From NCBI GenBank assembly GCA_026005015.1, contig BPKG01000001.1:1616501-1680500 (forward strand): DNA of 64,000 nucleotides, in the 5' to 3' direction. The notes beneath the pieces were generated by a model. The model was not told where the DNA came from and made no database searches. It saw nothing but the letters and a program-made list of their open reading frames with translations. Source of the DNA: Burkholderiales bacterium. GTDB taxonomy: Bacteria; Pseudomonadota; Gammaproteobacteria; Burkholderiales; UBA6910. Below, one piece after another: positions 1 through 64,000 of the stretch; position 1 is the first letter of the stretch, and every line of letters begins with the position of its first letter. A program made the position numbers and the translations under genes.

Positions 1-693
1 AAGGCGGATTACACCGCGGACCTGGACAAGGGCGTGAAGGCATTGCGCCTGGGGATCATCGAAGATTACACCTTCCGCGACATCGACCCGGAAGTGGCGG
101 GCGCGGTACAGGCGGCCGTGAACCAGCTTGCGCAATTGGGCGCCGAGATCAAGGTCATCAAGGTTCCCCTGTTGAGCGATTCTCTGGAGCATTCGTCCCT
201 GCTCGACGTCCTGTGCTACGAATTCAACCAGATCCTGGGCGAGCGGTACCGCACGACCGGGAACAAGGAAGAAATGTTCGGGCCCATCGTGCGGGCGAAC
301 ATCGCCCGAGGCGAAACGATCTCCCGGGAAGCCTACGAAAAGCTTCTCGCCGAGCGGCCCAAACGCATCGCGGCGATGAAGGAAATCTTCAGGGAGGTGG
401 ACGCGCTGCTAACGCCCACGGCGCCGACGGCAGCGCCGCCCCTCGACGCTGGCCCCGAGGTGTACGATCGCGCTCGCCGATTCAATCTGCCCATCAGCTT
501 TCTCGGATTGCCCGCCGTTTCCGTGCCGTGCGGCTTCAGCGCGGCGGGACTGCCGATCGGGCTGCACCTCGTCGGCGACACGCTCCAGGAAGCGTTGCTA
601 CTGCGGATCGCCGCGGCGTATGAAGAGGCCACCCGGTTCTATCAAAGACGGCCGCCGGTGCACATCGCCCGCGGGCCGCAAGCTTATGTCTGA
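1..693 (+). CDS. Amidase signature family protein, C-terminal part (5' end outside window)
   Basis: The frame is open from base 1 and ends with TGA at 691–693. The first visible residues (KADYTADLDKGVKALRLGI) match the linker that precedes the C-terminal half of amidase-signature enzymes (GatA, AtzF and indole-acetamide hydrolase types), so the Ser-Ser-Lys triad lies upstream of the window. The visible 230 residues include the typical late block 'LPAVSVPCGF…GLPIGLHLVG'. The family hydrolyses amide bonds, but the substrate cannot be told from this part. A GTG at 34 is internal and not a likely start. It converges on ychF. Confidence 0.85.
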   Translation, partial: KADYTADLDKGVKALRLGIIEDYTFRDIDPEVAGAVQAAVNQLAQLGAEIKVIKVPLLSDSLEHSSLLDVLCYEFNQILGERYRTTGNKEEMFGPIVRANIARGETISREAYEKLLAERPKRIAAMKEIFREVDALLTPTAPTAAPPLDAGPEVYDRARRFNLPISFLGLPAVSVPCGFSAAGLPIGLHLVGDTLQEALLLRIAAAYEEATRFYQRRPPVHIARGPQAYV

Positions 694-924
694 CCGTCCC
701 CGAGGAGCGTTGAAGTGGGAGGTGCGCCCGCACGTTTCTGGCGATACCACACTGCCCCTCGCCTTCGCGCCGAGGCCCGGTCCCTCTTGGAGCAAGCCGC
801 CGAGGCAACACGAATCTACTTACGGGCACAGCGTTGATAGCCCAAGCGATCGGTAAGCCAGCAGGCCATGATGCCTTTGAGGCCGCCCTCGCCGCGGGCC
901 GCGCGACGCCGCGCCGCCTCCATG
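694..924. other. Intergenic region between convergent amidase and ychF genes
   Basis: 231 bp of high-GC DNA between two convergent genes. I see no hairpin with a T-tract, no tRNA and no convincing coding frame; short open frames here lack family resemblance. Nothing else supported. Confidence 0.5.
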
Positions 925-2016
925 TCAGACGTTGAAGCGGAAGTGGATCACGTCGCCTTCCTGGACCACATAGTCCTTGCCTTCCAGCCGGAGCTTGCCC
1001 GCCTCCTTGGCCCCTTGCTCGCCGCCGCAGGCGATGAAATCGGCGAAGGAGATCACCTCGGCGCGGATGAAGCCGCGCTCGAAGTCGGTGTGGATGACCC
1101 CCGCCGCCCGGGGCGCGGTGTCGTCCCGATGGATGGTCCAGGCGCGTACCTCTTTGGGTCCGGCGGTGAAGAAGGTCTGCAGCCCGAGGAGCGCGTAGGC
1201 GCTGCGGATCAGGCGATTCAAGCCCGGCTCCGCAAGCCCCAGGTCGGCGAGGAACAGCTTTTTGTCCTCCTCGGGCAAATCGGCGATCTGGGCTTCCAGC
1301 GCCGCGCACAGGGGCACCACGGGTGCCTCTTCATTCGCCGCGTAGGCCTTAAGCCGCTGCAGGAGGGGGTTGTCGCCGAATCCTTCCTCGTCCACGTTGG
1401 CCACGTAGAGCACGGGCTTCAGGGTGAGCAAGCACAGGGGCTTGACCCGCTCTTGCTCCTCGAGGGTGAGATCAAGGGTGCGGGCCGGCAAGCCCTGGTT
1501 CAGGTGTGCCTCGAGCCGCTCCAGCACCGCCACCTGGGCGCGCGCCTCCTTGTCCCCCGCGTTGGCCGGCTTCTGGTAGCGGGCGAGGGCCCTGCCCACG
1601 GTGGCTAGGTCCGCCAGGGCGAGCTCCGTGTTGATGGTCTCCACGTCGGCGACGGGATCCACCTTGCCGGTCACATGGGCCACGTTTTCGTTTTCAAAGC
1701 AGCGCACCACGTGGGCGATGGCGTCGGTCTCGCGGATGTGGGCGAGAAACTGGTTGCCCAGCCCCTCGCCCCTGGAGGCCCCCGCCACCAGCCCAGCGAT
1801 GTCGACGAATTCCACGATGGCCGGCACCACCTTCTGGGGTTTGACGATGGCGGCGAGCTGGGCGAGCCGGGGGTCCGGCACCTCCACCACCCCCACGTTG
1901 GGGTCGATGGTGCAGAAGGGGTAGTTCTCCGCCGGGATGGACGCCTGGGTGAGGGCGTTGAACAGGGTGGACTTGCCCACGTTGGGCAGTCCCACGATGC
2001 CGCACTTGAGTCCCAT
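925..2016 (-). CDS. ychF: Redox-regulated ATPase YchF (Obg-family)
   Basis: 363 residues, the usual YchF length. The start is the ATG at 2016 ([17 protein letters not shown]); the frame stays open upstream but that extension has no YchF similarity. The G1/P-loop GLPNVGKST lies at about residues 8–16 and G3 (DIAGLV) near 76. A NVDE motif replaces the GTPase NKxD, which is why this family prefers ATP. The C-terminal TGS domain covers roughly the last 85 residues ([12 protein letters not shown]…). YchF binds ribosomes and affects oxidative-stress responses. It lies 83 bp downstream of pth, the usual pth–ychF pairing, and is probably cotranscribed with it. Confidence 0.97.
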
Positions 2017-2099
2017 CGATAATCCAGGAATAAGAGCGAGGAAAGGAGCCGGGACAGGGAGAGGCTGGCGGCCGGCAAAAAGATGCTCCCGCAGGCCGT

Positions 2100-2684
2100 T
2101 CACGCCTCCCGCTTGGCCGCTTTCGTATGGAGCTTCAGCATGGCCGCTTCCATCTGTCCGCGGGCGATCAGGGGCCACACGTCCAGGCCCCGCGCCATTG
2201 CCTCCTCGATGGCCACGCGCTCCTCGTTTCGCGGCGGGCTCAACACGTATGCAGCCACGTCGCCGCCCACGCCCGGATGCCCGATGCCGAGGCGCAGCCG
2301 CCAGAAGTCCTGGGTCCCGAGCTGGGCAGCGATGTCCTTGAGCCCGTTGTGGCCCGCGACGCCGCCGCCGCGCTTGAGCTTGATCGTTCCCGGAGGAAAG
2401 TCCAGCTCGTCGTGGACCACCAGGATGCTTTCGGGGGCGATCCTGTAGAACCGGGCCAGGGCGCCCACCGCCCGACCGCTCAGGTTCATGTAGGTCAAAG
2501 GCTTGAGGAGCCACAGGTCCACGTCTCCCTCGGCGACTCGCGCCACGGCGCCGTGGAACTTGGGCTCTTCCCGCCAGGCGGCGCGCTGGCGCTCCGCGAT
2601 GCGCTCGACCCACCAGAAACCGGCGTTGTGCCGGGTGCCGGCATACTGGGGGCCGGGATTGCCGAGACCCACGACAAGCCGCAT
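2100..2684 (-). CDS. pth: Peptidyl-tRNA hydrolase
   Basis: 194 residues. The start is the ATG at 2684 ([14 protein letters not shown]), with a GAGAAAG ribosome-binding site just upstream; an open extension to 2723 is not conserved. The enzyme cleaves peptidyl-tRNA released by aborted translation and recycles the tRNA. The catalytic histidine sits in TRHNAG near residue 20, and the conserved aspartate in [11 protein letters not shown] near 93. It lies between rplY and ychF on the minus strand. A terminator-like hairpin separates it from rplY, so it is expressed by read-through or from a promoter inside rplY. Confidence 0.97.
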
Positions 2685-2708
2685 TGACGCTTTCTCGATC
2701 GACGGCAA

Positions 2709-2749
2709 CAAAAAGCCCGCCACGGCGCTTCACCGGTCCATGGCGGGCT
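2709..2749 (-). terminator. Rho-independent terminator or attenuator between rplY and pth
   Basis: Read on the minus strand, a perfect 9-bp stem (AGCCCGCCA at 2741–2749 pairing with TGGCGGGCT at 2714–2722) closes an 18-base loop and is followed by TTTTTG. It lies after the rplY stop (2778) and 25 bp before the pth ATG, where it would reduce expression of pth and ychF relative to rplY. Confidence 0.7.
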
Positions 2750-2777
2750 CGGCGGGCGAGCTGCCCTCAGCCCGCCA

Positions 2778-3440
2778 TCAGGATTCTTTCTTTTCCTCCT
2801 TCTTCTCTCCGCCCACCAGCGGGACCTCCGCAGCCACCGGCGCCGCCTCCACGGCCTCTTCCTCCATCGCAACCCGATGCACCAGAATGGTGGCCACCAC
2901 CGGGTTGTCCCCCTTGTTGAGCGCCACCGCCTCCACCCCTTCCGGCAGCTTGATGTCCGCCAGGTGGAGAGAATGCCCGACGGTCAGATGGCCCACGTCC
3001 ACCTCGATGTACTCAGGCAGGTCCTTGGGCAGGCAGACCACGTCCACTTCCGTCATGACGTGGCTGACGATGCCGCCCGAGAGCTTGACCCCGGGTGCGA
3101 TCTCGGCGTTCACGAAATGCAGCGGCACCTTGATGTGGATCTTCTGGTCCTGGGCCACCCGCTGGAAGTCCACGTGCAACACCTGCTTCTTGAAGGGGTG
3201 CATCTGCACATCCCGCAGCAGCACCTGTTCCTTCTTCCCCTCCAGGTCCATGGTCAGGATGGAGGAATGGAACGCCTCGTGCTTCAGGTTGTTCATCAAC
3301 GCCAGGTGTTCCACCTGAATCGGCAGGGCAGGCTCCTTACTCCCGTAGAGGATCCCCGGCACCCAGCCGGAACGGCGCAGGCGGCGGCTCGCACCCGTAC
3401 CCTGCACGTTGCGCGTTTTCGCGCTCACTTCCATCTTCAT
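2778..3440 (-). CDS. rplY: 50S ribosomal protein L25 / general stress protein Ctc
   Basis: 220 residues, the long Ctc/TL5 form rather than the short E. coli L25. The N-terminal ~95 residues form the 5S rRNA-binding L25 domain. The following beta domain (about 100–190) is the TL5/CTC C-terminal domain. The tail is Ala/Glu/Lys-rich (ends EKKEEKKES). It binds 5S rRNA in the central protuberance of the large subunit. An SD-like AAGGGAGAG precedes the ATG. It sits 98 bp downstream of prs, as in most betaproteobacteria, and ends just before a terminator hairpin. Confidence 0.96.
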
Positions 3441-3538
3441 TGCGGCTCTCCCTTCAAAGGTTGCCCGCGACCAGGCAACGGTTGGTCAATGGCGAATACG
3501 GCTAATGAGGATTCTGCGGCCCTTTTTCCTCCATCCGC

Positions 3539-4489
3539 TCATTCCATGAACAGGGAGCTCACCGAGTCCTCGTTGCTGATGCGCAACATGGTCTCGGCAA
3601 GAAGCCCCGCCACGGTGAGCTGGCGGATCTTGCAGCACTTCTGGGCGTCTTCCCGCAGTGGGATGGTGTCGGTCACCACCAGCTCGTCCAGCACCGACTG
3701 GCTGATCCGCTCCACCGCCCTGCCTGACAGCACCGGATGGGTGCAATAGGCCAGCACCCTCTTCGCCCCGTGATCCTTGAGCGCCTGGGCCGCCTCGCAC
3801 AGGGTGTTGGCGGTGTCCACCAGGTCGTCCATGATGACGCAAGTACGCTCTTCCACTTCGCCGATGATGTTCATCACCGTGGCGACATTGGGCTTGGGCC
3901 GCCGCTTGTCGATGATCGCGAGATCCGATTCCAGGCGCTTCGCCACCGCGCGGGCCCGCACCACGCCGCCCACGTCCGGCGACACGACCACCATGTCCTC
4001 GTAATCGTGTTTCCACAAGTCGCCCAGCAGGATGGGGGTGGCGTAGATGTTGTCCACTGGGATGTCGAAGAAGCCCTGGATCTGGTCCGAATGCAGGTCC
4101 ATGGTGAGCACCCGGTCCACGCCCGCACTGGTCAACATGTTGGCGATCATCTTGGCAGTGATGGGCACCCGAGCCGAGCGCGGGCGCCGGTCTTGGCGCG
4201 CGTAGCCGAAGTAGGGGATCGCCGCGGTGATGCGGCCGGCGGAGGCGCGCTTGAGCGCGTCCACCATGACCAGCACCTCCATCAGGTTGTCGTTGCTGGG
4301 CGGGCAGGTGGACTGGAGCACGAACACGTCCTTGCCCCGCACGTTTTCCAGGATCTCCACCATCACTTCGCCGTCGCTGAAGCGCCCCACGGTGGCCCTG
4401 CCCAGATGGATGTTGAGGTGGCGCACCACGTCTTCGGCAAGCTTGGGATTGGCGTTGCCGGTGAACACCATCATGTCGGCGTAAGGCAT
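3539..4489 (-). CDS. prs: Ribose-phosphate pyrophosphokinase (PRPP synthetase)
   Basis: 316 residues when started at the ATG at 4489 ([19 protein letters not shown]). This matches the family length of about 315, whereas the open frame to 4552 adds 21 unconserved residues. The enzyme transfers pyrophosphate from ATP to ribose 5-phosphate, giving PRPP for purine, pyrimidine, His, Trp and NAD synthesis. The ATP loop YARQDRR, the metal-binding [11 protein letters not shown] and the PRPP-binding block [10 protein letters not shown] are all present. It lies directly downstream of tRNA-Gln and ispE. Confidence 0.97.
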
Positions 4490-4583
4490 AACCAGGTCTC
4501 GGAATTTCAACGCTTGAGGACCGATCGTGGATGGGTTGAAGGTAACCTGCACCGTCGGGGTGGAGAGCCCGGGCGGGGCGGTG

Positions 4584-4658
4584 TGGCTGGGGAGGTAGGA
4601 TTCGAACCTACGAATGCCGGAATCAAAATCCGGTGCCTTACCACTTGGCGACTCCCCA
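4584..4658 (-). tRNA. tRNA-Gln (anticodon UUG)
   Basis: 75 nt on the minus strand including an encoded CCA end (4584–4586). The acceptor stem pairs TGGGGAG with CTCCCCA. The anticodon arm is CCGGA-TTTTGAT-TCCGG, which places TTG at positions 34–36. The T-arm is GTAGG-TTCGAAT-CCTAC. The gene lies between ispE and prs, the usual place in betaproteobacteria, and is probably processed from the operon transcript. Confidence 0.97.
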
Positions 4659-4716
4659 GCGAAGACGGTCAGGGATCGACCCGCGCCGGCTCGGCCGGAT
4701 CGAGCGCCGACGGCTT

Positions 4717-5565
4717 TCAGTCAGCGAAGTCGTGCAGCGGGTGCCGATCCATGCCCTGGGCCACGAAGCCTTCCAGGTCCCGGGGCCGCAAGTCCAACAC
4801 CCGCCGCGCCTCTTCTTCCCGGTCGAACGCGGCGAACACGCACGCCCCCGACCCGGTGAGCCGCGCCTGGGCATAGCGCTCCAGCCAGCGCATGCAGGCA
4901 TCGACCTGGGGAAAGCGGCGCCTCACCACGGGCTCCAGGTCGTTGCGCCCCTGTTCCACCGAAAAGGCGCTCATTTTGATGGGATTCGTGTTGCGTGTCA
5001 AATCGCCGCTGGCGAAGATTTCCGCCGTGGAGACAGCCACCTGCGGCACCAGCACCAGATACCAGGCGGGCGCAAGGGGAATCTCCGTCAGCCGCTCCCC
5101 TACCCCTTCCCCGAAGGCGCTGCGGCCGAAGACGAACACCGGCACGTCGGCCCCGAGCCGAAGCGCGAGCGCCATCAATTGCGGGCGGGGGAGATTGAGC
5201 CCCCACAGCCGGTTCAGGGCGAGCAGGGTGGTGGCCGCATCGGAGCTGCCGCCCCCCAGCCCGCCGCCGATGGGCAGGCGCTTGTCGATCTCGATCTCCA
5301 CCCCGAGCCGGGTCCCGGAGGCCGCCTTGAGCAGGCGGGCCGCGCGCACGGTGAGATCCTCTTCCGGCGCCACCCCCGGCACGCCCCCCGGGCGCCGGAT
5401 TTCCCCGTCTTCCCGCACGCGCAGCCGCAGCCGATCCCCGTAGTCGAGGAAACGGTACACCGTCTGCAGCAGATGGTAGCCGTCGGGACGGCGCCCGATC
5501 ACGTGCAGAAACAGGTTGAGCTTGGCGGGTGCGGGGAAATCCACCCCGGTCAAGGTCTGGCCCAC
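4717..5565 (-). CDS. ispE: 4-diphosphocytidyl-2-C-methyl-D-erythritol kinase
   Basis: 282 residues, full length for IspE. The enzyme phosphorylates the 2-hydroxyl of CDP-methylerythritol with ATP in the non-mevalonate isoprenoid pathway. It is a GHMP kinase: the N-terminal [12 protein letters not shown] carries the substrate Lys, and the Gly/Ser-rich ATP motif [14 protein letters not shown] lies near residue 95. A conserved C-terminal block ([12 protein letters not shown]) is also present. The start overlaps the end of lolB by 16 bp, so the two are translationally linked. tRNA-Gln follows 58 bp after the stop. Confidence 0.97.
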
Positions 5566-6134
5566 TGGTCGATGGTCAAGCGGATTTCCAGCTCCCCGCG
5601 ACGGGCGCTCAAGGTGCGGGGCAGGGCTCTCCCCTCCGCCTCATCGGCATAGGCGAGGTAACGGATCTCCCAGCCGTCCTGCACTAGGCTCATCAGCCGT
5701 CCCGCACCGTCGTAGCGAGCCTCTCCCGGGGAAGCCGGGTCGGGTCGCCCCGTGGCCCAGTAGGCGAGCCCTCCCAGGGGCAGTTCCCATCCCAGCACCT
5801 CCCGGGTGAGGCTCGCCGCGTCCGCCGCCTGGTACGCCCGGCCCTCGGAGGTGACCAGGGTCACGGCGCCGCCCGCCCCCGTCACCCGGGCCACGGCCTG
5901 CCCCAGGGGCGAGACGATCCACAGCTCGTCCCGGGCGGGGGTATGGGTCCAGCGCACTCCGCCGTTGAAACCCTCCTCGCCGTGGCGCACGCCGATGCGG
6001 CCGGCGAGGAAAAAGGCGTCCATCGTGGCCGGGGGCCCCCCCGCCGGCTCGGGCAGGCTGGCGCAGGCGGCGAGGAGCAGCGCCGCCCACGCGGCGCCTT
6101 TGCGGACGCGATGGAAAGAAAGGAGAACCGCCAA
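5550..6134 (-). CDS. lolB: Outer membrane lipoprotein localization protein LolB
   Basis: 194 residues with a lipoprotein signal peptide; the lipobox LLAAC puts the lipidated Cys near residue 24. LolB receives lipoproteins from LolA and inserts them in the outer membrane. The body shows the LolB pattern (FFLAGRIGVRHGEEGFNGGVRW… near the N terminus, then PLGQAVARVTG). Identification is supported by position directly before ispE, the classical lolB–ispE–prs order. It starts 24 bp after the TPR lipoprotein gene ends. Confidence 0.9.
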   Translation of the reverse strand: MAVLLSFHRVRKGAAWAALLLAACASLPEPAGGPPATMDAFFLAGRIGVRHGEEGFNGGVRWTHTPARDELWIVSPLGQAVARVTGAGGAVTLVTSEGRAYQAADAASLTREVLGWELPLGGLAYWATGRPDPASPGEARYDGAGRLMSLVQDGWEIRYLAYADEAEGRALPRTLSARRGELEIRLTIDQWARP

Positions 6135-6158
6135 GGAGAAAACCTGCTCAGCGAGCGT

Positions 6159-7901
6159 TCAGCGCGCGAACTTGCGCACGGCATCCAGCAGCACTTTATT
6201 GTCGGGATGCTCGCTTAAGGCGGAATCCCACACCTTGCGCGCCTCATCCTGCCGGCCGAGCACCCACAACACTTCTCCCAGGTGGGCGGCGATTTCCGGG
6301 TCGGGCCGCAGCCCGTAGGCCCGCTGCAGGTAATCCAGCCCTTCCTGGATGCGCCCCATCCGGTACTCGACCCAGCCCATGCTGTCCAGGATAAAGGGAT
6401 CGTCGGGCGCCAGCTCCAGCGCTTTCTCGATCAGCCGGCGCGCCTCGTCCAGCCGCTGGTTGCGGTCCGCCAGGGTGTAGCCCAGGGCGTTGTAGGCGTG
6501 GGCATGGTCGGGCTTCAACCGGATCAGGGCGCGCAGGTTTTTCTCCAGCACATCCAGGCGGTCCAGCTTCTCCGCCACCATGGCTTGGTCGTAGAGCAGG
6601 TCGGGGTTCTCGGGCATGCGCTCGAGGGCCTTGCCGAGGAGATCGAAGGCCTCCTGATAGGCCTGCGCCTCCCGCAGCAACTGGGCCTCGGCCAGGACCA
6701 GGGGGACCTCCTGGTCCGGATTCTCCTGCGCCACCTGCCGCAGGTAGGTCCGCCCTTCCTCCATCTTGCCCTGCTTGGCCAGCACGGTAGCGTAGCGCAC
6801 CCGGGCCTGGAGCTGGTGTTCTCCTTTGCCCACGGACAGGTACCAGGCGGCCGCCTGGTCGTAGCGCTTGCGCTCCTCCTCGAGCTGTCCGAGGAAGAAG
6901 CGGATCGCGTCCTTGTCCCGGTAATTGAGTTCCAGCGCCTGGCCAAAATACCCCGCCGCGGCGTCGTAGTCCTTGAGCTGCATGGCGAGGAGTCCCACAG
7001 CCACCAGCACCTCCGGGTTGCGCGGATGATCCGCCAGCACCGCCTGAAACTGCTCCCGGGCGTCCCCATAGCGCCGCTCGGCGGTGAGGGCCCGGGCATA
7101 GGCGAGGCGCACGTCCCGGGCTTTCGGGTACCGGGCCAGGTAATCTCGGTAGAGGGCAAGCGCCTCCTGCGGGGAATCCTGGCGCACGAGCTGGGCTTCC
7201 AGCAATAGGGCGAGCTCCCACTCGGGCTTCAAGGCACGGGCCCGGCGCACCTCCGTGAGGGCCGCCTCCCGTTCCCCCGCGTTGGCCGCGGCCTGGGCCA
7301 CGGCGAAGTGGGCTTCGGCCAGGTCCGGGTAGGACCGGGCCAGCTCCCGGGTGAGCTTGAGCACGGCCGCCTTGTCGGAATGGCGGGCGAGGAGGTTATT
7401 GAGCTGCAGGAAACCCTGACCCACGTTGTCGCCCTCGTCGGCGAGAAGCTGCTGGAGATGGGGCCGGGCTTCTTCCAGGCGGCCCCCCGCCACCAGCAGC
7501 GCCGCCACGGTCTGGCGCGCCCGCTCCGCCTTGGGGTCCAGCTCCAGCCACAGTTGCGCCGCCTCCAGCGCCTCCGAGGAGCGGCGGGCGTAGACCGCGA
7601 TCTCGGTGGCGCGGCTCGCGATGCGCGGATCCCGGGTCTTCCTGGCGAGATCCAGGTAGGCCTGGCTCGCTACGGCGAACTCCCCCCGCTGGCTGGCGAT
7701 CTCGGCCAGCAGGAACTGGTACAGCAACTGGCGGGTGAGCTCGAGCTTGGGAAGTTCCGGTTCGGAGGAAGCGAGCGCGGGTGGCGCAGCCGAGGGATTC
7801 TCTGCGGCCGGCGGCCGCGCCTGGGCCAACTCGTGGCGGGCCGCCACCTGGGCGCATCCCACGAGCGCCATCACCGGCAATAGGACGAATGCGCAGCGCA
7901 C
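6159..7901 (-). CDS. TPR-repeat lipoprotein, first gene of the lolB–ispE operon
   Basis: 580 residues with a lipoprotein signal (MRCAFVLLPVMALVGC, Cys near 16), followed by a Pro/Ala-rich linker and then tetratricopeptide repeats filling almost the whole protein. Clear repeat units include 'YDAAAGYFGQALELN' and 'AYNALGYTLADRNQRLDEA'. TPR scaffolds bind partner proteins, and this one should sit on the periplasmic face of the outer membrane. Position upstream of lolB is common in betaproteobacteria and fits a role linked to lipoprotein or envelope assembly. The exact function is unknown. Confidence 0.88.
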   Translation of the reverse strand: MRCAFVLLPVMALVGCAQVAARHELAQARPPAAENPSAAPPALASSEPELPKLELTRQLLYQFLLAEIASQRGEFAVASQAYLDLARKTRDPRIASRATEIAVYARRSSEALEAAQLWLELDPKAERARQTVAALLVAGGRLEEARPHLQQLLADEGDNVGQGFLQLNNLLARHSDKAAVLKLTRELARSYPDLAEAHFAVAQAAANAGEREAALTEVRRARALKPEWELALLLEAQLVRQDSPQEALALYRDYLARYPKARDVRLAYARALTAERRYGDAREQFQAVLADHPRNPEVLVAVGLLAMQLKDYDAAAGYFGQALELNYRDKDAIRFFLGQLEEERKRYDQAAAWYLSVGKGEHQLQARVRYATVLAKQGKMEEGRTYLRQVAQENPDQEVPLVLAEAQLLREAQAYQEAFDLLGKALERMPENPDLLYDQAMVAEKLDRLDVLEKNLRALIRLKPDHAHAYNALGYTLADRNQRLDEARRLIEKALELAPDDPFILDSMGWVEYRMGRIQEGLDYLQRAYGLRPDPEIAAHLGEVLWVLGRQDEARKVWDSALSEHPDNKVLLDAVRKFAR

Positions 7902-7969
7902 GAAACGGATATCGGGTCGGGAAGCCTTCGTGTTTAGAGGCGGGAGGCCGTTCCAGGTTCGCGCCGCGG

Positions 7970-7989
7970 ACCGGCACCGCCGTGCCGGT
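7970..7989. promoter_or_regulatory. Perfect 8-bp inverted repeat in the TPR/ABC divergent region
   Basis: ACCGGCAC (7970–7977), a 4-base gap, then GTGCCGGT (7982–7989). It lies in the untranslated leader of the TPR operon and upstream of the ABC operon. It could be an operator or an RNA hairpin; there is no T-tract, so it is not a terminator. Confidence 0.4.
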
Positions 7990-8017
7990 CTCCGGCTCGC
8001 GATGGCGACAGACCAAC

Positions 8018-8046
8018 ATATTAGGTATATTTAGCCACCGTCACAA
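8018..8046 (-). promoter_or_regulatory. Sigma-70-type promoter for the TPR–lolB–ispE–prs operon
   Basis: Reading the minus strand, TTGTGA (8046–8041) is separated by exactly 17 bp from TAATAT (8023–8018). The segment is AT-rich within otherwise very GC-rich DNA. A transcript starting near 8011 would have a leader of about 110 nt containing the inverted repeat at 7970–7989. Confidence 0.5.
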
Positions 8047-8105
8047 GCGCCGATGGGACGCGGCGCGCGAGCGCTGCGCGTCTCGCACCGGTTTCCTCCG
8101 TCCTC

Positions 8106-9101
8106 ATGAATCATTCCGCGACGGCTACCGTCACGCTCGCCGCCCAAGGCCTCGCGCGCCGCTTCGGCGAGCGCCTGGCGGTGGCCCGGGTGGACCTGGA
8201 GCTGAGAAGGGGCGAAGTGCTGGGCTTCCTCGGTCCCAACGGCGCCGGCAAGACCACCACCATGCGCATGCTCACCGGCACGCTCGCGCCCAGCGCTGGG
8301 CGCGTCGAAGTGTGCGGCATCGACCTGCTGGAGCGTCCCCTAGAGGCGAAAGCCCGCATCGGTTACCTGCCGGAGACGCCGCCCCTCTACCGGGAGCTGA
8401 CCGTGGACGAATACCTGCGGCTGGCGGCGCGCCTGCACCGGGTGCCGCGGGGCGGGCTGCGGACCGCGGTCGCTCGGGCGAAGGAGCGCTGCGGGCTCGC
8501 TGAGGTGGGCGACCGCCTGATCGGCGCCCTGTCCAAGGGCTACCAGCAGCGGGTAGGCATCGCCCAGGCGATCGTGCACACCCCCGACGTGCTGATCCTG
8601 GACGAGCCGACGGTGGGGCTGGATCCGAACCAGATCCGGGAGATCCGCCACCTCATCCGCGAGCTGGGCGGAGACTACAGCGTGATCCTCTCCACCCACA
8701 TCCTGTCGGAGGTGGAAAGCGTGTGCGACCGGGTGCAGATCCTGCATCAGGGACGGGTGGTGTTCGACGACACCCTGGCGGCCGCCCGTTCCAGCGGCGG
8801 GGCCGGTAGCCTCGTCGTGGGCTTGAGGCGGCCGCCGGCGGAGGAGGCGATCGAGGCCATCCCCGGCGTCGCCCGCGCCGAACGCCTGCCCTCGGGGGAG
8901 TTTCGCGTGCACTGCGCGCCGCAAGAGGATCCCACCGACGCGCTGGTGCGGGAGTCGGTGCACCGGGGCTGGGGCCTTTATCACCTGGCGCCGTGGCCCG
9001 CCACCTTGGAGGAAGTGTTCACCCAGCTCACGGCGGGCGACGAAGCCGCCCCGCCAGTGGATGGCGAAGAAAGGCAGACCGACGAGGAGGCAGCCGCGTG
9101 A
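8106..9101 (+). CDS. ABC transporter ATP-binding protein (GldA/CcmA type)
   Basis: 331 residues. Walker A GPNGAGKTTT is near residue 44, the signature LSKGYQQRVGIAQA near 143 and Walker B LILDEPTVGLDP just after, with the H-loop in ILSTHILSEVE. The C-terminal ~90 residues form the extra domain typical of the GldA/NatA branch. It should energise the membrane protein encoded by the next gene. In Bacteroidetes the GldA–GldF–GldG set is tied to gliding; in proteobacteria the same trio occurs without gliding and its substrate is unknown. The stop TGA sits inside the first copy of a 17-bp repeat. Confidence 0.92.
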   Translation: MNHSATATVTLAAQGLARRFGERLAVARVDLELRRGEVLGFLGPNGAGKTTTMRMLTGTLAPSAGRVEVCGIDLLERPLEAKARIGYLPETPPLYRELTVDEYLRLAARLHRVPRGGLRTAVARAKERCGLAEVGDRLIGALSKGYQQRVGIAQAIVHTPDVLILDEPTVGLDPNQIREIRHLIRELGGDYSVILSTHILSEVESVCDRVQILHQGRVVFDDTLAAARSSGGAGSLVVGLRRPPAEEAIEAIPGVARAERLPSGEFRVHCAPQEDPTDALVRESVHRGWGLYHLAPWPATLEEVFTQLTAGDEAAPPVDGEERQTDEEAAA

Positions 9102-9217
9102 GCCACCCGGCGAGGGGCCCCGCCGCAGGCGGGGATCGACGGCAAAGCGAATGCGGCCGGCCGCCGACACCGCGATGCGTAGCTGGCCAAGCCACGGCCA
9201 AGGAGGCAGCCGCGTGA
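9085..9217. repeat. 99-bp insertion bounded by 17-bp direct repeats
   Basis: The 17-mer AGGAGGCAGCCGCGTGA occurs at 9085–9101 and again at 9201–9217. Each copy contains an AGGAGG ribosome-binding site and the GTGA stop/start junction. The DNA between (9102–9200) contains a 7-bp hairpin (CCCCGCC-GCA-GGCGGGG) and a 12-bp palindrome (GCGGCCGGCCGC). Without the insert and one repeat, the ATPase stop and the permease GTG would overlap as GTGA. This looks like a small palindromic element with a target duplication; I cannot assign it to a known family. Confidence 0.55.
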
Positions 9218-9954
9218 TCGCCGTCATCGCCGCCAAGGAAGTGCGCGCCCTGTTCCACTCGCCCCTGGCCTGGGTGGTGCTCGCCGTGCTGCAGGCGGTG
9301 CTCGCCTGGATCTTCCTCGGGCGGCTGGACGCTTTCCTGAGCCTGCAGCCCCAGCTCGCCCGCTTCGCCAACGCTCCGGGCTTCACCGAGCTGGTGGTGG
9401 CGCCCACCTTCGGCGCTGCCGCCTTGGTGCTCCTCATGGTGGTGCCGCTCCTCACCATGCGGTTGATCGCCGAGGAGCGGCGCCAGCAGACGCTGCCCTT
9501 TCTCACCGCCGCGCCGGTGTCCAGCACCGCCCTGGTGCTGGGCAAGTTCGCGGGGCTCATGCTGTTCCTGTGCCTCCCGGTCGCCCTTCTGGTGGCGCTC
9601 GCCGCCTCCCTCGCCCTGGGGGGCCGCCCCGACTGGGGCCTGATCGCCGCCAACGCCCTGGGACTGCTGCTGCTCACGGGTTGCTTCGCCGCCGTGGGCT
9701 TGTGGCTGTCGTGCCTGGCGGCCCAGCCGGCGATCGCCGCCATCGCCACCTTCGGCGTGCTGCTGGGCCTGTGGATCGTGGACCTGAACGCGGCGGCCGA
9801 GAGCGCCCTGCGCCACGCGTCGTTGCTCCGGCGTTTCGAAAGCTTCAACCAGGGCCTGATCGACAGCTACGACACGGCGTTCCTGGTGCTCTTCTGCGCC
9901 GTTTTCCTGGCGCTGGCCCTGCACCGCCTGGACGCGGAGCGCTGGAGTGGCTGA
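9214..9954 (+). CDS. ABC transporter permease (GldF-like / ABC-2 type)
   Basis: 246 residues from the GTG at 9214, which has AGGAGG seven bases upstream. The frame is open further upstream through the inserted element, but that part is Arg-rich and unlike the family. About six hydrophobic segments are visible: residues ~20–40, 58–90, 105–130, 140–165, 175–200 and 220–240. The early block AAKEVRALFHSPLAWVVLAVL is characteristic of the GldF/ABC-2 permease family. It is the membrane partner of the preceding ATPase. Confidence 0.9.
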   Translation: MIAVIAAKEVRALFHSPLAWVVLAVLQAVLAWIFLGRLDAFLSLQPQLARFANAPGFTELVVAPTFGAAALVLLMVVPLLTMRLIAEERRQQTLPFLTAAPVSSTALVLGKFAGLMLFLCLPVALLVALAASLALGGRPDWGLIAANALGLLLLTGCFAAVGLWLSCLAAQPAIAAIATFGVLLGLWIVDLNAAAESALRHASLLRRFESFNQGLIDSYDTAFLVLFCAVFLALALHRLDAERWSG

Positions 9955-9969
9955 GCTCGGACGTTTCCC

Positions 9970-11328
9970 ATGGAGATGACCCCCGCCCGGCAACGGCGCC
10001 TGCGGCTCCAGGGCCTGTTCACGGTGGTCCTGGTGGTGGTCCTGACCCTGCTGGCCGGCCTCCTCGCCTGGGCCCACCGCGCCCAGTGGGACTTCACCCA
10101 GAACGCCCGCAACACCCTATCCCAGGAGAGCCGGGAAGTGCTCGCCTCCATTCCCGGACCCGTGCGGGTGACCGCCTATGCCACGGAGCGCGATCCCGAG
10201 CTGGGGGACCTGCGCAAGCGCATCCACGACTTCATCGGGCGCTACCAGCAGGCCAAGGCGGACCTTCGGCTCGATTTCGTCAATCCGGAGCTGGAGCCCA
10301 AGCGGGCGCGGGACGCGGGCATCCAGATGAACGGGGAGATGATGGTGGAATACGAGGGCAGGGCCGAGCGTTTCTCCCCCTTCAATCTGAACGAGCAGGC
10401 CTTCACCAACCTGCTCGCCCGCCTTGCCCGCACCCACGAGCGCGTGGTGTTCTACCTAGAGGGCCACGGGGAGCGCAGCCTCGCGGGCCAGGCCAATCAC
10501 GACCTGGGGGAATTCGGCCGGCGCCTGGCCGCCACCGGCTTCAAGCTGAGCCCGCTCAAGCTCACCCTGGCCCAAGAGGTGCCCGCCAACGCCGCCCTGC
10601 TGGTGATCGGGAGCCCCCAGGCGGAGCTCCTGCCGGGGGAGGTGGACAAGCTGCTCAAATTCGTCGACCGGGGCGGAAACCTGTTGTGGCTGCTCGACCC
10701 GGAATCCCTGGGGGGGCTGGAACCCCTGGCCGAGCGGCTGGGACTGAACCTCCTGCCCGGGATCATCGTGGACCCGGCGGCGGAGGAGATGCGGGCCCCG
10801 GCCACCTGGGCCCTTGCCGTCTCCTACGGACCCCACGCCGCCACGGACGGGTTCAACCTGATCACCGTATTTCCCCTGGCGCGCCCCATCACCGTGGGGG
10901 AAGACACGGGCTGGCGCAGCACGCCCCTGGTGGAAGTGGCGCCCCGGGGCTGGGTGGAGACGGGGTCCCTGGAGGGGGAGATGCACTTCGACCCGAAGCG
11001 GGACCTGCGCGGGCCGGTACCGGTGGCCACCGCCCTGGAGCGCACGCGCAACGACCGGGAGCAACGGGTCGTGGTGGTGGGCAGCGGCGCGTTCCTGGCC
11101 AACGCTTTCATCGGCAACGGGGCCAACCTGGACCTGGGGCTCAAGCTGGTCAACTGGCTAGCGGGGGACGAGCGCCTGGTCACCATCCAGCCCAAGGCGG
11201 TCCGGGACGCCCAGCTCCAACTCTCCCGCCCGGCGGCCCTCGCCATCACCCTGGGCGGATTCATCCTGTTGCCGCTGGGCTTTCTCGCCCTGGCCGCCGC
11301 CGTATGGTGGCGCCGGCGCAGGCTTTAA
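9970..11328 (+). CDS. GldG-family ABC transporter auxiliary protein
   Basis: 452 residues. One membrane segment lies at about 18–40 and another near the C terminus (~425–445, ITLGGFILLPLGFLALAAAVWW), followed by a basic WWRRRRL tail. The large region between them should be extracytoplasmic and matches the GldG/'ABC-type uncharacterised transport' family (FTQNARNTLSQESREVL; HGERSLAG; LLWLLDPES). It starts 15 bp after the permease gene, so it belongs to the same transcript. The molecular role is unknown; the membrane topology suggests it binds the transported material outside the membrane. Confidence 0.85.
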   Translation: MEMTPARQRRLRLQGLFTVVLVVVLTLLAGLLAWAHRAQWDFTQNARNTLSQESREVLASIPGPVRVTAYATERDPELGDLRKRIHDFIGRYQQAKADLRLDFVNPELEPKRARDAGIQMNGEMMVEYEGRAERFSPFNLNEQAFTNLLARLARTHERVVFYLEGHGERSLAGQANHDLGEFGRRLAATGFKLSPLKLTLAQEVPANAALLVIGSPQAELLPGEVDKLLKFVDRGGNLLWLLDPESLGGLEPLAERLGLNLLPGIIVDPAAEEMRAPATWALAVSYGPHAATDGFNLITVFPLARPITVGEDTGWRSTPLVEVAPRGWVETGSLEGEMHFDPKRDLRGPVPVATALERTRNDREQRVVVVGSGAFLANAFIGNGANLDLGLKLVNWLAGDERLVTIQPKAVRDAQLQLSRPAALAITLGGFILLPLGFLALAAAVWWRRRRL

Positions 11329-11339
11329 GCGAGGACTTC

Positions 11340-12179
11340 ATGCCGGCGCGCACCTGGCTCAACTTGGCACTGCTCGCTGCGGTCCTCGCCTTGGGGCTCG
11401 CCCTCGCTCTGGCGCCCCAGGAAGCGCCACCCCCGGAATACCGGCTGTCCCCTCTAGAAGCCTCCCAGGTGGACCGGGTGCACATCGCCCGGGCCAGCCT
11501 GCCGCCGATGGAGCTCAAGCGGGCGGGGCAAGGCTGGCGCGTCATCGCGCCGGTGGACGCCCGGGCGGCGCCCGTCAAGGTGGAGCGGATGCTGGAGCTA
11601 CTCGCGGCCCGAAGCCGGGAGCGGCTGGAAGCCACCGGGCTCGAGCGCTACGACCTGGCGCCGCCCCCCCTCACCGTAACCCTGGGAGGGCAAAGCTTCG
11701 GCTTCGGCCTCGTGAACCCGGTGACCGGCCAGCAGTACGTGCTCGCCGCCGATGGGGTCTACCTGGTCTCGCCCCGGTATGCCGCCGCCTTTCCCCTGGC
11801 GGTGGAGGAGGTGCTCGCCCGGGAGCTCCTCGCTCCCGGTGAGCAGCCAGTGGCCATCGAGCTGCCCGGGCTTCGCGTCGCCCTGCAGGACGGCCGCTGG
11901 CAGGTGGAGTCCGCCATCGAGGGAGTGAGCCAGGACGAGGTGAACCGCTGGGTCGACCGGTGGCGCCACGCCCTCGCCGTCGCCTCCGAAGTGGCGGAGG
12001 AGGCGGCCCCGGCCGGGGAGCGGGCCCTGATCCGGCTCGCCGACGGCCGCACCGTGGAACTTGCCATCGAAAGCCGGACCCCTGAGCTGGTACTCCTGCG
12101 CCGGGACGAGGGTCTGCGGCTGCGTTTTTCCCCCGAAGTGAGCCGGGCCATGCTGGCGCCCCCCGGGTCTTCCTCCTGA
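11340..12179 (+). CDS. DUF4340 domain-containing protein, fourth gene of the Gld-type ABC operon
   Basis: 279 residues from the ATG at 11340 with GAGGA upstream; it starts 11 bp after the GldG-like stop. One N-terminal membrane segment ([18 protein letters not shown], ~6–24) is followed by an extracytoplasmic region of the DUF4340 type, with repeated beta segments such as VDRVHIAR and [17 protein letters not shown]4340 proteins typically accompany GldA/F/G-like genes. No enzymatic motif is visible. Confidence 0.82.
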
Positions 12180-12181
12180 CC

Positions 12182-12997
12182 ATGCCCGAGCTGCCGGAGG
12201 TCGAGACCACCCTGCGGGGCCTGGCACCCCATGTGTTGGGAGCCAGGATCCGCCGGGTCGCGGTGCGGGAGCCGCGGCTGCGCTGGCCCGTCGCCCCGGA
12301 GCTTCCGGGCGCCCTCGCCGGCGCCCGGGTGGTGGAAGTCCGACGGCGCGGCAAATACCTGCTCCTCGGCTGCGACCGGGGCACCTTGATCGTCCACTTG
12401 GGGATGTCGGGTAGCCTCCGGCTGGTGCGGGAGGGCGCGGCCCCCACGGCCCACGAGCACGTGGATTTGGTACTGGAAAACGGCTGGACCGTAAGGCTGC
12501 GGGATCCGCGCCGCTTCGGCGCCCTGCTGTGGGCGCCGGAAGGGCCGAGCCGCCATCCCCTCCTCGCTCGCCTGGGCCCCGAGCCCTTGGAGCCCGGCTT
12601 CAACGCCGAACGGCTTTACCGCAGCACCCGGGGGCGCAGGGCGAGCATCAAGCAAGCCCTCATGGACGGGCGCCTGGTGGCGGGCCTCGGCAACATCTAC
12701 GCCAACGAGGCCCTGTTTCACGCGGGCATCCGCCCGGACACCCCTGCCGGACGGCTCAGCCGGGCGCGCTGCGCGCGGCTCGCGGCCGCCGTCAAAAAGA
12801 CCCTCAGGCTCGCCATCCGCGCGGGCGGCAGCAGCCTGCGGGACTACGTGGGAAGCGACGGGGAGCTGGGCTACTTCCAGCTCAAGCTCTGGGTCTACGA
12901 CCGCGCGGGGATGCCCTGCCGGGCGTGCGGCACGCCCATCCGGGTACGCCGGCTGGGGCAGCGCTCCAGCTTCTACTGCCCCGCGTGCCAGCGCTAG
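12182..12997 (+). CDS. mutM: Formamidopyrimidine-DNA glycosylase
   Basis: 271 residues. The start MPELPEVET supplies the catalytic N-terminal proline (Pro2 after Met removal) and Glu3. The conserved block [14 protein letters not shown] lies near residue 165. The C-terminal zinc finger is complete, with four cysteines ([12 protein letters not shown]…FYCPAC). The enzyme excises 8-oxoguanine and formamidopyrimidines and nicks the abasic site. The ATG is 3 bp after the DUF4340 stop, so mutM probably rides on the ABC transcript. Confidence 0.97.
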
Positions 12998-13020
12998 CCC
13001 GGGAGAGATTCCTGCTGAGA

Positions 13021-13055
13021 GCGCTTTCAAAAAGCGCCGAGCGGGGCTCAGCCCC
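13021..13055. terminator. Tandem hairpins between convergent mutM and ferredoxin genes
   Basis: Two adjacent stems: GCGCTTT-CAA-AAAGCGC at 13021–13037, and GGGGC-TCA-GCCCC at 13043–13055. On the minus strand the first stem carries a short T5 run inside it, but neither has a proper trailing T-tract. The position between two convergent genes suggests a weak bidirectional terminator. Confidence 0.4.
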
Positions 13056-13135
13056 CCTCTCTCTCCTTCCCTTTCTCCCAGGGGAAGAGAGGGAAGGGAC
13101 GGCGGCAAATGGTTGGTCAACCCTTTGCCGAAGGC

Positions 13136-13411
<276 letters not shown>

Positions 13412-13891
13412 TCAGCCCTGGAACTTGGCCTTGAGCCGCTGGGCGATCAGGGGATGGACGAACTGGCTCACGTCGCCCCCCAGTTGGGCGATCTCCCGCA
13501 CGATACTGGCGGAGATGAACATATACTGCTCCGCCGGCGTCAAGAACACCGTTTCGACCTCTGGATGGATGCTGCGGTTCATCCCGGCCATCTGGAACTC
13601 GTATTCGAAGTCGGACACCGCCCGCAGTCCTCGTAGGATCAGCCGGGCACCCTGCTGGCGCATGAAGTCCATGAGCAGGCCGTTGAACCCCATTACCGTG
13701 ACGTTGGGATAGGAGGCGAGCACCTCCCGAGCCATGGCCACCCGCTCCTCCAGGGTGAAAAACGGCCGCTTGGCGCGGCTTTCGGCGATGGCCAGCACCA
13801 CCTGGTCCCAGATGGCGCAGGCCCGCCGCACCAGGTCTTCGTGGCCGCGGGTGATGGGATCGAATGAGCCGGGATAGACGATCTTGTTCAT
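13412..13891 (-). CDS. coaD: Phosphopantetheine adenylyltransferase
   Basis: 159 residues from the ATG at 13891 ([21 protein letters not shown]); the longer frame reads into rsmD. The enzyme makes dephospho-CoA from 4'-phosphopantetheine and ATP, the fourth step of CoA synthesis. The nucleotidyltransferase motif TRGH and the C-terminal [16 protein letters not shown] are present. Its ATG overlaps the rsmD stop (ATGA), so the two are translationally coupled, as in many proteobacteria. Confidence 0.97.
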
Positions 13892-14433
13892 GGGGAACCG
13901 TCTTGCCGCTTGAGCAGCCGGTAACACACCTGGCCGGCCCGGTGCTGGCGCCATACCTCCCATTCCTCCCCCGGGGCGAAGGGCTCGGCACTCTCCACGT
14001 ACACCAGGGCCCCGGGGGCAAGCCGCGCCGGCAAGAGGGACAGAAGCCGCGTCCAGTACCCGCTTTTGTACGGCGGGTCGAGGAAGACCACGTCAAAACG
14101 ACGGACGTCGCGCGCGAGGAATTCTAACCCATCGCCCCGATGCAGTTCCACCTGGGTCGCCCCCAGGGCCAAGGCAGCGGCCTTGAGCCCGGCGTAGGCC
14201 CGCCCGCTCGCCTCCACCATGACCACCCGGCTCGCACCCCGGGAGGCCGCTTCGAAACCCAGCGCCCCGCTGCCCGCGAAGAGATCCAGGCAGGTGCGGC
14301 CCGTGAGGTCCTGGCCCAGCCAGTTGAACAGGGTCTCCCGCACCCGGTCGGGGGTGGGCCGCAGCCCGGGGACCTGGGGTACGGAGAGCAGGCGGCTACG
14401 CCAGGCGCCGCCGATGATGCGCACGCGTCCCAA
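13888..14433 (-). CDS. rsmD: 16S rRNA (guanine(966)-N(2))-methyltransferase
   Basis: 181 residues. The N terminus [12 protein letters not shown] is the RsmD hallmark. The SAM-binding motif [14 protein letters not shown] lies near residue 50 and the catalytic VVFLDPPY near 120. It methylates G966 in the 30S subunit. It lies 9 bp after the second M16 protease gene and overlaps coaD by 4 bp. Confidence 0.95.
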
Positions 14434-14442
14434 GGGGGCAAA

Positions 14443-15786
14443 TCAGGGGCGTCTTTGCGAGATATCCGGATCGTGCTCGGAGGCGCCCACCACCACGGTC
14501 ACCATGCGCTCGGGATCGATGCGGCGCTGGAACGCCTCCCGGATCTCGGGCAGGGTCACCGCCTCCACCTTTTTCAGAAAGTCGTCCAGGTAAGTAAGGG
14601 GGAGTTCGTAGAAGCCGATCACCGCTAGGTGCTCCAGGATCTTCCGGTTGCTGTCGATGCGCAACGGAAAGGCGCCGACGATGTGCTGCTTGGCCCGCTT
14701 GAGCTCCTCCGCCGTGGGGCCCTGGGCAACGAAGCGCTGGAGGGTCTCTCGCACCACCCGGAGGGCTTCGCCCGTCTGTTCCTTCTGGGTCTGCAGCCCG
14801 ATCTGGAACGGTCCCTGGGCCTTGAGGGGGAGGAAGTAGCTATAGACGCTGTAGGCGAGCCCCCGTTTTTCCCGGACCTCCTGGTTCAACCGGGACACGA
14901 AGCCGCCCCCTCCCAGGATGTAGTTGCCCACGTAGAGGGGGAAGTAGTCCGGGTCGTTCCGGCTCACGCCCGGGTAACCCAGCAGGATGTGGCTCTGGGT
15001 AGCGGGATGGTCGATGCGCCGCGTTTGTCCCTGGGGAAGCGGGACCGGCGGCAGGTCCAGCCCGCTGTTGCCCTCGGGCAACCCCTCCGTCAGGCGCTCG
15101 GCCAGGGCGTAGGCTTCCGCCCGGGAGAGGTCGCCGATGATGGATACCACGGCGGCGCCCCGCCGGTAGCGGGCCCGGTAGTGGGCCAGGAGGTCGTCCC
15201 GGGTGAGGGCCGCCACCGTCTCCACTTCCCCCGACTCCCGCAGGGCGTACGGGTGCTCGCCGAAGACCAGGCGGGCGAACGCCCGCTCGGCGATGGTTTC
15301 CGGCTTGGTGTCCGCCTCCTTGAGCGCCGCCACGACGCGGGCCTTTTCCCGTTCCAGCACCGCCGCGGGAAATTCAGGCTGCTGCAGGATCCGGATGAAG
15401 AGGTCGAAGGCCTGCTCCCGCTCCCGGGTGCTGGAGAGGGTACGCAGGGTCATCCCCGCCCGGTCCGGATCGAAGCGTCCGCCCAGTTGGGCGCCCACGT
15501 CGGCGAGCCGTGCCGAGATCTGGTTCTCGTCGAGGCCACCAGCGCCCAGGCTCAACAGCCGCTGGGTCATGGCGGCACGGCCCGAGCTGGATTCGGTGTC
15601 GGTGCTGCTGCCGGCGGGGAAATCCACGCTCACGTCGATGATGGGAAGATCCCGGCTTTCCACGAAATACACCCGCGCCCCGCCGGCCGTCTGCCAGTGC
15701 TGAATGGGCAGCGCCCCCGAGGCCAAGGACGGCAGGAGTAGAGCAGCCGCTAGAGCGGCCAGGGCACGGAAGATCCTATTCCCCAT
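14443..15786 (-). CDS. M16-family peptidase, non-catalytic partner
   Basis: 447 residues from the ATG at 15786 (MGNRIFRALAALAAALLLPS), which gives a clean signal peptide. It has the M16 fold, but at the place of the zinc motif HxxEH it reads a Ser/Gly/Arg-rich sequence (SSSGRAAMTQRLL), so zinc binding is lost. The late R…Y pair (GFVSRLNQEVREKRGLAYS) that completes the active site of the partner is kept. This is the usual split in paired M16 proteases: one zinc subunit, one substrate-completing subunit. Its start overlaps the upstream M16 gene by 11 bp. Confidence 0.92.
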   Translation of the reverse strand: MGNRIFRALAALAAALLLPSLASGALPIQHWQTAGGARVYFVESRDLPIIDVSVDFPAGSSTDTESSSGRAAMTQRLLSLGAGGLDENQISARLADVGAQLGGRFDPDRAGMTLRTLSSTREREQAFDLFIRILQQPEFPAAVLEREKARVVAALKEADTKPETIAERAFARLVFGEHPYALRESGEVETVAALTRDDLLAHYRARYRRGAAVVSIIGDLSRAEAYALAERLTEGLPEGNSGLDLPPVPLPQGQTRRIDHPATQSHILLGYPGVSRNDPDYFPLYVGNYILGGGGFVSRLNQEVREKRGLAYSVYSYFLPLKAQGPFQIGLQTQKEQTGEALRVVRETLQRFVAQGPTAEELKRAKQHIVGAFPLRIDSNRKILEHLAVIGFYELPLTYLDDFLKKVEAVTLPEIREAFQRRIDPERMVTVVVGASEHDPDISQRRP

Positions 15787-17155
15787 GACGCAACCCCTCG
15801 GGAGGACGGGCCGGGCGGGCTTCCTCCAGGGGCTGGGGATCCAGGACCGCCACGGTGAGCCGATCATCCACCAGATACTTTTTCGCCACCGCCTGCACCT
15901 GGTCGGCAGTAACCGCTTGCAGCTTCTCGATCAGTACGTCCAGATCCCGGTAGGACAAGCCCACCATTTCCAACTGGCCGATCTGCATGGCCTGGGAGAA
16001 CATGGAATCCCGGCTGTACACTTGGCTCGCCACCACCTGGGCCTTCACCCGGTCCAGCTCATCCTGGCCCACCCCCTGCTCCACGATGCGCTGCACCTGC
16101 TCTCGCAGGGCCGCTTCCAGCTCCGCCGCCGTGCGGCCTTCGCTGGGTGTGCCTTCCAGGAGAAAGAGACTAGGCCCGCGGGCGAGGAGATCGTAGCTAG
16201 CGCCGACCGATTGGGCGAGGCGGGTCTCCCGCACCAGTTCCCGGTTGAGCCGGGCCGCCGCGTAGCCGTCCAGCACGCCCGCTAGCACTTCCAGGGCGTA
16301 GGGTTCCCAGTCGTTGCGGGCGTCCCGCAGCGGCTCAGCGTGGTAACCCATGATGAGATAGGGCAGCTTGGCCGGCGCCTTGACCGTGACGCGCCGCACG
16401 CCCCGCTGGGCCGGTTCCCCCTGGGGCTTGCGCGCCGGAAGTGCCGTGGGCTTGTATTTGCCGTAATAGCGCTGCGCCAGTTTGAACACCTCCTCCGCCT
16501 TCACGTCCCCCACCACCACCAGGGTGGCGTTGTTGGGGGCGTACCAGCGGTGGTACCAGTCCCGCACGTCCCGCACGGTCATGGATTCCAGGTCGCTCAT
16601 CCAGCCGATGACGGGGCGCCGGTAAGGATGAACGAGATAGGCGACCGCCATGAGCTGCTCGAACACGAGGGAGCGGGGCCGGTCCTCGGTGCGCCAGCGC
16701 CGCTCCTCCATGACCACCTTGATCTCCTTCTCGAACTCTTTCTCCGAGAGGGTGAGGTTGCGCATGCGGTCGGCTTCGAGCCGCGTGGCCAGCGGCAGCC
16801 TGGAGGCGTGCAGCATCTGGAAATAGGCCGTGTAATCGCGGCCGGTGAAGGCGTTTTCCCGCCCTCCCGCCGCGGCGATCAGGCGGGAGAACTCCCCGGC
16901 CGGAACTTTCCGGGTGCCCTTGAACATCATGTGCTCCAGGACGTGGGAAACGCCGGTCACTCCGTTCACCTCGTCCATGCTGCCGACCCGGTACCAGAGC
17001 TGGGACACCACCACCGGTGCCCGGCGGTCCTCCTTGACGATGACCTTGAGCCCGTTGTCCAGAGTCTTGGCGTAAGGGTTGGCGAGGCCCGGAGGCGAAA
17101 CAGTCGCAACGATCCAGGCGATGAGCAGCGCAAGGAAGGGCTTCGTTCGCTCCAT
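15776..17155 (-). CDS. M16-family zinc peptidase, catalytic subunit
   Basis: 459 residues from the ATG at 17155 with an N-terminal signal peptide (FLALLIAWIVATVSPPGLA), so it acts in the periplasm. The inverted zinc motif HVLEH (GVSHVLEHMMFKG) is near residue 73, and the distal zinc glutamate lies in EKEIKVVMEERR about 75 residues on. It pairs with the next gene to form a processing-peptidase-like heterodimer that probably degrades short peptides. It is divergent from ftsY, an arrangement common in betaproteobacteria. Confidence 0.94.
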   Translation of the reverse strand: MERTKPFLALLIAWIVATVSPPGLANPYAKTLDNGLKVIVKEDRRAPVVVSQLWYRVGSMDEVNGVTGVSHVLEHMMFKGTRKVPAGEFSRLIAAAGGRENAFTGRDYTAYFQMLHASRLPLATRLEADRMRNLTLSEKEFEKEIKVVMEERRWRTEDRPRSLVFEQLMAVAYLVHPYRRPVIGWMSDLESMTVRDVRDWYHRWYAPNNATLVVVGDVKAEEVFKLAQRYYGKYKPTALPARKPQGEPAQRGVRRVTVKAPAKLPYLIMGYHAEPLRDARNDWEPYALEVLAGVLDGYAAARLNRELVRETRLAQSVGASYDLLARGPSLFLLEGTPSEGRTAAELEAALREQVQRIVEQGVGQDELDRVKAQVVASQVYSRDSMFSQAMQIGQLEMVGLSYRDLDVLIEKLQAVTADQVQAVAKKYLVDDRLTVAVLDPQPLEEARPARPPEGLRHGE

Positions 17156-17251
17156 GGTTCCTAGCCTAGCGGGGGGCAATTCAATAAAATGCCGCGTACG
17201 TCGCCGCCCGCGGCACTCGTCATCGAAGTCTTCGTCAGACAGCCTACCAGA

Positions 17252-18211
17252 ATGCTTGGTTTCTTCAAAAATCGCGAGCCGGAGGACCCGCCGCGGAAAT
17301 CCCCGGGCTGGACCGAGCGGCTGCGCTCCGGCCTCAAGCGCACCCGGGAGCAGTTGGGCCGGCGCCTCGCGGGCGTCTTCGGCGCCCACTCCGCCATCGA
17401 CGACGCCCTCTACGAGGAGCTGGAGACGGTGCTGCTCACCTCCGACGTGGGGGTGGCGGCCACCGCCCATCTCCTGGACGCCCTGCGGCAGCGGGTGCGC
17501 AAGCACAAGCTCACCCAGGCGTCTGAACTCAAAGAGGCGCTCAAGGAGGTGATGCTGGAGCTCCTCTCCCCCCTGGAGCGCCCCCTGGACGTCTCTTCCC
17601 ACCGGCCCTTCATCGTCATGCTGGTGGGGGTCAACGGCGCAGGCAAGACCACCAGCATCGGCAAGCTCGCCCGCTACTACCAGGGTGAGGGGCGCTCGGT
17701 GCTGCTGGCGGCGGGGGACACCTTTCGCGCCGCGGCACGGGAGCAGCTAGAGGCGTGGGGGGCGCGCAACCATGTGACGGTGGTGGCCCAAAGCGGCGGC
17801 GACCCGGCGGCGGTCATCTTCGACGCGGTGAGCGCGGCCAAGGCCCGCGCCGTCGACCTGGTGCTGGCCGACACCGCAGGGCGGCTCACCACCCAGTCCC
17901 ACCTGATGGAGGAGCTCAAGAAGGTGAAGCGGGTCATCGCCAAGGCGGAGCCCGGCGCGCCCCACGAGGTGCTGCTGGTGCTGGACGCCAACGTGGGCCA
18001 GAACGCCCTGGCCCAGGTGAAGGCCTTCGACGACGCCCTGGGGGTGACCGGGCTCCTTCTTACCAAGCTGGACGGCACGGCCAAGGGCGGCGCGGTGGCG
18101 GCGATCGCCCGGGAGCGGCCGATCCCTCTACGCTTCGTCGGCGTGGGCGAGGGCATCGACGACCTGCGCCCCTTCGACGCCCGGGAGTTCGTGGAGGCCC
18201 TGTTCGATTGA
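17252..18211 (+). CDS. ftsY: Signal recognition particle receptor FtsY
   Basis: 319 residues from the ATG at 17252 (MLGFFKNREPEDPPRK); the frame is open 21 codons further upstream without family similarity. A short charged A domain is followed by the helical N domain and the GTPase G domain: GVNGAGKTTSIGKLA near residue 125, DTAGR near 208 and TKLDGTAKGG near 270. It docks ribosome–SRP complexes at the membrane. The stop overlaps the ftsE start. Confidence 0.97.
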   Translation: MLGFFKNREPEDPPRKSPGWTERLRSGLKRTREQLGRRLAGVFGAHSAIDDALYEELETVLLTSDVGVAATAHLLDALRQRVRKHKLTQASELKEALKEVMLELLSPLERPLDVSSHRPFIVMLVGVNGAGKTTSIGKLARYYQGEGRSVLLAAGDTFRAAAREQLEAWGARNHVTVVAQSGGDPAAVIFDAVSAAKARAVDLVLADTAGRLTTQSHLMEELKKVKRVIAKAEPGAPHEVLLVLDANVGQNALAQVKAFDDALGVTGLLLTKLDGTAKGGAVAAIARERPIPLRFVGVGEGIDDLRPFDAREFVEALFD

Positions 18212-18867
18212 GCCTGATCGCCTTCAGCCGCGTCCACAAACGCTATCCCGGCGGCTACGAGGCGCTCAAGGACGTGACCCTGGCCGTCGCCCCCGGAGAG
18301 CTGGTCTACGTGACCGGCCATTCCGGCGCCGGCAAGAGCACGCTCCTCAAGCTCGCCGCCGCCATCGAACGTCCCACCAGCGGCAGCGTTATCGTGAACG
18401 GCCAGAACCTGGCGCACCTGCGGCGAAGCGCCCTTCCCTACCTGCGGCGCCACCTGGGGCTGGTGTTCCAGGACCAGAAGCTGCTCTTCGACCGCAGCGT
18501 GTTCGACAACGTGATGCTCCCCCTGGAGGTGGGCGGTTTCGATCGCCGGGAAGCGGTGCGCCGGGTCCGGGCCGCCCTGGACAAGGTGGGGTTGCTCTCC
18601 AAGGAAAAAGCCCGCCCCATCACCCTCTCCGGCGGCGAGCAACAGCGCCTGGCCATCGCCCGGGCGGTGGTCGGCCGACCCTCCATCCTGATCGCCGATG
18701 AGCCCACGGGCAACCTGGACCCGGAAAGCGCCCGCGAGATCCTGGGGGTGTTCGCCGCCTTCCACCAGGTGGGGGTCACCGTGCTGCTGGCCACCCACGA
18801 CGAGGGGATTCTGGGCGCCCATCCCGGGCGGGTCATCACCCTGAAGCACGGGGCGCTTGTCTCGTGA
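18208..18867 (+). CDS. ftsE: Cell division ATP-binding protein FtsE
   Basis: 219 residues. The only suitable start is TTG at 18208 (reads MSLIAFSRVHKRYPGG), which overlaps the ftsY TGA by 3 bp and has GGAGG upstream in the ftsY end. Walker A is GHSGAGKST near residue 36, the signature LSGGEQQRLAIARA near 136 and Walker B ILIADEPTGNLD. With FtsX it forms an ABC complex that couples septal peptidoglycan hydrolysis to the divisome via EnvC-type activators; an EnvC-like gene lies at 55.8 kb in this window. Confidence 0.96.
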   Translation: MSLIAFSRVHKRYPGGYEALKDVTLAVAPGELVYVTGHSGAGKSTLLKLAAAIERPTSGSVIVNGQNLAHLRRSALPYLRRHLGLVFQDQKLLFDRSVFDNVMLPLEVGGFDRREAVRRVRAALDKVGLLSKEKARPITLSGGEQQRLAIARAVVGRPSILIADEPTGNLDPESAREILGVFAAFHQVGVTVLLATHDEGILGAHPGRVITLKHGALVS

Positions 18868-19775
18868 TCCGCTGGGTGCGGCAGCACGCCCAGGTGTTTC
18901 TGCGAACGCTGGCCCGGTTCATAGCCCAGCCGGTGGCGGCAGCCCTCAATGCCCTGGTGATCGGCGTGGCCCTGTCCCTGCCGGCGGTGGGCTATGTCTT
19001 GCTCGACAACCTGGGCGCCGCCGCCCAAGGGATCGCCGCCCGTCCCCAGTTGAGCCTGTTCCTGCGCCTGGACGCGAACGCCCAGGCGGTGGCGGACATC
19101 CAGGCCCGGCTCGAGGCCCATCCTTCCGTCGCCGCCGCGCGCTTCGTACCGAAGGAGGTGGCCCTTGAACAGCTCGCCGAGCGCACCGGGCTCCCCGAGC
19201 TCGCCTCGGCCCTGGACGGGAATCCCCTGCCCGACGCTTTCGTGGTGGACGCCCGGGCGGACCTCCCGCCCTCCGGCCTGGAGCGGCTGCGGGAAGAGCT
19301 GGCCGGCTGGCCGGGGGTGGACCATGTACAGCTCGATTCCGCCTGGGCCCGCCGGCTGGATGCCTTGCTGCGGCTGGGGAGGACCGGGATCGCCGTACTG
19401 GGAGCATTGCTGGGGATCGCCCTGGTGCTCGCTTCTTTCAACACCATCCGGCTGCAGATCCTCACCCAGCGGGAGGAAATCGAAGTCTCCAAGCTGATCG
19501 GGGCGACCGACGGTTTCATCCGCCGGCCTTTCCTCTATTACGGGGCCCTGCTGGGCCTCGCGGGCGGGGCGATCGCCTGGGGCATCGTGGAAGCCTGCCT
19601 GCGGCTATTGGAGGCGCCCGTGGCGGAACTGGCCCGGCTCTATGGCGGCTCCTTTCGCCTGGCCTCCCTGGGGTGGCGGGAGAGCCTCGCCCTCCTCGGC
19701 CTTTCGGCCGCCCTGGGCTGGCTCGGGGCGATCCTTTCGGTCTCCCAGCACCTGCGGGATATCGAGCCCCGTTAA
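18864..19775 (+). CDS. ftsX: Cell division protein FtsX
   Basis: 303 residues, GTG start overlapping the ftsE stop by 4 bp (GTGA). The first membrane segment is at ~28–50, followed by a ~110-residue periplasmic loop that binds EnvC-type amidase activators. Three more membrane segments lie at ~170–195, ~215–240 and ~270–290. The end QHLRDIEPR is typical. It signals across the membrane with FtsE. Confidence 0.95.
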   Translation: MIRWVRQHAQVFLRTLARFIAQPVAAALNALVIGVALSLPAVGYVLLDNLGAAAQGIAARPQLSLFLRLDANAQAVADIQARLEAHPSVAAARFVPKEVALEQLAERTGLPELASALDGNPLPDAFVVDARADLPPSGLERLREELAGWPGVDHVQLDSAWARRLDALLRLGRTGIAVLGALLGIALVLASFNTIRLQILTQREEIEVSKLIGATDGFIRRPFLYYGALLGLAGGAIAWGIVEACLRLLEAPVAELARLYGGSFRLASLGWRESLALLGLSAALGWLGAILSVSQHLRDIEPR

Positions 19776-19834
19776 GAACAATACTTTAATTTTTATAGAC
19801 TTGGCGCCAGGACTTGCAGGAACTTTGGCGCTTG

Positions 19835-19861
19835 CTAGCACTCTCATGCGGTGAGTGCTAT
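19835..19861 (+). promoter_or_regulatory. CIRCE operator (HrcA site) upstream of rpoH
   Basis: TAGCACTC (19836–19843), exactly 9 bp, then GAGTGCTA (19853–19860). This is the CIRCE inverted repeat (TTAGCACTC-N9-GAGTGCTAA) intact except for its outermost base pair (C…T here). CIRCE is bound by HrcA and usually precedes groESL or dnaK. Its right arm overlaps the probable −10 element of the rpoH promoter, so bound HrcA should block transcription. Confidence 0.85.
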
Positions 19862-19864
19862 AAA
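19856..19864 (+). promoter_or_regulatory. Extended −10 promoter of rpoH
   Basis: TGCTATAAA: an extended −10 (TGn followed by TATAAA at 19859–19864) with no good −35 at the correct distance. It overlaps the right arm of the CIRCE element. Transcription from about 19871 would leave a 20-nt leader carrying the AGGGAGG ribosome-binding site at 19881–19887. Confidence 0.55.
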
Positions 19865-19891
19865 ATAGTCGAGTCAGAAAAGGGAGGATTT

Positions 19892-20767
19892 ATGACCCAA
19901 TCCATGGCGCTTCCCATCCCCGTCCCCACCGCGGTCGGGAGCTTGGAAGCCTACATCCAGGCGGTCAACCGGTTTCCGGTTCTCACCCAGGAAGAAGAGA
20001 TCCGGCTCGCCCGCAAGTTTCGCGACGAAGGCGACCTGGAAGCCGCTCGGCAGCTAGTCCTCTCCCATCTCCGGGTGGTGGTGGCCATCGTCCGCGGCTA
20101 CCTGGGCTACGGCCTGCCCCAGGCAGATTTGATCCAGGAAGGCAACATCGGGCTGATGAAGGCGGTAAAGCGCTTCGACCCGGACCGGGGCGTTCGCCTG
20201 GTGTCCTTCGCCGTGCACTGGATCCGGGCCGAGATCCATGAATTCATCCTGCGCAACTGGCGCCTGGTCAAGGTGGCCACCACTAAAGCCCAGCGCAAGC
20301 TGTTCTTCAACCTACGCAGCTTGAAGCAGGACCTGGGCCCCATGAACCGGGCCGAGGTGCAGGACGTGGCCCGGCGCCTGGGGGTCAAGCCGGCCGAGGT
20401 GGTGGAGATGGAGACTCGCCTTTCAGGCCAGGACGTGGCCTTGGAAGCATCCCCGGACGAGCTGGACGAGGGCGCCCAGCCCCCCATCGCCTACCTGACC
20501 GATGGGTCGGAGGAGCCGGCCGCTCTCCTGGAGGCCCGGGAAGCGGAACGGCTGCGGAGCGAAGGCCTGCAGAAGGCCCTCTCCACTCTGGACGAGCGCA
20601 GCCGCCGCATCATCGAGGCCCGCTGGCTGCGGGAGAAAGAGCCGGCCACCCTGCACGAGCTTGCCGCCGAGCTCAAGGTCTCCGCCGAGCGGGTACGCCA
20701 GATCGAGCAGAAGGCGATGGAGAAGATGCGGCGCGTGATCAGCGCCACGGCCACGGCCAGCGCCTGA
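19892..20767 (+). CDS. rpoH: RNA polymerase heat-shock sigma factor RpoH (sigma-32)
   Basis: 291 residues from the ATG at 19892 with AGGGAGG upstream; the longer open frame to 19814 runs through the CIRCE operator and is not coding. Region 2 is complete (LVLSHLRVVVAIVRGYLGYG; FDPDRGVRLVSFAVHWIRAEI). The RpoH box QRKLFFNLR near residue 132 separates it from RpoD and RpoS. Region 4 has the helix-turn-helix near the C terminus (LKVSAERVRQIEQKAMEKMR). It follows ftsX, as in many proteobacteria. A small heat-shock gene with a sigma-32-like promoter lies at 62.3 kb. Confidence 0.97.
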   Translation: MTQSMALPIPVPTAVGSLEAYIQAVNRFPVLTQEEEIRLARKFRDEGDLEAARQLVLSHLRVVVAIVRGYLGYGLPQADLIQEGNIGLMKAVKRFDPDRGVRLVSFAVHWIRAEIHEFILRNWRLVKVATTKAQRKLFFNLRSLKQDLGPMNRAEVQDVARRLGVKPAEVVEMETRLSGQDVALEASPDELDEGAQPPIAYLTDGSEEPAALLEAREAERLRSEGLQKALSTLDERSRRIIEARWLREKEPATLHELAAELKVSAERVRQIEQKAMEKMRRVISATATASA

Positions 20768-20790
20768 CTGGGACGGACGGGAAGGGTTCG

Positions 20791-20818
20791 AAAACGCCGC
20801 TTGGAGCGGCGTTTTTTT
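20791..20818. terminator. Bidirectional rho-independent terminator between rpoH and sco
   Basis: The stem ACGCCGCT/AGCGGCGT (loop TGG-region at 20801–20804) is followed by TTTTTTT on the plus strand, with AAAA at the far side for the minus strand. It lies between the rpoH stop (20767) and the stop of the convergent sco gene (20822). Confidence 0.9.
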
Positions 20819-20821
20819 CGT

Positions 20822-21436
20822 TTAGCCCGTTTGCGCCAGCAGCAGCCCCAGGTCGTGGGCCAGCACCTCGGGTCCCTGGCCATGGCTCACGTAAAGGCGA
20901 AGCCGGCCCTGGGGATCGAACACGAAAATGCCGGCGGAGTGGTCCATGGTGTAGCCGCCCGGACTCTGGCCCGGCACCTTCTGGTAGAACACCTTGAACG
21001 AGCGGGCCGCCTCGGCGACGGCTTCCGGGTCCCCGGTGAGCCCCAGAAAACCGGGGTGGAAGGCGGGCACGTAGCGGGCGAGCACCTCGGGGGTGTCCCG
21101 CTCGGGATCCACCGTGATGAACAGGACCTGGACCCGCCGGGCCTGGTCTTCGGGCAATTGCTTCAGGGCCAGGGCCATCTGGGCTAGGGCGGTCGGACAC
21201 ACGTCGGGGCAGTGGGTGAAGCCGAAGAACACTACCACCGCCCGGCCGCGGAAATCTTCCAGGGTGCGGGGCGTCCCCATGTGGTCCACCAGCCGGAAGG
21301 CCGGTCGCATCTCGGCGCCGGTCACGTCGGTGGACTTGAACGCGGGGGCGCGAGTGCCGGAGTCGCAGCCTGCCAGCAGCAACGCCGCGCCCGCGAGCGC
21401 CCCGAGGAAGCGGAGGAACCGGCCCGGCGCGCCCAT
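20822..21436 (-). CDS. SCO1/SenC-family copper chaperone lipoprotein
   Basis: 204 residues from the ATG at 21436, which overlaps the ctaB stop as TGATG (a GTG one codon earlier is possible). The lipobox LLAGC gives a membrane-anchored lipoprotein near Cys24. The thioredoxin-fold domain has the copper motif CPDVC (FTHCPDVCP) near residue 75 and the distal copper histidine in YTMDHSAGIFV near 160. SCO proteins deliver copper to, or reduce, the CuA site of cytochrome oxidase subunit II. It is the last gene of the assembly operon. Confidence 0.94.
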   Translation of the reverse strand: MGAPGRFLRFLGALAGAALLLAGCDSGTRAPAFKSTDVTGAEMRPAFRLVDHMGTPRTLEDFRGRAVVVFFGFTHCPDVCPTALAQMALALKQLPEDQARRVQVLFITVDPERDTPEVLARYVPAFHPGFLGLTGDPEAVAEAARSFKVFYQKVPGQSPGGYTMDHSAGIFVFDPQGRLRLYVSHGQGPEVLAHDLGLLLAQTG

Positions 21437-22329
21437 CACGGGAACCGTAGGTAGTGGTCCACCAGCAGGGCGCTGAAGAGGGCCGCCAGGTAGACGATGG
21501 AATAGCGGAACGCCTGCCGGGCGAGGCGATCAGTATAGGCGACGTAGATGCGCACCGCGTAACCGAGATAGACGGCGCCCAGCGCGAGCGCCGAGGCGAG
21601 ATAGATCCAGCCGCTCATCCGGGTGGCGAAGGGCAGCAGGGACACGGCCACCAGGATCAGGGTATAGAGCAGCACCGAGAGCCGGGTGAAGCGGTCGCCG
21701 TGGGTCACGGGCAGCATGGGAACGCCCGCCTTGGCGTAATCCTGCTTGCGGTACAGAGCCAGGGACCAGAAGTGGGGCGGGGTCCAGGCGAAGATGATGA
21801 GAAAAAGGAGCAGCGCCTCGTGGGAGACCTCGCCGGTCACGGCGGCCCAGCCCAGCACCGGCGGCATAGCGCCGGAGGCGCCACCGATGACGATGTTCTG
21901 GGGCGTAAGGGGCTTGAGCAGCACGGTGTAGACGATGGCGTAACCCACGAAGGTGGCGAGCGTCAGCCACATGGTGAGGGGATTGACCAGATGATGGAGG
22001 ATGGCGAGCCCCGCCCCACCGATCACGCCGGAAAAGACCAGGGTCTGCAGAGAAGTGAGTCGACCTCGGGGCAAGGGCCGGCCGCGAGTGCGGGCCATGA
22101 CCGCGTCGATCTTCTGCTCCACCAGGCAGTTCACCGCCGCCGCGGCGCCCGCCACCAGGGCGATGCCCAGGGTGCCGAACACCAGGGGCTGGAGAGGGAC
22201 CGGCCCCGGCACCGCAAGGAACATGCCGATCACCGCGGTGAAGACGATGAGGGATACCACCCGGGGCTTCGCGAGCTGCAAGTACTGCTGCCAGCGGGGG
22301 AGGGGGTGCCAGGCGGCCTCACTAGCCAT
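21436..22329 (-). CDS. ctaB: Protoheme IX farnesyltransferase (heme O synthase)
   Basis: 297 residues from the ATG at 22329 ([11 protein letters not shown]). It is a UbiA-type prenyltransferase with about eight to nine membrane helices. The Mg/farnesyl-diphosphate motif region is [20 protein letters not shown] near residue 70, and the [13 protein letters not shown] block near 145. It makes heme O, the precursor of heme A for the aa3 oxidase. No heme A synthase (ctaA/COX15) gene sits beside it, where one would be expected. Confidence 0.95.
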
Positions 22330-22413
22330 GGGGCAAGAACCGATCGGGGTCAATCAAAAAAAGAATTTTAGCATCGGGCAAGGCGCAACGCGTCGCCGTT
22401 CCGTCCTCGGTCT

Positions 22414-22998
22414 TCAACCGATGCGGGAAGCCTTGAGCAGCCGGCTCAAGTCCTTCACCATGCGCGCGGGATCCGCGTCCGCGGGGAAACGCAACACCAC
22501 GTTGCCCAGGGGATCCACCAGGTAGACGTGGTCCCGCACCGAGCCCTCGGCAGGGAGCTGGGCCAGTAGCGGGCTGCCGCGGGCATCCGCGATCCAGGTG
22601 CCGTCGTAGGCCCTGCGCAGCCTCTCCTCCGGCTCGATTCCGTCGTCGATCAGCCACAGGCGCTCCACCCGGTCCATGTTCTTGCCCTGGGCGAGCCGCA
22701 CCTGGCGCTGCTGGTATAGCTTGGTGCGGCAGCGCTCCGGGCAGAGGCCCGAGTCCACCTGCACCAGCCACCACTTCCCTTTCAAGTCAGCCAGCCTCAC
22801 CGTGCCGCCGCCCAGCCGAGGCAGGGTGAAATCGGGCAGCCGCCGGTCAGCCAGCAGCTCGCCGTAGTTGACCCGCTCCCCGGGCGGAAACAGGTAATAG
22901 GCGAGGAACGAGCCGACGAAGGGAAAGGCGCACACGGCCGCGATCAGCCACAGGGTCGTCAGGCGTCGCGGTCGGGACTCAAGGCTTTCGTTTCGCAT
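22414..22998 (-). CDS. Membrane-anchored SCO-like thioredoxin-fold protein of the cox cluster
   Basis: 194 residues from the ATG at 22998 (MRNESLESRPRRL); the open frame to 23223 lies inside SURF1 and is not coding. One N-terminal membrane helix (~14–36) is followed by a thioredoxin-like domain starting at LPDFTLPRLGGG. It carries a CxxxC (GLCPERCRTKLYQQ) and a later RDHVYLVDPLGNV in the position of the SCO copper histidine. This protein is usual in betaproteobacterial cox clusters between SURF1 and heme A synthase and is sometimes mislabelled as an oxidase subunit. Copper delivery or disulfide reduction is a reasonable guess. It overlaps the SURF1 end by 20 bp. Confidence 0.8.
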   Translation of the reverse strand: MRNESLESRPRRLTTLWLIAAVCAFPFVGSFLAYYLFPPGERVNYGELLADRRLPDFTLPRLGGGTVRLADLKGKWWLVQVDSGLCPERCRTKLYQQRQVRLAQGKNMDRVERLWLIDDGIEPEERLRRAYDGTWIADARGSPLLAQLPAEGSVRDHVYLVDPLGNVVLRFPADADPARMVKDLSRLLKASRIG

Positions 22999-23713
22999 TG
23001 AGCACGATGTAGAGCACCAGGATGGTGGCGGCGAAAGCGAACCACTGCAGGGCATAGGCTTTGTGGCGCTCGATCCCCAGGTCGAAGGGGGGCCAGTCCC
23101 GTACCAGGCCGTCGTCCGCGGCCCCCCCCTGCTGCACCACGATGGGCAGCAGGGGATGGGGAAAGCGCTGCCGGAAGCGTTCCACATCGATGCGCTGCCA
23201 TACGCGCCCTTCCGCGGGGTCATTCGAAAGGGCCATCACCCGCTCCCGGCCCGGCATGGCGATCCCCGTCACCGTGACCGTGCCCGCCGGGGTCTTCACT
23301 TCCGGCAGCGTTTCCCTCCGCCCTGTCCCCGCCACCCAGCCCCGGTTCACCAGCACGTAGGTGTCGCTGCCCGCGATCCGCAGCGGGGTCACCACGTAGT
23401 AGCCGGCTCGGCCCCGATAGACCCGATTATCCACGTAAAAGGTTTCCCGGGCGGCGAACTCGCCGCGGACCTCCACCCGCCGCAGCTTCAGGTCTTCCGG
23501 GTGCGCCGGGGCGCCGGACAACCGCACCGGCGGCTCGCGGCTCAACCGCTCGAGCCGCAGTTGCAGCGCCTCCTTCTGAGAGGCCCGGTCGAGCTGCCAG
23601 TTTCCGAGCGCCAGCGTGAGCGCGACGCCCGCCGCCGCGGCCAGGGTGGCCCACCCTGGGGGACGAAAGCTGAAAGGAACGAATTGCACGACTAGCCCCC
23701 CGTCCCGCGCCAT
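22979..23713 (-). CDS. SURF1-family cytochrome oxidase assembly protein
   Basis: 244 residues from the ATG at 23713 (a start at 23749 is possible). It has the SURF1 layout: an N-terminal membrane helix (~18–36, ending LALGNWQLDRASQKEAL), a large periplasmic domain, and a C-terminal helix (ALQWFAFAATILVLYIVL) followed by NAKRKP. The conserved GRAGYYVVTPLRI and VLVNRGWVA are present. SURF1 helps supply heme a to subunit I. Confidence 0.93.
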   Translation of the reverse strand: MARDGGLVVQFVPFSFRPPGWATLAAAAGVALTLALGNWQLDRASQKEALQLRLERLSREPPVRLSGAPAHPEDLKLRRVEVRGEFAARETFYVDNRVYRGRAGYYVVTPLRIAGSDTYVLVNRGWVAGTGRRETLPEVKTPAGTVTVTGIAMPGRERVMALSNDPAEGRVWQRIDVERFRQRFPHPLLPIVVQQGGAADDGLVRDWPPFDLGIERHKAYALQWFAFAATILVLYIVLNAKRKP

Positions 23714-23742
23714 CTTCCCGAGTCCCTCGTGAAATATCCGGG

Positions 23743-23772
23743 TTGGCACCGGCGCTGGCCTTGGCCTAAACT
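23743..23772 (+). promoter_or_regulatory. Possible promoter of the twin-helix DUF2909 gene
   Basis: TTGGCA (23743–23748), 18 bp, TAAACT (23767–23772), ending 28 bp before the gene's ATG. A moderate match to sigma-70 elements. Confidence 0.35.
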
Positions 23773-23799
23773 GGAGTCTCGGCCCGCCAAGAAAGATCC

Positions 23800-23997
23800 A
23801 TGAAGCTTCTAGTCATCGCGCTGGTGGCCCTCATCGTCTCCAGCCTCGGCTCGGCGCTCTATTACCTGGTCAAGGATAAAGGCCACTCCGACCGCACCGT
23901 CAAGGCCCTCACCGTCCGGGTGGGACTTTCGGTGACCCTCTTTCTGCTCCTCATGCTGGGCTACTACTTCGGCCTCATCCCGCAACAGGGTCTCTGA
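23800..23997 (+). CDS. Twin transmembrane protein, DUF2909 family
   Basis: 65 residues with two membrane helices (about 3–24 and 40–60) joined by a short charged loop (VKDKGHSDRTVKAL). This matches the small 'twin transmembrane protein' commonly found next to SURF1 in betaproteobacterial cox clusters. AAGAAAGA lies just upstream of the ATG. It is transcribed against both neighbours, divergent from SURF1 and convergent with COX3. A role in oxidase assembly is inferred from position only. Confidence 0.8.
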   Translation: MKLLVIALVALIVSSLGSALYYLVKDKGHSDRTVKALTVRVGLSVTLFLLLMLGYYFGLIPQQGL

Positions 23998-24021
23998 GCG
24001 GCGTCCTTTCCCCGTTGCATC

Positions 24022-24053
24022 AAAAAAATGCCGCACAAGCGAGTGTGCGGCTT
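24022..24053 (-). terminator. Terminator of the ctaC–ctaE operon
   Basis: On the minus strand, an 8-bp stem (GCCGCACA/TGTGCGGC, 24051–24044 with 24037–24030) is followed by ATTTTTTTG. It lies 58 bp after the COX3 stop. Confidence 0.88.
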
Positions 24054-24110
24054 AATGGTGCTCTCCCCGCGGTCGCGGGGAGCCTCCTCCCCTCCTTGTT
24101 CAGCCGTGGC

Positions 24111-24962
24111 TCACAGCCAGTACACGAACACGAACAGCAGCAACCATACCACGTCGACGAAGTGCCAGTACCAGGACACGCCCTCGAAGGCGAAGTGGTT
24201 GTCCGGCGTGAAGTGCCCGGCCAGAGCCCGTCCCAGGATGACGATCAGCATGATGGTGCCGATGGTCACGTGGAAGCCGTGGAAGCCGGTCAGCATGAAG
24301 AACGTCGCCCCATAGGCGCCCATGGACAGGGTCACGTTCAGGTCCCGGATCATGTGGCCGTACTCGTAGGCTTGGAACCCCAAGAAGGTGGCGCCCAGGA
24401 GGATGGTGAACACCAGACCCCAGATGAGCTGGGAGCGGTTGTTCTTCTTGAGACCCCAATGGGCCCAGGTCACCGTGACTCCGGAAGAAAGGAGCAGCAG
24501 GGTGTTGATGGCCGGGATGCCCCACGCGCCGATGGGAGTGAACTGCTCCCTGATGCCCGGGCCCGCCACCGGCCAGCCGGGGGTGAAGTCGGGCCAGAGG
24601 AGCTTCTGGTCCATCTCGCCCAGCCAGGGCACGGACAGAACCCGCATGTAGAACAGGGCGCCGAAAAACGCGGCGAAGAACATGACCTCCGAGAAGATGA
24701 ACCAGCTCATCGCCCAGCGAAAGGAAATGTCCACCTGCTTGTTGTACAGGCCGCGCTCGTTTTCCCGGATGACGGTGCCGAACCAGCCGATCATCATGTA
24801 GATCAGGATGAGGGCGCCGACGGCGAGGCTTACCCACCCGGCCGCGGCCATCTCGTTGAAAAGGAGCACCGCGCCGATGGCCATGAAAAACAGCCCGGTC
24901 GAGCCCAGCACTGGCCAATACGAAGGGGCGGGGAGGTAGTAGCCGCCTGCCTGAGTCGCCAT
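24111..24962 (-). CDS. ctaE: Cytochrome c oxidase subunit III
   Basis: 283 residues, seven predicted membrane helices. Typical subunit III features: W-F-SEVMFFAAFF near residue 90, a conserved glutamate-bearing helix, and the HFAFEGVSWYWHFVDVVWLLLF end. It stabilises the catalytic core of the aa3-type oxidase. It is the last structural gene of the operon, 38 bp after the DUF2970 gene. Confidence 0.97.
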   Translation of the reverse strand: MATQAGGYYLPAPSYWPVLGSTGLFFMAIGAVLLFNEMAAAGWVSLAVGALILIYMMIGWFGTVIRENERGLYNKQVDISFRWAMSWFIFSEVMFFAAFFGALFYMRVLSVPWLGEMDQKLLWPDFTPGWPVAGPGIREQFTPIGAWGIPAINTLLLLSSGVTVTWAHWGLKKNNRSQLIWGLVFTILLGATFLGFQAYEYGHMIRDLNVTLSMGAYGATFFMLTGFHGFHVTIGTIMLIVILGRALAGHFTPDNHFAFEGVSWYWHFVDVVWLLLFVFVYWL

Positions 24963-25000
24963 GTTCCGTTTCTCCCTTCTTTAAAGCTCTGTTGTGTTGT

Positions 25001-25207
25001 TCAACCCTTGCCGGTGATCAGCCGCACCAGCGCGACCAGCGCCAGCACGAACAGTGACGCGCCGATCAGGCCGGCCACGACGAAGTGGACCGGCCTGAGA
25101 TGGCTCACCTCCTCATGGGCCTGGCGCTTGCGGATGCCGAAAAAGGCCCAGAACACCGCCTTGAGAGCGGCCAGCGGACCCGCTTTTCCTTCCTTGGAGT
25201 CCCGCAC
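25001..25207 (-). CDS. DUF2970 small membrane protein
   Basis: 68 residues. A basic N terminus with AALKAVFWAFFGIRKR is followed by one strong membrane helix (FVVAGLIGASLFVLALVALVR). It matches the DUF2970 family, which regularly sits between ctaG and ctaE in betaproteobacteria. Its start lies 3 bp after the ctaG stop. Function unknown; presumably oxidase assembly or stability. Confidence 0.85.
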   Translation of the reverse strand: MRDSKEGKAGPLAALKAVFWAFFGIRKRQAHEEVSHLRPVHFVVAGLIGASLFVLALVALVRLITGKG

Positions 25208-25210
25208 GGC

Positions 25211-25771
25211 TCATCCCTGTCCCTGCCGAGTTGCGCCGCTCACCTGAGCGGTGGAACCCTCGATGGTGAACAAGGTGAAGGACAGGGTCACCGTGTTGAC
25301 CTCCGCCGGCAGCGCCGGATCGATCACGAAGACAGTGGGAAGCTTGCGCGTCTCCCCTGGCTGCAGTCGCTGCCGGGAAAAACAGAAGCATTCCAGCTTC
25401 TTCACGTGCTGCACTGCAAGCTGGGGGCCGTAGCTCGGGATCGCCTGGGCCGCCACGGTCATGTCCGTGGGGTTGGAAAGCTCGAAGGTCACCTGCACCA
25501 GCTCGCCGGGGTGGACCCGCACCCGCCGCTCCAGCGAGGCGAAGCGCCACGGCACGTCGCCGCGCACGTTGGTGTCCAGCTCCACCGTGACTATGCGGGA
25601 GGTGTCCACCTGAGTGTTCACCACCTGGTCCGGCCGCCCGACGTCCCGGATCCCGGTCACCTCGCAGAACACTTCGTACAGGGGCACCAGGGCGAAGCCG
25701 AAACCGAACATAGCGATGGCGATCACCACCAGCTTTCTCACCAGGACCCGGTTGGCTTGCGCGGTGCTCAT
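25211..25771 (-). CDS. ctaG: Cytochrome c oxidase assembly protein CtaG/Cox11
   Basis: 186 residues. One N-terminal membrane helix (~13–35, ending VPLYEVFCEVTG) anchors a periplasmic immunoglobulin-like domain. The copper-binding motif ECFCFSRQ near residue 120 is intact, as is the first conserved cysteine after the helix. It delivers copper to CuB of subunit I. Its ATG overlaps the stop of the upstream small gene (ATGA). Confidence 0.95.
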   Translation of the reverse strand: MSTAQANRVLVRKLVVIAIAMFGFGFALVPLYEVFCEVTGIRDVGRPDQVVNTQVDTSRIVTVELDTNVRGDVPWRFASLERRVRVHPGELVQVTFELSNPTDMTVAAQAIPSYGPQLAVQHVKKLECFCFSRQRLQPGETRKLPTVFVIDPALPAEVNTVTLSFTLFTIEGSTAQVSGATRQGQG

Positions 25772-25884
25772 CGGGAAAGCAGGTATTGCTTCAGCACGAA
25801 ACCGAGAAAGACGGCCGCCGCGATGGACGCCAAGATGAGACCCGTCCTCAGGTTCTTCAGCGCCTGCGCCTTGTCGTCCCTCAT
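25768..25884 (-). CDS. Cytochrome oxidase small assembly protein (38 aa)
   Basis: 38 residues from the ATG at 25884 (MRDDKAQALKNLRTGL…YLLSR), with one membrane helix (about 14–33). A longer open frame exists but its N-terminal part shows no membrane or family pattern. Small one-helix proteins of this kind sit between ctaD and ctaG in most betaproteobacterial oxidase operons. It overlaps ctaG by 4 bp and begins 33 bp after the ctaD stop. Confidence 0.75.
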   Translation of the reverse strand: MRDDKAQALKNLRTGLILASIAAAVFLGFVLKQYLLSR

Positions 25885-25916
25885 GGGCTTCTGGCCCCGA
25901 GCGGAGCCCTCTCCCG

Positions 25917-27506
25917 TCACTTGATCACCGGCGGCGTCTCGAAGCTGTGGTAAGGCGCGGGCGTCGGTAGCGCCGTCCACTCCAGGCTGTCCGCCCCCTC
26001 CCACGGCTTCTCAGGAGCCTTCTCACCGCTTCGGATCGCCTTCAGCACGATGTACAGGAACAGCACCTGGGAAAGGCCGAAGCCGAAGGCACCGATGGAG
26101 GACATCATGTTGAAGTCGGCGAACTGCAGGGCGTAGTCGGGAATGCGCCGCGGCATGCCCGCGAGGCCCAGGAAGTGCTGCGGGAAGAAGGCCACGTTGA
26201 AGAAAATGATGGACAGCCAGAAGTGCCACTTGCCCAGCCGCTCGTCGTACATGCGCCCGGTCCACTTGGGCAGCCAGAAATACACCCCGGCGAAGGCCGA
26301 GAACAGGGCCCCTGCCACCATCACGTAGTGGAAGTGGGCCACCACGTAATAGGTGTCATGGAGCTGGATGTCCACCGGCGTGATGGCGAGGATCAGCCCC
26401 GTGAGCCCCCCGATGGTGAACAGGAACAAGAAACCCAAGGCGAAGAGCATGGGCGTCTCGAAGGTGAGCGACCCGCGCCACATGGTGGCGATCCAGTTGA
26501 ATACCTTCACCCCGGTGGGCACGGCGATCAGCATGGTGGCGTACATGTAGTAGAGCTGCGCTTCCACCGGCATGCCCACGGTGAACATATGGTGCGCCCA
26601 CACCAGGAACGAGAGCACCGCGATGGAGGCGGTCGCGTACACCATGGAGGTGTAGCCGAACAGGGGCTTGCGGGAGAAGGCGGGGATCACCTGGGAAATG
26701 ACGCCGAAGGCGGGAATGGCGATGATGTACACCTCCGGGTGGCCGAAAAACCAGAAGATGTGCTGGAACAGCACCGGGTCGCCGCCGCCCGCCGGGTTGA
26801 AGAAGTGGGTGTCGAAATGGCGGTCGGTGAGCAGCATGGTCACCGCCCCGGCGAGCACCGGCATCACGGCGATCAGGAGGTACGCGGTGATCAGCCAGGT
26901 CCACACGAACAGGGGCATCTTCATCAGGGTCATCCCCGGCGCCCGCAGGTTGAGGATGGTGGTGATGATGTTGATCGAGCCCAGGATGGAAGACATTCCC
27001 AGGATGTGGATAGCGAAGATGGTGAGATCCATGCCCATACCGAGCTGGACGGTGAGGGGCGGATACAGGGTCCAGCCCGCCGCGGCCGCGCCCCCGGGCA
27101 CGAACATGGAGATGATGAGCAGCAGCGCCGCCGGCGGCAGCAGCCAGAAGGACCAGTTGTTGAGCCGGGGGAAGGCCATGTCCGGCGCCCCGATCATCAT
27201 GGGGATCTGCCAGTTGGCGAAGCCCACGAAGGCCGGCATGATGGCCCCGAACACCATGATCAGGCCGTGCAGGGTGGTCATCTGGTTGAAGAAGTCGGGG
27301 TTCACCACCTGAAGCCCCGGCTGGAACAGCTCGGCGCGGATGGTGAGGGCCATGACGCCGCCCACCAGGAACATGATGAAGCTGAACCACAGGTACATCG
27401 TGCCGATGTCCTTGTGGTTGGTAGTCATCACCCAGCGCAGGAGGCCGCTGGGATGATGCTCGTGCCCATGGGCGTGACTCTCAGCGTGTCCGTGCACTGC
27501 TGCCAT
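25917..27506 (-). CDS. ctaD: Cytochrome c oxidase subunit I (aa3 type)
   Basis: 529 residues with twelve membrane helices. Key sites: the CuB/Tyr cross-link block [13 protein letters not shown] (K-channel region), the two CuB histidines in [10 protein letters not shown], and the heme a / heme a3 histidines in [17 protein letters not shown]. This is an A-type heme-copper oxidase core that reduces O2 to water and pumps protons. A His-rich N terminus ([15 protein letters not shown]) could bind metal. AAGGAGAT lies upstream of the ATG. Confidence 0.98.
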
Positions 27507-27560
27507 CTCGATCTCCTTGTCCTTGATCCCGTCCGATTGCCGAATTCGTCGCCGGCCGGC

Positions 27561-28397
27561 TTACTTCGCGGCGGCCGCGCTCACCTGGACCGGCTGACCG
27601 GCCGCCTTCTTCTGCTTCTGCTCGGCCACCCACCGGTCGTATTCCGCCTGCTCCACCACCTTCACCACGATGGGCATGAAGCCGTGCTCCTTGCCGCACA
27701 GCTCGGCGCACTGGCCCCGGTAGATGCCGGTCTTCTCCGCCCTGAACCAGGTGTCCCGGATGAACCCGGGGATGGCGTCTTGCTTGACACCGAAGGCGGG
27801 CACGAACCAGGCGTGGAGCACGTCCCCGGCGGTGATCAGCAAGCGCACCTTCTTGCCCACGGGCACCACCATGGGGTTGTCCACCTCCAGGAGATAAGTC
27901 TCGCTCTTGGGCGCCCGCCCTTCGATCTGCTCCTTGGGCGTGGCCAGGTTGCTGTAGAAGCCGATGCCCTCGTTCAGGTAGTCGTAGTGCCACTTCCACT
28001 GGTAGCCGGTCACCTTGACCGTCATGTCGGGCGCGGAGGTGTCCTTCATCTCGATCACGGTCTTGGTGGCCGGGTAAGCCATACCCACCAGGATGAAGAA
28101 GGGGATGACGGTCCAGATGATCTCGACGGTGGTGTTTTCGTGGAAGTGGGCCGCCTGGTGGCCCGCCGCCTTGCGGTGCTTGAACACCGCGTAGAACATG
28201 AAGCCGAACACCACCACGAAGATCACCACGCAGATAGCGAGAATGATGGTATGCAAATCGTAGATCTGGGCCGCGATGGGGCTTTGGGGCGGCTGCAGGT
28301 TGTACTTGGACGGCCCGAGGGTGGCGGCGAGCGCAGCCGATGGGGCGAACGCGAAGAAGCCGCCCCCGAATAGTTTTCTCTTCATTGTTTTGCCCAT
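27561..28397 (-). CDS. ctaC: Cytochrome c oxidase subunit II
   Basis: 278 residues. The signal peptide ends at SAALAA, then two membrane helices (~45–70 and ~90–110) precede the periplasmic cupredoxin domain. The binuclear CuA site is complete: a distant His in DVLHAW and the motif CAELCGKEHGFM. No C-terminal cytochrome c domain is fused, so a separate cytochrome c must donate electrons. An alternative ATG at 28385 would shorten it by four residues. Confidence 0.97.
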   Translation of the reverse strand: MGKTMKRKLFGGGFFAFAPSAALAATLGPSKYNLQPPQSPIAAQIYDLHTIILAICVVIFVVVFGFMFYAVFKHRKAAGHQAAHFHENTTVEIIWTVIPFFILVGMAYPATKTVIEMKDTSAPDMTVKVTGYQWKWHYDYLNEGIGFYSNLATPKEQIEGRAPKSETYLLEVDNPMVVPVGKKVRLLITAGDVLHAWFVPAFGVKQDAIPGFIRDTWFRAEKTGIYRGQCAELCGKEHGFMPIVVKVVEQAEYDRWVAEQKQKKAAGQPVQVSAAAAK

Positions 28398-28416
28398 GTA
28401 CCGAAAAATTTAAATA

Positions 28417-28887
28417 TTACCGTTTCGCGAGACGCAATTTCAATTCTCGCGCGAGCTCGCGCCGCCGCTCTTGCGGCAGATGGCGTCCTACCTCCACCAG
28501 CCGCCCGTGGGAACGGAGCCACACCCGGGGTACCGCCAGGACCGATTCCGGTTCCACCACCACCTGGACCCAGTGGCGGTTGAACTGCACCGAGTGGCGG
28601 CTGCCGGCGCGCACGGTCTCCACCCTCACCGTGTCGCCGGCGATCACGATGGTTTCGCAGTCCCCCTCGTGGCGGGCGATCTCGCGGAAAGCGAGGAACA
28701 GAATCGCCAGCTCCATCCCGGCGAAAGGCACGATCGGCCACGCCCCCGCCGCGGCGAGTCCGCCGGCGATGCCCAAGGTAAGGGCGGCGATCGAGCAGAG
28801 CGCCCAGCGCCGCGCGACGGGCGGGAGGGAGGCGTTGCGCTTGCAGACGACGGAAAACTCCGCTTCGTTGGAGAGGGCGAAAGCCAT
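28417..28887 (-). CDS. DUF2244 integral membrane protein upstream of ctaC
   Basis: 156 residues from the ATG at 28887 (MAFALSNEAEFSVVCKRN). Two adjacent membrane helices (about 25–70) are followed by a soluble domain containing RHWVQVVVEP and the conserved W-L-S-G-like VWLRSHGRLVEVGRHLP segment. DUF2244 proteins often precede cytochrome oxidase genes in alpha- and betaproteobacteria. The gene ends 19 bp before ctaC, so it probably heads the oxidase transcript. Confidence 0.85.
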   Translation of the reverse strand: MAFALSNEAEFSVVCKRNASLPPVARRWALCSIAALTLGIAGGLAAAGAWPIVPFAGMELAILFLAFREIARHEGDCETIVIAGDTVRVETVRAGSRHSVQFNRHWVQVVVEPESVLAVPRVWLRSHGRLVEVGRHLPQERRRELARELKLRLAKR

Positions 28888-28964
28888 TTGCTCGGATCGC
28901 AGCCGCGGGCCCAGGCCGGAACCGGTCGAGCCTGCGGGCAAATTCTCGTTTTAGACGTTATCCA

Positions 28965-28994
28965 AAAGTAGCATGGCTGCACCCGCCGTGGCAA
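28965..28994 (-). promoter_or_regulatory. Possible promoter of the DUF2244–cox operon
   Basis: On the minus strand, TTGCCA (28994–28989), 18 bp, TACTTT (28970–28965). It lies in the only AT-richer segment between bioD and the DUF2244 gene. A modest match. Confidence 0.3.
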
Positions 28995-29048
28995 GGAAAC
29001 GCATGGGCTCTGCATGGGCTCCAATGCTTGATTTTCCTGCCAAAACGG

Positions 29049-29741
29049 CTATTCCCAGGGCGGCGGCAACCTCAAGAAGCGCGCCGCCGCCTGGGGATCC
29101 GGCTGCGGGAGCGCCGGGACCACGCCGAGGCACGGCGCCCCCAGGCGTTCTTCCAGAGCAGCCACGTTGTCGTGGAAGGCGGCCATGGCGGGATCAAGGG
29201 TGTTGGCCACCCAGCCCGCTAGACGCAAACCCCGGGCCCGGATCGCCTCCCCGGTGAGCAGGGCGTGGTTGAGGCAGCCCAGCCGCATGCCCACCACCAG
29301 GATCATGGGGAGCGCCAGCCGGACCGCTAAGTCGGCGGTATCCCAGTCCGAGGCCAGGGGAACCCGGAAGCCGCCCACCCCTTCCACGATCACCCCCTCC
29401 GCCTCCTGCGCCAGGCGGCGGAAAGCTTCCAGAATCGGCTGCGGCCGGATCTCCACGCCCTCCGATCGAGCGGCGAGATGGGGCGCGATGGGCAAGGCCA
29501 GGGGATACGGGTTGATCAGCGCCCGGGGGAAGGGGCGGCCGGAAGCGCCCGCCAGGGCTTCCACGTCGGGGGAGCGGCCGTCTTCGCAGCCGGCGGCGAC
29601 GGGCTTCATCCCCGCCACCGACCATCCCTTCTCCCGCAGCCGGTGCACCAGGGCACAGGCCACCAGGGTCTTGCCGACTCCGGTGTCGGTGCCGGTGACG
29701 AAGAGACCGCGTCCCATGACCGCGGAAGCGCCGGCGCTCAT
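29049..29741 (-). CDS. bioD: Dethiobiotin synthetase
   Basis: 230 residues from the ATG at 29741, overlapping the bioC stop (ATGA). P-loop GTDTGVGKT lies near residue 15, the substrate lysine in AGMKPVAAG and a conserved EGVGG motif near 115. It carboxylates 7,8-diaminopelargonate and closes the ureido ring with ATP. It is the last gene of bioBFHCD. Confidence 0.96.
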   Translation of the reverse strand: MSAGASAVMGRGLFVTGTDTGVGKTLVACALVHRLREKGWSVAGMKPVAAGCEDGRSPDVEALAGASGRPFPRALINPYPLALPIAPHLAARSEGVEIRPQPILEAFRRLAQEAEGVIVEGVGGFRVPLASDWDTADLAVRLALPMILVVGMRLGCLNHALLTGEAIRARGLRLAGWVANTLDPAMAAFHDNVAALEERLGAPCLGVVPALPQPDPQAAARFLRLPPPWE

Positions 29742-30634
29742 GTCGGCCTTCGGGGTCTGATCTCGATCACCGCCCGCTCGCCCGCGGAAAGCCGCGGCGC
29801 CCGCTGCCAGGCATGGCCGTACACCACCTCGAAGGTGGCCGGCAGCCGGCCGTCCCGCCGCAGGGCTTCGTAGCGCGCCTGGGCCTGGCGCCATTGGTTC
29901 TTGCCCATGAGCCCGCGGCGGCGGCCCTCCGTGGCATTGTGGGCACCGATCGCTTTGAGGTCGCGCAGGATCTGCCCGAACTCGGCGTAGGCGACGGTGA
30001 TGAACTCCATGTCCATCACCGGGTCGGCGAAGCCGGCGCGCACCAGGGCGTCGCCCAGGTCGTGCATGTCGATGAAGCGGCTCACGTGGACGTAGCCGTC
30101 CACGCCGGCGAAGGCCTGCCGCAGCTCCTTGAGCGTGTCGGGGCCGAAGGTGGTGAACAGGAAAAGCCCCCCCGGCCGCAACACCCGCCGCACCTCGGCG
30201 AACACCCGCGCTGGGTCGTTGCACCACTGCAGGGTCAGGTTGGACCAGACCAGGTCCACGCTGGCCCCCGCCAAGGGCAGGCGTTCCAGGTCGCCGCACA
30301 CCCGCTCCGGCAGCGGATCCCGCCCGGGAAGAAACCGCCGCCAGCCGCCCCGGCGGGTCTCGATCTTCCTGAGCATGTTGAGCGCCAGGTCTAGGGCTAC
30401 CAGGCGGGCCTGGGGATAGCGGCGCTTGAGGCCCGGGAGCGCGTAGCCCGTGCCGGTGCCTGCGTCCAGCACCGTGCGCGCCTCCAGCTTGATGTAGTCC
30501 AGGCGCGCCAGCAGGCGTCCGGCCACTTCCCGCTGCAGCAGCGCTGCGGCCTCGTAGCCGTCGGCCGCCCGCTCGAAGGCGCGGCGCACCGCGCGCTTAT
30601 CGATGCGGTAGAGGAAATCGGTGGGACTCGCCAT
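29738..30634 (-). CDS. bioC: Malonyl-ACP O-methyltransferase BioC
   Basis: 298 residues from the ATG at 30634 ([20 protein letters not shown]). SAM-binding motif I is VLDAGTGTGYALP near residue 53, with the post-motif VDLVWSNLTLQWCNDP. It methylates malonyl-ACP so that fatty-acid synthase can build the pimeloyl chain; BioH later removes the methyl group. It overlaps the bioH end by 38 bp and bioD by 4 bp. Confidence 0.94.
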   Translation of the reverse strand: MASPTDFLYRIDKRAVRRAFERAADGYEAAALLQREVAGRLLARLDYIKLEARTVLDAGTGTGYALPGLKRRYPQARLVALDLALNMLRKIETRRGGWRRFLPGRDPLPERVCGDLERLPLAGASVDLVWSNLTLQWCNDPARVFAEVRRVLRPGGLFLFTTFGPDTLKELRQAFAGVDGYVHVSRFIDMHDLGDALVRAGFADPVMDMEFITVAYAEFGQILRDLKAIGAHNATEGRRRGLMGKNQWRQAQARYEALRRDGRLPATFEVVYGHAWQRAPRLSAGERAVIEIRPRRPT

Positions 30635-31403
30635 AAACCTGCTCGATGAAACGCTCGAAGAGGGCGGTGCACGTCTCCGGTTCGACAAGGAATGGGGCGT
30701 GCCCGCCGCCGGGCACCCGGGCGAGCCGGGCCCGGGGGAGCCGGGAAGCGAGCCACGCCCCCGCTGCCGCGGGAACGATTTCGTCCGGCTCCCCATGGAT
30801 CACCTGGACCGGACAGCCCACCCGGGCGACGAGGGGGCGCAGGTCGTTGTCCCGGAGAAACTTAAGTCCCGCCGCCAGGGCCTCGGCCGCCGGCCGGGGA
30901 CCCGCTCCCTGGACGGCGCGAAGCTTCTCCACCAGGGCGCGGGGGCGGGCCGCCCCGCGGGCCATGAGCACCAGGAACCGCTCCAGGGTGGCGTCGGGAT
31001 CGCGGGCGAGCCCCGCCTCGAATCGGTCCAGCACCGCTCCCGCGACCCCCTGGGACCAGTCATGGCCCGCCACGAAGCGGGGGGTGGCGCTCACCAGCAC
31101 CAGCCCGGACACCCGCCCGGGGCGAGCCACGGCCAGGGCCAGGGCGAGCTGGGCGCCCAGGGACCAACCGCCCACGACGGCGCCCGGGGGAACCACCTCC
31201 CCCAGCGCCTCCACCCACTCCGGCCATTCGCCGGGCAAGGGGTCACTCTTCCCGTGGCCCGGCAGGTCCACCCGGTGCACCCGGGCCTGCCGTGCCAGGG
31301 CGGCGGCCAGCGTTTCCCAGACGCCCTCGTGCAGCCCCCAGCCGTGGAGTAACACCAGGTCCGGCCCCCGGCCACAGCACGTCACATGCAGCCGATCCTT
31401 CAT
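30597..31403 (-). CDS. bioH: Pimeloyl-ACP methyl ester carboxylesterase BioH
   Basis: 268 residues, alpha/beta hydrolase. Oxyanion region [12 protein letters not shown] near the N terminus, nucleophile Ser in [11 protein letters not shown] near residue 80, Asp in GEPDEIVP near 207 and His in GGGHAPFL near 235. It demethylates pimeloyl-ACP methyl ester, ending pimelate synthesis. The ATG overlaps the bioF stop (ATGA). Confidence 0.93.
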
Positions 31404-32618
31404 TGGGCAAGCTCCCCGGACGCAGGTACAGCCAGCTCCCGCCCCGCCTGGACCAGGGCCTCCGCCAGCCGATCCACGTCCGCCTCTCCATGGGCGGCAG
31501 ACAGGGAGATGCGCAGCCGGGCGGTACCCGGGGGCACGGTGGGGGGACGAATCGCCGGAACCAGGATTCCCAGGCGAGCAAGGATCCGGCTCGCCGCCAG
31601 GGCGAGGGCGTTGTCCCCCAGGACCAGGGGCTGGATCGGCGTTTGGGAGGCCATAAACCGCCAGGGCCCGGTAGGCAGGCGGCGGCGCAGCCGGGCGACA
31701 TGCTCCCGGAGCCGGGCCCGGCGCTCGTCGCCGCCCTCGATCAAGCGCAGGCTCTCGAGGAGGGCGCAGGCGAGGAGCGGCGGCAAAGCCGTGGTGTAGA
31801 TGTAGGGACGGGCCCGCTGGATCAGGGTCTCCACCACCGCGGCATCGCCCGCGACGAAGGCGCCGAACACCCCAGCGGCCTTGCCCAGGGTACCCATGTA
31901 GACGATGCGGGGGGAACGCAGGCCGAAATGGGAGAGCGTCCCCCGGCCTCTTTCACCCAGCACACCGAAACCGTGGGCGTCGTCCACCACCAGCCAGGCG
32001 TCGAATTCTTCGCACAAGGCGAGGAGCTGCGGCAGCGGCGCCAGGTCCCCGTCCATGCTGAACACGGCGTCCGTCAACACCACCCGGGGCCCGCGGTGGG
32101 CGCCGGCGAGCAGCCGCCGGAGGGCTTCCCCGTCCCCATGGGGGGTAGCGCTTGAACCGGGCCCGGGAAAGGAGTGCCGCGTCGTTCAAGGAGGCATGGT
32201 TGAGCCGGTCGGCGAACACGGTGCCCCCCCGGCCGGCGAGGGTCGCCACCACCGCCAGATTGGCCATGTAGCCCGTGGAGAAGAGGAGCGCCGCGGGCAG
32301 CTCGACGAACTCGGCCAGGGCCTCTTCGAGGCGATGATGGGCGGCGCTGTGACCGCTCACCAGATGGGAGGCGCCCGCCCCCACTCCGTAGCGTTCGATC
32401 CCCTCCCGGGCGGCGCGGGCGACGCCCGGATGGTGGGCGAGCCCCAGGTAGTCGTTGCTGCAGAATGCCAGGTACTCGACCCCGTCGATGACGAGCCGGG
32501 GACCCTGGGCCGCCTCCACCCGAAGCCGCCGGCGCTTGAGCTGCAGGGCCTCCAGCTCCGCCAGTTCTCGCCCCAGCTCCGCAAGCCCGGGGAAAGGAGC
32601 GACGGTCGATCCATGCAA
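31400..32618 (-). CDS. bioF: 8-amino-7-oxononanoate synthase BioF, interrupted by a +1 frameshift
   Basis: Two overlapping frames together give a full BioF of about 405 residues. The first part starts at TTG 32618 (no ATG available) and contains [13 protein letters not shown] and [15 protein letters not shown]. After TAC the run of six C (32145–32140, minus strand) shifts the frame; five C would read [12 protein letters not shown] and continue as [13 protein letters not shown]. The second part keeps [13 protein letters not shown] and the PLP lysine in MGTLGKAAG. The enzyme condenses pimeloyl-ACP and alanine. All conserved blocks survive on both sides, so this is either a sequencing error in a homopolymer, a very recent mutation, or slippage. 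Confidence 0.88.
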
Positions 32619-32650
32619 CGAGCCATCCGGTGGGCGCCTTCCAGCGCCCG

Positions 32651-33628
32651 TCAGGAGAGGGCCTTAAGCCCCAGCTTGGCGAACAAGGCCTGGTCCCGCT
32701 CCACCTGGGGGTTGCCGGTGGTGAGCAGCCTTTCGCCGTAGAAGACGGAATTCGCGCCCGCGAAAAAGCACAGGGCCTGCACCGGCTCGGGCATGGTTTC
32801 GCGCCCGGCGGACAGGCGCACCCACGCCTTGGGCATGGTGATGCGAGCGCAGGCGACGGTACGCACGAACTCGAGGGGATCCAGCGCCTCGGTGCCGTAC
32901 AGGGGCGTGCCCTCCACCTGCACCAGGGCGTTGATGGGCACGCTCTCGGGATAGGGGTCCAGGCTGGCGAGCTGGGCGATCATGCCCGCCCGATGCCGCC
33001 GGCTCTCCCCCATGCCCACGATGCCGCCGCAACAAACCCGGATGCCGGCGGAGCGCACCCGGGCCAGGGTTTCCAGCCGCTCGGCCTGGGTGCGGGTGGT
33101 GATGATGCGCCCGTAGAACTCCGGGTCCGTGTCCAGGTTGTGGTTGTAATAATCGAGCCCCGCCGCCCGCAGCCGCTCCGCCTGTCCCTCCTTCAGCATC
33201 CCCAGGGTGACGCAGGTTTCCAGGCCCAGGGCCTTTACCGCGCTCACCATCTCGGCGACCCGTTCCAGGTCCCGGTCTTTCGGGCCGCGCCAGGCGGCCC
33301 CCATGCAAAAGCGGGTCGCACCCTTGGCTTTCGCGGCGCGGGCCGCGGCCACCACGTCGGGCAGGGAGAGAAGCTCCTGTGCCGCGAGGCCGGTCGCGTA
33401 GCGCACCGACTGAGGGCAATAGGCGCAGTCCTCGGGACAGGCGCCGGTCTTGATGGAAAGGAGCGTAGAGAGCTGCACCTGGTTCGGATCGAAATGCCGC
33501 CGGTGGACCCGCTGGGCTTCGAACAGCAGGTCATTGAAGGGCCGCTCGAACAGGGCGAGCACCGCTTCCACCGACCAGGCGGGGCGCTGCTGCGCCGCGG
33601 TGGAGGAAACCGTCATGGGCTGGGACAT
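32651..33628 (-). CDS. bioB: Biotin synthase
   Basis: 325 residues from the ATG at 33628 ([16 protein letters not shown]). Radical-SAM motif [11 protein letters not shown] lies near residue 64. The [2Fe-2S] ligand residues occur further on (LETCVTLG and [12 protein letters not shown]). It inserts sulfur into dethiobiotin. First gene of bioBFHCD, 32 bp before bioF and divergent from comF. Confidence 0.97.
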
Positions 33629-33641
33629 GGCTACCGTTGTG

Positions 33642-33672
33642 GCGGGAAAGAAGAAGCTTTTAAATTTCCCGC
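33642..33672. promoter_or_regulatory. Inverted repeat at the bioB transcription start
   Basis: GCGGGAAA (33642–33649), a 15-bp gap, and TTTCCCGC (33665–33672). It begins directly after the predicted bioB −10, so it spans the start site and leader. The half-site is unlike the BirA operator (TTGTAAACC). It may bind another regulator or form a leader hairpin. Confidence 0.45.
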
Positions 33673-33702
33673 AGTATCGGTTCCGGGACGGGAGGCTGTC
33701 AA
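33673..33702 (-). promoter_or_regulatory. Promoter of bioBFHCD
   Basis: On the minus strand, a perfect −35 TTGACA (33702–33697), 18 bp, and GATACT (33678–33673). The bioB ATG is 45 bp further on. Confidence 0.6.
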
Positions 33703-33719
33703 TTTTTCTTCCCAGATTT

Positions 33720-34409
33720 TTGAACAGCCTGGCGCAGGCTTTGCGCCGCGCCGCAGCCGAGGCCTGCCTCCTCTGCGGCGGCGCGACCCGGGAGGGAAAC
33801 CCCTGTCCGGCCTGCCGGCGGACCCTGCCCCTGCTCCCCTCCCCCCGCTGCCCGGTCTGCGCCGTCCCGGCGCCCCAGGCTGCCGCCTGCGGCGACTGCC
33901 TGCGGCGCCCGCCGGCTTTCGACGCCGCAGCGGCCCTCCTGGAATACCGGTTCCCGGTGGACGCCATGATCCGCCGCTTCAAGTACCAGGGAGACTTGGC
34001 CGCGGGCCGGGCGCTGGGGAGGCTGCTGGCCGAGCACGTGGCTCCCCTGCCCTCCCCCGACCTCCTGATCCCCATGCCCCTGCACCCGGCTCGGCTCAAA
34101 GTCCGGGGATTCAACCAGGCGGCGGAGCTGGCCCGGGAAATCGCCCGCGGCACCAGGGTCCCGGTGGCCATGGACCTGTGCGCCCGCCACCGGGACACGG
34201 CCGAGCAGGCGCGGCTTTCCATGGGGGAGCGGCGCAGGAACGTGCGGGGGGCGTTCTCCTGCGCCCGGGACCTGGACGGGGCGGACGTGGCGGTGGTGGA
34301 CGACGTGCTCACCACCGGCGCCACGCTCAATGAGCTGGCCCGGCTGCTCAAGCGCCGAGGCGCCGCCCGGGTGCGGGCCTGGGTGGTGGCGCGGGCGGTG
34401 CCCAATTGA
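33720..34409 (+). CDS. comF: ComF family phosphoribosyltransferase-like protein
   Basis: 229 residues from TTG at 33720; an ATG at 33627 is in frame but would run through the bioB promoter. An N-terminal four-cysteine zinc region (CLLCGG…CPACRR, then CPVCAV…CGDC) is followed by a phosphoribosyltransferase domain with [20 protein letters not shown] and the PRPP loop [12 protein letters not shown]. ComF is needed for DNA uptake in competent bacteria; the role elsewhere is less clear. The stop is only 11 bp from the end of the convergent mshN gene. In related genomes trmL would be expected here. Confidence 0.92.
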
Positions 34410-34420
34410 GCCGGAGAGGC

Positions 34421-35652
34421 TTAATTCGAGGGTAACTGCCCCAGCCGCTGCTCGACGAAGGTGGCCAGTTCGGCGCTCAACTGGCGGCTCGCCCGGGCCT
34501 GCTCGAAGGCGGCACGGGCCTCCGCGGGGCGGCCGTCCGCCTGAAGGGCGAGGCCCATGCCCAGCAGCCACACGCCGGTGCCAGGGGCAATCTGCAAGGC
34601 GCGGGCGTAGCGCTCCGCGGCTTCCCGGTGCCTCCCCGCCCGGTGCAAGAGTGCCGCGAAGAAGGCTTCGAACTCCGCCGAAGCTCCCCCATAAGGGGCC
34701 GCCGCCGCCAGGGTGTCCAAGGCGGCGGCGGTGGCGCCCCGCTCCACCTGGATCCGGGCAAGCGCGGTGGCGAAGCCGATCTGGCGCGGATTGAGGGCCA
34801 GCCCCTCCGCGAGGGCGCTTTCCGCCTCGGCCAGCCGGTTGCCCGCCAGCAGCAGCGCCACCAGACTCTGGCGGGCCGTCTCGTGGCGGGGATTGCGCTC
34901 CAGGGCGGACCTGAAGGCGTCCATCGCCTCCCCATCCCGATGCCGCTGCAACGCGGCGAGCCCGCGGCGGAACTCGTTCTCCGCCTGTTCCTCGGGCGTG
35001 GGGGGCCGGATCTTCTTGTCGATCGAAGGGGGGCCTGGGGCGTGGGCTCGCCGCCGGTCTTTTCGGACGCGGGCGCCGGCGGGCTGGATCCGCCCCCAGG
35101 GGCCGCGTCTTCGCCCGTCGGGAGAGCCGCCGCGGGCAGCGGTAAGGATCGGGGCGGCTGGGCACCTTCCCGGGAGGCTGCCGGGGGGGAAGCGGCCCCC
35201 GATGGCTTCGTTCCCGGACGAGCTCCTTCCCTCGCTTGTGGGGCGGGCGTGGGGCTTGCCGCCTGCTCGGGCGGGCCCGAATCGTCGGCCGGCCTCCCGG
35301 CGGCCTGAAGCCTCGCCTCCTGGGCCCCTTCCCCGGAAGCCTCGGCCTCCGGGGAAGGGGCGGCGGATGCTGGTTCCGAAGACGGCTCCGGCGCTCCTAT
35401 GACCTGGACGGCCGCCATGCTCGCCTGGGAAGGCCGGGCCGCGCCCCCTTCCGCCGGTCCCGGCGCCGGCCGGGTCCAATACAGCGTCATGGCGACCCCC
35501 CCGATCGCCCCCGCCACCAGCAACACTCCGACCCCCAGCCAGGGACGCCGCGGGCGGGGGGGCACGGCGCGGATCTCCGGCTCGAAGGCCGCTGGCCGGG
35601 CTTCCCCAGACCGGCGCTCCAGGTCCGCCAGCATCTGGTTGATGAGGCTCAT
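34421..35652 (-). CDS. mshN: MSHA biogenesis protein MshN (TPR), interrupted by a −1 frameshift
   Basis: Starts at ATG 35652 (MSLINQMLADLERR), overlapping the mshM stop by 4 bp. The first part has one membrane helix (LGVGVLLVAGAIGGVAMTLYW) and a long Pro/Ala/Glu linker. The frame then breaks in a run of six C at 35033–35028; with seven, PTPQAP would continue PSIDKKIRPPTPEEQAEN into the C-terminal TPR domain (EFRRGLAALQRHRDGEAMDAFRSAL…), ending at 34421. Full length would be about 410 residues. The TPR part is intact, suggesting a sequence error or fresh mutation. MshN is an inner-membrane assembly component of the pilus. Confidence 0.85.
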
Positions 35653-36542
35653 GCCAGCCACATCCAGGTGAGCCCGCCGAGGGAAAGCAACGCCCCCGTG
35701 GCCACGGGCCAGGCGCGGCGCGCGAAGCCCCGGGCCGCCGCCGGGGTATCCAGGGCGGCGCGAACCACGGCGCCCGCCGCGACGGCGCGGCGCCCCTTCC
35801 CGTAGGCCACCATCATGGACTTGTGGGCCAGGATGTTGAGGAGCCGGGGCACACCGCCGGAGAAGGCGTGCAGCAGCCCCACGGCGGGGGCAGTGAAGAC
35901 CTCTCCGCCCTGATAGCCCGCCACCTGCAGCCGGTGATTCAGGTAGCGGCGGGTCTCTTCGGGGCTCAAGCCCTTGAGCCGGTACTGGAACGTGATCCGC
36001 TGGCGCAACTGCCGCACCGAGCGGTCCTGCAGGTTTTCGTCCAGCTCGGGCTGGCCGAACAGTACCACCTGGACCAGCTTGCGCTTCTCGGTCTCCAGGT
36101 TGGTGAGCAGGCGCAGCGTCTCCAGAGTCTTCAAGGGCATCGCCTGGGCCTCGTCCAGGCATACCAGTACCCGCTTCCCCGCCCTGGCGTAGTCGAGCAG
36201 CGCGTGGGTCAGGGCCCGGATCAAGCGAGTGCAATCGCCCTCGCCCGGGATCTGGACCTGGAAATCTTCCGCCAGGGTCTGCAACAGGGCCTGGGAATCG
36301 AGGTGGGGATTGGGGATGTAGGCGGTGACGAATTGGCGCCCCAGGGAAGCGAGGAACTTGCGGGCGAGCAGGGTCTTGCCCGTGCCCACTTCGCCCGTGA
36401 TCTTGATGAAGCCCTCCCCGGTGCCGGCCGCCACCAGCAGGGTGTTGAGCGCTTCCTGGTAGGTGGAGCAAGCGAAGAAGAAGCTGGTGTCCGGCGTCAG
36501 CCCGAAGGGCAGCTCCCGCAACCCGAAGTGGGCCTCGTACAT
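35649..36542 (-). CDS. mshM: MSHA biogenesis ATPase MshM (ExeA family)
   Basis: 297 residues. AAA+ ATPase of the ExeA/MshM group: it begins MYEAHFGLRELPFGLTPD, has Walker A GEVGTGKT near residue 50 and Walker B VLVCLDEAQAM near 128. A C-terminal membrane helix (WPVATGALLSLGGLTWMWLA) anchors it. ExeA-type proteins help insert the secretin through the peptidoglycan, consistent with mshL next door. The start is 1 bp beyond the mshL stop. Confidence 0.93.
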   Translation of the reverse strand: MYEAHFGLRELPFGLTPDTSFFFACSTYQEALNTLLVAAGTGEGFIKITGEVGTGKTLLARKFLASLGRQFVTAYIPNPHLDSQALLQTLAEDFQVQIPGEGDCTRLIRALTHALLDYARAGKRVLVCLDEAQAMPLKTLETLRLLTNLETEKRKLVQVVLFGQPELDENLQDRSVRQLRQRITFQYRLKGLSPEETRRYLNHRLQVAGYQGGEVFTAPAVGLLHAFSGGVPRLLNILAHKSMMVAYGKGRRAVAAGAVVRAALDTPAAARGFARRAWPVATGALLSLGGLTWMWLA

Positions 36543-36543
36543 G

Positions 36544-38361
36544 TCACCTGGGCTGCGGCTGCCGGGCGGAGGACTCCCAGGGCGCAGGCCCCCCTTCCCC
36601 CTTGGTCCCGAACACCTCGGACTTCCCGCCCCAGGAGAAGCCCCGGTCCAGCTTCTCCAGCCGCTCCCGGCTCTCCCCCAGCTCGCCGACCCATTCCTGG
36701 TCGCTCTTGATGATGGTGGGCTTGAGCAGGATCACCAGCTCCCGCTTGGTGGAACGCTGCTGGGTCTGGCGGAAGGCGGCGCCCAGGAACGGGATGTCGG
36801 ACAGGCCCGGCACCCCGGAGCGTTCCTCGGTCTGGGTCTGGGCCATGAGGCCGCCGATGGCCACGATCTGCCCGTCCTCCACCCGGACGATGCTGTCGGT
36901 CTCCCGGATCTGGCTGCGGGGCACGGGGATGCGGATGGTACCCAGGGTGCCCGAGAGATCGATTTGCCGCTCGATCTGCTGCACGTCGCTCACGGAAGGA
37001 TGGATGTGCAGGGTGATCATGTTGCGCTCGTCGATTTGGGGTGTAACGTCCAGGGCGATACCCGAGAAGAACGACTGCAGGGTCACGGTGGGCGTGGTGG
37101 TGGTGGCCGTGCCGGTGGTGGTGGTGGAGCTCACGTTAGTGACGAAAAGCTCGTCCTGACCCACCTTGAGCACCGCCTTCTGGTTGTTCAGGGTGGCGAT
37201 GCGGGGGCTGGAGAGCACGTGGACGTTGCCCTGGGTTTCCAGGAAGGACAGCAGGGCGGCGAAGCTGCCGGTCTGGAACGCCAGGCTGAAGAGGCCGCCC
37301 GCCGTCCCCGGACGGACGAGATCCACCCCGGGGAGGGCGCTCACGGCGGGATTCTGGATCGTGGTGACCCCAGTCACCGGGTCGGTGCTGAAGGTAGCGC
37401 CCGTGTTGAGGCTTCCGTTCGGGCGCAGGAGGGTTCCCGGGGCGAGTTGGCCCGCGGAGAGTCGGCCGTCGTTGGCCCGGAACGCCGCCCAGTTGATGCC
37501 GGCTTCATAGCCGTCGTTGAGTTCCACCTCCAGGATCTTCGCCTCCAGCACCACCTGGCGCTCCACGTTGAGCCGGGACGCCTTGAGGAACACCTCCACG
37601 TTCTTGAGCTCCTCCGGCATGGCGCGCACCACCACCACCCCCGACTGGGGGCTCACCACCACGCTGCGCCCCTCGCCGCTACCCACGATGGCGTTGAGGG
37701 CCGCGGTCAGCTCCTTCCAGAAATCGGACTCGGATCGGGTGGTGACCTCGCTGCTCTTGATCGCCGGGGCGGCCTGCCCGGGCAGAGTCACCGCCGTGGA
37801 CTGGGGCGTGAACAACGGCCCGGGGGCAACACCCTGGATCGCGCTGGAGCTGACGGTGGTCTCCGAGGCGCCCCGCCGTACCCCGGTGAGGTAGCCCACG
37901 CGAAACACCTTAGTTCGCACTGTGAGCGGGTGGATCACGATGCGGTTGCCCTCCAGGGTGTACTCGTAACCGTAAAGGTCCCGGATCGCGTCCAGAGCCT
38001 CCCGCACCGTGACGTCGCGCAGGTTCACCGTCAGGGTTCCCTTGACCTCGGGGTGAACGAGCATGTTGTAGCGGGTGCCCGAAACGATGGCCATGAACAC
38101 CTGGGCCGCCGGCGCGTTGGTCACCGCCAGGTCGAAGCGCGGTTCCTCCGGGGCCGGAATCGCCTTCGGCACTTCGATGGTGAGGGAGGGCAGCAGGGCC
38201 CGCTCCACCGCCTCCGGCGTAGCGGGCTTGGGCCGCTCCCCGGCGGCCCGCTTCAGCTCCTCCAGCATGACGTCATAGGTGGTGCCGTGCTTGGGCGGCG
38301 TGGTAGAGCACCCTCCCAGCAGCAGCGCCGCCGCGGCGAGCGTGGCTGCCAGCGCTCTCAT
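36544..38361 (-). CDS. mshL: Outer-membrane secretin MshL
   Basis: 605 residues from the ATG at 38361, overlapping the mshK stop by 4 bp. Lipoprotein signal with lipobox LLGGC near Cys19. It is followed by a secretin N-domain (VKGTLTVNLRDVTVREALDA) and the C-terminal secretin channel domain (VEDGQIVAIGGLMAQTQTEE; VPGLSDIPFLGAAFR; LVILLKPTII). A Thr-rich stretch (TTTTGTATTTTPTV) lies in the channel domain. It forms the pore through which the pilus leaves the cell. Confidence 0.95.
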   Translation of the reverse strand: MRALAATLAAAALLLGGCSTTPPKHGTTYDVMLEELKRAAGERPKPATPEAVERALLPSLTIEVPKAIPAPEEPRFDLAVTNAPAAQVFMAIVSGTRYNMLVHPEVKGTLTVNLRDVTVREALDAIRDLYGYEYTLEGNRIVIHPLTVRTKVFRVGYLTGVRRGASETTVSSSAIQGVAPGPLFTPQSTAVTLPGQAAPAIKSSEVTTRSESDFWKELTAALNAIVGSGEGRSVVVSPQSGVVVVRAMPEELKNVEVFLKASRLNVERQVVLEAKILEVELNDGYEAGINWAAFRANDGRLSAGQLAPGTLLRPNGSLNTGATFSTDPVTGVTTIQNPAVSALPGVDLVRPGTAGGLFSLAFQTGSFAALLSFLETQGNVHVLSSPRIATLNNQKAVLKVGQDELFVTNVSSTTTTGTATTTTPTVTLQSFFSGIALDVTPQIDERNMITLHIHPSVSDVQQIERQIDLSGTLGTIRIPVPRSQIRETDSIVRVEDGQIVAIGGLMAQTQTEERSGVPGLSDIPFLGAAFRQTQQRSTKRELVILLKPTIIKSDQEWVGELGESRERLEKLDRGFSWGGKSEVFGTKGEGGPAPWESSARQPQPR

Positions 38362-38795
38362 CGTTTCTCTCCCCCGATTTCCCCCCCCGGCCGGCTTCTG
38401 ACCGACCAACTGACCTCGGGGGCGCCTCCCCCCTTCTCCGCAAATCGCTTTTCCACTTCCGGGAAAAGCCGCAACTCGCGCCTTCCCTCCGGGCTCTGCA
38501 GGGTCACCGCGGCCTCGTCGATGGCCACGACCCGGGCGTCTCGGTAGCGGCCGCCCAAGGATACCCAGGTTCCGCTGATGAGGGCCGCCCGGCGCCCGGG
38601 GGAAACCAGCACCGACTGGAGCACCGGCGCCTCCGGGGCGCGGGCGTTCTCCGCCTCCCCCGCCGCAAGCGCCGCCGGCGGGCGGGTGGGATCGGGCAGC
38701 TCCTGGGCGCAAAGCTGGAGAGTCGGGCCCGCCGCCAGGAGAAAGGCGCCGACGCGCAGAAGGCGCATCATCCCTGGGCTCAGATCACCAGCCAT
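38358..38795 (-). CDS. mshK: MSHA biogenesis protein MshK (PilP-like)
   Basis: 145 residues with an N-terminal signal segment (RLLRVGAFLLAAGPTLQLCA) and the marker DPTRPPAAL. The C-terminal beta domain (LQSVLVSPGRRAALISG…) resembles PilP/GspC homology regions that link inner-membrane components to the secretin. GGAG lies upstream of the ATG at 38795; an ATG at 38771 is an alternative. It overlaps mshJ by 16 bp and mshL by 4 bp. Confidence 0.85.
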   Translation of the reverse strand: MAGDLSPGMMRLLRVGAFLLAAGPTLQLCAQELPDPTRPPAALAAGEAENARAPEAPVLQSVLVSPGRRAALISGTWVSLGGRYRDARVVAIDEAAVTLQSPEGRRELRLFPEVEKRFAEKGGGAPEVSWSVRSRPGGEIGGEKR

Positions 38796-39475
38796 GTCCG
38801 CTCCATGCTCAAGGTGTACACCGTGAGGGTCAGGGTGCTCACCGGGTACTTATCCACCGCAAGCTGCAGACGCCCCCAATACATGCGCCACGGCAGCCGC
38901 TCCAGTTCGGTCACGTAGCGCAGCAGGTCCGAGTAGCTGCCCCGCACCGAGATTTCCACCCCGTGCCGGTACAGCCGCTGGGGACCTTCGCCGCCCTGGG
39001 CCTGGAGGCGCAGCGGGTTTTCCGCTGTCCCCTGGGCCGGATTGGGATCGGCGAGGTCGACTGGAGGCAAGGTCGTCAAGGAAACGAGCTGCAAGCCCCG
39101 ATTTCTCTCCAGCACTTCCCGCAGCAGCCGGGCGATGCGTTCGGCGGGCACCAGGTGGGATTGCCGGTTCTGCAGGGAGGCCTCGAGGGTCTCAAGCTCT
39201 CGCTTCAGGGCAATTAGCCGCTGCCGGTTCGAACGATCTGGGTCGGCCGCCTCCCCTCGGGCGAGGACCTCGATCTTCCGCTGGATATCCTCAATCTCCC
39301 GGGTGTGGGACTGAAGGCGCTGGGCAAGCTGGCGGTTTTGCGCCATGACCGGCTCCAGCAAGACCAGGTAAAAGAGGAATACCATCGCCCCGAGCAGGGC
39401 GACCAGCACGTACAGGCGTTCCCGCTGGGGCAAGGCGTCGATGCGCGCCGCTAAGGCTTGCCATCGAGCCCTCAT
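38780..39475 (-). CDS. mshJ: MSHA biogenesis protein MshJ (PilO-like)
   Basis: 231 residues. One membrane helix (~22–43, LYVLVALLGAMVFLFYLVLL) is followed by a coiled coil (QNRQLAQRLQSHTREIEDIQRKIEVL) and a small ferredoxin-like domain (YRHGVEISVRGSYSDLLRYVTELE), the PilO layout. It forms the inner-membrane alignment complex with the PilN-like protein. It overlaps the preceding gene by 4 bp. Confidence 0.88.
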   Translation of the reverse strand: MRARWQALAARIDALPQRERLYVLVALLGAMVFLFYLVLLEPVMAQNRQLAQRLQSHTREIEDIQRKIEVLARGEAADPDRSNRQRLIALKRELETLEASLQNRQSHLVPAERIARLLREVLERNRGLQLVSLTTLPPVDLADPNPAQGTAENPLRLQAQGGEGPQRLYRHGVEISVRGSYSDLLRYVTELERLPWRMYWGRLQLAVDKYPVSTLTLTVYTLSMERTWLVI

Positions 39476-40119
39476 CGCCCTACCTCCTTAATCGGCGCCT
39501 TCGAGCTCAGCTCGAAGGCGAGGAACCGGACCGTGGCGTCACGTCCCGCCGGGCTGCCGGCCGCCTCGGGCTTGGGCGCCTGAATCTCAAGCGCTTCGAA
39601 GCTCCGCCCGCGCATGGCCGGCTCGGCGTTGAGCCGCTCCAGGTAGAGAGGCAGAAGCTTGGGCTCCAGCACATGCCCGCGGATCACCAGCTCCGTGCCT
39701 GCCCCGGAAACGACGAATCCGGTGAGCCAGAGCCCGTCGATCGCCTGGCGCGCAAGGGCCCGCATGTATTCGGAATAGCCCTCGGCGTCGCCCAGATCCC
39801 GGCCCTCCAGGGTCTGCTCGAGTGCCTGGTACTGCCTGAGCCGAGCTTCCGCCGCCTTCAGCTCTTCCTCCAGCAGCTTGCTCGTCCCCCCCGGCGCCGA
39901 GCGCTCGGAGAGCTGCTGCAGCCGGCCGCGCTCGGCGGCAAGGGCCTGCTCGGCCCGGTCGGCAGCCTGGGCGAGCCGCGCCTGCTCCATTCGCAGGTAG
40001 CCGTACAGGGCGGTGCCCGCGAGCAGCAGGAGCCCCAGCGCCCGCAGCATGAAAGCCGCGGAGAAGGGCTTGCGCCGGGGCGCAAGGAGCTCGGGCTTGA
40101 GCAGGTTGATCTGCTTCAT
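39472..40119 (-). CDS. PilN-like protein of the MSHA complex (MshI2)
   Basis: 215 residues. The N terminus MKQINLLKPELLAPRR is the PilN signature (INLL motif) that binds the PilM-like actin fold. One membrane helix (~23–42) precedes a coiled-coil and a periplasmic PilN domain (GLWLTGFVVSGAGTELVIRG). In Vibrio msh clusters this role is played by a second MshI-like gene. It overlaps mshI by 4 bp and mshJ by 4 bp. Confidence 0.85.
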   Translation of the reverse strand: MKQINLLKPELLAPRRKPFSAAFMLRALGLLLLAGTALYGYLRMEQARLAQAADRAEQALAAERGRLQQLSERSAPGGTSKLLEEELKAAEARLRQYQALEQTLEGRDLGDAEGYSEYMRALARQAIDGLWLTGFVVSGAGTELVIRGHVLEPKLLPLYLERLNAEPAMRGRSFEALEIQAPKPEAAGSPAGRDATVRFLAFELSSKAPIKEVGR

Positions 40120-41063
40120 GCGTGTCCCACCTCATCCCGCAGGGCCGCGCCCAGGACGTGGAAATGGGCGCACTGCTCGGCAGGATCGGCCAGCTCGGGG
40201 ACCGCGGAGAAGTCCATGAGCTGCGCCAGGTCCAGGGTCGTCACCGGAATGCCCAGGCTCTCCGCCAGGAATTCCCGCAAGCCCACGGGGGCGGGCAGGG
40301 GGCCGAGCAAGAGCTTGTCCAGGGCAATGAAAGGAAGCTGGCGGTCCACGTGATCCAGGGAACGCTGCAGCTCCAGGGCGACCCGCTCCCGATGCTGCCG
40401 GGCGCGTGCCTCGTCCGCATCCTGGAGCTCCCCCAGGGTCACTTCAAGGCGCCGACTGAGGTACAGGTCGCCGCCTTGGGTGATGGTGAAGAGCCCCCCG
40501 CTGCCGTCGAAGGCGAGAAGGGCGACGGCGCCCGCGGGCTCATGGAGGGTCGCCAGATTGCGCTGGGCCATCTCGGGGATGTCTATCACTTGGAGAGGCA
40601 CCTTCGCCGCCCTGAGCCGCAGCGCCCGCTCCTTAAGCAGCGGCATACGAGCGGCGACAGCGTACACCGCCTTGCCCCGGCCGGGGGCGCCCCGGGGGGG
40701 GATCTCCAGCACCTCCACCGTGGCCTCCTCGACCGGATAGTCGAGGAGATCCTTGACCCGCCAGCGGATAGCGGCCCCCAGTTCTTCCGCGGGCACGTTG
40801 GGTGCCTCCACCAGGAGCATCTGATACTCGCCCGGCTCCAGCAACAGGGTGCAGGTCCAGCGACGAAGCTGGGCCTCTTTGCACACCCGTTCCAGGGAGG
40901 CCCCATTCCCGTCCAGCGGAAAACCGTCACAGCCAAAGACGACCGGCCGATGACCGCCGGCGGGACGGGTCACCTGCACCAGTTGCAGGCCCGATGGACT
41001 CACGAAGCGCAACGCCGCCCACCCTTGCGTCCGACCGTTTCGGTTGAAAAATCCGCCAATCAT
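40116..41063 (-). CDS. mshI: MSHA biogenesis protein MshI (PilM-like)
   Basis: 315 residues from the ATG at 41063 (MIGGFFNRNGRTQGW). It has the actin-like PilM/GspL cytoplasmic fold with recognisable blocks (AIRWRVKDLLDYPVEEATVE near residue 95; VALLAFDGSGGLFTI near 180). It lacks a membrane helix and should bind the INLL motif of the next protein. It follows the 128-bp AT-rich gap after mshQ and could have its own promoter there, though I could not identify one. Confidence 0.87.
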   Translation of the reverse strand: MIGGFFNRNGRTQGWAALRFVSPSGLQLVQVTRPAGGHRPVVFGCDGFPLDGNGASLERVCKEAQLRRWTCTLLLEPGEYQMLLVEAPNVPAEELGAAIRWRVKDLLDYPVEEATVEVLEIPPRGAPGRGKAVYAVAARMPLLKERALRLRAAKVPLQVIDIPEMAQRNLATLHEPAGAVALLAFDGSGGLFTITQGGDLYLSRRLEVTLGELQDADEARARQHRERVALELQRSLDHVDRQLPFIALDKLLLGPLPAPVGLREFLAESLGIPVTTLDLAQLMDFSAVPELADPAEQCAHFHVLGAALRDEVGHA

Positions 41064-41191
41064 CTGTCTATGATAACTGTGCACTTAAAAATAAATCAAT
41101 AACTCATTGTTGCTTTGTGATTTTTTCCTGCCGGTCGCGCTGCATTGCAAAATTTCACAATTCCAGCCCCGCCTTTTCCCATTTCGCCCTC

Positions 41192-44100
41192 TTAGTAGAT
41201 CTCCCGCAGGTCGATGAGCCGCGCGCCAGCCTTGTACTGGCCGAAGCTCCCGCGGGCGGCCGGATCGTCGTCGTAGGCCGTGCTGGCGTTGGCATCGGGG
41301 TTCGCCCCATCGTCCCAGCGGCCGCGCAGGTAGGTCTTCCCTTCGGCGTTGAGATCGACGCGCAACAGCACGCTCCCGGAGTTGCCGGCGCCGGGCCTGG
41401 TGAGCTTGAGATTTCCCACGCCGCCGGAGAAAACAAGGGTGGGCGCGGGCGCCACGCTGGTCTCGCCGGCGTTCAAGTTCCCTTGATAGCCGGAGAGCAA
41501 CACGTGGGCAGCGGCAAGCCGCGTGCAGCCGTCGTCGGCGTTGGTGACGAAGCCGACCCCGTTCCAGTGCTCGACCCGGATCGGGATGGGTAGATCCAAG
41601 AGCTCCGAGCCGTAGGCGTTGGCGAGCCGCAGCCGGCCGAACCGCACCCGGGTCTGCCCGAGCTTCACGTGGTCGTTGCCGCCCGCCCCGTCCACGTCCA
41701 GGTCGAGATCCGCCGGCCGCAGGGCGGTGCCGTCGCTGTCCTGGGGGGCAATGCCCAGCTCGAAGACTTCGAAAGGCCCGTCCGGGTTGTCTGGGCTTGC
41801 CCGGCGCAGCGCCAACCGCGCACTGACCGTCGCCTCTCCCGCCACGAAACTGCCGCTCACGCTGCCGAGATCGAGGCGTGGGGTGAGGTTGACCGCGCCG
41901 TCCCGGGCGCCGAAGCCGAGGGAAGCGGGCGAGCCTACGGGATCCAGCTTGGCGTAGCCGCTGGCGGTGGTGTAGTTCTGGGTCACCGCGCCCGCCGCGT
42001 TTTTCGCCGAGAGCTTGAAACCCGCCTCCATGGCCTCGTTCATGTAGGTGAAGTTGGAGGCCACACTGCAGCCTGCCGCGATCCGGTTGGTGAGGCTAGC
42101 GTTGGTCACCGTGAAGTACTTGGGACGGAAGCGCCCGACGTAGCCGCCCGTGGGGCCGCTGCCGTCCAGCCCGCTATTGCCGGTGACCTGAAGGCCGGCC
42201 ACCAGATAGTCGGACGCAGCCGCCGCGAAGAACGCGTTGCCCGCCTCGGTGTAGCACCAATCGGACAAGGTGGCCGCCCCCCCGGACCAGGCGGCGGCCG
42301 GCGCTGTGGCTGTAGCCGAGCATCCCGCGCCCCGCGCCACCGCCCCCAAAGCCATTCCCGGCAAGTTGGCGGAGACGCTCACGACCACGTCCGCGGCGAA
42401 GTTGGGCGTCAAGCCGTTGTCGGTGATGTCGGCGCCCGGGAGGGGACGGCCCGTGCCGTCGTCTTCGGCGGCTGCCCACCGGTAGGCCGCGACGGTCATG
42501 ACGAATGGATCGCCGGCGGCCGCCAGCACGGGGCTCGCCGGGCTCGTGCCGTGCTGGATGGAAGTGGCGGCATTGACCCCGCGAAAAGCAAGCCCGAAGG
42601 GGCGAGTAGCGAAGGCGTTGCTCGCTCCTTGTACGTAGGCACCCGATGGGGGCGGCGGCAAGGCCCGGCGGAACTGCAGCCGGATCTCTCCCGCGTCGGC
42701 ATAACTGAAGCTAAAGGGTGCCTCGGCGTTGGCCGTCGTGAAGCGGAAGTTGACGCTGGCTGGATACCCTCCGTTGGGCACGAAGGAAGCGGTGTTGCCG
42801 CTCGATGCGGCGGTGGCGAGGGTGACCGGCTGAGTGCAGAGGGCGGGGTTCACGCAAACCGCGCCCACTTCGATCGCCACCTCGGATCCGCTCGGAAATA
42901 GGCTCACGCAGGCACCGGTTTCGGTGTCGGTGCGGATCGCCTGGAGATAGAGCGCCTGGGCGCCCACCCCCACGTTGGAAGGTTTTCCGGCGATCTGGGT
43001 GCCGATCGCCAGCGGCGCGTTGGCGCCGTTGCTCACCCGCAACGCCGACTCCACGAAGGCGATGGCCGGATCCTCCGTTCCACTCTCGGTAACGCCCGCG
43101 TTGTCAAGAAGGTTGACCGAAAGGGTGCTAACCGTGGTCAGTCGCAACCGCACCGTGAAGCTCGATTCGTTTCCCGGCCACACGTAGGCGGCCACGCCGT
43201 TGTTGGCTCCCGAAGGACTCCAGGCGCCGCTGCCGGACACCAACGTGGGCTGCCATACCCCGGTGCCGCTGGAGGTGGAAAGGGCGAGCACCCGCCCCGC
43301 CGGGGGGCTGACCGGTGCATGGGCGGCATCGTGCCCGCGGATGGTGACCTCGGCGTAATCGCAGGTCGCCACCGAGGTGTTGAGGGCGCTCACCGCGTAG
43401 TGGTGAAGGGTGATCGCCGGCCGCAGGGCGAGCATATGGGTCGCGCCGGTATCCGGCGCCGGCGGATTGGCCAGAGTGGCGGTCCGCGTACCCGTCGCCC
43501 CCGCCGCCGAGCGCGGCTCGTAATTCATCTCCAGGGCAAGGCCAAGGTCGTCAGGAACGGGCAGCGAAGCGATATCCACCGCCTCGGTCATGCCGGCGGG
43601 GGCCGTCCAGATGCCCGAGGAGTTCACAGTATGGCTGCTCACCAGCATGGTCTCGGCGATGGCCCCGGTATCGATACTGGGCGCCGTATGGTTAGAGGAG
43701 AAGCCCGTCGCCTGTCCCGCCTCGGCGACCAGGGGATTCGCCGTGTCCACACCGGAAAAGCTCAGGATGCCGCCCACGGCCCCGGCGTGGACCGGGGTGC
43801 CGCCGATCACCCAGGTATAGCTCGCCGGCTCCGCGTTTCCTGCGACCCGCCGATAGACGTAGAGCCGATTGCCGAATCCCCCCGTGCCGCCGCCGGTGGC
43901 CTGATCGACGGTGCTCACGAGCGTCCAACCGCCGGGCGGGTTGACTGTCACCGTGCACGCGCCGAGGATCAAGCTGCTGCAGGGACGAACCGCGATGCTG
44001 GCGACCATGACGTCGTTTGCCTGGGTGCCGGCGGGCACCGGGATCACGAGCTTGAGCCCCGCCGGCCGCAGCGCGAAGACCGTGCCGTGGTTAGGGTCCG

Positions 44101-44812
44101 CGCCCCGGGTCTTAGTCACCGTATAAGGGCCTGCCGTCCCGGGCGAGGCCTGCGCAGCGTAGTAGAGCCCGATGGCGACATCGTTGCCGGTGCCAGTCCG
44201 GGAGCTGTAGGCCTGGGTAAACCCCAGTAGTACGCCGAAATCGCTGTCGTCAGTCGTGTGCGCTGTGACCACCAGCATGGCGCCGGGATAGTCCGTCGTC
44301 TCGGTCCCCGTAGTCACCGTGTTGGCGTTTTGATAGGACCAGTTCGACGCTGCGAGCGGAGCGGTCATGAAGGGCTGCTGCGTATCCACGCCCGTAAAGC
44401 GGGAAATACGCGCGGCGAGCACGTTACAGGTACCGGATTGGGTAATGGTGTTGGGATCGCCGCCCGTGGCGATGCGCCAGTAGATCGCCGAGGTGAGGTT
44501 AGAAACGGGGTTTTGCTGGAAAAGTAGGTTCCAGCCCGGCATGGAGAGGGTGGGCGAAGCGCCCGAGGCGACGACCGCGATCAGCAGGTCTCCCGCCGCC
44601 GTGCCGGTCGGCAGCGTGGGAGAGATCGAGCCGCAGTTTCCCCGCACGGCGAAAGTTCCCTGTCCGCCATATGTGATCGTGGAGGCTGCGGGAATGGAAG
44701 CGGAACTCGAGGCGCGAAACGCGATTCCCGCCTGCGCCCATCCGGGCAGCAGGCAGGCGAGCAGCATCCCTGCCGCCCATTTCTGCCATCGAGGAAAAGG
44801 CAAGCCCGTCAT
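41192..44812 (-). CDS. mshQ: MshQ-like large surface protein with DUF6701-type C-terminal region
   Basis: 1206 residues from the ATG at 44812, overlapping the mshP stop by 4 bp. Signal peptide MTGLPFPRWQKWAAGMLLAC…AQA. The N-terminal ~400 residues hold two copies of a ~180-residue beta-rich unit, each with a GTxAxDxxxA start and an (F)(S/T)GVDTxxP marker; a middle region is Ala/Gly/Thr-rich. The C-terminal ~600 residues resemble the domain of MshQ and related proteins (FELGIAPQDSDGTALRPADL; KYFTVTNASLTNR). It is probably secreted and linked to the pilus, perhaps as a tip adhesin. The length is close to Vibrio MshQ. Confidence 0.85.
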   Translation of the reverse strand: MTGLPFPRWQKWAAGMLLACLLPGWAQAGIAFRASSSASIPAASTITYGGQGTFAVRGNCGSISPTLPTGTAAGDLLIAVVASGASPTLSMPGWNLLFQQNPVSNLTSAIYWRIATGGDPNTITQSGTCNVLAARISRFTGVDTQQPFMTAPLAASNWSYQNANTVTTGTETTDYPGAMLVVTAHTTDDSDFGVLLGFTQAYSSRTGTGNDVAIGLYYAAQASPGTAGPYTVTKTRGADPNHGTVFALRPAGLKLVIPVPAGTQANDVMVASIAVRPCSSLILGACTVTVNPPGGWTLVSTVDQATGGGTGGFGNRLYVYRRVAGNAEPASYTWVIGGTPVHAGAVGGILSFSGVDTANPLVAEAGQATGFSSNHTAPSIDTGAIAETMLVSSHTVNSSGIWTAPAGMTEAVDIASLPVPDDLGLALEMNYEPRSAAGATGTRTATLANPPAPDTGATHMLALRPAITLHHYAVSALNTSVATCDYAEVTIRGHDAAHAPVSPPAGRVLALSTSSGTGVWQPTLVSGSGAWSPSGANNGVAAYVWPGNESSFTVRLRLTTVSTLSVNLLDNAGVTESGTEDPAIAFVESALRVSNGANAPLAIGTQIAGKPSNVGVGAQALYLQAIRTDTETGACVSLFPSGSEVAIEVGAVCVNPALCTQPVTLATAASSGNTASFVPNGGYPASVNFRFTTANAEAPFSFSYADAGEIRLQFRRALPPPPSGAYVQGASNAFATRPFGLAFRGVNAATSIQHGTSPASPVLAAAGDPFVMTVAAYRWAAAEDDGTGRPLPGADITDNGLTPNFAADVVVSVSANLPGMALGAVARGAGCSATATAPAAAWSGGAATLSDWCYTEAGNAFFAAAASDYLVAGLQVTGNSGLDGSGPTGGYVGRFRPKYFTVTNASLTNRIAAGCSVASNFTYMNEAMEAGFKLSAKNAAGAVTQNYTTASGYAKLDPVGSPASLGFGARDGAVNLTPRLDLGSVSGSFVAGEATVSARLALRRASPDNPDGPFEVFELGIAPQDSDGTALRPADLDLDVDGAGGNDHVKLGQTRVRFGRLRLANAYGSELLDLPIPIRVEHWNGVGFVTNADDGCTRLAAAHVLLSGYQGNLNAGETSVAPAPTLVFSGGVGNLKLTRPGAGNSGSVLLRVDLNAEGKTYLRGRWDDGANPDANASTAYDDDPAARGSFGQYKAGARLIDLREIY

Positions 44813-45288
44813 GGCGCGATGGTCCCCTGCACCCGCCGCTCCACGTAACGGGCGCCAGGGTCGGCGCTGGTGTTGGGACACGCCCCCGCCATGGGGTTGT
44901 TGCAGGCCGTAGAGACAAGGCGGAAGACGCTGAAGGGATTAGGCGTGTGCCCCGTTTCGTCGGCGGGAAACCCACTGCATTCGACGGTGACAGTGAACGC
45001 CGAAAGGGTCCCCCCGAAAGAGAGGTTCTGCGGGCTCGCCGGGCAGGCGCTGCCTCCTTGCGCCACCAGCACCTGGTACATCCCCCACTCGATTCCCGCT
45101 CGGGCGGCGCGCAAGGCCCGGGAGCCCTGAAGGTCCAGGCCGCTCGCCGCCTGTTGCAGGCCGAAGACGCTCATGAGGGCGGCCCCCAGCAGCGCCAGCA
45201 CCACCACCAGGAACAGGGCGGTGACGGTGCTGAAGCCGCGCCCCGAGCGGCTTCGAAGAGCCCGTAGGGGGCGGCGGTCAGGGGACAT
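44809..45288 (-). CDS. mshP: MSHA pilin-like protein MshP
   Basis: 159 residues from the ATG at 45288 (start at 45306 possible). A basic leader is followed by GFSTVTALFLVVVLALLGAA, which is the PilX/MshP type of N-terminal helix. It lacks the usual Glu5 (GFSTVTA), as expected for this non-canonical pilin. C-terminal Cys pairs are present. It starts inside the end of mshO and overlaps mshQ by 4 bp. Confidence 0.86.
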   Translation of the reverse strand: MSPDRRPLRALRSRSGRGFSTVTALFLVVVLALLGAALMSVFGLQQAASGLDLQGSRALRAARAGIEWGMYQVLVAQGGSACPASPQNLSFGGTLSAFTVTVECSGFPADETGHTPNPFSVFRLVSTACNNPMAGACPNTSADPGARYVERRVQGTIAP

Positions 45289-46087
45289 TGGCCACGTGGA
45301 CGGCATGGTAGAGGGTCACCGATTCGCCCAGCCGGGTGAGGGTCAATCCCAGGGTCACCAAGCCGGCCCTGACATTGGCGATGGAAGCGTTGTAGGTCAC
45401 GAAGCAATCCGTCACGTCCCTCACCAGGAGGGCCGGGGACGTGCCCGAAGGGGGCGTGGGCTGGGCCGCGGCGATGGGATAGTTCCAATAGCGCCGGATC
45501 ACCCCCGCCCCCGGGTCGCACTCGTAGGTCACGGGATAGGACACCACCTGGAAGCGGTGGGCCGGCGACTCCAGGGGAAACCGGAACGGATTGATGGCGA
45601 GGTTGTTGAGGGCCACGCCAGTGGGACTGGTAGCCGCGCTGACATTGTCCCCTGCGTAAGCGTCCGCCCCGGGAATTCCCAGGTTGTAGACGAGGATCAG
45701 GTTCTGCTCCCCAGGCGCCAGGGTGATGGGCGGGCCCAGCACGTCGAAGGAGCCATCCGGCGCGGAAAAGTCCAAGGGGTCGCCCGCGCCAGTGTGGTCC
45801 ACCTGGCCCCGGTAGCGGCCCCCGCCGCTCGTCTGCAGGAATTCCAGGTAGGTTTTCCCGCCCGTCGTGGCCACCCGCACGCTGTTGGGCGCCGCCCGGG
45901 CGACATCCCGGGCGATGCGCCGCAGAGCCGTGTCGGCCTGGTCGGTCAGCTCGGCCCGGCGCGTCGCGTCTGCATAGCCCGCAATCGGCACGCGAATGAA
46001 AAGCGCCGCCAGGGCAGCCACGATCCCGGTGACGGCGATGGCCACCACGGCCTCCACCAGGGTGAAGCCGCCTCGGCGGCCGTGCAT
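45278..46087 (-). CDS. mshO: MSHA minor pilin MshO
   Basis: 269 residues from the ATG at 46087, which gives a short basic prepilin leader MHGRRGG before FTLVEAVVAIAVTGIVAAL. An upstream ATG at 46159, coupled to the mshD stop as TGATG, would give an unusually long leader. Glu5 of the mature pilin is present. The C-terminal domain contains cysteines that probably form a loop. It follows mshD as in Vibrio. Confidence 0.87.
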   Translation of the reverse strand: MHGRRGGFTLVEAVVAIAVTGIVAALAALFIRVPIAGYADATRRAELTDQADTALRRIARDVARAAPNSVRVATTGGKTYLEFLQTSGGGRYRGQVDHTGAGDPLDFSAPDGSFDVLGPPITLAPGEQNLILVYNLGIPGADAYAGDNVSAATSPTGVALNNLAINPFRFPLESPAHRFQVVSYPVTYECDPGAGVIRRYWNYPIAAAQPTPPSGTSPALLVRDVTDCFVTYNASIANVRAGLVTLGLTLTRLGESVTLYHAVHVANVP

Positions 46088-46158
46088 GGCCACCCCGAAG
46101 AAAGCTGCGGCGTCCCTGTTCGACGCCGGTTTCCGCGGCGAGGCCAATCCTCTCCTCA

Positions 46159-46755
46159 TCACGGCACCCCGGTGGGCGTGTGGCGAGTGCGGTAGCCGTC
46201 CACCGTGACGGAGGTTCCCGCAGGGCCGGTCACTGTCACCGTGACCCGCAAAGAGTCACCGGCGGGAATCCCCCCGGCGGCCTCCTGCGCGACGCTCACC
46301 ACCGCGCGATAGGCGCTCAAGGCGGAAAAGCAGTTGCCCGCGAGATCGCAAATGCCGGCGGGCGAGGCCGTCTGGGTGTCGAAGCCGTGGTAGTCGTTCA
46401 CGTTGTCGAAAGGAGCGGTGGCGGAGTAACGGCTCTCCCCCGCCTCCGGCCCCAGACCCTCCGGCGTGGCGCAATCCCCGGGGCCGCTCGCCGTGGGCGC
46501 GCCGGGGTCGTCCGGATCGCACCAGGTGAAGGGCATGAGGAGTACCTCTTCCAGCAGGGATTCGGCGATGGCCAGGGCCTGCTTTTGCGCCAGGGGATCG
46601 CTGGAATGGCGGGTGGTGTAGGTAAACACGCTCAGGATGCCCGTGACACCGATCGCCACAATCGCGATGAACACAACCAGCTCAATCAGGCTGATGCCAC
46701 GAAGAGCCCGACGCCCACCGCCGTCAGCGGCACCCCTCGCGTCAGCCGTGGACAT
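46159..46755 (-). CDS. mshD: MSHA minor pilin MshD
   Basis: 198 residues from the ATG at 46755. The leader is followed by the pilin helix GISLIELVVFIAIVAIGVTGI with Glu5, then RHSSDPLAQKQALAIAESLLEEVLLMPF, a sequence characteristic of MshD/PilV-like minor pilins. It overlaps mshC by 14 bp. Confidence 0.88.
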   Translation of the reverse strand: MSTADARGAADGGGRRALRGISLIELVVFIAIVAIGVTGILSVFTYTTRHSSDPLAQKQALAIAESLLEEVLLMPFTWCDPDDPGAPTASGPGDCATPEGLGPEAGESRYSATAPFDNVNDYHGFDTQTASPAGICDLAGNCFSALSAYRAVVSVAQEAAGGIPAGDSLRVTVTVTGPAGTSVTVDGYRTRHTPTGVP

Positions 46756-47176
46756 AGCCGGTTTCTGCCTCAATCACCAGGGTCTGTGTAACGCCGCCAG
46801 CGATCATGAGGGATACGCCGGAGCTTGGACGGCCGAGGGCATCGAAAAAGAAGCTGAGGGGTGCGGGGCTCAAGGTGACGCCATCCGGTACCCCAAGGCT
46901 CAAATCCCCGCCTCGTACGGGATCCCGGACGGCTTGGGTGCAGGCGGCGTCATAGCAGGCTCTTATCTCCGACGCGGTAGCGTTGATCCAGACCGCGCGT
47001 CGCTGTGCGACAGCGACCTTCTGTCCATGACGCAAGAGCGCTGCGAGCTCGTCGGCGAAGGCACGGTGGCCAAAAATTTCCCAATGAGCGATCCGAGGCA
47101 AAGCGATTGCTGCGAGAACGGCAGCAATCGCGACCATGACCACGAGCTCAACCAGACTGTAGCCGTTTACACGCAT
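46742..47176 (-). CDS. mshC: MSHA minor pilin MshC
   Basis: 144 residues. The very short leader MRVNG precedes YSLVELVVMVAIAAVLAAIALPR (mature Glu5 present). The GspH/FimT-like C-terminal domain follows (RHGQKVAVAQRRAVWI, FFDALGRPSSG). It lies 61 bp after mshB. Confidence 0.88.
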   Translation of the reverse strand: MRVNGYSLVELVVMVAIAAVLAAIALPRIAHWEIFGHRAFADELAALLRHGQKVAVAQRRAVWINATASEIRACYDAACTQAVRDPVRGGDLSLGVPDGVTLSPAPLSFFFDALGRPSSGVSLMIAGGVTQTLVIEAETGYVHG

Positions 47177-47237
47177 CGGGATGCCGACCGACCGTGACGT
47201 AAGCCCGCGCGCGTGACAGACGGTGGAAGCGCTTTCT

Positions 47238-47744
47238 TTAGCAGCCCGTCGTGACCACGGTGATCGCCGGGGAGCTGCCTCCTGCGGCCGGTGCCGTGTA
47301 ACTCACCTGGCAGGCGGTAGGCGTAGGCGCGCCGATCACCCGGACGTTGAGGGTTGCGCCCGCCCCCGTTCCACCCCCGGCGAAAGTCAGCCCGTCGGCC
47401 ACGTCGTCGAGTTGGGCAGCCACCAGAATGCCGCGGTTGGGCGCCGCGGGAAGCGGATTGTTATCTGAGCTCGACGCGGTGGGGTAGCCGTGGAACAAGT
47501 CGATGGTCTGCCCCTCCATGACGACCGTCGCGGCCCCTGTCGTCGGAGTACTCGTGACCAGGGCTTGGGCGTGGGCTAGAGCCGCGGCTGAGCGGATCGC
47601 GCCGTAGATGCCCTGAACCTTTGCAACGCGCGCTTGCTGCTGGAGGTTTATATAGCGAGGCAATGCCACCGCCGCCAGTATGGCGATGACGGCAATCACA
47701 ACGACAAGCTCGATGAGGGTAAAACCACGAGTTATACGAGCCAT
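47238..47744 (-). CDS. mshB: MSHA pilin MshB
   Basis: 168 residues from the ATG at 47744, with AGAGAGG nine bases upstream. Leader MARITRG, then FTLIELVVVIAVIAILAAVALPRY. Two C-terminal cysteines (TACQVSYT and the final TTGC) should form the disulfide loop. It is a second pilin of the mshA type and follows mshA by 32 bp. Confidence 0.88.
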   Translation of the reverse strand: MARITRGFTLIELVVVIAVIAILAAVALPRYINLQQQARVAKVQGIYGAIRSAAALAHAQALVTSTPTTGAATVVMEGQTIDLFHGYPTASSSDNNPLPAAPNRGILVAAQLDDVADGLTFAGGGTGAGATLNVRVIGAPTPTACQVSYTAPAAGGSSPAITVVTTGC

Positions 47745-47776
47745 GGTACGCATCCTCTCTTTGTCATGGCTAGCTC

Positions 47777-48214
47777 TTAATTGGTGCAAGGGACATAAGC
47801 CGTCGCTGTCTTACCGCCTTTGCTTTCGATGGTGCATTGAATGGTCGTACCGGCGGTGCATGCAGCGGGGGTTCCGGCGGCGATCTTGTACTGGTCGTTG
47901 TTCGCCGGCGTGCCCGTCACCAACGTGACGCTGCCTGTCAGTAACGACGTTTGCCCGGCAAGAACGCTATTTGCACCGCTTGCACAGGCGTCAGTGGCGT
48001 GCGTGATGGCCACACCGCTGCCACCGGCCTTAACCTTGCCGTAGTTGATGGCGCCTGCCGACGAAATCGACGCTGCGACGCCCTTAACGGCGGCCTGTTC
48101 CGCTTCTCCCGTGAAGTCGACGAACTTGGGCAACGCCGTCGCCGCCAGAATACCTAGGATGACGATTACCACCACGAGTTCGATCAACGTAAACCCGCCG
48201 TACCGCTTTCGCAT
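47777..48214 (-). CDS. mshA: Major MSHA pilin MshA
   Basis: 145 residues from the ATG at 48214, with a strong GGGAGG ribosome-binding site. Short leader MRKRYGG, then FTLIELVVVIVILGILAATALPKF, the type IVa pilin helix with Glu5. Cysteines in TDACASG, TPAACTAG, IQCTIES and YVPCTN allow a C-terminal disulfide. A sigma-54 promoter lies just upstream. The preceding gap contains a near-palindromic A/T hairpin (around 48352–48368) after mshG. Confidence 0.92.
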   Translation of the reverse strand: MRKRYGGFTLIELVVVIVILGILAATALPKFVDFTGEAEQAAVKGVAASISSAGAINYGKVKAGGSGVAITHATDACASGANSVLAGQTSLLTGSVTLVTGTPANNDQYKIAAGTPAACTAGTTIQCTIESKGGKTATAYVPCTN

Positions 48215-48270
48215 CTGTATTCCTCCCTCAAGAAAGCCCAACAACTCAATACGGAATGCCCACGGTATAA

Positions 48271-48286
48271 AGCAGCTTCCATGCCA
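48271..48286 (-). promoter_or_regulatory. Sigma-54 (−24/−12) promoter of mshA
   Basis: The minus strand reads TGGCATGGAAGCTGCT, against the consensus TGGCACGNNNNTTGCW: the invariant GG and GC pairs are at the correct spacing, with two mismatches (positions 6 and 12). Transcription would begin near 48260, giving a 46-nt leader before the mshA ATG. Pilin genes are often sigma-54 dependent. Confidence 0.72.
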
Positions 48287-48426
48287 ATCGAGATTAGTTC
48301 CCGGCCATCAGTAAAGTTTAATTAATTCAATGATCTACATGCTTTGCTGAAAAAGAAAAGCTTTTCCTTTGTCAATACAACGTTCAAACAATGACATTTA
48401 TGTCTGAAGCCCGACCCGGCTGCTGT

Positions 48427-49656
48427 CTATCTCGAAAGCGCCGCGGCTCCCAGATCCCACAAGGGCAAGAACACGCCCAGGGCGAGAACCAAGACCAGGA
48501 CCCCCAGGCCCACGATCAGGATCGGTTCGATCTGGGCGGAGAGGGTCTTCAGCTCATACTCCACTTCCCGCTGGTACATGTCGGCGATCTCCTGCAGAAG
48601 ATCGTCCAGCGCTCCCGAGTCTTCCCCTACCTTGATCATCTGCAGCACCACCGGGGTGAAGATTCCCGCCTGGATCGCCGCCCGCAGGACGCTCTCCCCT
48701 CGCTCGACGCTGGAGCGCATCTTCTCCACCCGGCCCGCCACGTAGTCGTTGTCCACCACCTGGGCCACCAGGGTGAGCCCCTGCACCACGGGCACGCCGC
48801 TCCTCAGGGCCAAGGAGAGGCTTCGGGCGAAGCGGGCCATGGTGGCCTTGTGGACGATCTTGCCCGCGATGGGGATCCCGAGCTTCGCCCGGTCCCAGCC
48901 GTGGCGCCCTTGGGGGGTGCGGACGAGGCTCTGGAAGGCGAGGGCAGCCACGATCGCGCCCCCCAGAAGCCACGGCCAGTGGCTCACCATGAAGTCGGAG
49001 AAGCCGATGAGGAAGCGGGTGAGGGTAGGCAGCTCGGCCTTGAAGCCGGCGTACACCTTGGCGAAGGCCGGAATGACGAAGACATTGATGATGGTGAGGG
49101 CGATCGCCATGGCGGCCAGCACGAAAAGAGGATAGCGCAACGCCGACTTCACCTGCTCCCGCATGAACTTCTGGAACTCCAGGTGATGGAACAGCCGCAG
49201 GAACACTTCCTCCAGGCGGCCGGTCCTCTCTCCCACCTGCACCATGGCCACATAGAAGGGAGAAAACACCGGCTGCTGCCGGGCGAGGGCCGCCGACAGC
49301 TCCCGCCCAGCGTCCAGGTGCTCGCGGATGCGCTGCAGAACGGCGCGAAACGCCCGGTTGTCGGTGGACTCCTGCAGTCCCGCCAGGGCCTGCATGATGG
49401 GGACCCCCGCCTTGAGGAGCGTGAACATCTGGCGGCTGAAGAGCAAGAGATCCAGGAGGCGCACCCGCTCCCGGAACAGGGTGAAGCGCGTCTCCCCGCC
49501 CGCGGCGGGCCGCGGCGCGTCGGCGGGCACGATGTCCACCGGCGTGACCCCGCTCGCGAAAAGCTGCGCCGCCACCGCCCCCGCGTCGGCCCCTTCCAGG
49601 ACGCCTTGCACCGCCTCCCCGGCGGGGCTCCTGCCCTTGTATGCAAAAAACGCCAT
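48427..49656 (-). CDS. mshG: MSHA platform protein MshG (GspF/PilC family)
   Basis: 409 residues. Inner-membrane platform protein with two tandem GspF domains: F-x-R-x-L-x-x-L pattern early (FTLFRERVRLLDLLLFSRQMFTLL) and the repeat RFARSLSLALRSGVPVVQGL near 280. Membrane helices lie at ~170–195, ~215–240 and ~375–400 (LIVGLGVLVLVLALGVFLPLW). It converts ATPase motion into pilus growth. It follows mshE by 18 bp. Confidence 0.94.
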   Translation of the reverse strand: MAFFAYKGRSPAGEAVQGVLEGADAGAVAAQLFASGVTPVDIVPADAPRPAAGGETRFTLFRERVRLLDLLLFSRQMFTLLKAGVPIMQALAGLQESTDNRAFRAVLQRIREHLDAGRELSAALARQQPVFSPFYVAMVQVGERTGRLEEVFLRLFHHLEFQKFMREQVKSALRYPLFVLAAMAIALTIINVFVIPAFAKVYAGFKAELPTLTRFLIGFSDFMVSHWPWLLGGAIVAALAFQSLVRTPQGRHGWDRAKLGIPIAGKIVHKATMARFARSLSLALRSGVPVVQGLTLVAQVVDNDYVAGRVEKMRSSVERGESVLRAAIQAGIFTPVVLQMIKVGEDSGALDDLLQEIADMYQREVEYELKTLSAQIEPILIVGLGVLVLVLALGVFLPLWDLGAAALSR

Positions 49657-49674
49657 GGTCTCCTTCCCCGTCCG

Positions 49675-51378
49675 TCAATCCTCGCCCTGGCTCGCCACCC
49701 GCATGGCTTCCGCCACGGTGGTCTTGCCCGCCGCCGCAAGCTGCGCGGCGTGGCGCCGCAGGGTGCCCCCTCCCATCTGCTCGCGCGCCGCCGCGGCGAA
49801 GGCAGAAGCGTCTTCCCGGCTCAAGGCCTCCACCACGGGGCGGGTCATCTCCAGCATCTCGTAAATCCCGGTCCGACCCCGGTAGCCGGTGCCGCTGCAG
49901 CGGGAGCAGCCCCGGCCGCGGGCGAAACCGGCGTTTGAGGCGCCGATCACCGGCTCCTGGCGCAGCCATTCCAGCTCTTGGGGCAGCGGACGGTAGGGCT
50001 CGGCGCAACCCTCGCACACGAGGCGCAGCAGCCGCTGGGCCAGGACCAGGTGCAGGGACATGGCCACCATGTAACGGGGCGCCCCCATGTCCAGGAGCCG
50101 GATGGGCGTGCTCACGGCATCGTTGGTATGCAGGGTGGAAAAGACCAGGTGGCCGGTCATGGCGGCCCGCAGGCCCGTCTCCACCGTACCCTGGTCCCGC
50201 ATCTCCCCCACCAGGATCACGTCCGGGTCCTGGCGCAGGGCGGAGCGCAGCACGCGCCCGAAGGTGAGGTCGATCTTCTCGTGGACCTGCACCTGGCTGA
50301 TCCCCGGAAGCCGGTACTCCACCGGGTCTTCCACGGTGATGATCTTGCGTTCCACCGAGTTGAGCTCGGAAAGGAGCGCGTAGAGGGTGGTGGTCTTGCC
50401 GCTGCCGGTGGGACCGGTCACCAGCACCATCCCGGACGGGCGCTGGATCATCTGGCGCAGCCGATCCTGGATTTCCTCCGGCATGCCGAGCTGGGAAAGC
50501 CGCAGCAGCCCCTCGCTCTGGTTGAGAAGCCGCATGACGATGGACTCGCCATGCTGGGTGGGCATGGTGGAAAGGCGCACGTCGATGCTCGATCCCCGCA
50601 CCCTGACGTTGAACCGGCCGTCCTGGGGAAGGCGCCGCTCGGCGATGTCCAGCCCGGCCATGAGCTTCAGCCGCAGCGCCAGGGCCGAGGCGATGCGCAG
50701 GTCCGTCTCGGTCTGCAGGTGCAGCACCCCGTCGATGCGGAAGCGGATCTGCAGCCGCCGTTCCTGGGGCTCGATGTGGATGTCTGAGGCGCGCACCTGG
50801 ACCGCGTCCTCGAAGACCGTCTGCAGGAGCTTCACCACCGGGGCGTCTTCCACCCCCGCGCCGAGGCCCAGGGCTGCCAGGTCGATGCCGGGCTCCCCCA
50901 GCTCTTCCTCCAGAGCTTGAGCGAGGCTGCTGATCTCCTCGGTGCGCCGGTAGACCCGGTCGATCACCTCCAGAAGCTGGGACTCGGTCACCACGGCGAG
51001 CTCCAGGTCCCGTTTGAGGACGCGGGTAAGCTCGTCGTAGGCGAAGAGATCCGTGGGGTCCGCCATCCCCACCCGCAAGGCAGAACCGATTTCCTCCAGC
51101 GCCAGGGCGCGAAAGCGCCGGGCGTAGACTTCAGGCAGTTTCTGCGCCACCTCCGGGCGGATGTCCTGTCGCCGGAGATCCACGAAGGGAATATTGAGCT
51201 GCCGGGCGAGGGCCCGGGAGATCTCGTCCTCGGTGACGAAACCCAGCTCCACCAGGGTCCGTCCCAGCTTGCGGCCGGTCCGCTTCTGCTCAGCGAGCGC
51301 GCGGGCGAGCTGATCCTCGGAGATGAGCTTCTGGTCCACCAAAAGCTGCCCCAGGCGTACTCTTTCAGGCCGGGCCAA
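49675..51378 (-). CDS. mshE: MSHA pilus extension ATPase MshE with MshEN repeats
   Basis: 567 residues. There is no suitable ATG; TTG at 51378 has GGGAGG six bases upstream and gives MARPERVRLGQLLVDQ. Two tandem 24-residue MshEN motifs (RLGQLLVDQKLI… and KLGRTLVELGFV…, within residues 7–60) form the c-di-GMP-binding module known from Vibrio MshE. The GspE ATPase follows: Walker A TGPTGSGKTTT near 325, Asp box (ITVEDPVEYRLPGI), Walker B ILVGEMRD and His box. A four-Cys zinc motif (CEGC…CSRC) is present. The long frame upstream of 51378 is non-coding leader. Confidence 0.94.
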   Translation of the reverse strand: MARPERVRLGQLLVDQKLISEDQLARALAEQKRTGRKLGRTLVELGFVTEDEISRALARQLNIPFVDLRRQDIRPEVAQKLPEVYARRFRALALEEIGSALRVGMADPTDLFAYDELTRVLKRDLELAVVTESQLLEVIDRVYRRTEEISSLAQALEEELGEPGIDLAALGLGAGVEDAPVVKLLQTVFEDAVQVRASDIHIEPQERRLQIRFRIDGVLHLQTETDLRIASALALRLKLMAGLDIAERRLPQDGRFNVRVRGSSIDVRLSTMPTQHGESIVMRLLNQSEGLLRLSQLGMPEEIQDRLRQMIQRPSGMVLVTGPTGSGKTTTLYALLSELNSVERKIITVEDPVEYRLPGISQVQVHEKIDLTFGRVLRSALRQDPDVILVGEMRDQGTVETGLRAAMTGHLVFSTLHTNDAVSTPIRLLDMGAPRYMVAMSLHLVLAQRLLRLVCEGCAEPYRPLPQELEWLRQEPVIGASNAGFARGRGCSRCSGTGYRGRTGIYEMLEMTRPVVEALSREDASAFAAAAREQMGGGTLRRHAAQLAAAGKTTVAEAMRVASQGED

Positions 51379-51413
51379 GGGGTTCCTCCCATGATTTCGT
51401 GTAAAAAGCGAAT

Positions 51414-51429
51414 AGCAATCTTCATGCCA
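51414..51429 (-). promoter_or_regulatory. Sigma-54 (−24/−12) promoter of mshEG
   Basis: The minus strand reads TGGCATGAAGATTGCT, matching the sigma-54 consensus TGGCACGNNNNTTGCW at every defined position except one (T for C at position 6). Transcription would begin near 51403, about 25 nt before the TTG start of mshE. It shares TGGCATG with the mshA promoter, pointing to a common activator. Confidence 0.8.
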
Positions 51430-51492
51430 TTGAAAGTGAATGCAAAGATCCTGAGGACGCTTGAGCTCGAAATACTGGAAGTCGTCCTGTAC

Positions 51493-51702
51493 TAGCCGGA
51501 TATCCCGCCCAATGGGAGGGTGGTGTTCGGCCCGAAGAGCCGGGGGTTGGCTGAGGAAGTCCTGGCGGAATTCACGCCCGCAGGGCGACTGCGCATCCCC
51601 ATCAGGCAAGGTGGCCCAAGCCTCAAGCTGGCCAACGCGGTGGCCGTGGTGGTGTACGAGGCTTGGCGGCAGGTGGGGTTTACCGAAAAGGAAGAATTGT
51701 GA
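51493..51702 (+). pseudogene. trmL: 3' remnant of tRNA (cytidine(34)-2'-O)-methyltransferase gene trmL
   Basis: After an in-frame TAG (51493–51495) the plus strand reads about 68 codons ending at TGA 51702 that match the last third of TrmL/YibK: VVFGPKSRGLAEEVLAEF, LRIPIRQGG and NAVAVVVYEAWRQVGF. The SPOUT residues have drifted: the conserved ETRG reads KSRG, and RS(L/M)NLSN reads PSLKLAN. The first ~95 codons, with half of the knot, are missing, and no 5' fragment remains near comF. The protein could not work. It lies where trmL is expected beside gpsA, now cut off from comF by the msh genes. Confidence 0.85.
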
Positions 51703-51711
51703 CGCTCCGGG

Positions 51712-52707
51712 CTAGCTCGCGGGATGCTCGGGCTTCGGTTCCCGGGAAAGCAGCATGTCCACCGCCTGCTCGGGAGGCAGTCCCTGGAACAGGACCCGGT
51801 AGACCGCCTCGGTGATGGGCATGTCTACTCCCAGGCGCTGGGCGAGCCCGTGAACTTCCCGGGCCGTGTTCACCCCCTCGGCCACGTGGCCCAGGCTGCC
51901 TAGGATCTCTTCGAGGTGCTTGCCCTGGGCGAGCAGGCGGCCCACCTGGCGGTTGCGGGAAAGATCCCCGGTGCAGGTGAGGATCAGGTCCCCCGCCCCG
52001 GCCAACCCGAGAAAGGTTTCCTGGCGGCCGCCCAGCTCGAGCCCCAACCGGGTGATCTCGGCCAGGCCCCGGGTGATCAACGCCGCCCGGGCGTTGTGGC
52101 CTAAGCCCAGGCCGTCGCAGATGCCGGCGGCGATGGCGATCACGTTCTTGACCGCGCCCCCCACCTCGACCCCCACCACATCGGTGCTGGAGTAAACCCG
52201 CAACCGCGGCCCGTGGAGCGTCCGGGCGGCGCCCTCGGCGAACGCCGCATCCGCGGCCGCCAGAGTGACCGCAGTGGGCAGCCCCCGGGCCACTTCCTGG
52301 GCAAAGCTCGGGCCCGAGAGCACCCCGTACTGGGCCTCCCGGCCCAGGGTCTCCTCCGCCACCTGGTGGGGAAGGCGCCCCGTGGCGGGTTCGAAGCCCT
52401 TGCTCGCCACCACCACCGGAGGCGCCAGGGCCCGGGCGGCCACTCGCTGGAGGGTTTCCCGCAAAGCGGCGGTGGGCACCACCGCCAAGGCTAGGTCGGC
52501 CCCGGCGAGCGCCATGGCGGGGTCGCCCTCCAGCGCCACCGAGGGAGGGATCGGGAAGCCGGGCAGGTAACGGCCATTGACCCGGGTGCGCTCCATGGCC
52601 TCCAGGTCCGCCGGATCCCATACCCAGAGGACGATCGAGTGGCGGTCCGCCAGGTTCATGGCAAGGGCGGTCCCCCACGCCCCCGCCCCCAGCACGGCGA
52701 TCCTCAT
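51712..52707 (-). CDS. gpsA: Glycerol-3-phosphate dehydrogenase [NAD(P)+]
   Basis: 331 residues from the ATG at 52707 ([16 protein letters not shown]). Rossmann motif GAGAWG near residue 7; catalytic lysine in GVEVGGAVKNVIAIAAG near 190; GHNARAALITRGLAE follows. It reduces dihydroxyacetone phosphate to sn-glycerol 3-phosphate for phospholipid synthesis. Its ATG overlaps the stop of the SH3-protein gene (ATGA). Confidence 0.97.
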   Translation of the reverse strand: MRIAVLGAGAWGTALAMNLADRHSIVLWVWDPADLEAMERTRVNGRYLPGFPIPPSVALEGDPAMALAGADLALAVVPTAALRETLQRVAARALAPPVVVASKGFEPATGRLPHQVAEETLGREAQYGVLSGPSFAQEVARGLPTAVTLAAADAAFAEGAARTLHGPRLRVYSSTDVVGVEVGGAVKNVIAIAAGICDGLGLGHNARAALITRGLAEITRLGLELGGRQETFLGLAGAGDLILTCTGDLSRNRQVGRLLAQGKHLEEILGSLGHVAEGVNTAREVHGLAQRLGVDMPITEAVYRVLFQGLPPEQAVDMLLSREPKPEHPAS

Positions 52708-53156
52708 CCGCCCCATACCTGGCCGACGGGGACGAAACCGGTCTGCCCGTCTCGGTGCCGTACCTGGACCCAGCCCGGAACGGACCCTTCCAGCCGCTCC
52801 AGCACGACCCCCTTCTCGGCCTCGAAGACGAGGGGTGCGCCCGGGTCCGGCTGGCGGCGCACCACGGCGCGGGGGGCGCTGACAATGACGGTGGGCCGCT
52901 CCGCGAGGGCCCGCTTTTCGACCCAGGCCAGATCCCCCGCCACGTCCCGCACCTTGACCCAGTGCTCCAGAGAAACCACCACCTCCAGGGGATAGCCCGG
53001 GCTCGCCACGTACAGGGGCCGCCCCTGGAGGGAGGGGGCGTCGTAGAGGACCGCCGGCTCGGCCCCCACCGCCCGGTATTCGGTAGCCAGGACCGGCATC
53101 GCCCCGGCGAGCAGCAGGGCCGTCAGCAGGGGCGCCTGGAAAAGCCGCCGGCTCAT
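52704..53156 (-). CDS. Periplasmic SH3-domain protein
   Basis: 150 residues with a signal peptide ([15 protein letters not shown]). Two bacterial SH3 units follow: [17 protein letters not shown]…[16 protein letters not shown], and [17 protein letters not shown]…[15 protein letters not shown]. Such domains usually bind peptidoglycan or peptides. It sits between secB and gpsA, overlapping each by 4 bp. Precise role unknown. Confidence 0.85.
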
Positions 53157-53608
53157 GATGCGGCCGGGGGCTGGGAGGCAGCCCGCTCCCGACGCTGGCG
53201 GTACAGGGCCTCGAAGTTGACCGGGGAAAGGATCACCGGGGGGAAGCCCGCCCGCCCCACCACGTCGGAAACCACTTCCCGGACATAAGGGAAGAGGATG
53301 TTGGGGCAGGCGATACCGAGCACCGGATCCAAGTCCTCCGCCGGGAGGTTGCGGATCTGGAAGATGCCCGACTGGGCCGCCTCCACTAGGAACAGAACCT
53401 TCTCCTTCGCTTTGGCCGTGACGGTCACCGTGACCACCGCCTCGTAGATCCCATCGTTGAGGGGCTGGGCCTGGGTATGGAGCTGGACCTCCACCTGGGG
53501 CGGCTCCCGCTCCAGGAAGGCCTGGGCCCCGTGGGGAATCTCCAGGGAGAGGTCCTTGACGTAGAGCTTTTCAATGGAGAAGACCGGTTGCGCTGGTTGA
53601 TCGTTCAT
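53153..53608 (-). CDS. secB: Protein-export chaperone SecB
   Basis: 151 residues. The N terminus [20 protein letters not shown], the central [19 protein letters not shown] and [23 protein letters not shown] are all classical SecB blocks. It keeps precursor proteins unfolded and hands them to SecA. It follows grxC by 78 bp and overlaps the SH3 gene by 4 bp. Confidence 0.97.
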
Positions 53609-53686
53609 GGAAAAGGTCCTGGGAAACTACCCATTTTTTAAGAAAGAGGGGGAATCGTCCGGCTCACCGCCTGGGCCGGTTCGCCG

Positions 53687-53944
53687 TCACTCCGCCAGCA
53701 ACGCATCCAGGCGGCCGGCCCGGTTGAGGGCCGCCAGGTCGTCGTAGCCCCCCACGTGGGTGTCGCCGATGAAAATCTGGGGCACGGTGCGGCGCCCCGT
53801 CCTGCGTACCATCTCCTCGCGCAGGGCCGGCTCCAGGTCGACCCGGATCTTCACGATCTCCCGCACGCCCTTCTGTCTAAGCAGGGCTTCCGCCATCTGG
53901 CAATAAGGGCAGACGGCGGTGCAGTACATGTTCACCCGGGCCAC
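53687..53944 (-). CDS. grxC: Glutaredoxin 3
   Basis: 85 residues with the dithiol active site CPYC near residue 12, the cis-proline block TVPQIFIGDTHVGGYDDL and the Gly-Gly glutathione site. It reduces disulfides with glutathione. It lies 4 bp after the rhodanese gene in the rhodanese–grxC–secB–gpsA order. Confidence 0.96.
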   Translation of the reverse strand: MARVNMYCTAVCPYCQMAEALLRQKGVREIVKIRVDLEPALREEMVRRTGRRTVPQIFIGDTHVGGYDDLAALNRAGRLDALLAE

Positions 53945-53948
53945 CGAG

Positions 53949-54362
53949 CTAACCCTTTTCGATGGGCAGGTTGGCCTGTTCCCACGCCACCAGCCCGCCC
54001 TTCAGCACCCATACCTCTTCGAACCCCCGCTTGCGCAAAAGGTTGGCGGCGGCGCCGGAGCGGTTCCCGCTGCGGCAAATGATCAGGATGGGCCGCTTCC
54101 GATATTTCTCCAGCTCCCTGATGCGGCTGTCGATGGCGGTCAGGGGCACGTGTCGCGAGTGGGGAATGTGGGCCGCTCGGTACTCGCCTTCGTCGCGCAC
54201 GTCCAGCACCAGGGCGTCTCGTTGGTTGATGAGCCGGGTCGCCTCCAGGGTTCCCACCTGGGGAATGCCCAGGATCTTGGGGCCGAGAAAGGACCAGACC
54301 AACATCCCGCCGCTCACCACCGCGATCAGCACGAGCCAGATGTTGTCCTGAATAAACTCCAT
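53949..54362 (-). CDS. Membrane-anchored rhodanese-like protein
   Basis: 137 residues from the ATG at 54362 (MEFIQDNIWLVLIAVV). One N-terminal membrane helix (~8–28) precedes a single rhodanese domain with DVRDEGEYRAAHIP and the active-site loop CRSGNRSG near residue 105. The catalytic cysteine is present, so sulfurtransferase activity is likely. Same position as E. coli YibN, next to grxC and secB. Confidence 0.93.
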   Translation of the reverse strand: MEFIQDNIWLVLIAVVSGGMLVWSFLGPKILGIPQVGTLEATRLINQRDALVLDVRDEGEYRAAHIPHSRHVPLTAIDSRIRELEKYRKRPILIICRSGNRSGAAANLLRKRGFEEVWVLKGGLVAWEQANLPIEKG

Positions 54363-54702
54363 AGCAGATTCGTCCGCTTTGTTTGATCCTACGCAACGTG
54401 CAGCGCATTCTATCAAACCCGTTCTGGCCGGCCGGAGGGCACGAAAATCGGCTGTTCCTGGCTCTCCCGCCAGCGGAACCCGGCTGCTCCCTCACCTTTG
54501 CTTTGCCTGGGTTCAAGAGAAAGTAAGCACATGCTCAATAGTTGAGCGCCGAAGGGCTTTCCGTCTTTTGTGCGGCACAAAAAAAGACGGGAGGCGAAAG
54601 CGGGCGGTAGCGGGAGGAAATTCTAAATTAGAAAGTAATGATATTTTGTTGTCTGCGGGCAAGAGGCGCTTGTGTCAAAACAAGCCGGCGCCAAGCCGGA
54701 CC
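54363..54702. other. 340-bp intergenic region rich in small palindromes
   Basis: I find no gene here. It contains an extended −10 on the minus strand (TGATAGAAT, 54415–54407) that could drive the rhodanese–grxC–secB–gpsA operon. There are two perfect short palindromes: GCTCAA-TAG-TTGAGC (54533–54547) and TTCTAA-A-TTAGAA (54621–54633). A larger imperfect hairpin lies at 54561–54590 (CCGTCTTTTGTGC/GCACA…AAAGACGG). A weak stem with a T-rich tail downstream of arsR (54699–54674, minus strand) may be its terminator. Confidence 0.4.
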
Positions 54703-55056
54703 CTATTGGGTATAGCCGCAGAAAACCTCGCGCATCATATTGATTAATTTCAAGATACGCGGGTCTGCGATGCGGTAGTAAACTCGGTTGGCATCCTTGC
54801 GAGTGCGCAACACCCCCTTGTCGCGCAAAATGGCGAGATGCTGGCTGATATTGCTCTGGGAGGTGCCTACGGCCTCCACGATCTCCTGGACGCTCACCTC
54901 CCTCTCCCCCAGCACGCAGAGAATCTTGAGCCGCAGGGGATGGGACATGGCTTTGATCGCCCGGGAAGCTTGCTCGATGTGCTCATCCTGGTCGATGAGC
55001 TGGTGGAGAAAGTCCATTTTTGAAGTCGCGGTCGACGGCATGGATGTCGTGGTCAA
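54703..55056 (-). CDS. ArsR-family dithiol repressor (SqrR/BigR/YgaV-like)
   Basis: 117 residues. Winged helix: SHPLRLKILCVLGERE, then the recognition helix TSQSNISQHLAILRDKG and the wing RKDANRVYYRI. It has no metal motif ELCVCDL. Instead it has one Cys in the second helix (ILCVL) and one near the C terminus (EVFCGYTQ), exactly the pair used by SqrR, BigR and YgaV to sense persulfide or oxidants. It is divergent from gpmA, with an 18-bp palindrome between them. Start at 55056; an internal ATG at 55017 is possible. The ligand is inferred, not shown. Confidence 0.82.
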   Translation of the reverse strand: MTTTSMPSTATSKMDFLHQLIDQDEHIEQASRAIKAMSHPLRLKILCVLGEREVSVQEIVEAVGTSQSNISQHLAILRDKGVLRTRKDANRVYYRIADPRILKLINMMREVFCGYTQ

Positions 55057-55095
55057 CGGCAGCGTTGTGGGGGCTTAAGGAACGCTATGAAAGCA

Positions 55096-55113
55096 TACTA
55101 GAATATTAAAGTA
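55096..55113. promoter_or_regulatory. Candidate operator of the ArsR repressor
   Basis: TACTAGAATATTAAAGTA is an interrupted perfect palindrome, TACT-N2-AATATT-N2-AGTA, centred between the divergent arsR and gpmA genes. Size, AT-richness and position fit an ArsR-type operator used for autoregulation. Confidence 0.5.
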
Positions 55114-55156
55114 AATTTCTGCTCCCCCGGCCGTCCCTCACAGAAAAAAGAGGCAT

Positions 55157-55909
55157 ATGGCAACGCACAAACTGGTCCTGCTCCGCCACGGAGAGAGCCT
55201 GTGGAACCGGGAGAACCGCTTCACCGGCTGGACCGATGTGGACCTGTCGGAGAAGGGAATCGAAGAGGCCCGGGCCGCGGGCCGTGTGCTCAAGGCGGAG
55301 GGTTTCGACTTCGACCTGGCGTTCACCTCGGTCCTCAAGCGGGCAATCCGCACCCTGTGGCTCGCCCTGGACGAAATGGACCTCATGTGGATCCCCGTCC
55401 ACAACTCCTGGCGGTTGAACGAGCGCCACTACGGCGCCTTGCAGGGGCTCAACAAGGCCGAGACCGCCGCCCGCTACGGCGAGCAGCAGGTGCTCCTGTG
55501 GCGCCGCAGTTACGACACTGCGCCCCCCGCCCTGGAGCCCTCCGATCCGCGCCATCCCGGTCGCGATCGGCGCTACCGGGAGCTCAACCCGGAGGAGCTG
55601 CCCCTCACCGAGTCCCTCAAAGACACCGTGGCCCGGTTCGTTCCCTACTGGACCGGGGCCATCGCCCCCGCCGTTCGGCAGGGCTCCCGGGTGCTCATCG
55701 TGGGCCACGGCAATTCCCTGCGCGCCCTGATCAAATATCTGGACCGGGTGAGCGACCAGGATATCGTGGGCCTCAACATTCCCACCGGCATCCCCCTGGT
55801 CTACGAGCTGGATCCGAACCTCGAGCCGCTGCGCCACTATTACCTCGGTGACCCGCAAACCGTGGCCCAGGCCGCCCAGGCCGTTGCCAACCAGGGCCGG
55901 GCCCGCTGA
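55157..55909 (+). CDS. gpmA: 2,3-bisphosphoglycerate-dependent phosphoglycerate mutase
   Basis: 250 residues. Phospho-accepting His in [18 protein letters not shown] near residue 11; second-site blocks RRSYDTAPP and the late His in [16 protein letters not shown]. It interconverts 3- and 2-phosphoglycerate. AAAGAGG is upstream of the ATG. Its end overlaps the start of the EnvC-like gene. Confidence 0.97.
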
Positions 55910-57083
55910 AGGGCGGCCGCCCCGGGCGGGACGCCTCCTCGCCGCGGCGCTGGCCGCGTCCGTCGTCTTTTCGGTCCAGGCCGGACCGAAGGACGAGCTG
56001 GGGGAGTTGCGCCAGCGCCTGCAAGCCCTACGCCAGGAGCTGGAGAAGAACGAAGGATCCAGGGTCGAGGCCGCCGACGCCTTGCGCAGCTCCGAACGAG
56101 CGATCAGCGAAGCCAACCGGAAGCTGGCGGCGTTGGAGGCGCGGGAGCGGGAGATCGACGCCCGGCTCACCGCCCTGGATGAAGAGGCCCGCCGGATCGA
56201 GCAGGCCATCCGGGGGCAACGGGAGGTCATCGGCCGGCTTCTCCGGGAACGGTACCGGGCCGGTCAGCAGGAAAGCCTGCGCCTGATCCTGAACAGCGAA
56301 GACCCCAACCAGATCGCCCGCCACCTGCACTACCTCACCTATCTCGCCCGCGCCAGAACCGAACGGGTGCGGGCGCTGAAAGAGGACCTGGACCGGCTGG
56401 CCCGCCTACAGGGGCAAGCCCGGGAGGAACGCGAGGGCCTGGCCCAGGTGCGGGCGGATCAGACGGCCGAGCGTCAGCGGCTGGAAAAAGAGCAGGAGGC
56501 GCGCAGGGCGGTTCTCGCCCGGCTTGCCGAAAAAATCCAGGAACAGCGCCGGCAGATCGACACCCTCAAGCGGGACGAGGTGCGGCTCGCCCGGCTGGTA
56601 GAGCGGCTGGGCAAGGCGCTTTCGGGCCGCAAGTCGCCGCCGCCTCTGCGCAACCAGGCCACCCCCGACGCCTCCCTGGACGGCCGGGCCTTCGCCGAGC
56701 TGAAAGGACGACTGCGGCTCCCCGTACCGGGGGAACTCGCCCATCGCTTCGGCAGCCCAAGGGAAGGCGGGCTCACTTGGAAAGGCTTGTTCATCCGGAC
56801 GCCGCCCGGGCAACCGGTAAAGGCCATCGCCGCGGGCACGGTGGTGTTCGCCGACTGGTTGCGGGGCTTCGGGAATTTGCTGATACTGGACCACGGACGG
56901 GGGTTCATGAGCTTGTACGGATTCAACGAAGCTCTGTTGCGGGAAGTCGGCGACCGGGTGAAGGGCGGCGAGCCGGTCGCCCAGACGGGCAACACCGGCG
57001 GCCATTCCGAAACGGGGCTATACTTTGAAATCCGACATGAGGGAAAACCGCTCGACCCGTTGGAGTGGGTGACGCTACGTTGA
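55848..57083 (+). CDS. EnvC-like murein hydrolase activator (degenerate M23/LytM)
   Basis: 411 residues from a GTG at 55848 inside gpmA; no better start is visible, so the exact N terminus is uncertain. A signal-like segment ([16 protein letters not shown]) is followed by long coiled coils (~50–260) and a C-terminal LytM domain. The zinc-binding residues are replaced as in E. coli EnvC (LTWKG for the first His; LYFEIR for HLHFE), so it should activate amidases rather than cut peptidoglycan. It probably works with FtsEX, encoded at 18.2–19.8 kb. Confidence 0.9.
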
Positions 57084-57158
57084 TCGAGCCGGGGTTGCTT
57101 GGGGGTCGCGGGCACGAAAGGCGTCTCGTGCCGGCGCGGGAAGTTGGAGTAACCGGTA

Positions 57159-58574
57159 ATGCGTAACAAATTGCATCAAATCGTCCTGGTTCTGGCGGGA
57201 GTGGTGGCGGGCGTTTTCTTGAGCCTGCACTTTTCGGCCGTGGCGAACAAGGACGCCTTGACTCCCTTGCCGGTGGAGGAGTTGCGCGCGTTCGCCGAGG
57301 TCTACGGGCGCATCAAGAGCGACTACGTGGAGCCGGTGGACGACAAGAAGCTCATCACCGAGGCCATCAACGGCATGCTGACGGGGCTGGACCCCCATTC
57401 CGCTTACCTGGACCAGGAGGCGTACAAGGAGCTCCAGGTCGGCACCCAGGGCGAGTTCGGCGGCCTCGGGATCGAGGTGGGGATGGAGGACGGCTTCGTG
57501 AAGGTTATCTCCCCCATCGAGGATACGCCGGCCCACCGGGCGGGCCTCAAGGCGGGCGACCTGATCATCAAGCTGGACGACACTTCGGTGAAGGGCCTGT
57601 CCCTCAACGAGGCGGTCAAGCGCATGCGCGGCAAGCCCAACACCCAGATCACCCTCACGGTGCTGCGCAAGGGGGAAGCCAAGCCCTTCGTGGTGACCCT
57701 CACCCGGGCCATCATCAAGATCCAGAGCGTCAAATCCAAGCTGATCGAGCCGGACTATGCCTATATCCGCATCACCCAGTTCCAGGAGCATACCGGGGAG
57801 AACCTGGTGAAGGCCGTGCAGAATCTTTACAAGCAGAACGAACGGGATCTCAAGGGACTGGTCCTCGATCTGCGCAATGACCCCGGGGGGCTCTTGAACG
57901 GGGCCGTGGCGGTGGCGGCGGCGTTCCTGCCCAAGGACGCGCTGGTGGTCTACACGGACGGGCGCACCGAGGACGCCAAGATGCGGCTCACCGCCAGCGC
58001 CGAGAACTACCTGCGCGGCCCCTACCGCCGGGATTACCTCAAGGACCTGCCGACCCAAGCGAAGTCCGTGCCCATGGTGGTGCTGGTGAATGGGGGCACC
58101 GCCTCGGCCTCGGAAATCGTGGCGGGGGCGCTACAGGACCACAAGCGGGCCGTGATCATGGGCACCCCCACCTTTGGCAAAGGCTCGGTGCAGACTATCC
58201 TGCCCCTGGGCAACAACACGGCCATCAAGCTCACCACCGCCCGCTACTATACGCCGAGCGGCCGCTCGATCCAGGCGAAGGGCATCGAGCCCGATATCCT
58301 GGTGGAAGACCCGGCCAGCTCGGACCTGGAGGCCCTGCGCCTGCGGGAGGCCGACCTGGAGCGGCATTTGTCCAACGGCCAGGATCAGGGCAGGAAGGAT
58401 AAGGAGGGACCGGGGAACAGGGAGCCCGCCACCAGCCCGCAGAACGACAAACCCAAGGACGGGGCGCCGGACAGCGCGGAGCGGCGCAAGCCCACGGAGT
58501 TCGGCTCCAAGGACGACTACCAGCTCGCCCAGGCCCTCAACCTGCTCAAGGGGCTCAACATCATCGCCAAGTAG
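57159..58574 (+). CDS. ctpA: Carboxy-terminal processing protease (S41 family)
   Basis: 471 residues. An N-terminal membrane/signal helix (~7–28) is followed by a PDZ domain (~90–170, EFGGLGIEVGMEDGF…GLKAGDLIIKLDD) and the S41 protease domain. Catalytic Ser in GGTASASEIVAGALQ near 310 and Lys in TFGKGSVQT near 335. The C-terminal ~70 residues are charged and low-complexity. It acts in the periplasm. The EnvC–CtpA pairing is conserved and suggests a link to control of cell-wall hydrolases. Confidence 0.96.
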   Translation: MRNKLHQIVLVLAGVVAGVFLSLHFSAVANKDALTPLPVEELRAFAEVYGRIKSDYVEPVDDKKLITEAINGMLTGLDPHSAYLDQEAYKELQVGTQGEFGGLGIEVGMEDGFVKVISPIEDTPAHRAGLKAGDLIIKLDDTSVKGLSLNEAVKRMRGKPNTQITLTVLRKGEAKPFVVTLTRAIIKIQSVKSKLIEPDYAYIRITQFQEHTGENLVKAVQNLYKQNERDLKGLVLDLRNDPGGLLNGAVAVAAAFLPKDALVVYTDGRTEDAKMRLTASAENYLRGPYRRDYLKDLPTQAKSVPMVVLVNGGTASASEIVAGALQDHKRAVIMGTPTFGKGSVQTILPLGNNTAIKLTTARYYTPSGRSIQAKGIEPDILVEDPASSDLEALRLREADLERHLSNGQDQGRKDKEGPGNREPATSPQNDKPKDGAPDSAERRKPTEFGSKDDYQLAQALNLLKGLNIIAK

Positions 58575-58661
58575 GGTGCCCGGGCGGGTGACCTGGCATC
58601 CGGTTTGGCGCTACCATGGGAGCGTTGCCTTCGCCCGCGGCCGGCGGAGGCGCCCGCTTCC

Positions 58662-59060
58662 ATGGCTCTCGACGACCGTCACAAGCAACGCCATCTCGTG
58701 TTCCATCCGTTGCCCCCCGGCCAGGCGGAAGCGGCCGCCGCCCTGCTCGGCCGTATCGACGGGTTGAAGGTGCGCTGCGAACCGGATGGGGTGTCGCTGC
58801 GGGTGGAGTACGATCTGCCCGACTTCACCCTCCAGGGCATCGAAGAGACCTTGACCGGCCGCGGCTTCCACCTGGACGGCTCCCTGCTCTCCCGGCTGCG
58901 CCGGGCCCTCGTCCACTACTGTGAAGAGGTGCAGTGCGAGAACCTGGCCGCAGAGGGGGAACGCTGCCAGAAATCCCGCGAAATCTGGGTTCAGGCCTAC
59001 GAACACCATCCCCACGGGGACGCGGACGAGACGCCAGAGGAATGGCGGGCGTATCGATGA
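58662..59060 (+). CDS. Conserved hypothetical protein between ctpA and moeB
   Basis: 132 residues from the ATG at 58662 (MALDDRHKQRHLVFHPL). No membrane segment and no catalytic motif that I recognise. The first half has a ferredoxin-like beta-alpha-beta look (LLGRIDGLKVRCEPDGVSLRVEYDL). The second half has CEEVQCENLAAEGERCQKSREIW with three cysteines and ends in an acidic/His-rich tail (EHHPHGDADETPEE). The first half recalls heavy-metal-associated folds but lacks their CxxC. Function unknown. Confidence 0.75.
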   Translation: MALDDRHKQRHLVFHPLPPGQAEAAAALLGRIDGLKVRCEPDGVSLRVEYDLPDFTLQGIEETLTGRGFHLDGSLLSRLRRALVHYCEEVQCENLAAEGERCQKSREIWVQAYEHHPHGDADETPEEWRAYR

Positions 59061-59151
59061 CGAGGCGGGAGCCTTTCGCAACGAAACGTTCGAATTCCCG
59101 AGGACGAGCCGAGGCGGCGCGCCCCCTCCGCCGCAGCGCGCAGGCGAACCC

Positions 59152-59919
59152 ATGAACGACCAGCAGCTTCTCCGCTACAGCCGGCACATCCTGCTCCCCG
59201 AGATCGGCATCGAGGGTCAAGAACGCATCCTCGCCGCCCATGCCCTGGTGATCGGCGCAGGCGGCCTGGGTTCCCCCGTGGCCCTGTACCTCACCTCCGC
59301 GGGCATCGGCACCCTGACCCTGTGCGACGGCGACCAGGTGGACCTCACCAACCTCCAGCGCCAGATCGTGCACCGGAGCGACGCCCTGGGGCTGCCCAAG
59401 GTGGAGTCGGCCCGGCGCACCCTCGCCACCATCAACCCGGAGGTGCGGGTCGAGCCCGTGGCCCAGCGCCTCGACGCCGAGGCCATCGACCGGCTCGTGG
59501 GGGAAGCCCACGTGGTGGTGGATTGCAGCGACAATTTCGCCACGCGCCACGCCATCAACCGGGCGTGCGTGGCCCACCGCCGTCCCCTGGTCTCGGGGGC
59601 GGGGGTGCGCTTCGACGGCCAGGTGGCGGTGTTCGATCTGCGCCGCGGGGACAGCCCTTGCTACCACTGCCTGTTCCCGGAAGAGGGGGAGGCGGAAGAA
59701 ACCCGCTGCGCGGTGATGGGGGTGTTCGCGCCCCTGGTGGGCATCATCGGCGCGGTGCAGGCGGCGGAGGCGTTGAAGCTCGTGGCGGGCGTGGGCGAGC
59801 CCCTCGCCGGCCGGCTGCTCCTGCTTGATGCCCTCGCCATGGAATGGCGCGAGGTCAAGCTCAGCAAGGACCCCCGCTGTCCCGTGTGCAGCCGGCAGCC
59901 GGCCGCGGCCCACGCCTAG
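59152..59919 (+). CDS. moeB: HesA/MoeB/ThiF-family sulfur-carrier adenylyltransferase
   Basis: 255 residues from the ATG at 59152. E1-like fold: RYSRHILLPEIGIEGQ, nucleotide motif VIGAGGLGSP near residue 35, DGDQVDLTNLQRQ, and zinc-binding pairs CYHC and CPVC. A candidate catalytic cysteine is in TRCAVMGVFAPLVG. It adenylates the C-terminal Gly-Gly of MoaD or ThiS. Which carrier is used cannot be decided from sequence alone; no rhodanese domain is fused. Confidence 0.92.
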   Translation: MNDQQLLRYSRHILLPEIGIEGQERILAAHALVIGAGGLGSPVALYLTSAGIGTLTLCDGDQVDLTNLQRQIVHRSDALGLPKVESARRTLATINPEVRVEPVAQRLDAEAIDRLVGEAHVVVDCSDNFATRHAINRACVAHRRPLVSGAGVRFDGQVAVFDLRRGDSPCYHCLFPEEGEAEETRCAVMGVFAPLVGIIGAVQAAEALKLVAGVGEPLAGRLLLLDALAMEWREVKLSKDPRCPVCSRQPAAAHA

Positions 59920-59926
59920 CCGGAAC

Positions 59927-60505
59927 CTAATCCCCCAGCAGATCGGCGCGCTGGCCGTTCCAGTATTCCATCGGGTCGCGCTTGAAACCGCTCTTGGCGT
60001 ACTGGTGCCAGCGGCCCACCACGAAGCTCATGATCAGGTTGGCCCGGGCGGCGGGATCGGCCGCGCCGTCGATCTCCCCCTGGCCGACGGCGAAGCGCAG
60101 CGCCTGCCGCAGGCTCGCCTCCAGGCGGTCGTGGAGCTGGTTGACCCGGCCCTGGAGCCGCCCGTCCTCGTAGATCAGGGCGTCCCCGATCAACACCCGG
60201 GTCATTCCCGGGTTCTGGCGCGCGAAACCGAGCAGCAGGGAGACTATGCTTTCCAACTGGCGTTTGCCGCTCGGCTCCTCCGCGGTGATCTTGTTCACCA
60301 GCCCGAACAGGGTCTGCTCGATGAACTCGATCAGGCCCTCGTACATCTGGGCCTTGCTGGCGAAATGCCGGTAAAGGGCCGCCTCGGACACGTCGAGCCG
60401 GGCCGCCAGCGCCGCCGTGGTGATCTTCTCCCCCTTCGGCTCTTCCAGCATCTGGGCCAGAGCCCTCAGGATCTGCAGCTTTCTTTCGCCGCGCCTCGCT
60501 GGCAT
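59927..60505 (-). CDS. slmA: Nucleoid occlusion factor SlmA
   Basis: 192 residues, TetR-type DNA-binding domain (RKLQILRALAQMLEEPKGEKITTAALAARLDVSEAALYRHFASK) followed by the SlmA-specific region (YEGLIEFIEQTLFGLVNKI; FVVGRWHQYAKSGFKRDP). It blocks FtsZ assembly over the nucleoid when bound to chromosomal sites. It is the third gene after argB and a HAD phosphatase. Confidence 0.94.
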   Translation of the reverse strand: MPARRGERKLQILRALAQMLEEPKGEKITTAALAARLDVSEAALYRHFASKAQMYEGLIEFIEQTLFGLVNKITAEEPSGKRQLESIVSLLLGFARQNPGMTRVLIGDALIYEDGRLQGRVNQLHDRLEASLRQALRFAVGQGEIDGAADPAARANLIMSFVVGRWHQYAKSGFKRDPMEYWNGQRADLLGD

Positions 60506-60539
60506 CGCCCCTCCCCTGTGCCGCGCCGCTCCCCGTCCG

Positions 60540-61181
60540 TTATATCAGCAAGTGCAGCCTGTGCGGAAGCTCCGGCAGGGAGCTTATCTTGACATCGACG
60601 TACGGGGGCAGCCGCCCGGAGCGGGTCACCCAGACCGTGCGCATCCCCAGCCGTTTCGCGGTGCGCAAGTTCTGTGGAGTGTCGTCCACCATGACGCAGC
60701 GCCGCGGCGACAGGCGGTGCCGGTCGAGCAGCCGGCGGAAGCCGTAGACGTCCGGCTTGGGACGGAACTGGGTGTGCTCGATGGAAAACACGTCGTCGAA
60801 ATACCGGTCGACGTCCAGGAGCCGCACCACCGCCCGGGCGTAGTGGGCCGGCGCGTTGGAAAAAACGATCTTGCGGCCGGGCAGGCGCCGCAGGACGCCG
60901 TGCAGGTATGGCTCCCGGCGCAGCATGCGCTCGAGTTCCGGGAACTGATGCGTGTGCCAGAGGAAGTGGCGCGGGTCGGTGCCGTGGTGGCGCATGAGCC
61001 CCAGCAGCGTCGCCCCGTAGCGTTTCCAGTAGGCGACGCGCAGGGCCTGGGCGGCCTCCGGATCGAGATCGAGATGGGCCTGTAGATAAGCCGTCATGCT
61101 GCGGCTCAAGTGGGGAAAGATATGGGGCGAGGCGTCATGGAGCGTGTTGTCCAGGTCGAAGATCCAGGTGAGGCCCCGCAT
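60540..61181 (-). CDS. HAD-family pyrimidine 5'-nucleotidase
   Basis: 213 residues. HAD motif I FDLDNTLHD near residue 8, motif II SNAP near 109, motif III lysine in FRPKPDVYGF, and motif IV MVDDTPQN near 165. It belongs to the Sdt1/Phm8-like group that dephosphorylates pyrimidine nucleotides. It lies between argB and slmA, an arrangement typical of betaproteobacteria. Confidence 0.9.
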   Translation of the reverse strand: MRGLTWIFDLDNTLHDASPHIFPHLSRSMTAYLQAHLDLDPEAAQALRVAYWKRYGATLLGLMRHHGTDPRHFLWHTHQFPELERMLRREPYLHGVLRRLPGRKIVFSNAPAHYARAVVRLLDVDRYFDDVFSIEHTQFRPKPDVYGFRRLLDRHRLSPRRCVMVDDTPQNLRTAKRLGMRTVWVTRSGRLPPYVDVKISSLPELPHRLHLLI

Positions 61182-61221
61182 CGCCGACTCCGCTCCCGGC
61201 CGGCATATCCCCGGGTAGCGT

Positions 61222-62256
<1,035 letters not shown>

Positions 62257-62676
62257 TCAAGTGATGGTCAGCCGGCGGCCGCTTGCTGCCGTGCGTTTGG
62301 GCAGGGTAAGCTCCAGCACGCCGTCGACGAAGCGGGCGCTCGCGGCCCCTTCGTCCACTTCCTGCCCCAGGGAGAAGGCGCGGAAGAGCTTTCCGTAGTA
62401 ACGCTCCCGGCGCAACACCTTTTCGTTCTGCCGCTCCTCGCCGTTCTTCTTCACCTCCGCGGCGATGGCCACCTGATTGCCGTCGATGGTGACCTGGATG
62501 TCGTCTTTTTTGACACCGGGCAGCTCCGCCAGCACGGTGTACTTCTGCTCGTCCTCCTTCACGTCCATCCTAAAATGGGCGGGTCCCCGGCTCTCCAGGC
62601 TCATGGGTCGGACGAAAAACCCCTGCAGCAGGTCGTCCAGCTCTCCAAAGGGATCGAAGCGGGTGATGTTGGCCAT
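62257..62676 (-). CDS. Small heat-shock protein, Hsp20 family
   Basis: 139 residues. A short N-terminal arm (MANITRFDPFGELDDLLQGF) precedes the alpha-crystallin domain (FRMDVKEDEQKYTVLAELPGV to GVLELTLPKR). The canonical C-terminal I-x-I is not evident; the tail ends RRLTIT. It holds unfolding proteins for refolding by DnaK. GGAGG lies upstream, and a sigma-32-like promoter about 50 bp before the ATG. Confidence 0.95.
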   Translation of the reverse strand: MANITRFDPFGELDDLLQGFFVRPMSLESRGPAHFRMDVKEDEQKYTVLAELPGVKKDDIQVTIDGNQVAIAAEVKKNGEERQNEKVLRRERYYGKLFRAFSLGQEVDEGAASARFVDGVLELTLPKRTAASGRRLTIT

Positions 62677-62722
62677 GGGTGCCTCCGTCGGTGCTGGTGC
62701 ATGGGTGGAACCTTTTTTGTTT

Positions 62723-62750
62723 AAATAGGTGCTGGAGCGCCTGTTTCAAG
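62723..62750 (-). promoter_or_regulatory. Sigma-32 heat-shock promoter of hsp20
   Basis: On the minus strand, CTTGAAA (62750–62744), 13 bp, ACCTATTT (62730–62723). The −35 matches the sigma-32 consensus CTTGAAA exactly and the −10 matches CCCCATTT at six of eight bases. The cognate sigma gene rpoH is also in this window. Confidence 0.65.
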
Positions 62751-62853
62751 GCCGGCCCGGTGAGGGAGACCCGCGGCGGGCCGTACGGCCCGGAAACCTT
62801 TCGCGCCAGCACGCGGTCTTCCGGGAGGGCGGACGCCTCGCGGAAACGGATCC

Positions 62854-62882
62854 TGAGGTCGTTCGCCGCAAGACGGTATAAT
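62854..62882 (+). promoter_or_regulatory. Promoter of the dacC-type gene
   Basis: A perfect −10 TATAAT (62877–62882) with a poor −35 (TGAGGT, 62854–62859, 17-bp spacing). Transcription would start near 62889, only about 7 nt before the ATG. Confidence 0.5.
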
Positions 62883-62895
62883 ACAAATTTTGCCT

Positions 62896-64000
62896 ATGAC
62901 ACGTCTCCTTACCGCCCTTCTCTTCGCCAGCTTTCTCCTCCACGCCCAAGCCCAGACTCCCGGAGCGCCCAAGGCGCCGCCCGTGACGGCCAAGGCGTGG
63001 GTGCTCATGGACTTCTATACCGGCCAGGTGATCGCCGGGGAAAACATGCACGAACGCATGGAGCCGGCCTCCCTGACCAAGCTCATGACGGCCTACCTCG
63101 CCTTCTCGGCCCTCAAGCAGAAGCAGTTGCGCCTCGACCAGACGGTACCGGTATCGACGAAGGCCTGGCGCGCCGAGGGCTCCCGCATGTTCATCGAGCC
63201 GGGGAAGCCGGTGACGGTGGAGGAGCTGTTGAACGGCATGATCGTGCAGTCCGGCAACGACGCCTCCATCGCCCTGGCCGAGGCCGTCGCCGGCTCCGAG
63301 CAGGTCTTCGCCCAGATGATGAACCGGGAGGCGGCCCGGCTCGGCCTCAAGAACACCCAGTTCGTCAACGCCACCGGGCTGCCCGACCCGCAGCAATATT
63401 CCACCGCCCACGACATCGCCCTGCTGGCGGCTGCGTTGATCCGTGATTTCCCGGATTTCTACCCGCTCTACTCGCAAAAGGAGTACACCTATAACAACAT
63501 CCGGCAGGCCAACCGCAATCGCCTGCTGTGGACCGATCCCTACGTGGACGGGGTGAAGACCGGCCACACGGAGGCCGCAGGGTACTGCCTGGTCGCCTCT
63601 ACCCGCCGGGACGGCCGGCGCCTGATCTCGGTGGTCATGGGGGCGGGCTCCGAGACCGCCCGGGCGGTGGAGAGCCAGAAGCTGCTCAACTGGGGATTGC
63701 AGTTCTTCGACACGGTGCGGGTGTACCAGAAAGGGCAGGAGGTGGCCGTGCTGCCGGTCTGGAAAGGCAAGGAGAACGCGGTCAAGGTGGGCTTCCAGGA
63801 CGACCTCTACCTCACCCTTCCCAAGGGCCAGGCGGAGCGCATTAAGGCCGCCCTGGAGCGGCAGGAACCCCTGATCGCCCCGGTGGCGGCGGGCCAGAAG
63901 GTGGGAACCTTGCGCCTCACCGTGGACGGCCAGCCGCTGGGCGAGTATCCGGTGGTGGCGTTGCAGAGCGTCCCGGTGGCCAACGTCTTCGGTCGCGCCT
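62896..64000 (+). CDS. dacC: D-alanyl-D-alanine carboxypeptidase (PBP5/6 family), 3' end outside window
   Basis: 368 codons are visible and the frame is still open at the right edge. Signal peptide ends at residue 19 (HAQA). The penicillin-binding motifs are all present: SLTK (Ser59, Lys62), SGN in VQSGNDASIAL near 118, and KTG in VDGVKTGHTEAAGYC near 220. The C-terminal beta domain (PBP5_C) begins near 285. The enzyme trims the terminal D-Ala from peptidoglycan stem peptides; the membrane-binding tail lies beyond the window. The ATG has no obvious ribosome-binding site and sits very close to the promoter. Confidence 0.94.
   Translation, partial: MTRLLTALLFASFLLHAQAQTPGAPKAPPVTAKAWVLMDFYTGQVIAGENMHERMEPASLTKLMTAYLAFSALKQKQLRLDQTVPVSTKAWRAEGSRMFIEPGKPVTVEELLNGMIVQSGNDASIALAEAVAGSEQVFAQMMNREAARLGLKNTQFVNATGLPDPQQYSTAHDIALLAAALIRDFPDFYPLYSQKEYTYNNIRQANRNRLLWTDPYVDGVKTGHTEAAGYCLVASTRRDGRRLISVVMGAGSETARAVESQKLLNWGLQFFDTVRVYQKGQEVAVLPVWKGKENAVKVGFQDDLYLTLPKGQAERIKAALERQEPLIAPVAAGQKVGTLRLTVDGQPLGEYPVVALQSVPVANVFGRA

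Follow-up and report, generated by a model that had tools for sequence, protein, structure and literature searches.

We propose that the repressor HrcA controls the transcription of rpoH, the gene for the heat-shock sigma factor sigma-32, in this Burkholderiales bacterium. An inverted repeat (a CIRCE element) that overlies the predicted rpoH promoters is very probably a functional HrcA operator, at which HrcA, together with GroEL, would limit the synthesis of sigma-32. This reading rests on the sequence of the repeat, its conservation, its loss together with hrcA, and the register of the promoter elements around it. From these we infer binding by HrcA, repression, dependence on GroEL, the use of sigma-E in the source organism, and the order and sizes of the inputs.

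The window is the whole stretch of 64,000 nucleotides that we analysed. These are the features that concern us, with the basis for each in brackets:

18864–19775, plus strand: ftsX, the upstream neighbor of rpoH and a possible source of read-through (TIGR00439, E = 4e-90)
19819–19846, plus strand: predicted sigma-E (RpoE)-type promoter, GGAACTT-N16-TCTCA (the sole match in the window with at most one mismatch, with 0.3 expected; register in relatives)
19835–19861, plus strand: predicted CIRCE operator upstream of rpoH, with TAGCACTC arms at 19836–19843 and 19853–19860 and a 9-bp spacer (shuffles, genome scan, relatives)
19856–19866, plus strand: extended −10-like string TGCTATAAAAT, spanning the right arm and the next bases, a possible housekeeping promoter (TGnTAnnAT-like in relatives)
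19881–19888, plus strand: ribosome-binding site region AGGGAGGA (sequence)
19892–20767, plus strand: rpoH, heat-shock sigma factor sigma-32, 291 amino acids (TIGR02392, E = 4.4e-123; NF005143, E = 5e-129)
62260–62676, minus strand: hsp20, a likely downstream target of sigma-32 (PF00011, E = 6.5e-21)

A CIRCE element upstream of rpoH

The inverted repeat TAGCACTC-N9-GAGTGCTA (19836–19860) is the core of a CIRCE element and lies 31 bp upstream of rpoH. Its 8-bp arms and 9-bp spacing have no mismatches. The sequence from 19835 to 19861 is CTAGCACTC-TCATGCGGT-GAGTGCTAT; relative to the full consensus (TTAGCACTC-N9-GAGTGCTAA), only its outermost bases differ, giving two mismatches. Shuffled windows gave 0 matches as good as this one, and the chance expectation is 0. 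The first-pass annotation had reported intact arms and an exact spacer upstream of rpoH, and it was correct on both, and on the position of the repeat. The gap between ftsX and rpoH, which are on the same strand, is 116 bp, and a terminator scan of this gap found no terminator-like site. We also considered that the repeat itself might be a terminator, but it has no T tract and no terminator-like match, which rules this out.

It had also been claimed that the CIRCE overlaps the extended −10 element of rpoH. The right arm does yield an extended −10-like string (TGC-TATAAAAT), in line with this claim; a strict sigma-70 scan of the region upstream of rpoH calls no promoter. In most relatives, the right arm and the bases that follow it read TGnTAnnAT. 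The final T of this motif is present in 105/106 rpoH CIRCEs from the order and in 65/70 from the class, versus just 2 of 19 groES CIRCEs. Because this T lies outside the CIRCE consensus, its conservation probably has a cause of its own, most simply the extended −10 of a housekeeping promoter, although this is the least certain part of our reading. In the window, the T is missing in the exact TGnTAnnAT register, and TATAAAAT gives the same hexamer two bases later.

The downstream circuit seems to be present as well. The sigma-32-type promoter that had been noticed ahead of hsp20 is indeed there: CTTGAAA-N14-CCTATTT, at about 62750–62723 on the minus strand and roughly 50–75 bp upstream of the gene, which we rate as a fair match.

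HrcA and its predicted sites in the source genome

The regulator that the first-pass annotation called for is encoded in the genome. The source assembly (3.38 Mb, 95% complete) has a single copy of hrcA, full-length and with an intact frame, whose 339-amino-acid product contains both the HrcA_DNA-bdg domain and the C-terminal HrcA domain. We take its neighbors, going by their sequence only, to be NAD-kinase-like and ferrochelatase-like genes. E. coli, which was the control in the hrcA search, has no HrcA.

A scan of the whole genome found exactly two CIRCEs with perfect arms, one at rpoH and the other upstream of groES. Because there are only these two, we predict that the HrcA regulon of the source genome comprises groESL and rpoH. 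A third site (C2:5723) was rejected: it has three mismatches and broken arms, and at such looseness a reversed-pattern control gives similar counts.

The CIRCE at rpoH is retained or lost together with hrcA

All four genomes that we examined from the source family have two CIRCEs each, one of them at rpoH. We also collected 80 rpoH loci from relatives that are either named or metagenome-derived; they include Aromatoleum, Thauera, Nitrosomonas, Thiobacillus, Methylophilus, Ralstonia, Cupriavidus, Massilia, Herbaspirillum, and Pandoraea. Every locus in this set has a CIRCE upstream of rpoH, with at most two mismatches in 79 of them and four mismatches in the remaining one.

We then took 120 genomes, sampled evenly across the order, and compared the regions upstream of rpoH with the presence of hrcA, counting sites with up to four mismatches as CIRCEs. 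Genomes with hrcA had a CIRCE at 105 of 106 rpoH loci, while among the 12 genomes without hrcA, one had the CIRCE and 11 did not (Fisher exact P = 1.5e-13, ignoring shared ancestry). In the sole hrcA-positive genome that lacks the CIRCE (G087), hrcA is degenerate, with a weak partial match that contains a stop codon. The sole hrcA-negative genome with a CIRCE (G054) is 84% complete and is in 520 contigs. Within each of three families (f4, f25, and f35), some members keep both hrcA and the CIRCE and one member has lost both. Because other members of these families retain both, at least three of the co-losses are independent, and only three are clearly so.

Among 114 genomes from across the class, nearly all from outside the order, the CIRCE was found at 63/69 rpoH loci with hrcA versus 7/31 without (P = 1e-11, ignoring shared ancestry); several of the genomes in which hrcA was not found are incomplete (for instance, G125 at 62%, G219 at 73%, and G158 at 81%). 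As a control, shuffled upstream regions always had at least five mismatches to CIRCE. One genome, G050, has two copies of rpoH (C23 and C43; L208 and L218), each with a CIRCE; one of these contigs may be contamination, which is estimated at 3% for this genome.

The co-loss of the CIRCE and hrcA is strong comparative evidence that favors action of HrcA at rpoH. As far as these sequences indicate, a CIRCE at rpoH is the usual state where beta- and gamma-proteobacteria retain HrcA; where hrcA has been lost, the site is mostly gone too. Given the surveys of the order and the class, the site is not peculiar to the source organism. The first-pass annotation had suggested checking for conservation in relatives, and the repeat is conserved in each of these samples. 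It had also described CIRCE as normally controlling chaperone operons, and the source genome does have a CIRCE at groESL. Within this clade, a CIRCE at rpoH is nothing out of the ordinary, and one had been predicted earlier (PMC545781).

A sigma-E-type promoter is nested in the CIRCE

The first-pass annotation had not included a sigma-E-type promoter, though one is nested in the CIRCE. The −35 element, GGAACTT, is at 19819–19825, and the −10 element, TCTCA, is at 19842–19846, where it spans the left arm and the spacer of the CIRCE. Together they are an exact fit to GGAACTT / TCNNA with a spacer of 15–17 bp. The source genome also encodes rpoE followed by rseA (TIGR02939, 328.7 bits, which is above the cut-off; RseA_N, E = 2.1e-15).

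The register of this promoter is shared with many relatives. GAAC precedes the CIRCE by 15 or 16 bp at 62/106 rpoH loci from the order and at 43/70 from the class, versus about 0.3 loci per position elsewhere. Furthermore, the third base of the CIRCE spacer is an A that is also the last base of the TCNNA −10 element. The bases of the spacer are expected to be free of constraint. In the order, this A is present at 68 of 77 loci with the −35 element versus 4 of 29 without it (P = 6e-13); in the class, the corresponding counts are 38 of 43 and 9 of 27 (P = 3e-6). Because these P values treat the loci as independent, they overstate the certainty. The groES CIRCEs, which we used as a control (19 loci), show neither a −35 element in a fixed register nor co-variation of the −10. 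In the order, groES CIRCEs (L105–L133) mostly follow a sigma-32-type promoter (CTTGAAA ... CCCTATCA) whose −10 is directly ahead of the CIRCE. So groESL would pair sigma-32 with HrcA, and rpoH would pair sigma-E with HrcA.

Most rpoH loci of the Burkholderiaceae-like and Alcaligenaceae-like groups lack a sigma-E-type element in this register, and some have GGAACT further upstream. In L086, L090, L091, and other loci from Burkholderiaceae or Oxalobacteraceae, GGAACTATC or ACTATC lies about 27–30 bp before the CIRCE, in place of GGAACTT at 16. At these loci, a sigma-E-type promoter may have shifted so that its −10 falls immediately ahead of the CIRCE.

Two genomes that have lost hrcA show what remains. 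The CIRCE arms of G037 have degenerated (ATAGCACACTC ... CGGTGATAA), and GGAACTT-N16-TCATA and TGATAAAAT are kept. In G116, the CIRCE has decayed as well, and TGAACTT-N16-TCTTA is kept. Because the promoter elements outlast the operator in these genomes, this suggests that the sigma-E promoter elements and the HrcA operator are separate functions on shared bases. We also noticed that the region upstream of rpoH in G116 (L170), where no hrcA was detected, has an altered repeat, AGGCACT ... AGTGCCT, at the former CIRCE and beside the intact sigma-E-type promoter. Possibly, this operator has been adopted by another repressor, or else the decay is ongoing.

The proposed role of HrcA at rpoH

We propose that bound HrcA would cover the sigma-E-type −10 and the extended −10 together and block both. 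While GroEL is free, HrcA would be active and would hold down both rpoH and groESL. When unfolded protein occupies GroEL, or when heat inactivates HrcA, both would be released, and sigma-32 would then raise the expression of groESL, hsp20, and other chaperones. This would form a two-tier loop in which HrcA represses both the activator, rpoH, and one of the activator's targets, groESL, with GroEL as the feedback signal. Sigma-E would bring envelope stress to rpoH as an input, and this input would still require the release of HrcA. Read-through from ftsX into rpoH is possible, and HrcA at the CIRCE might not fully block it.

If such read-through dominates, or if sigma-32 is set mainly by the control of its translation or stability, then the CIRCE could have little effect on rpoH. 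Control of sigma-32 in E. coli is mostly post-transcriptional, and here ftsX is 116 bp away in the same orientation, with nothing terminator-like in between. However, the operator is kept across the class while hrcA is present and is lost along with it. This pattern points to selection on the site, and we consider a minor role of the CIRCE improbable. We see even less reason to think that the CIRCE acts mainly as a stem-loop in the 5' end of the mRNA, altering the stability or translation of rpoH. As an inverted repeat, the CIRCE could fold in read-through RNA. But both of the predicted −10 elements are inside the CIRCE, so transcripts from these promoters would start within or after it and would not contain the whole repeat. 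Also, the arms are conserved as sequence and track the presence of hrcA. This makes a primary role in RNA highly implausible.

A more serious alternative, which we still think is unlikely, is that the repeat is an HrcA operator that responds to temperature, sensed by HrcA itself, instead of to the occupancy of GroEL. The HrcA of Campylobacter jejuni was reported to be an intrinsic protein thermosensor (PMC8533110). However, GroE also stimulates DNA binding by C. jejuni HrcA (PMC8533110), so both inputs can coexist. On either signal, rpoH would be under HrcA control via the CIRCE, as first annotated, and this is supported by the presence of hrcA, by conservation, and by co-loss.

There is perhaps an even chance that HrcA control of rpoH, by a CIRCE within a sigma-E promoter, is the ancestral heat-shock wiring of the beta- and gamma-proteobacteria. 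If so, then the HrcA-free wiring of the E. coli type is derived, and it was reached repeatedly by loss of hrcA while the sigma-E promoter was kept. Most accounts treat HrcA/CIRCE and sigma-32 as two alternative heat-shock systems. Our proposal would put them in series at one promoter, and wherever HrcA is kept, this would be the common state in a very large class. Feedback from the state of GroEL would then reach the master regulator rpoH as well as GroEL's own operon. For rpoH transcription in beta-proteobacteria and in many gamma-proteobacteria, E. coli would be a poor model. And the reason for the base-for-base interlock of the sigma-E and HrcA sites becomes testable.

Comparison with known systems

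The P3 promoter of E. coli rpoH is an RpoE-family promoter upstream of the gene, like the one in the window, but E. coli lacks the HrcA that the source genome has. Classical CIRCE-controlled groESL operons have the same operator and repressor, and the second CIRCE of the source genome is such a site. In this clade, the CIRCE at groES mostly comes after a sigma-32-type promoter, whereas the CIRCE at rpoH is associated with a sigma-E-type promoter.

A literature search for CIRCE, rpoH, and Betaproteobacteria found no paper, and a search of titles and abstracts for HrcA, RpoE, rpoH, and CIRCE did not find the nested arrangement. The 2003 survey by Permina and Gelfand reportedly dealt with the same two regulons in the beta-, gamma-, and epsilon-proteobacteria, including this clade, and it may list a CIRCE at rpoH. 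The nested sigma-E/CIRCE promoter, its breadth, and the class-wide co-loss seem to be undescribed in the literature that we compared, which does not include that survey.

The closest precedent is from 2004, when a CIRCE was predicted 51 bp upstream of rpoH in Geobacter sulfurreducens (PMC545781, Table 8). The operator and the target gene are the same as in the window, and the distance to the start codon is similar. In G. sulfurreducens there is also a CIRCE at the hrcA-grpE-dnaK operon, whereas the source genome has CIRCEs at groESL and rpoH only. The 2004 paper names rpoH among the targets of just one genome, and its passages on this regulon describe no nested sigma-E promoter. As for the sigma-E input, an RpoE-family sigma factor transcribes rpoH (fam) of Bordetella bronchiseptica in vitro (PMC3490749), and in Burkholderia pseudomallei a heat-inducible promoter of rpoH is under rpoE control (reviewed in PMC5994319). 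Both have an RpoE-family promoter upstream of rpoH, as in the window. Neither CIRCE nor HrcA comes up in the Bordetella paper (PMC3490749), while in the window the sigma-E-type −10 is inside the CIRCE. HrcA control of rpoH is already known as a kind of regulation, and Burkholderia and Bordetella provide known cases of rpoH under sigma-E control.
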